Of a stretch of DNA of 27,500 nucleotides, positions 1-27,500 are shown piece after piece. The translations under genes and the position numbers were made by a program. The notes under the pieces were generated by a model. The model saw nothing but the letters and a program-made list of their open reading frames with translations. It made no database searches and was not told where the DNA came from. The stretch covers positions 403-27,902 of the forward strand of contig JAHBMJ010005951.1 of the NCBI GenBank assembly GCA_018398765.1, in the 5' to 3' direction. The first letter of the stretch is position 1. Every line of letters starts with the position of its first letter. This DNA comes from Chromera velia (Eukaryota; Sar; Chromeraceae).

Positions 1-1752
1 AAAGAGGCTGAAATTCGGAAGCCAATCAGGCAGGCAAAGAGGCCGAGATTCGGAAGGCAGCCAGGCAGGCAAAGAGGCCGAAATTCGGAAGGCAATCAGG
101 CAGGCAAAGAAGCCGAAATTCGGAAGGCAGTCAGGCAGGCAAAGAGGCCGAAATTCGGTCCATCATTCGGAAGGTAGACAGGCACGCTAAGAGGCCGAAA
201 TTTGGAAGGCAGTCAGGCAGGCAAAGAGACCGAAATTTGCAAGGCGGTAAGGCAGGCAAAGAGGCCGAGATTCGGAAGGCAATCAGGCAGGCAAAGAGGC
301 CAAAATTCGGAAGGCAATCAAGCAGGCAAAGAGGCCGAGATTCGGAAGGCAATCAGGCAGGCAAAGAGGCCGAAAGTCGGAAGGCAATCAGGCAGGCAAA
401 GAGGCCGAAAGTCGGAAGCCAATCAGGCAGGCAAAGAGGCCAAAATTCGGAAGGCAATCAGGCAGGCAAAGAGGCCGAGATTCAGAAGGCAATCAGGCAG
501 GCAAAGAGGCCGAGATTCGGAAGGCAATCAGGCAGGCAAAGAGGCCGAAAGTCGGAAGGCAATCACGCAGGCAAAGAGGCCAAAATTCGGAACGCAGTCA
601 GGCAGGTAAAGAGGCCGAGATTGGAACGCAATCACGCAGGCAAAGGGGCCGAGATTCGGAAGGCAGTCAGGCAGGCAAAGAGGCCGAAATTCGGAACACA
701 GTCAAGCAGGTAAAGAGGCCGAGATTGGGAACGCAATCACGCAGGCAAAGAGGCCGAGATTCGGAAGGCAGTCAGGCAGGCAAACAGGCTGAAATTCGGA
801 AGGCAATCACGCAGGCAAAGAGGCCAAAATGCAGAAGGCAATCAGGGCCGCAGTGAGGCCGAAATTCGGAAGGCAATCACGCAGGCAAAGAGGCCAAAAT
901 GCGGAAGGCAATCAGGGCGGTAAAGAGGCCGAGATTGGGAACGCAATCACGCAGGCAAAGAGGCCGAGATTCGGTGGGCAGTCAGGCAGGCGAAGAGGCC
1001 GAAATTCGGAACGCAGTCAGGCAGGTAAAGAGGCCGAGATTGGGAACGCAATCACGCAGGCAAAGAGGCCGAGATTCGGAAGGCAATCAGGGCCGCAGTG
1101 AGGCCGAAATTCGGAAGGCAATCACGCAGGCAAAGAGGCCGAAATTCGGAACGCAGTCAGGCAGGTAAAGAGGCCGAGATTGGGAACGCAATCACGCAGG
1201 CAAAGAGGCCGAGATTCGGAAGGCAGTCAGGCGGGCAAAGAGGCCGAAATGCAGAAGGCAATCAGGCAGGCAAAGACGCAAAAATGCAGAAGGCAGTCAG
1301 GCAGGCAAAGAGGCCGAAATTCGGAAGGCAATCAGGCAGGCAAAGAGGCCAAAATGCGGAAGCCAATCAGGCAGGCAAAGAGGCCGAGATTCGGAAGGCA
1401 ATCAGGCAGGCAGTGAGGCCGAAATTCGGAAGGCAATCACGCAGGCAAAGAGGCCGAAATGCGGAAGGCAATCAGGCAGGCAAAGAGGCCGAGATTCGGA
1501 AGGCAATCAGGCAGGCAAAGAGGCCGAAATTCGGAAGGCAATCAGGCAGGCAAAGAAGCCGAAATTCGGAAGGCAATCACGCAGGCAAGGAGGCCGAATT
1601 CGGTCCATCATTCGGAAGGCAGACAGGCACGCTAAGAGGCCGAAATTTGGAAGGCAGTCAGGCAGGCAAAGAGGCCGAAATTGGGAAGGCAATCAGGCAG
1701 GCAAAGATACCAAAATTGGGAAGGCAATGAGGCAGGCAAAGAGGCCGAGATC
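1..1752. repeat. 35-bp minisatellite array, about 50 copies
   Basis: A tandem array with a 35-bp period fills the left end and continues beyond the window. Each unit has a GCAGGCAAAGAGGCC core followed by a near-palindromic CCGAAATTCGG. Units vary at a few fixed places (AATCAGG/AGTCAGG/AATCACG; GAAATT/GAGATT/AAAATG), and the variants recur in blocks, so there is higher-order structure. One distinctive variant with TCCATCATTCGG followed by GACAGGCACGCTAAGAGG occurs near 159-200 and again near 1603-1645. The unit has no stop codon in most frames, so long open frames exist on both strands. Because 35 is not a multiple of three, each frame steps through all three readings. I treat these as non-coding. 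Confidence 0.95.
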
Positions 1753-2097
1753 CAGCCAACCGTCCGTCGATGCAAAAAGAAGCAAACAGGGAAGAAGGAG
1801 ACGGGCAGATAGAACGCAGGCGAGCGTGGTGAAAAGAGAAACTCAAAAACGCAAGAAGGGGACGGGCAGAGAAAACGTAGACGAGCGTGCTGAAAAAGAA
1901 AAGAAACAGAAAGGCAAGAAGGAGCTTTGAACTCATGGAGTCAAGATATTCAAGCAGGGGGAGACGACAAGGAATTGGCAGCAGACCTTTGTATTATTTA
2001 GCACTTGAGTCCGCACCTTGAGCAGCCTGCGAAGTTCCGCAGCGGAAACTCGATCCAGCCAACCATTCGTCGAAGCAAAAACAAGGAAGTCAAGGTC
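1749..2097. repeat. Degenerate repeats flanking the minisatellite
   Basis: Immediately right of the array a roughly 60-bp block with the core GACGGGCAGA...CGAGCGTG.TGAAAA occurs twice (about 1792-1852 and 1853-1915). A separate segment starting GATCCAGCCAACC occurs at 1749-1795 and, diverged, at 2051-2097 (GTCGA.GCAAAAA conserved in both). No protein is recognisable. Confidence 0.6.
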
Positions 2098-2357
2098 TTT
2101 TTCCGGATAAGCTTCCCGGTGCGCAACAGGTATCTTACAGATCAAGCAACAACAGTGACGATGTCACAAAAAGACAGAAAACACAACTCTGGTCTCAAAG
2201 GCCTATCTGATGTGCCGCTCAAAAAAGGTTGCCTGCTTTGTGCACTGCAGGGCTGAAAGCAATTTGCTGTGAGCGAAACGTACACCGATATACGGGAAGC
2301 TGTCGAAATCGGGGTACAACTGCACTGCATGCGGGGCACGCGCGCGCGAATTAATTA

Positions 2358-2429
2358 ATTTTCTTGAGGGGACGCGGCATGCATGAAAAAACCCTCAATC
2401 ATCATTTTCTTGAGGGTTCGTGGATGCAT
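2358..2429. repeat. Paired direct repeat with internal hairpin
   Basis: ATTTTCTTGAGGG followed by a diverged CG.GG.ATGCAT tail occurs at about 2358-2383 and again at about 2404-2428. Between and overlapping them, AACCCTCAA (2390-2398) pairs perfectly with TTGAGGGTT (2410-2418) around an 11-nt loop. The layout, a direct repeat around inverted sequence, echoes the intronic inserts described elsewhere in this window. Confidence 0.55.
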
Positions 2430-2460
2430 AGATTATTTTTGGAACAATTTTAACGAATTA

Positions 2461-2510
2461 ACGCACGCACGCAGCCACGCACGCAGCCACGCACGCACGC
2501 ACGCACGCAG
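2461..2510. repeat. (CGCA)n/(CGCAGCCA)n microsatellite
   Basis: A short run of CGCA tetranucleotides with interspersed CAGC units, directly visible. No coding role is supported. Confidence 0.85.
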
Positions 2511-5052
2511 GAACAGAGTCCGTGAGGGTATGCGGGTCGAGGTTTCGCGGGCTCACCATTTATTTCAATACGCGTTGATATGCGTATATTCATTGGCAAC
2601 TAGATTGGCAATGCATTGGCTAGTGCATTGGTACAATAAAGGACCAGACATATATTGTAGCATATATTACATAATTACTAGCATAATTAATCTGGCCCAT
2701 TATCTCAGTAAATTTATCTGGGAATGAATGAATTTATGAATCAATGAACATTCAGGCTCCGTCCCAGCCGATACATTGTAAGTTGTATAGGGAACACAGA
2801 CATGGTGATACGGCCTAGGATGTGACCTCGATACTTTTTTCTGCAAGGTCTTTTATGATGCATACCAGGGGGTCAGATGCTTGCATGCACGCACTTTCGA
2901 TCTCTTTAATTCCTCTTACATCTCTGTCTGTCTCGATCTCTCTTTCCCACGTCTCTGTGCCTCCGTCTATCTGTACATCCACGCGCTCTTCTTCTTCAAT
3001 GAATTCGTTTGATCCTCTTCCAGCGGCTCGGCTCGATTGATGCTGCCTTAAATTTCTTCTTCTTTCTCTTCCTCACTAGCGATGCTTGCCTTTTCTTGAG
3101 AATTTCACCGCGACGGCAAGGAGATAGAAGGTGGTCGGAGGAAACGAATCAGGTTCGAGAGGACGAATGCATAGCATGACGAGAGGAAGGCTAACGAGGC
3201 CCTCTCATCCATCCAGTCAACGGCGAAGCGATTTGGACCTACCTTTCGATCGGGTCTTCTCATCTCTCTTCTCCTTTTTTCCCCCTCCTCTCTTTCCTCT
3301 GAAGACAGGCAGGCCAAAGACGGAATGGCGTGTCGATATTTTCCTTTTTTTGTCTCTTTTTCGCTCATTCATCCAATTCTTTCATGCGTGTCTGCGCGTC
3401 TTTGCGAATTCAGACATGCATGCATGCACGGTACATTCATTCATTCATTCATGCATTCAAACAGGCAGGAAGGCATTCATCGTCATCACATCACCATCCA
3501 TTGACGCACGCAGAGGTAGGTGGAACCTCTGCACTGACTGCATGAATAATACTTAAGAAAGGTACACGGGGCCGATCCCGCTCAAATTCGAGAAAGAAAA
3601 TGGTGATCGAGAGAGAGTCGTTCAAGCTCAGTTCACGATTCGTCAACGAAAAAACAAAAGTTGACTACGGGAGGGAAAGGGAAACAGATGCTATGCTCCC
3701 GCAAGCGTGTGCGTAAATGTGAGTGCAAGCAGACAGAAGGTCGGGCAGGCTCTCCCAAGCTTCTTTCTTTTGGGGCTCCCCCCCCCATCTTTTCTCCGCC
3801 CTCCCTCCCTCCCCGCTCGTTCCTCCCCCTCTTACCAGTCTGCCTCATGCCTGCCAGGTCTGTTTGACCGACACGCAAAGAAAGTGACTTCAATGCAAGA
3901 GAAGAAGAAACTCACGCAGGAACAGAAAAAAAAAAACAGAGCGACCAGCGGGACAAGAGTCCGGTCATGCAATCAAAACTTGGTTCCAAGGTTGGATCGA
4001 TGAATGAAAAAGGAAAAGGAAAGAAAATCTGTCCCACCAGACGTGACGAACTCCTCTCCTTTTGTGCCAAGAGGGAGGAGGAAAAAGGAAAGTCTGTGTT
4101 TTTGTGAGAATGTTCCATTGGTTCTAAAACCACTGACTGAATGAGAAGGATGACGGTAATCTTCCTCCTATTTCCATCAAGAGAGAGGAGGGGGGGGGTG
4201 GTTGGGTGCCAGAAAGAGCAGGAGAGAAAGGTGACTGACTACAGACGGAAAGGAATTCAAAAGTCGTCCGTTTCGATTCGATTGGGGGCAGAGGAGGAAG
4301 AGGAAGGAATAGAAGGAAGGAGGGACAAACAAAGAAAGAGGGACTGCCAGGGGGGGGAGAAGAGGGAGGGCGCAACGGAAGCAGACTGAAGGAAGGAGCA
4401 TCATGCATGCACATACAGACATCATGCATCGAGCCCCTTCTGTTCTTTTGGGCAGACATGCAGTGAATGAATTCGACAAACAAACACTCGACGCATCATC
4501 CTGTAAGTGGAGCTGCATGGAAGGAGCATCTCATTTATTTATTTTCTGATGCACTCACTGAATTTCTGTCTGCCTCCAACATTGCAGCCGCCCCCCCGTC
4601 CGACCCGAATCAAGCGAGAGCCTACATGTCTAAACCCCTGCATGCGAGCGAGCCCGCTTAATTCCTCGAGTCGAAAAGAGAATAGAAGAAAAGAAAGGAG
4701 GAAGAACAGAAGGACAGGCACTTAATGACAAAAGAAAAAGAGGAGAGGCAGCTAGGGCATGAGAGAGAAAAGAGCTGTCTGTCTTCCTTTTTTACGATCA
4801 CTCCTCCAGTCCAATGACTCTTTCTGTGTGAGAGTGGGGGAGGATCATAACCGTTCCATCCTTTCGTACAGTTCGAATTGTCTTCCAGGCAGCGCCCGGA
4901 CTCTCATGCAGACAGCTCCTTCTTCTCTTCTTGCTGCCACATGCATTTGCTTCAATTGAGAAAGCTCTATGTTTCTTTCTTTCCTTACCATTTGGATTTT
5001 CTTCTCGTCATTGTCATTTCCTCTTTTGTGTGCTCTCTCTTTCACTTCCTTC

Positions 5053-5262
5053 TTACTTTCCCTCAGCGCCCTTCGCCCTCTTCTCTTCGATGGCAGCCTG
5101 TCCTGCAGCGAGACGAGCCACGGGAACTCTGAAAGGACTGCACGAGACGTAGTGGAGACCCAGCCGGTGAAAGAACTTTACTCCCCTGGCCTCGCCTCCG
5201 TGCTCTCCGCAGATTCCGCACTTGATCCCGGGGCGGCTCTTGTTGCCCCTCTCCATTGCGAT

Positions 5263-5299
<37 letters not shown>

Positions 5300-5334
5300 T
5301 AGATAGATAGATAGACGGTCACACGGACATAGAT

Positions 5335-5369
<35 letters not shown>

Positions 5370-8300
5370 GATAGATAGATAGACGGTCACACGGACATAG
5401 ATAAGTACACACACACACACACACACACAAGCACGCACTCCAATAACAGTCGCTGGACTTCACAATGAGGACAGCAGGTGGATGATCCACCGGCTCATCA
5501 GACCAAGCCTTTCTGAATGAACGACCGAGAGAGAGACTTCATGGACATATGATTGAACGGCTCATGAACGAGTGAACAACAGCGGTCTGACCAAACATCC
5601 CAATTAAATCGACCACTTTCATCCATTGAATGTTTCTCTCACAAATATGCACCCGCTCCCCAATTCACACGTAAACACATTGATACGAAAAGGTGGGCGA
5701 GCTAAAAGAAACCAAAATCAGAGAGAAAAGCCAACCGACGCACCTTGACAAGCTCCCCGACACCTGTCTGGTCGACGGTCTGGAAGGGGTCGAAATCGAG
5801 GATCTGTTTCACCTGCCCGTCTGTGAACTCAACACCCTGCAGACCGGTAGGCAGAAAGGCGCACACGCATACAGGGAGGCAGACGAAACGGAGACCAGCC
5901 TGAGGAATTCTTGGGTACTCTACCCAGGGGTACAGAACAAAACAAGAAAGTCTCAAGAGACCGGAAGAGGAGACCGAATGGCGTGAAATTTCAAAGCAAC
6001 AAAAGGTACCAGTCTATCGGCCGAAAAGGAGTTCAGAATGAAGACAGTACAGTGCGCCCACGCAGAATTACCTCTACGAACGAGAATTAAAGAAGAGACG
6101 AACTGCAGCGATAGGACCAAAACGGAAATAAAAGTCCCAGCCACTCACTCACTCACCTGAGTGTAGACGGGAAGGAACGAGTTGGCGTCGTCTCTGGACA
6201 TTCCGAAAGTGCACTGCATGGACGCATAGACGATGAGGGAGGCAGGCAAGGACCGGCGGCACATTTTCGATCCGACGGATTTTGTGCGTTGAAATCTCAA
6301 ACAAACAAATCAACCACCGATCGAGAGAGAACCGAGTGGGACCTGGGGCATGACCAGCTCTCTCTACTTCTACGGTGGAGTGAAAGCGCGTCTCCACACA
6401 CACACACACACACACATCAAAAGAGCTCTTCCTTTCTCACTGATCAACCTTCTTGATTTCTCTTTCTTTTATTTCATTCCTCTCCTCCGCTTCCCTCAGA
6501 GTGTCTCTACTGACCGACCTGTGTGAGATCGTTGGTGCCGGCATTTATTTTGATGCATTCATTTTCATACAGAAGACTAAATGCAAACACTGACCTGTGT
6601 GAGATCGTTGGTGCCGGCATTTATTTTCATACAGAATTCTTTTTCAGGGAGCGTATAAATAAATGCAAACACGGACCTGTGTGAGATCGTTGGTGCCGAA
6701 AGAGAAGTACTCAGCACTCTCGGCCAGCTGCTCTGCCTGGAGGGCGCCTCTGGGCACTTCAATCATTGTGCCTGCAGGGAGTCAGACAGGCAAATAGATA
6801 GATTCGCAGGAGTTGTTTGTTTTAATTCAACACACTGAGTAAAGAGGAGAAGTATGGATACTTGTTTGAGTGTGTAGGACAACCCAATGTGCGTCGTCTC
6901 TCCAAACACGGGAGGGCGCATAAGCGTTCCGAATCAAACGCACTCTTTCCTTCTTATTTTCGCGTTTACGGAAACGCCTGACGGATCCTCAAGACCCCTC
7001 TTTTGAAGGAAAGACGATGGATGCAACCGCAGACAGATACTTACAAGTGTTGCACTGCCCCCTCAAAAAGTACAACAGAGCGAAGAAAGAAAAAAGCCAC
7101 CGACTGACCGATCTTGTGAGGCACCTCGGCTCCCATCTTCTCGAAGACTCTCTTGGTTGTCTGCTGGATCAATCCCTTCTGGTGGTCCAGTTCCTTCTTG
7201 TCACCGACCTGCAGGGGTTTGGAGTCGTGCGGGAGAGGGACAGAGAGAGACGAGGGCATGGGCATCAAAGGAAAAACAAAGACAGAAAGGAGGAAGGAAG
7301 GAAGGAAGGAAGCAGGGAAGAAAGAACGAAAGAAAGAATGAAAGAAAGAAAGGAGACGGAGGAGATTTGCCAAGAAGACCAGAGTGGGTACCTCCACGCA
7401 TGCAAAAGAGACTCTGCTGACACAAACAGAGGCCGCGCGACTGGAAGGAATCAGAGAGAGAAACTAAGCGAAGAGAGGAAAAAAAGCGAATGAAGGAAAG
7501 ACCAACGGACGGAGGGACTGACCAATGGAACCATCACCTCAGGGAACACCTGAATGCCCTCCTGCTGGGCCTCCACTGCTGCCTGGAAGATGGCCTCGAC
7601 CTGCAGGCAGGCAGGCAGGCAGGCAGACAACAAGATTGTTCATTCATTTATTCGTGTGTGTTTGTTTGTTGTTTGAATTCCTTTCTATCCAGTAGTCCTC
7701 TTGGGGTTGAAGGGTCGATTGGTTCATTGATTCATTGGTTGAAGAAATGAAAGGGAGAATCAATGAGACAGAGGGGAAAAAATAAAAGCAGAAAAAATGA
7801 ATATGCAGGGAGGGACGGACGGAGGGAGGGAGGGACACTGGGAGTCAGTCCTTGGAGAGGTTTTGCGGAATGATGGAAAGAGATGGGAGAGGAATGAAGG
7901 TTGCATTTTGACAAGAAGGTTCTGTAGATGATGGGGGCATTCTGATTGATAGATGATACAGGCAACCCGTTGGGTGCCTCTCCTCCTCTTTGGCATCCAT
8001 TTTTCTTTTGCAGGAGCAGGTATTTGGCCTCCTGACAGAAAAAGTAATGTACAAACAAACAAAAATACGAACAGACCTACCTACCTGCATTTCTGTGAGG
8101 TAGGGGTAGCAGATACCGAGACGGCACCCTCTGTGTCCCAGCATCGGGTTGGCCTCTCGGAGAGAATCTGCAAGCAAACATTCAAGGCATGCAAGCACTC
8201 GTTTTGTTCATCTGTGGCATGGCTTTTTTGTGGGAGCTTCCGTGCTCGATGTGCAGCTCAGCTGACTCTCTATTCATGGGACTTCACGCGTTTCATCTCA

Positions 8301-10014
8301 TTGCTTTTTCGCCGTGAAAGATACGCATTTCTGTTTGTTCTTCTTCGTCGCTCTAGCCTGCTTTTCTCTGTCTCCCTCCAACTTCCTTCTCTCTCTGCAC
8401 CTGTCACACTCATTTTGCACACTATCCGTATCTTGAATTATTCATTCACGTACATCTTTCTTTCTTTCTTTCTTTCTTTTTTTCTTTTTTCTTTCTTTCT
8501 TTCTTTCTTTCTTTTTTTTTTCTTCCTTCCTTCCTTCCTTCCTTCTTTTACGTTCCATTCCCCTTCTTTTCCCTTCCCTCACTTCCCGAACTGCTGCCAC
8601 TGCACGCTTTCTATGGCTGCATTGCTGACCTGCGACTGCCTCCAATTCGTCAGTGGAGACGCCCATCTCTGCCCTGAGCTCCTCGAACTCTCTCTTCGAG
8701 TGGGGCAAGAACTCATGCAGAGGGGGGTCCAGGAGACGGATCTGCAGCCATCCTTACACAAACATAAAGAGAGAGAGAAAAGGATGCAACCCGGCCAGAA
8801 GCAAAACATAACATGATCTGTTGGTCTGCTGTGTGAATAAGTAATGGTCTTCCCCTATGACTCAAATTTCACAAAGACAGACAGGCGACCGAAGAAGACA
8901 AGGTCGTCCTTCATGTGACGACTTTAAAGGGTCATGAAAAACTCAAGAGAACACTCTTGATTCAACCTTGCACGCTGACTGACTGACTGACTGACTGACT
9001 TAGTGACTGACTGACTGACTGACTGACGGACGGACGTTGACGGGAAGTCCGTCCATGATCTTGAAGATCGCCTTGAAGTCTGCCTTCTGGAAGGGGAGCA
9101 GCTTCGCGACAGCCTCTCTGCGGTCCTCCTCTGCGGTGCTGCAGGAGAATCAAGAGAAATCGGTTGAACATGCACAAGGACCAGATGTGCAGACGATACA
9201 CAGACAGGGGAGGTGCATCAATTGTGCATGCATCTGGGTGATCATTTCTTTTTTTTGCTTGAGACAACTTTTTCGGGCAGCGGTTTGGAAGGTAGAGAAG
9301 GAAGGGAGAAGAGGCATGTCTTGCTTTCACTTCTTCGTTTCGTCCTTTGCTCAGTCATCCGGATGTTTCTCCAGTTCTACTTTCCCTTCACTTTTCTGGA
9401 CGACGGAATCTCAACACCTTTCTTTGCAAAGGACGGAAGAAGTGATTTCGTCTCAATGAACAGTCAACAGACCAACCTGAAGAGCATCTTTCGGACTTCA
9501 AGGAGTCTCTTCTTCTCCATGAACATGTGCTCCGTCCGAACGAGGCCGATGCCCTGAGCTCCGAATGCACGAGCGACCTGGGTGTCGTCCGGGGTGTCGG
9601 CGTTGGTTCGCACCTGCAGGATTGGAGTGATCGAACAGAGGGAGGGAGTGAGAACGACCGCCGAGAGAGAGGTCTTTTTTCGGGTAAAAAGAGGAGTGGG
9701 TGTGTACATGATTTTCTTTTGCTGCTCTGTCTTCTCGACAGGGTAAACGGGGGAAATCCCGTCCTTTGAGACGAGACGAGACCGACTGAGAGAGAGCTAC
9801 ATAACGAGAGCGAGAAAGAGAAACAGACTGACTGACATCCAGTCTTCTGTGTTTGTCCGCCAAGTCCATCAGAGTTGCGTACTGCTGGTAGGTCTCGGAC
9901 TCCTCTGGGGACATCGACTTGTCCATCAGAACCTGACAGAAGGCAACCAAGAAGTAGGAAAGGAGGAGAGGAATTATGGCAATGGAGGGCAAGGTCTTGT
10001 TAGTTCCCACCGAC

Positions 10015-10045
<31 letters not shown>

Positions 10046-10433
10046 AGGAAAGAAAGAAAGAAAGGCATGACAGAGAGACAGATACATAGAGAGGGATGGA
10101 AGAGAAGTCAGTTGAAGCTTGGGAGGGAAAGATGAAGCCTGGGAAACAGAGAGCGAGACAGACAGTGCGCAAAGATGGAGCAGAGAAGCGGTACCGGAAT
10201 GCCCCCGGTGCACATACAGACAGACCCAATTGCATGCCAACACGCACACAGCCAAACAAACAAAAGAGACTCACCAACCTGAAGGATCTCAGAGGGTCTT
10301 GTCCGAAGGGCATCGATGAAGACCTCGCCTGCAGGTTCGTTCAGCCAGCCACCATGCATTCAAACAAGCATGCATGAGAGGTGAAGGGAGACAATGACAG
10401 AGACAGATCATCTGTACACACAGACACACACAT

Positions 10434-10471
<38 letters not shown>

Positions 10472-12571
10472 CACAGACGCAGAGAGACCCGTGTAGTCTC
10501 AGGACAGGACGCGGAACGAAAATCAGTTTTGAGAGCCCCCCCCCCCAATGCACAGCACCAACCTGTGGAGCCGTCGATCGAGATCGGGTCGCCTGTCTTC
10601 AGGGTCTGTCCTGCAACCTGCAGGCAGGCACCAACAAAGGAAGGAAGAAAGGAAGGGGGGGGGGGCAGAGAAGAAACATATGGGTGGAAAGACGTGGAAG
10701 AACGGACATGCAAAAAGAAGAGAACCTCATTCTTTGTACCAACCAAGTCTTTCCACAGCGTTCTCGTGAAGCATCTTTCCATGCAGTCACGCACGCAACC
10801 GAAAGAAAGAAAGAAAGAAAGAAAGACAGAGCGCACCCACCCACCCACCCACCCCCCCACCTTTGCAGTTCCAGTCTCCTCATCGAAGGTGATCTCTGCG
10901 CACCCGCACACGCAGGGCTTCCCAAGGCCTCTGGCAACAACGGCAGCGTGAGAGGTGGCGCCTCCTCTCTGAGTCAGAATGCCCTGAGCAGCCACCATTC
11001 CTGCATGCATGGAAAAGTGTTTCATGCATGGAAAAGTGTTTCATTTCATACACACACACACACACACACACACACTTGTTTTTCGATGCTTTACCGAGGC
11101 TGGTGGTGTTTGCTTTGGAGAAAGAGCCCATGACCCTGGCCCGGCCAAAGGAAGAGGATGAATGAGAGGACAGAAAAGGAGAACCAGAAGAAACGAACCC
11201 AAGTGCCGACTGACTGACTGACGCACGAACACACAGACGACAGACCTGCGAAGTCCTCCGGGCTCGTCTCCTCTCTCAGGAGGACACACTTGATTCCCTT
11301 CTTTGCGAATTCAATGGCCTCCTTGGAGGTCATCGCAACCACACCAGAGGCAGCTCCGGGACCTGCCATCCCATGCAAAGCAATGCAACAGACAGACAGA
11401 CAGCCAATCTATATCGTCTTTTCTTTCCTTTTTCTCTTTCTTTCAGAAGACAGACAGACTATATGTAGAAGACAGACAGACAGACAGACAGAATCAATTA
11501 ATTCACAGTGAGTGAACCACAAGAGAGGGCATGAATGCATTTGCGTGTCTTTCTGTCTGTGTCAACGGAAACGAAGCGCGGCCTGGAAAAGGAGAGGAAG
11601 AGCGGGAGAGAGGAGCTGCACGCGTATGCTAAATTCTTCTAGAAGAAAGTCGCCTGGTCTTTTTTCACGGCTTCTCTCCTGTCACAAAGTTCAAGCGATT
11701 GCAAACCGAACGGGCCATCCTTTTATTGCGTCCAATCTCTCTAACATCATTTTGGCAGAGGCAGAGTCACAACCTAAACACTTACTCAGGTGCATGCAAA
11801 CATATTGGATGTACACGATGTGTTTCTGACTGACCTGCGTTGAGTCCTCTAGCGACCAGTTTGCCTTCCTTCTCGGCTTGTCTCTTGTCTGCACAGACAG
11901 GCATTTTTTTTTTTTTTTGCATGAAAGTAAATGCATGCACGGCTTGTCTCTTGTCTGCGCAGACAGGCAAACCCAAAAGAGATTCCCCAAATACAGGTAG
12001 GTTGGAGGAAAAGATGATACTTATAAGTTTGATTCGGCAGAAGGTCAGACTAAAAGAGAGAGCAGGAACTCATGGAGCTGAGAATGCTGGGAGAGAGTGA
12101 GGAAGAGAGAAAGCAAAATAGGGGGAGTGGCAAATCGCAAGGAAGTGGCAGGTATCTTCTATTGTTATCAAATGTTTCCTCTTCTCTTCACTTTCGAACA
12201 CAGAAAGACGGGAGGCAGGCAGGCAGAGAGACAGACTATAGAGAGACAGGCAGAGAGACAGACGGACCAGAATCGGCAAAGATGGGGAAGAGCAGCTGTG
12301 TGAGCTGAGAAGGTTCCACCCTCATCAGTGCCTCCTCTTCGTCGATGAGACCCTCCTTCAACATATCGTAAGCGACCTGCAGGCCAACCAAAGTACAGGC
12401 ACAAACAGAAGAAGAGTGTCTTATCATTTCAGCTGATGGCCTACTTATATTCCTTGCTTTCTTTCTACGCACTTGAAGAGGGAGGTACGTCATCAGAAAT
12501 CAGACAGTCAGGATAGAGGCAACGAAAAGACTGTAGCTTGAGAGCTACCCCTTTCCCTCCCTCTCTTTCTT

Positions 12572-12625
<54 letters not shown>

Positions 12626-13885
12626 TATGTCACACTTCTGCGTAAAAGCAAAGGAGGCAGTCTGCTCTCTGTCTTTGCTGACCTTGACGGCAGCCACTCC
12701 AGTCCTCTTGCCTGCCCGCGTCTGGAGCATGAAGAGACGGCCTTCGTCGATAGTGAACTCAACATCCTGCAGGCAGGCAGGCAGGCAGACAGACAAGGAG
12801 GTAGGCAGGTGGGCAGACGACCATCCATCCATCCATCCATCCATCCATCCATCCGTCCGTCCGTCAGTCAGTGAGTCAGTCAGTCAGTCAGTCAGTCAGT
12901 CAGTGGGTGGCTGAACGAGTCATCTTTCACATACATGTTTGGTACACAAAGTACCAGGCACGTATTTCATTCGTTTTCCTTCACACAGCCATGCACGCAA
13001 CAGACTGTCCCGCACACACCCACCCACACACACACACACACTCAGAAAGAGAGAGAGAGAGAGAGAGACCGACCTGCATGTCCTGGAAGTGAGTCTCGAG
13101 TGTCTGTCCGACTTCCTCCAGTTGATTGTACACAGAGGGCATCACCTCCTCCAGAGAGGGGAGGGTGGATCCTGTCTTTTCGGCCTGTGCCTTGTTCACT
13201 GGCTGGGGCGTTCTGATGCCTGCCACAACGTCCTCTCCCTGGGCATTCAAGAGGAACTCTCCGTAGAACCTCCTCTCTCCTGCACACACACACTCACTCA
13301 ATTAGCCAGTTCAACATCCTATGGCATACATACTGGGTCTCACTGCGTTCCTCTTTCGCATGCGAGACGCATCGACCAACCACCCGACTGACCAGTAGCG
13401 GGATCACGAGTGAAGCCGACGCCTGTTCCTGAGTTGTCGCCCTTGTTGCCGAAGACCATCGCCATCACAACGACCGCCGTGCCCCAGTCATCCTTCACGC
13501 ACGCACACAAATGCACACATAATAAGAAAAGGAATTAAAGGAAATTTTCCGGAAACACGCACGCTCAACACAGAAAGAAAAGCAAAGAAAACTTTCTGGA
13601 AGCCTTTACACAGGCAGTCAGGGTTGCAAAGCGCAAGACCAAAAGACCCACAAGACCAAAGGGGAGAACAACAGAGGAGAAAGAGAAGATGATTGAGAGC
13701 GAAATAATCAAAAGGGATTCAAATCCGGTTTATCTATTACTTCGCATGCAAGCTACCCGCTGACTGAAGAGACTACCAAACTGACTGACAGGATATCCGT
13801 GATAGCGTCTGTACGCGATTGCCTTCTCGCCATCCCAGGATTTGAACACTGCGAGGATTGCCTTCTCCATCTGCTCACGAGGATT

Positions 13886-13926
<41 letters not shown>

Positions 13927-16311
13927 GATACGTGGCCAGAAGGGGATTCAGAAAACAGGAAAATGGAAACACGCACGCACATACAATCAGCCACAAAACA
14001 CAAAGGTCCAGGAAGAGACGCTGGTGAGAAAGCTGTTGCTTTCTCCGTTTCTGTGGTGATACATACATTCGCGCACGAAAGGAAACTTTTAAGAAATCTG
14101 TACACGTCAGTCAGTGAGTGAGTGAGTGAGTGAGTGAGTGAGTCTATTTACCTGCCTGCCCACCGACCTACCTGAGGAAAGGGCTCTCCGGTTGCCTCCT
14201 GATAGACTTCTTTGTACTCAGCCACGAGTTCCTGGAGGGCTGCTGCGTCGAGGTCAACATCGAACTCGACGCCCTTGTCCGTTTTCTTCTGGGCAAGTTT
14301 CTGCAAACAGACAGACACAACAGAGAGACAGGCAGGCAGATTGGTGTGTTCGTTTGATGGCTTGTGACTGTTTTACGATCATGTCTTGGTTCCTTTTGAG
14401 GAGCGGACAGAGTGACACAAAAAAAGAGACAGGACCACAACAGACAACAGACAAAGCTCTCTCTCTGACAGAGTGACTGGAAACCAAACGACAAACAAAC
14501 AACAAAGAGAACAACCGGCAGACAGACACACTTTTACATTTTCATGCCAACAGCCAGCCAAACAAACAGTCACACCCAAAGACACACCTGCTCAAACTTG
14601 AGGAGTCCCATATCCATCACCACATTGCCGTACATCTGGATAAAACGCCTGCATGAAAGAAACAAAAAAGGAAACAAGCAAGCAATGAAATGAATGACTG
14701 AAAGACGTAAAAGAAGGGGAGGGAGGGAGGAAAGAGAGCCGGAACACATCTTCTTGTTTGATCTGGAAAGAGACAGACACAGAGCACCCATCCCGTGAGA
14801 AGAGGAGCGGCAACGGGCCACAGGGCCAGAGACAGACAGACAGACAGAGATGCGGAGTCAGGATATTAGACTGCCACACAATCCAACTCGCTTGCCCCCC
14901 AACAGACCTGTATGCGTCCCATGCCGTTCTCTCGTTGTTAATTTTCTTCCCGAAACCAACAACGGTCTCGTCATTCAGTCCCAAGTTCAGCACCGTCTCC
15001 ATCATGCCGGGCATCGAGATTCTGGACAGAGAGAGTTAGAGGAAGGAAGGCATCGAGATTCTGGACAGAGAGGGTTAGAGGAAGGAAGGCATCGAGATTC
15101 TGGACAGAGAGAGTTAGAGGAAGGAAGGCATCGAGATTCTGGACAGAGAGAGTTAGAGGAAGGAAGGCATCGAGATTCTGGACAGAGAGGGTTAGAGGAA
15201 GGAAGGCATCGAGATTCTGGACAGAGAGAGTTAGAGGAAGGAAGGCATCGAGATTCTGGACAGAGAGGGTTAGAGGAAGGAAGGCATCGAGATTCTGGAC
15301 AGAGAGAGTTAGAGGAAGGAAGGCATCGAGATTCTGGACAGAGAGAGTTAGAGGAAGGAAGGGAGGGAGGGGATGGGTTGAAATGGCTTAAACGGACAAC
15401 AGAGCCGATCCAAGAACACAACGAAGGAAAGTGAATGGACTGAAAAGGAAGGACTATCTAAAAGAGCACCAAGTGTGCTCTGTAAATGAAGGTCAAATAG
15501 CTGACGGATGGAGAGACGGCCAGGCACTCTGAAGAGGACCAAGATACCCCTCCTGTCTCTGACCCTTTTTTTTCGAACTTTTCAGGACGAGAGGACCGGT
15601 TGCTGTCCGGTTCGACAGTAGGGGAAGGAACAGAGGCAGCTCGAAAACGTACCAATAGTTGAACGAGAATTCTTGCACGAAATGGCCGGGAAGGTTTGAG
15701 AAAAAGAGTCTGACCTTGCTCCCGAGCGCACCGCAACAAGAAGGGGGTTCTCGGGATCGCCCAACTTTGCATCCATCATTTTCTCCAACACCGCAATGGC
15801 CTGGTCGACCTGAGCGTCCATGGACTTGGGAACCTCCTTTTTCTCACGGAAACGCACACAGGCTTCTGCATTTCAACAGAGGAAGAAAAGAAGGAAGGCG
15901 ATGAGGTCAGGTCAGTAAAACAACACTTGTCTCGTCCTACACAAGAGTCAACCGGAAGAGACACACCGAAACAAGCCGACCTGTGGTTATGACAAAGCCA
16001 GGCGATACCGGCAGTCCCATTGCAGTCATTTCTGCAACACCCTTTCCCTTCCCTCCGAGTAGGTTTCTGTCCAGGGGAGGAGCTGGATGGTCCTTTCCGA
16101 AGCTGTACACCCATTTTGTCTGGCCATTGGCTTCCGTTGCGACTGCGGAGGGTTTCTCAAGCACTTTCTGCATCGACAGAGCTCCTCTGCGAGAGAAGCT
16201 GGAAAGTCGTTTTTGTGCATTCTTACGAACCAGTTCTGAGGGCTGGTGACGAAGTACGAACCCCCAACTCAGCGCGAATAAGCTGAGGAAGAGAGACAAG
16301 AAAGGTCTCAT
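5053..16311 (-). CDS. PPDK: Pyruvate, phosphate dikinase, 26 exons, probable organelle leader
   Basis: Interconverts pyruvate + ATP + phosphate with PEP + AMP + diphosphate. Exons on the minus strand (high..low): 16311-15981, 15865-15715, 15021-14908, 14648-14588, 14300-14172, 13885-13790, 13492-13393, 13279-13074, 12766-12683, 12376-12268, 11888-11835, 11362-11246, 11000-10861, 10617-10563, 10328-10279, 9932-9837, 9613-9477, 9138-9036, 8741-8630, 8167-8085, 7600-7523, 7208-7109, 6771-6677, 6213-6157, 5836-5744, 5262-5053. All introns are GT-AG and the phases agree, giving 986 residues. Motifs seen: N-terminal nucleotide-binding [50 protein letters not shown], the phosphohistidine loop [14 protein letters not shown] (catalytic His about 535, codon 10950-10948; the neighbouring Thr that is regulatory in plants is kept), [20 protein letters not shown], and the PEP-side CGEHGG (Cys about 935). 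The leader (residues 1-70) starts with a hydrophobic stretch, [14 protein letters not shown], followed by F and a basic Ser/Arg-rich part, as in bipartite signals of red-derived complex plastids. Plastid location is inference. Confidence 0.95.
5263..5430. repeat. Composite (AC)n plus (GATA)n repeat, PPDK intron 25
   Basis: Two copies of a block made of (AC)n, (GATA)n and the unique link GACGGTCACACGGACATAG (near 5315 and 5384), followed by a third AC run. On the gene strand the first run is (TG)n ending in GCAG, the acceptor of PPDK exon 26. The repeat has expanded as a compound unit and not only as a dinucleotide. Confidence 0.9.
6516..6697 (-). repeat. Triplicated exon 23/donor junction with two palindromic inserts
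   Basis: A 24-nt block is present identically at 6516-6539, 6592-6615 and 6674-6697. The last copy is the real one: 21 nt of PPDK exon 23 (coding GTNDLTQ) plus the GTC of the donor. Between copies lie two inserts. The one at 6541-6584 runs GCATTTA...TAAATGC. The one at 6617-6666 has perfect 10-bp inverted ends, GCATTTATTT and AAATAAATGC. Both contain TTCATACAGAA and both are followed by CAAACAC before the next copy. The extra copies lie inside intron 23 and carry intact-looking donor sites. Confidence 0.9.
7600..7625 (-). repeat. (CTGC)n run forming the exon 21 acceptor
   Basis: On the gene strand this is a CTGC/CCTG tetranucleotide run ending in the CAG that precedes PPDK exon 21. Similar runs end introns 8 (12767-12784) and 13 (10618-10627) of PPDK and intron 4 of the PDI gene (about 19346-19359). 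Confidence 0.85.
8457..8546. repeat. (CTTT)n/(CTTC)n microsatellite, PPDK intron 19
   Basis: A long CTTT run interrupted by T tracts is followed by a CTTC run. It lies inside intron 19 of the minus-strand PPDK gene and accounts for the poly-Phe/Ser and poly-Lys open frames there. Confidence 0.9.
8975..9035 (-). repeat. (CAGT)n run starting at the exon 18 donor
   Basis: On the gene strand PPDK exon 18 is followed by GTCCGTCCGTCAGTCAGT..., a tetranucleotide run of more than ten units that contains the 5' splice site itself. One unit is interrupted (GTCACTAAGTCA). Confidence 0.9.
10018..10064. repeat. (GAAA)n microsatellite, PPDK intron 15
   Basis: A GAAA tetranucleotide run with one GAAG variant, inside intron 15. 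Confidence 0.9.
10424..10472. repeat. (AC)n(AG)n microsatellite, PPDK intron 14
   Basis: Adjacent AC and AG dinucleotide runs lie in intron 14. On the gene strand this reads (CT)n(GT)n, a compound form also seen in intron 8 and in the PDI gene. A short C9 tract lies nearby at about 10538-10546. Confidence 0.85.
11003..11074. repeat. 19-bp direct duplication and (AC)n, PPDK intron 12
   Basis: TCATGCATGGAAAAGTGTT is repeated back to back just upstream (in gene sense) of the exon 13 acceptor and is followed by an AC run at about 11050-11074. Confidence 0.85.
11874..11969 (-). repeat. Duplicated exon 11 acceptor junction with palindromic insert
   Basis: A 30-nt block at 11874-11903 recurs at 11940-11969 with a single difference. 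The first copy is the real junction: 15 nt of intron ending in CAG plus 15 nt of PPDK exon 11 (coding DKRQA). The second lies in intron 10. The insert between them, 11901-11934, begins GCATTT, has a long T tract, and ends GTAAATGC, so its ends are inverted. The copy retains a CAG acceptor-like site. Confidence 0.88.
12574..12630. repeat. (CT)n(GT)n microsatellite, PPDK intron 9
   Basis: Compound dinucleotide run inside intron 9 of the PPDK gene, plainly visible. It accounts for the Cys/Val-rich open frames in this stretch. Confidence 0.9.
12821..12905. repeat. (CCAT)n(CCGT)n(CAGT)n tract, PPDK intron 8
   Basis: Successive tetranucleotide runs that grade into each other by single-base steps (CCAT to CCGT to CAGT), suggesting local turnover of one microsatellite. 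Confidence 0.9.
13021..13070. repeat. (AC)n...(GA)n microsatellite at the exon 8 donor side
   Basis: AC and GA runs immediately downstream (in gene sense) of PPDK exon 8. The open frames through it are artefacts. Confidence 0.85.
13886..13923 (-). repeat. (TG)n run forming the exon 6 acceptor
   Basis: On the gene strand about 16 TG units end in TGCAG and directly precede PPDK exon 6. The run replaces an ordinary pyrimidine tract. Confidence 0.9.
14106..14143. repeat. (GAGT)n microsatellite, PPDK intron 5
   Basis: A GTCA run passing into a GAGT run inside intron 5 of the PPDK gene. Confidence 0.85.
15011..15361 (-). repeat. 39-bp tandem array repeating the exon 3 acceptor nine times
   Basis: Nine near-identical 39-bp units start at 15011 and recur every 39 bp. 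In gene sense each unit holds CTCTGTCCAG followed by AATCTCGATGCC, which is the acceptor and first bases of PPDK exon 3. Only the unit nearest the exon continues into [16 protein letters not shown]. Units differ by one A/G. As 39 is a multiple of three, each copy preserves the frame, but every unit carries an in-frame TAA after ISMPSFL, so using an upstream acceptor would truncate the enzyme. Confidence 0.95.
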
Positions 16312-17011
16312 TCTGATTTTTAGATTTCTACAGACAACGGAAAGAAACGCCTTTTTAGCTTCAGCTTGCTGGAATTCTCCAGTTTTTGCGGGTATTTCGT
16401 TTCTTAGTTAGTTAGTTCAAGAAGTGTAGACGGGATAACACCAATCCTTGGCACCTGACAAAGTTGTCAGAGCCCAATATTCTGGTTTATTCGTTTCTTT
16501 TGATGCACCCTCGGTTGTGCCATACTCGCGCCACGTCACGTATCATCTGCATGCATGCATGGAAGGCACTTGCCAGGGGGGGGATGGGGGGGGCATATGT
16601 CGACCACACGTACAAAAAGGGGGTCGCCAGGCCGCGGCGGCCCCCCCCGCCGCCTCGCAAGCTGGGAGAAAAGCCCTATAGCTCAAAAATCCTCAAAATC
16701 GATGCATGCATGTGCGTTGAGATCGATTCTCGCATGCAGTCCGGCCGAGCCATGCCGAGCCGTCTCCACATTTTCGTTTTCGTGTGAGATCGCGTGAGAT
16801 CTTTCAAGATCCACTCAAAAAGAGATTTCGAAGTCAGAGCGTCTGCCTCTGGATGACGCAAACTGGAATTCCAAGACGAACACTGGTCTGTGGTGAAATC
16901 TGGCAAGCTGCCAAGAAAAGTGCATATTGAGCTGGTTTTTTCCACTCGTCAGTTTTGTTTTTTCCGTCTTCATTTTCCTTCAGCAGCCAGGCGTTCGAGT
17001 TGATCGAAGCA
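16312..17011. promoter_or_regulatory. Divergent PPDK/PDI promoter region
   Basis: The two genes are head to head, with 700 bp between the PPDK start codon (16311) and the PDI start codon (17012), so both promoters must lie here or overlap the genes. The interval has three GCATGC-type clusters (about 16549-16560, 16702-16711, 16732-16738), long G and C runs (16575-16592, 16618-16662), and a repeated GTTAGTTAGTT at about 16406. I see no convincing TATA box. TGCATGC is a known motif in apicomplexan promoters; a role here is inference, and the same word occurs at several other places in the window. Confidence 0.5.
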
Positions 17012-19259
17012 ATGCATCTTCTGCCGTCTCTGTTCTTTGTTGGGTGTCTGGCTTTCTTCTTGGCCTCTCCCTCACCAGGAAGGGCAGAGGAAGATGAGGC
17101 AGTCGTTACTCTGACAGAATCAAACTTCGACGACTTCATCAAAGAAAACCCAGAGGCCCTCGTGGAGTTCTATGCGCCTTGGTAGGTAGCTGGGGTTTGT
17201 CCGAGTAGAGTCTGTCACGCAAGAAGAAAATCGGGAGGATGATGAATATTCAAATGCCTCCCCTCTCGTGCAGGTGCGGTCACTGCAAAAAGCTGGCTCC
17301 GGAGTATGAAAAGGCTGCAAAGGCTTTGAAAGGGAAAGTTCCTCTCGGAAAGGTGAGGCAGATTGGCAGAGTTTCCACCTTCTCTTTTCTTTGTGAGTGA
17401 AGGTGGTCATTTTACTTTTCCTCTTGTGTCATCTGTATTTCAGTCTGACCTTCTCTCCCTTTCCGAAGCTGTACATTCGATTTTCTTTGACTGGATGTAC
17501 TTATTTCAGTCTGACTTTCTCTCCCTTTCCGAAGCTGTGCATTCGATTTTCTTTGACTGGATGTACTTATTTCAGTCTGGCGAAGGAGAGCAGGAAGAGT
17601 GAGTAGGCACAAGAGGATGGTGGGATTTCAGGATTAGGATTGGGATATGCTGCGCAGCCAAGCTGTGTCAGAACGACCCTGTCTTGTTTCTTTTGCTTTC
17701 TACAGTGGGCTTCTCTTCTCTTCTCTTCTCTTTCGGTGATCCCTGCTCTTTAACCACCCGAAATGTTTAATTGAACGCTTTCTTTCTTTCTGACAGAGGA
17801 GGATCACCAGCCCATGCACGGAACTTGGAAGATCCTACTCGGACAAACGACATGGAAGACTTGTCTTTTGTTTTTTTGTGTAGAAACGTGGAACAGCTTT
17901 GCATTTCTGAAAAAGCTGGTTTGACGTGTTAAACCATCATTAAACGCACTTCCCTTCCCTCCGTGCAGGTCGATGCGACGGTAGAGAAGGACTTGGCCTC
18001 GAAGTTTAACGTCAGAGGGTATCCCACCCTGAAGTTCTTCAAGAAGGGAAAGGAGCAGGAGTACACGGGAGGAAGGAGCGAAGAGACGATCATCCAATGG
18101 ATCGAGACCCACACAGGCCCAGCAGTCTCTGTGGTGGACAAAGCCACCGAAGTGGTCAGTCAGTCAGTGCATGCATTTACCTTCATACAGAATACAGTAA
18201 ATGCATGTTGTGGACAAAGCCACCGAAGTGGTCAGTCAGTCAGTCAGGCAGGCAGGCAGGCAGTCGAAGCGCTATTCAGGGTTTCCTTCCCTTCCTGCCC
18301 TGTTCGCGAAGAAGTGTTTCTGTTCTTTCTATCTACAGGATCGTTCTCTGCTTCTCTCGGTTCCTCTGTGTGCGTGTGTGTGCCTCTCCGCTTCTCTCGG
18401 TTCCTCTGTGTGCGTGTGTGTGCCTCTCCGCTTCTCTCGGTTCGTCTGTGTGCGTGTGTGTGCCTCTAGGACTGTCCGTTCGTCAAAACAATAACACATC
18501 AGACGGTCTTCCTCCCCACCTGCTTTGCAACTGCAGCTTTTTTTCACTGTTGAATTCGCTCTACTGCATTTCTTCACTTCATCTGTCTCTGCATCTCTGT
18601 CGATTTTTTTTTTCATCTGCTTTCTCTGTCGTGTCCATGCAGAGTGACGAGAAGCCTACGGTGTTTGTTGTGAAGACAAAGGATGCGGAGACAAAACTCT
18701 ACAAAGACTTCGAGGCGGCTGCAGATGTCAACAGAGAGTCGGGGCTGTTCCAAGCAATCCTAGGGGACAAGTCGGAGTCTCTGTCTGTATTCCGAAAAGA
18801 CGAAGGGGAGACAGTCTGGAAGGAATCCGAGTATGCGAGTCTGGATGATTTCGTCTATCAGGAGGCTTTTCCTTTGTTTGGAAAGATCGATGGCAGCAAT
18901 CACAGGCGTTATGTGAACAGGAAAAACTACGCAGGAGGACTCTTTTGGCTCTGTTTGTCTCCTGATGAGTACAAAAAATTCGGGGGGGCGGCAAGGGAAG
19001 CGGCCAAGAACTTCAAGTCCGTTTTTGTCAGGGTTCTTTGACACACTTCTTCTTCATTTTCTTTTAATGGATGCGTTCCGTGCTTTTTGCAGGTCTTTCT
19101 TTCCTTCGTTTCTTTTTGATTTTGTGTTCTTCAGTATTTGTTGTGTCCTCTCTTTTGCCTTCCTTTGTTCTGTGGGTCGGCTCTGTCTACTATGTGCTTT
19201 TCTGTTCCTGAGTCTCGCTCTCGCTCCGTCTCGCTCTCTCGCACGCACGCTCACACATA

Positions 19260-19295
<36 letters not shown>

Positions 19296-20752
19296 GCGTC
19301 CATTTGTCTCTCCCTCTTAAAGAAAACCACACACTGATTGACTGCGTGCCTGCCTGCAGGGGAGACCTCTCTTTTGTCTGGCTGAATCTGGACGAGCTGA
19401 AGTCCCACGCGGAGACGGCCTTCGGTCTCACCGAATTCCCCGCCTACGTCCTTGAGCAGGGCAAAGCCAGGTGGGTAGGTTTTTTTTTTTTTTAGGTAGG
19501 CAGGTGGGTAGGTAGGTGGGTGGGTAAGTAGATCTGCCAGTCGCAAGGCAGGCAGAGAACAAAGTTTATGTGCATGCAACGTTGGGTAGCTGTATGAGTT
19601 TGGCTCAACCATCACATGTACCTCCCTCGTATTGGAAGGAAGGAAGGAACCAGAAATCGATCTGCTTGCGGGGTGAGGCGAGTATCGTAGTACCGTCCAG
19701 ACAGTACCTCGATGCAGCAAATTCGCACGTCTTGTCAAATGAAAAAAGAATATTCATCAATCAGTCCTCCAGGACAACGCTAAGTGAGTGAGTGAGTGAG
19801 TTGCCAATTTCGAATCTCTAATCTCTTTCTTCGTTCAATGAGACAGCCAGCCAGCACAGTCTCCCTTGGTACTTGTTGTGCTCCGTGAAAAAAATATGTT
19901 TTCCGCTGTGCTGCCTTTTTTTCTTCCGTTTCGATTCACATAGGAGGCTCATTTTTCTGCTGTGCCGAAAGAGAAAGGAAGGGAGAAAGAGCAGGAATGC
20001 CTGTGCTATGCGCACATGCTCCTGTTCGTCTTTCTTGATCCTTTCTTCTTCTCCTTCTTTTTCCTTTTTCTTCTCTTTCCTTCTTCTTCTTCCTTCTTCT
20101 TCTTCCTCCTCCTCCTCCTCCTCCTCCTTCTTCTTCTTCTTCTTCTTCTTCTTCGTCTTCTTCGTCTTCTTCTTCTTCTTCTTCTTCTTCTTCTTCTTCT
20201 CGTTGCCCTTTCAGATATGTTCTGGAGTCTGGGGGCAAGGACCCTTCTGCAGCCTCTCTGAAGGGCTTCTTGGAGGACGTGAAGGCGGGGAAGATCAAGA
20301 GGACACTCAAGTCGGAGGAAACACCTGAGTCAAACGACGCACCTGTCAAGGTACGTGCATTCATTCTTTCAGAAAGAGAATTTTGTACGAAAATGATCTG
20401 AAAATGAATGGAAACACCTGAGTCAAACGACGTGCCTGTCAAGGTACGCTCGCTGAGGGAGGGTTCTTCAGGATAGACACCCAAGAAAGCTCTAGATCTA
20501 GTGGTGGAGGCAATTGGGGTCTTGTATCGCCGCACCATTTGCTTGCACAATAATTTGTCAGTGAGAAATGAAGAAAACAGACGGGAACGCGCCAACTAGC
20601 GACGGTGGGCAGGAAGAGAAACGGAGATCTTGACGACACTGAACGAAATAAAAGGAAAATGCGGAGGAAGACCGTAAAAGAAAACCGAAGGTAGAAGAAA
20701 GCAAGTTTTCTGTTTGTGCATGTGTATCTGCTTGTCAATGTATGTGTGGACG

Positions 20753-20830
<78 letters not shown>

Positions 20831-21292
20831 TGCAGGTTGTGACAGCGAACACCTTCGACTCAATCCTTTTCGAATCCGGAAAGGACGTGTTCTTCGAGAT
20901 CTACGCACCTTGGTGGGTCGGTCTGTCGGGCTCTTGGTGAGATGCTCTGGTGGGACGTCCGTTGCCTGTCTCTCTGTTTTTTTGTCTTTCTCGCAGTTTC
21001 AGGGTCTCTCGTCGTTTCTCTTCTCGGTCATGCGTCATCGGTTTCCGTTTCACTGATGGAGGTGTGAATACCACGTTTGGAGCCTGGAGGGAAGTCTGAA
21101 ATCAACAAAACAAAAGACGCAAATTGCATGCCATCTGCAAAACAAAAACAGCCCCATCAACGGCCGGCATAAATTGGTCTCGTGTACGCTGATGACTTGA
21201 CCTGGATTTCAGTGATGTCGCTTTCTCTCTTCGCATTTCGAAGCTGTTTGGGGCCACACCCCGTAAGGCAGTAGAAGTCCTCCCTCCGTTCA

Positions 21293-21356
<64 letters not shown>

Positions 21357-22145
21357 CGTGCGTGCGTGTGGTGCAGGTGCGGTCACTGCAAAAAGCTGGA
21401 GCCGATCTACACGGAGTTCGCAGAGAAGATGGAAAAGGATCTCCCCTCGCTTCTTGTCAGTCAGTCAGTCAGTCAGCTAGGAGAGAGAGCCAGGAAGGAG
21501 AGAATTTGGTCGAGCAAGAGTGGGAAAAAAGGGACAGGCTTCGTATGCCTTTTATCACTTGTCTCTCGTGAGCATCTACCAAGCCAAGCTACCACCACCG
21601 CCTCCCCGCAAACGCATACACAAAAACAGACATCTCTCTCTCACACGCACAAAGCACAGAGCCACCTTAGCGACTCCTCTTCCTACACCCTCGCTCACTT
21701 TCTTTCCTTCCTTCCTCTCTCTCTCTCCCTCTCCCCTGATTAACGATTGGTTCGATCAATCGATCGATCGCGTTTTTTTCCCTCTCGAGGTCAGCCGAGA
21801 CTGCCTGCCACGATTTCTTGTGCGCAACTCTGTTACCAGTCCTGTACACCTTGATGCCACCCTACCATGATCTGTCCTCCTTCTGCCCCATGCACCCTCA
21901 TGCAGGTGACCAAAATGGACGGGACCCAAAACGACGTCCCGTACGCAGAATTCGACTTTCGGGGCTTCCCGACGATTTACTATCTGAAGGCAGACGACGT
22001 AAAGAAGGCGAAGGAGGCAGGCAAGCCGGTGCAGCCCGCGAAGTATCAGGGTGGCAGGGCAGTGGATGATCTTGTCAAGTACGCAAAGGAAAACGTCTCC
22101 CCGTCTCTCAAGAAGGAAGAGAAACCATCTCATGAGGAACTCTAA
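17012..22145 (+). CDS. PDI: Protein disulfide isomerase, 9 exons, ER lumen
   Basis: Catalyses disulfide formation and exchange in secretory proteins in the ER lumen. Exons: 17012-17181, 17274-17352, 17969-18154, 18643-19016, 19360-19470, 20215-20350, 20836-20912, 21377-21455, 21906-22145. All introns are GT-AG, phases agree, total 1452 nt, 483 residues, normal for the family. Seen: signal peptide [18 protein letters not shown]; thioredoxin domain a with APWCGHCKK (Cys58, Cys61) and cis-proline GYPT (Pro102); less conserved b and b' domains over about residues 145-345; an acidic linker [10 protein letters not shown]; domain a' with APWCGHCKK (Cys379, Cys382) and GFPT (Pro426); acidic/basic tail ending HEEL, a KDEL-type retention signal. 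The exon 4 donor (AA followed by GTCCGT) was chosen because it alone restores the frame into [12 protein letters not shown]. Exons 2 and 8 are both 79 nt and sit at matching places in domains a and a'. Confidence 0.96.
17438..17580 (+). repeat. 66-bp tandem duplication, PDI intron 2
   Basis: Two full copies of a 66-bp unit beginning TTTCAGTCTGA (17438 and 17504), then a third start at 17570. Each unit start looks like a pyrimidine tract plus CAG acceptor (TATTTCAG). They are not used in my gene model, where exon 3 begins at 17969. Confidence 0.9.
18134..18244 (+). repeat. Duplicated exon 3/donor junction with palindromic insert
   Basis: A 35-nt block at 18134-18168 recurs identically at 18210-18244. 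The first copy is the last 21 nt of PDI exon 3 (coding VDKATEV) plus 14 nt of intron starting GTCAGTCAG; the second is inside intron 3. The insert between them has perfect 11-bp inverted ends (CATGCATTTAC at 18170-18180, GTAAATGCATG at 18197-18207) and contains TTCATACAGAA. The second donor would shift the frame, because the donors are 76 nt apart. Confidence 0.93.
18351..18470 (+). repeat. 40-bp tandem repeat, three copies, PDI intron 3
   Basis: Units starting CTTCTCTCGGTTC at 18351, 18391 and 18431 with a GTGTGCGTGTGTGTGCC tail. Wholly intronic. Confidence 0.92.
19243..19293 (+). repeat. (AC)n microsatellite, PDI intron 4
   Basis: An ACGC/ACAC-rich run near the 3' end of intron 4. The CTGCCTGCAG immediately before exon 5 is a short CTGC run serving as acceptor. 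Confidence 0.85.
20038..20202 (+). repeat. (CTT)n/(CTC)n pyrimidine tract, PDI intron 5
   Basis: Over 150 bases of almost pure C/T, mainly CTT trinucleotides, ending just before the acceptor TTTCAG of exon 6. It acts as an exaggerated polypyrimidine tract and explains the poly-Leu, poly-Ser, poly-Phe and poly-Glu open frames in this stretch. Confidence 0.92.
20317..20448 (+). repeat. Duplicated exon 6/donor junction with palindromic insert
   Basis: A 39-nt block at 20317-20355 recurs at 20410-20448 with two differences. The first copy is 34 nt of PDI exon 6 (coding the [11 protein letters not shown] linker) plus donor GTACG; the second lies in intron 6. The insert has inverted ends, CATTCATTCTTTCAGA (20358-20373) against TCTGAAAATGAATG (20397-20410). 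Using the second donor would add 93 nt, in frame but with a TGA inside, so it would truncate the protein. Confidence 0.92.
20757..20835 (+). repeat. (CT)n(GT)n(GCGT)n run forming the exon 7 acceptor
   Basis: A compound microsatellite, CT then GT then GCGT units, ending in GTGCAG directly before PDI exon 7. A very similar run precedes exon 8. Confidence 0.92.
21297..21376 (+). repeat. (CT)n(GT)n(GCGT)n run forming the exon 8 acceptor
   Basis: The same order of units as before exon 7 (CT, GT, GCGT, then GTGCAG). Two introns of one gene therefore share a composite 3' end. Confidence 0.92.
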
Positions 22146-23040
22146 GAAAGAGAGATAAACAGACGAGGAGAGAAAGACAAAGAAAGAGATGCAGGAAGAG
22201 ACAGACAGAGAGGGAGAGAGAGTGATTCACATAGTTCCATCCATCAAACCAGAGAGGCCAAAATTTGAAGAGAAAGAAAGAGAACAGACAGAAAAACAGG
22301 GTCAGAGACGCAAGCACGGAAGGGGGAGCAGACGTATCTCTGCCTCCTTCCTTTTCTGCTTTCTCTCCTTTCCTTGTGGGAGGAGAGAAGGACGCACAGC
22401 AGGAAACGAGAAGAGAAGGGGTGTGAGGGAGGAAGAACAATCCATCTTTTGTTAGAAGAGAAACGGAGAAGAGAGCCACAGACAGGGAGAGAGAGAGAGA
22501 ATTATCTGAAACGTCTTTTGTCTGCTCGCTGTGTTAGTTTGCCTCCTTACTTGCTTGCTTGCTAGCACCACGTCGCTGCATGTGCTGCTGTTGTGCTGCT
22601 CTGCTCTGCTCAAGTTGGTCAAACACGTGGTGCACATGCACGCCCTGCTTGCTCCAATGGTGAGTGCACAGACGGACAGACAGACAATCAATTCGAATTC
22701 AAGAGAAAGGATAAAAAAGAGAGGCGTACAGACAGGCAGGAAAAGAGGAAAAAAGAGACAACGGGACCATGCGGAGTCTCACTGACGGACAGTCACGGAA
22801 TCAGGGACTGACAGGGAGCGACGGCTGTAGAGCACTCACGAAACATTGAGAGGAAGGGCGGAAGGAAGGCTTCGAGGCTATATATATTAATAGAAGGAGG
22901 GGTGTGCCCTTTCTTCCTGAACAGCTCGCACGTCGCATCGCGTAGGCGAGTGCGTTTGTGTGTGCAGAAAGCTTTTCTGTCACGGTTGTGTCAGTGGTGA
23001 GTCACTGGTGACGAATTGTCGAGTCATGACAGAAATCCAC
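22146..23040. other. PDI 3' flank, no supported gene
   Basis: Purine-rich sequence (22146-22500) followed by mixed sequence with short CTTG/GACA runs. It should contain the PDI 3' untranslated region. I see no gene, RNA or recognisable element; the open frames are low in complexity. Confidence 0.55.
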
Positions 23041-23355
23041 TCAAACTCTATACTGCTTAAATTTGAAAAAAAAAATTAAAAACACAGATTCGATCGAGCA
23101 TTTTAGAATGATAAACCGTACAATGAAATAAATGTATAGGTTAATGATATCCCCCGGATAATCCCCGTAATGCGTAGTACTGATTCCCATTAAAAGTCGA
23201 TCTATGAGTCAGCGTCTTAAGTCTATAGGTAGGTGCTTTCGCTGGAAGCCGCACGCCAGACATATGACATTTAGTGGCATTAAGGCAGGAGCCTGGAGGC
23301 CACTCCTCCGAACATTAATCTAGACATTAATGATTCCCAATCCTACCTCTAGTCC

Positions 23356-23604
23356 TACCTACTAGGCTCCTTATATAAAAAAAATAAAAAAGTAATTGCC
23401 TAAAATTGATTTTTGATTTTTTTTTCTTTCTTTTTTTTTTTCTTCTAAACAATACTTGTGCACTGTGCAACACCTATACAATACCCCACACAACAGTTGT
23501 TCAGATGTTGTTCTAGAAAATCAAAAATAAAAAAAAAACTAATTAGGTTTTTAGCTAAATTTTCTTTTTTTTTTTCTTTTTGATATGGGGAGCCTAGCCT
23601 ACCT
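23356..23604. mobile_element. Foldback (MITE-like) AT-rich element, candidate
   Basis: TAGGCTCCTTATAT on the left (23362-23375) faces ATATGGGGAGCCTA on the right (23584-23597), an inverted repeat with two mismatches. The inner flanks continue as A/T-rich, partly complementary sequence, including GATTTTTGATTTT on the left and AAAATCAAAAATAA on the right. CCTACCT occurs just outside both ends and could be a target duplication. There is no coding capacity. Boundaries are approximate. Confidence 0.5.
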
Positions 23605-23648
23605 AATCCTAATCCGAATTCAATACGGTATTATAACTAGGGTACTAG

Positions 23649-23885
23649 CTAGGGATGAATGAATGAATGACTTAGGTCAAAGCCGGTGAGCCACCTCTTA
23701 GGCTCTGGCCAACCCGGCATGTCATACAGAAATTTGTTACGCAACCTAGGTTCCATGGGGCATTTGAAGGCTTGCAAGACTAGGTGGCCCCTTCGCTTTA
23801 GTCTTAAGCACACACGCCAGACGGAGGTGCCCCGGTCCTCGAAAAAGACAAAACCTGCATATAACATACAAGAGACTGGATAGCT
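23649..23885 (-). CDS. Unrecognised open stretch, possible exon or remnant
   Basis: An open frame of about 70 codons with fairly balanced composition (reading ...FFEDRGTSVWRVCLRLKRR... and ending ...LSHSFIHP) inside an AT-rich region. TATATGCAG at about 23855-23863 in gene sense could be a splice acceptor, which would make this the last exon or fragment of something larger. I recognise no family. It could be a transposon fragment, a host exon, or chance. Confidence 0.25.
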   Translation of the reverse strand, partial: SYPVSCMLYAGFVFFEDRGTSVWRVCLRLKRRGHLVLQAFKCPMEPRLRNKFLYDMPGWPEPKRWLTGFDLSHSFIHP

Positions 23886-23973
23886 AGGGTATTTAAACAG
23901 GTTAGAGCTACAGTAAACTAGCTTTAAAACATAATAAGAGTCAGTATAAAACTGAATTCGAAATTACTATTTA

Positions 23974-24249
23974 TTGGTTAGCAAAGTTATGATTACAACA
24001 GAGGCTGGGACAGAGGATTATAGTTTTATCATAACTTTTATGGCAAAAGATAATAAATTTCTAAGATTACATATAGTTATACAAAATTTAATTAAGGTCC
24101 ATTATGTGTATACATCTGCACAAAGTTCTAGACAAAGTTTCGCATTCACGGATGATTCACCAGCATTTTACCAGACTATAAAACCAATGATCTACTATAA
24201 TAGCGATCCCAGCAGTGATTGTGTCAATGTGTCATGCACTGACATCTAG
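23974..24249 (+). CDS. Small AT-rich hypothetical ORF
   Basis: An open frame of 91 codons with a mixed, non-repetitive amino-acid composition (for example MITTEAGTEDYSFIITFMAKD) and AT-rich codons, unlike PPDK and PDI. No signal peptide, membrane segment or known motif is evident. It may be a relic of an inserted element. Confidence 0.25.
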   Translation: MVSKVMITTEAGTEDYSFIITFMAKDNKFLRLHIVIQNLIKVHYVYTSAQSSRQSFAFTDDSPAFYQTIKPMIYYNSDPSSDCVNVSCTDI

Positions 24250-24274
24250 AGTCACATCTGATCGAGGTCACATA

Positions 24275-26726
24275 TTAATTGATAGTTTCTCCGAGAGGGG
24301 GCCGAAACATTCTGGCTGATTGGGGAGAGAGGGAGACGTCGACGGACTGAGGAGAGGGCCTGGGGCAAGGAGGGGGATTTGGGGAGCCATTGAGGGGAGT
24401 GCAGTCGGACTCTGGAGGGAAGGGGGTGGGGGCAGACAAATGGGCAGTCCGAGAGTGACCAGACGAAAGGGCAGAGCCTTCCGCTTCCGCCCCTCTTGAT
24501 GTCGCAGGGGCCGGTGAGGGATTCGGCGGGTTGACGTCAGCCTGAGAGGATAGAGACTGGAGGGTCGGGAGGACTCGTTGCTGGAGGAGGGGGCAGGAGA
24601 GCTTGTGAGGCACAACAGAGGGAAAGGGGCCGAGCGCTTTGTTTTTGGCCTTCTCTGCAAAGTCTGCCCCCTTCTTCCAGTGCGATTTTTGACATTCTCG
24701 AGAACAGTAGACTGCCAGTTTGCACCCCGCACAGTGCTTCGCTTTCAGGCTCTCTACACCACAAAAATCACAAGGGGGGCAGTGAGTAGCCTTCCTCTCC
24801 TTTCGAGATTCCATCATGAAATCTCTGCCCTGCTCTCTGTCGAGCTTGGCTGAATCAGAAAAATGGGAGCTGCTTGCGTTCTTATCCGAATTTTCATTGT
24901 CGGACTCACAGTCGGATTCTGACTCTCTCGCCCCCTTCTCGACTAACAGACTGCCGAGAAAAGAGCGAGCTGCCCCGGCGTTTTTGCTCTCTCTCTCTTC
25001 AAATCTCACACACTTGAGAGCCTTTTGCTCTTCCTCATCCAGGAAAAAAGAGAGCTGATTGATAGGAATTTGAGAGAGGGCACTCAAAGGCTTTTCTGTC
25101 CCCCTGTCGATGCGCAGCCAGTCAAGCAATCCTCTCTGAAAATCAGAGAGACCAGGGAGAGCGTCCCCCCCCAGGACGAGGGGGCGTCGCTGTGCTGCTG
25201 CGAGGACACAGTGGAGACGGAGAAGGAGGGTCCCGAGGAAACGGCTGTGGGGGTGGTGGGAATCCAAAGGTTGGTAGACGGTTGAAATGGTGTTTAGTGT
25301 TCGTTCCGTCTCCCTCGCCTTCCCTTTCTCGAGCTGCTGTGCCACTTTCACATTCTGGACACTCATGAAAATTCCTGCAGCCCTGTAGCCCAGGGCCTTT
25401 TTGCTTTTACCCCCACACCGCATAGCATCCTCATACAGACTCAACGCGTCAGAGGACACGTAAGAGTCGTTAGCGGCAAAAGCCGCTCTCTCCTAGGCTC
25501 TCTCTGACTTCTGCTCTACTTCCACTGTACTGAACAGGCCCAACAGACGGACCGCGCTTCCCCATTCCATGAGACGTATCAGCCGTTGGTTCAATTCAAC
25601 CTCCTGGCACGGGTTGACACGTTCATTCCCCTGTGCATCCAGACCGGCCACCACCGACCAATAGGACGCCCGGATGAGGTCTGAAAAGTCAAGATCTTCC
25701 TTTTCTTCTTTCGATACCCCGGGAGGGGGTGCGGAAATGTTCAGCGCGTCCACTGCCTCTTTGTGATACATCTTCTGGTTGACAAGCGCTGCCAACAGAT
25801 GATAGAGACTGTTTAACTCATACGCAAACTGTGGACCACGCACATCGGTTTTTTTTTTCACAATCAAAGCCTCAGTGGCCTGCCACTGTATGAGAGATTT
25901 CAGCCCCCACAAAAACGCAGGACACTTCCACAATTGAATACAGAGGCGGGGCCACCTCTGGATCAAAAGTGTCAAAATCGACGCACCCATCAAGTTGAAA
26001 TTCCCTACATCCCTGGACCACCCACTATTGTTTTCTCTCAAGAACCACCACCCTTCAAACCGTTCATCCCCCAACACTTCATCCGCCCGCTTTGTAGTCA
26101 CAGCTGCTCGCGGTAGACAAAAGAACCAAAAGACCGAGCTAAAAAACCCCTCGATCATGAGAAGGTTCTGAACGATCAAAAACGAACGACAACTCTCCGG
26201 GTGTTGCACACCAGGAGCGCCATCTCTTTTGCCAGCAGCCCACAGTTGGTACTCTTGGAGGCACTTGAGTGCTTGTAGCCCACCCTCAAATTGCTCGTAA
26301 ACTTTGTGGGGAAGTGTGCCCACTGCCCCGCACTGTTTATTGAAGGTGGACATCTCTATACAGAGCTGCTCAAAGCGCTCATCGGTGAGATGGGACAAGG
26401 AGCCCTCAGGCACTTGGGGAACCCGAGTTAGCACTCTCTCCATCAGCGTTTTTGCCCCCGCAATCCGGGTGGCGACTGTTCTGAGACCCTCAAACTGTTT
26501 TCCATTCAGAAAAAAATCCGAAGGGACTCCGTCTACGGAGCTGCTCTTTTCTTGGGGAGGCATCGGGCCACTCATTTTGCAGCCAAAGCGATGAACTAGC
26601 TGCCAGTGGTACTGTTGTACGTCTGGAGAAAAGCAAACACAAATCCGGCGCTTCAAAAACGTGAGAGGACGTACGTGTTGGCGGATTTTTGGAGACATTC
26701 TTTCTCCTCAGCTCTTCTGGGAACAT
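24275..26726 (-). CDS. MYND zinc-finger protein, two short introns proposed
   Basis: Proposed exons (minus strand): 26726-26675, 26622-25553, 25492-24275; introns of 52 nt (GTACGT...CTCCAG) and 60 nt (GTCCGT...CCTAG); about 779 residues. Without the second intron a single TAG at 25495-25493 would split two long frames that are in the same phase. The C-terminal half has a MYND finger at 24772-24593: CDFC, CAGC, YCSRECQKSHW, then HKLSC, with a 21-residue insertion between W and the last H/C pair. MYND fingers mediate protein-protein contacts, usually in regulators. Before it is an acidic/Ser-rich stretch, after it a Pro/Ser-rich tail. The N-terminal half (about 370 residues) matches no family I recognise, but it begins with QQYHWQLVHRFGCK, which resembles the end of a second, broken MYND finger. 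The start is uncertain: ATG at 26698 (no first intron) or 26578 is also possible. Confidence 0.72.
25493..25552 (-). other. Proposed 60-nt intron removing an in-frame TAG
   Basis: In gene sense the segment starts GTCCGTCTG and ends GAGAGCCTAG. Removal joins ...LMEWGSA to ERAAFAANDSY... without a frame change. GTCCGT is the donor used in three PPDK introns and one PDI intron. The alternatives are a pseudogene, stop readthrough, or two separate proteins, but the second frame has no ATG near its start. Confidence 0.6.
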
Positions 26727-27500
26727 CTGGAGACGGTCGTCCCTTGCAATGTGTGATGATGTCTGATGGCATATCATGATGGCAATTGGCATATCATGAT
26801 GGCAATTGATGCCAGGCATCATGATGGCATCATTGCATCTGTATGTCCAATTTTTGAAATCCAACAACATTCTAGCAACCCTATATAGCTGCATGACTGC
26901 GGCCCGCGGGCCCGGCCACGCGGTCAAAGGCATGCATGCATTTTTTGACGCGCATGCACGCCGAATTAAGTTTCTGCATAGTTTCTGCATGTCGAATTTT
27001 TTTGAAAACTCGGAACGCGTGCGCGCGCGCGGAACATGTTCCGCGCGCGGAGACGATCTGCATGTCGTGCAGAGACTGTCTGCAAATTAACTGTAGCTGG
27101 TGCTCAATTAAGACTCTCAGGGAAGTCTTTGTACAGTCACGAAAGCTTCTGGCGGGAGGCGACTCACAAGGTCCCCTTTGAGATCAGCTTTTCTGACGAA
27201 ATCTGTCCTGCACGGGGCTGGAGGGAATTAAGCTAAGAGCAGAGACGGCCTTCATGATGCCCCGAAAGTTCTTTTGAACGTTTTGGCCATTCAGCGCATG
27301 GCAACTGCAAGAACGACTCAAGGATGAAGAGACACTTAGACTCAGAGGGGGCAAGCGAGCCTCCATTGAATAGGCCTCGTCGTGACTTTCGCTTGAGGGT
27401 GGATCCGTGTGTTGCCTTGCGCAAAATTTTGAGTGACTACCCTAGCTGAAGGACCGCAGATCTTTCGTGAAGGACTTCAAAATGCCGACGATGCCGGTGC
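26727..27500. other. Right flank, no supported gene
   Basis: Upstream of the MYND gene. It contains a 20-bp tandem duplication, GGCATATCATGATGGCAATT (26768-26787 and 26788-26807), GCATGC-type words near 26932 and 26951, and a CG-rich palindrome. The short open frames on both strands do not match anything known. Confidence 0.55.
27024..27049. repeat. 26-bp perfect palindrome, CG-rich
   Basis: CGCGCGCGGAACA followed at once by its reverse complement TGTTCCGCGCGCG, centred between 27036 and 27037, with no loop. It could form a cruciform or be a dimeric protein-binding site. It lies about 300 bp upstream of the proposed MYND start. Confidence 0.9.

Follow-up and report, generated by a model that had tools for sequence, protein, structure and literature searches.

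The window, that is, the whole 27,500-nucleotide stretch of Chromera velia DNA analysed here, holds a pyruvate phosphate dikinase (PPDK) gene and a protein disulfide-isomerase (PDI) gene (Table 1). A sequence-only reading had described four places in these genes at which five short inserts lie between copies of a block spanning an exon/intron boundary, and all of them were found. A gene-blind scan for direct repeats, with low-complexity repeats filtered out, recovered the pairs of all four sites; apart from these it detected only a 35-bp satellite at 1-1750. According to the gene models, the host blocks contain a splice donor at sites 1, 3 and 4 and an acceptor at site 2. The introns housing the inserts are about 380-490 nt long, and all copies lie at one side. 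For sites 3 and 4 the sequence leaves only the first copy, counted in gene order, as the working donor: use of the second donor would lengthen the exon by 76 nt and change the frame at site 3, and at site 4 reading on as far as the second donor meets a TGA codon. Plain tandem duplications of 19-66 nt without an insert also occur in both genes, and a 39-bp tandem unit carrying a PPDK splice acceptor is present in about nine copies.

Table 1. Genes, host blocks and inserts in the window
Feature	Position	Strand	Remarks
PPDK gene, many exons	5182..16311	-	dynamic-programming model; small spurious exons included, ends approximate
Site 1 host block, window-left copy	6516..6540		farthest from upstream exon in gene order; minus-strand reading: exon end ...GTNDLTQ and first donor bases
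Site 1 insert E1	6541..6591		GCATTTA...TAAATGC at 6541-6584 and 7-nt tail; family model E 0.2, untrained
Site 1 host block, middle copy	6592..6616		direct-repeat scan
Site 1 insert E2	6617..6673		6617-6666 and 7-nt tail; family model 41.5 bits, in training set
Site 1 host block, exon-side copy	6674..6698		runs on into PPDK exon 6771-6677 (minus strand); gene model
Site 2 host block, exon-side copy	11874..11903		runs on into PPDK exon 11888-11835 (minus strand); spans acceptor TGTGCAG/ACAAGAG
Site 2 insert, T-rich family variant	11904..11939		family model match 11901-11934, E 0.07, untrained
Site 2 host block, second copy, intronic	11940..11969		direct-repeat scan
PDI gene, nine exons	17012..22145	+	gene model, complete reading frame
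Site 3 host block, copy 1	18130..18168	+	spans PDI donor GAAGTG/GTCAGT at 18154/18155
Site 3 insert	18169..18205		ends GCATTTAC...GTAAATGC; folding z -4.2; in training set
Site 3 host block, copy 2, intronic	18206..18244	+	direct-repeat scan
Site 4 host block, copy 1	20317..20355	+	spans PDI donor CCTGTCAAG/GTACG at 20350/20351
Site 4 insert, GCATTCATT-type end variant	20356..20409		family model match 20361-20411, E 0.21, untrained
Site 4 host block, copy 2, intronic	20410..20448	+	direct-repeat scan

The exact core TTCATACAGAA is present in three of the five inserts (at 6564, 6626 and 18182), as had been claimed, and the pattern GCATTTA-N10-40-TAAATGC occurs three times in the window and never in 100 shuffles. 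We built a family model on 20 elements, two of them from the window (E2 of site 1 and the site 3 insert) and the other 18 from elsewhere. Its matches over the window were the five inserts and nothing else at E ≤ 1, those to the three untrained inserts being weak. The centre of E2 is unlike that of E1, and comparison of the window with Rfam gave no match at gathering scores. Many further copies appeared when the core and the inverted ends were searched for in the 178-Mb genome: the core has 2434 matches, compared with 72 for a reversed control, and hairpins with GCATTTA...TAAATGC ends occur at 195 places, compared with 2 in the control. The relatedness of the inserts proposed earlier therefore extends to one family, mobile in appearance and with inverted ends, of which there are roughly two thousand core-bearing copies. 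Its members are about 35-120 bp long and have the preferred termini TGCATTTA[C/T]TTTCATACAGAATTC; both ends show the same inverted terminus, with no 3' tail. A perfect full palindrome through GGGAGCGCTCCC was found at one place genome-wide (at most 3 mismatches) and is thus not the common form. At some loci, blocks and elements alternate in arrays of constant spacing, for instance 5 x 89 bp at C3293 and 5 x 81 bp at C3817.

In 65 of 77 readable core-bearing elements the host DNA on either side forms a direct repeat, compared with 10.8% of 1500 random positions (window and L031-L050); the other 12 have no clear flanking repeat. The repeats have a median ungapped length of 38 nt (10-90% range 20-54), bearing out the remark that they are unusually long for target-site duplications, and the median identity between copies is 96% (48 of the 65 placed), so that many copies may be young. 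At 43 sites the duplications measured 15-61 nt, plus one value of 120 nt from an array. The host edges carry no sequence motif (at most 0.12 bit per position over 86 edges). TGCA starts 5 of the 86 edges against a background frequency of 1.4%; sharing of TGCA is above background, yet these cases are too few to account for the sites through target choice. Arbitrary stretches totalling 157 kb, once the repeat-rich parts of L040, L046 and L049 are set aside, yielded two pairs enclosing an insert shorter than 100 nt: a family member in L038 and a 17-nt pair in L041. In the aligned homologous PPDK and PDIA3 chains the exon block of site 1 and that of site 4 each occur once, and the duplication therefore arose with or after insertion. 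Since no paralogous empty site or empty allele was seen among matches of at least 70 nt in the fetched loci, it is from homology and structure that we infer insertion itself. Reading-frame continuity across empty sites was the same as in the control.

Folding was significant (z < -2 against mononucleotide shuffles) for 29 of 37 inserts and for 3 of 56 control fragments. The remaining 8 inserts showed no significant folding; for the site 4 insert z was -1.3, not significant. In 22 elements, the two arms of the same copy were 78.6% alike, compared with 66.7% for arms taken from other copies, a difference reached in none of 10,000 shuffles. RNAalifold found no pairs on a MAFFT alignment, and the hairpin used to score covariation was therefore set by hand. 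One shuffle in 500 matched the score, and for three of five pair measures the elements did not rise above their shuffles; the signal could instead stem from several palindromic subfamilies. The arms, as read off the sequences, contain polypyrimidine-CAG strings. The ends of the elements are ragged: 24 of 86 were not scorable, and among the 62 scorable ends 14 lie exactly at the TGCATTTA position, 28 have 2-23 extra letters and 20 lack 1-18. The preferred ends fit better with a transposase and the ragged ones with free capture. No autonomous element or enzyme was identified among the four opposed core pairs, 2-5 kb apart, that were fetched. The C5 pair was rejected as one long element, since each of its members is a short element in its own right, flanked by repeats of its own. 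In the other three no trace of a long element was seen, as judged by the pair members rather than by interior genes; some members of the C57 and C27 pairs have repeats of their own and some score below the cut.

To what extent splice junctions are preferred was addressed with an independent set of 43 duplications outside the window, chosen by motif alone. A called junction lies inside 13 of them, compared with 4.0 expected (0 of 5000 shuffles), an overlap about three times the expectation. Because these sites were picked by motif alone, the bias does not result from a detection effect in the sequence-only reading. That reading had considered an element targeting junctions; the enrichment stands, but other places are hit as well: at threshold 15, and with an exon caller that misses some exons, no junction was called in 30 of 45 duplications. 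The preference is an enrichment, not a rule. An earlier splice-site scan with a narrow matrix, since replaced by the exon caller, had scored 14 of 45 duplications and 12.9% of 1208 control windows, an enrichment of about 2.4-fold. Duplications lying fully within a called exon numbered 1 of 45 against 4.4 expected (p 0.04), 3 against 5.2 (p 0.20) and 1 against 3.3 (p 0.13) at three thresholds, and were thus depleted at only one. There was little sign of intron creation by the elements: the expected pattern, a donor in copy 1 and an acceptor at the same spot in copy 2, had 2 weak candidates among 65 duplications.

We propose that the inserts stem from a non-autonomous palindromic (hairpin) mini-element, mobile copies of which were joined into long staggered breaks, host DNA being duplicated by fill-in, and we give this proposal about an even chance of being correct. 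It includes a break geometry, a donor form and an enzyme source that we infer. Two nicks on opposite strands, about 15-60 nt apart and without sequence specificity, would create a long staggered break. A free copy of the element, perhaps hairpin-forming DNA, would be inserted there, its ends being joined a little imprecisely, and filling in both overhangs would produce the long direct repeats. Breaks or joining would be favoured near exon edges, and wholly exonic insertions would perhaps be removed by selection, leaving an intronic element, a spare block and a duplicated splice site. At some sites the repeats would subsequently undergo unequal exchange and so expand into the block-element arrays.

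The elements might alternatively be MITEs moved by a putative DNA transposase, with two end-joining events, one on each target strand, so loosely spaced that variable duplications of 15-60 nt result. Their large copy number and inverted termini with a preferred outer TGCATTTA would agree with this. However, described families give short, near-constant duplications (3-9 bp for introners in PMC9860276; 8-10 bp in 45 of 53 cases for Tm1/Foldback in PMC3169594), and the terminal inverted repeats are here accompanied by no short family-constant target duplication. Together with the frequently ragged ends and the lack of an autonomous copy among the four opposed core pairs, this makes such an origin rather unlikely. 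A general process of short tandem duplication, by slippage or break repair, with palindromes acting as trigger or filler without being mobile, appears improbable. The sequence-only reading had entertained a repair-driven process, which gains some support from the ragged ends, the motif-less host edges and the insert-free tandem duplications of the same genes, including the 39-bp PPDK-acceptor array. It is opposed by the presence, at dozens of unrelated sites, of one sequence family with a preferred terminus enclosed by the repeats, and by the two insert-bearing pairs, one of them a family member, found in the 157 kb outside the repeat-rich stretches. Moreover, slippage on a pre-existing element should yield block-element-block-element, not block-element-block.

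Insertion of a hairpin SINE-like RNA through target-primed reverse transcription would give variable target duplications and would account for both the varying repeat length and the hairpin folding. Such an element would be asymmetric with a 3' tail, whereas the same inverted terminus stands at both ends here without a tail and the nick-site motif is absent, so that we regard this origin as quite improbable. Still more improbable is that the inserts are introner elements that made introns and are seen after later intron growth. Many copies with inverted ends, a location at exon edges above chance and polypyrimidine-CAG strings in the arms would speak for it. Against it, there is little sign that a copy is itself an intron, the 65 duplications giving just the 2 weak donor/acceptor candidates; the repeats measured exceed the 3-9 bp of introners; and the window inserts lie within longer introns (about 380-490 nt), every copy keeping to the same side.

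Introners, as described in the cited accounts, are likewise short and non-autonomous, with direct repeats at their edges and an association with exon/intron boundaries (PMC9860276, PMC7789003), and many of their families share inverted ends or hairpins with the present elements. Their repeats, however, are reported as 3-9 bp (Gozashti et al. 2022, PMC9860276) or, in Amoebophrya, 3-5 nt (Farhat et al. 2021, PMC7789003), compared with a median of 38 nt here, and an introner constitutes the intron, whereas the present elements occupy one edge of a pre-existing intron or lie in other places. Daphnia neointrons also have variable direct repeats, attributed to repair of staggered double-strand breaks (PMC4202315), and the variable, motif-less repeats seen here agree with insertion of that type. 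The Daphnia repeats shared with the adjacent exon are given as 4-12 bp, in contrast to 15-61 nt here, and the passages concerned name no common insert family, unlike the single palindromic family with preferred ends described above. MITEs and Foldback/Tm1 elements show similar inverted termini and internal length variation, and the MITE-like group in that account is also without coding capacity (PMC3169594); compared with Foldback/Tm1 and its 8-10 bp target duplications, the present elements are much smaller and ragged-ended.

More tentatively than the staggered-break proposal, we consider it possible that these elements are mobile hairpins of a new class. On integrating they would open about 15-60 nt of host DNA, perhaps, at exon edges, as a bubble that is melted or resembles an R-loop, and the bubble would be duplicated in full. 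Among organelle genomes, the GC clusters of yeast mitochondria are tiny mobile hairpins, short palindromes that resemble the present elements; we know of no long host duplication at such organelle palindromes. Because the block often holds a splice site and the arms hold polypyrimidine-CAG strings, one insertion could provide an extra splice site and, in the case of donors, a cassette consisting of acceptor, exon end and donor.

A family of roughly two thousand copies with duplications of 15-61 nt implies an integration or repair route that is absent from the cited accounts, in which small elements duplicate a short, near-constant target. The long host copy, often astride an exon edge, suggests that small elements can insert, and can duplicate splice sites, in a manner not described before. 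A natural process that repeatedly duplicates splice sites bears on the lengthening of introns, on the origin of alternative splice sites and cassette exons, and on whether repair of staggered breaks can carry a selfish element. If the bubble-integration reading were true, an insertion at a donor site could leave a cassette from which a new exon might readily arise.

The sequence-only reading had reported, at four sites in two genes, a host block spanning a splice junction and duplicated on either side of a small palindromic insert; sequence and repeat scans together with gene models bore this out at all four sites. According to the gene models of pyruvate phosphate dikinase (PPDK) and protein disulfide-isomerase (PDI), three of the sites (1, 3 and 4) carry a splice donor within the repeats, and site 2 carries an acceptor there.

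Genes and repeat-flanked inserts of the window (G000:C4022:403-27902)
Feature	Position	Strand or arrangement	Basis
PPDK gene	window	minus strand	gene models, protein alignment
PDI gene	window	plus strand	gene models, protein alignment
Site 1 direct repeats	6516-6540/6592-6616/6674-6698	inserts between	sequence and repeat scans
Site 2 direct repeats	11874-11903/11940-11969	insert between	sequence and repeat scans
Site 3 direct repeats	18130-18168/18206-18244	insert between	sequence and repeat scans
Site 4 direct repeats	20317-20355/20410-20448	insert between	sequence and repeat scans

In protein alignments, GTNDLTQ (site 1) occurs once in the best-matching PPDK chain and PESNDGPVK (site 4) once in PDIA3, so that a single block copy is likely to be ancestral at both sites. 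The sequence places the spare donor of site 3 out of frame, 76 nt downstream; if the exon were extended to the spare donor of site 4, it would encounter a TGA. Site 1 is an array of two elements which differ at the centre and have the tail AAACAC in common. The splice consensus of the two genes is uncommon (donor CAG|GTCAGTC, acceptor TGCAG; 30 donors and 32 acceptors, window 5000-22000).

The inserts belong to a family, as had been suspected, and it is genome-wide. Across the 177.8-Mb assembly (4040 contigs), the short core motif shared by many inserts was matched 2434 times (1207 + 1227), against 72 (45 + 27) for the reversed pattern. Inverted-end hairpins of the form GCATTTA-N10-40-TAAATGC, a pattern which is its own reverse complement and hence gives the same count on either strand, were found at 195 places against 2 for the control. 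The longer end TTCATACAGAATTCTTTTTCAGGGA gave 89 matches with at most one mismatch and GCATTTACTTTCATACAGAATTC gave 571, both against 0. Our sample contained 92 core hits for 77 elements, a ratio that would put the number of core-bearing elements at about two thousand. Searching by the core leaves some members out, because the exact core is absent from the copies at window sites 2 and 4 and from one at locus L038. A model built from 20 element sequences detected the five window inserts and no other window match at E up to 1; on 157 kb of arbitrary stretches it gave one weak match and missed the L038 member. The window is richer in elements than these stretches.

Direct repeats are also found around elements beyond the window. 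All 77 elements, at least one of them probably counted twice, were scored by gapped local alignment of one flank against the other. They were merged from 92 core hits, located in the window and loci L001-L080, a non-random sample consisting mostly of the first places by contig order. A score of at least 15 was reached by 65 of the 77, as against 10.8% of 1500 random positions, where tandem repeats may be the source. Merging of arrays reduced the 65 to 45 independent sites. In 48 of the 65 the repeats could be delimited without gaps, giving a median length of 38 nt (10-90% range 20-54) and a median identity of 96%. With array repeats dropped, duplication lengths at 43 sites were 15-61 nt, except for one value of 120 stemming from an array. 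No sequence motif was found at the host edges of the duplications.

Most inserts fold strongly as hairpins: 29 of 37 reached z < -2 relative to mononucleotide shuffles, compared with 3 of 56 control fragments. Both arms could be read in 22 elements, and there agreement between the two arms of a copy was 78.6%, compared with 66.7% for shuffled arms (0/10000 shuffles). In pair counts on 20 sequences, outer positions showed C-G/U-A and A-U/G-C exchanges; 1 of 500 shuffles attained the covariation score and 7 of 500 the two-sided changes; three further pair measures on these sequences were no better than shuffles (55, 319 and 412 of 500). Arm agreement and covariation together suggest that palindromy is maintained as such, via hairpin copying or subfamilies. 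The ends are often ragged: among 62 scorable ends of 86, the boundary fell at the TGCATTTA position in 14, extra letters were present in 28 and letters were missing in 20. Opposed exact ends at G000:C1427:8292-8983 (0.7 kb apart) and C1386:18099-20965 (2.9 kb) are possible longer relatives.

Two or more merged elements occurred at 11 of the 45 sites, one being a probable double count (C19:46844/46905, two arms 61 nt apart). Array spacing was constant, with nine units of 64 bp on contig C135 and six of 102 bp on C124, and six same-strand arrays, including those on C3293 (five units of 89 bp) and C3817 (five of 81 bp), accounted for 19 of 100 places among the GCATTTACTTTCATACAGAATTC matches listed. 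Seven or more copies of a 64-bp unit at L031:7801-8250, with an end (GCATACTGAAAGTAAA) similar to a decayed arm of the element, are perhaps an old array of blocks and elements.

Plain tandem duplications free of inserts also occur in the window genes, showing that there is indeed a background tendency to breakage or slippage. At 15012-15370, about nine copies of a 39-bp unit take in a PPDK intron end, the CAG acceptor and the beginning of the following exon; here an acceptor is duplicated without a palindromic insert. Two PDI introns' stretches, 17436-17567 (66 bp x 2) and 18350-18467 (40 bp x 3), are likewise insert-free. A PPDK intron holds a 68-bp duplication with CA and GATA microsatellites around GACGGTCACACGGACAT (5271-5406), and a 35-bp satellite of the GCAGGCAAAGAGGCCGAAATTCGGAAGGCAATCAG type (1-1750, >40 copies) lies a few kb from the PPDK gene end.

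The length of the duplications, with a median of 38 nt (15-61), sets this family apart from the known systems compared: 3-9 bp for introners (PMC9860276), 3-5 nt for those of Amoebophrya (PMC7789003), 4-12 bp for Daphnia neointrons, which arise from staggered breaks (PMC4202315), and 8-10 bp for Foldback/Tm1 (PMC3169594). According to a survey of 213 introns (PMC11782384), direct repeats close to borders are 4-30 bp long. Among open-licence papers, judged by title or abstract opening, none was found that describes this hairpin family. A donor in the first copy matched by an acceptor at the corresponding position of the second, adjoining some coding signal, was seen in only two weak candidates among the 65; therefore, as far as sequence can tell, the elements are not introners in the usual sense.

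Preferred termini and a common family favour a mobile unit. Ragged ends, the lack of a host motif and the fourfold spread of duplication lengths argue against a transposase with a fixed stagger. Both sets of evidence are covered if an element copy were joined into a long staggered break, the fill-in of which would generate the long direct repeats.

The bias towards splice junctions had been suspected to be partly a detection effect, duplicated exon sequence being easier to notice. We trained an exon caller on PPDK and PDI; at threshold 15 it recovered 23 of 24 exons of PPDK, its own training gene, with none in reversed sequence, and was noisier on other loci (149 calls versus 44 in reversed sequence). 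On reconstructed empty sites, a called junction fell inside 15 of 45 duplications, whereas sliding the interval at random predicted 4.35. After removal of the two window sites in the set the count was 13 of 43 versus 4.03 expected (0/5000 shuffles), with 14 of 43 at threshold 12 (p 0.0002) and 8 of 43 at threshold 20 (p 0.0026), taking in each case the repeat copy with the better exon score. The first copy alone gave 11 of 43 versus 3.6 at threshold 15; with each edge shortened by 4 nt, a junction was still contained in 11 when judged by the first copy and in 12 by the second. As these sites were selected by motif and not by junction, the suspected effect fails to explain the bias. A smaller residual bias is possible, since a block may remain identifiable for longer if one copy is exonic than if it is entirely intronic; the 12 elements lacking a clear repeat are, in our judgement, too few to cancel the excess. 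The preference for exon edges is shown statistically; it may stem, for example, from an open bubble, from chromatin or from loss of exonic copies by selection.
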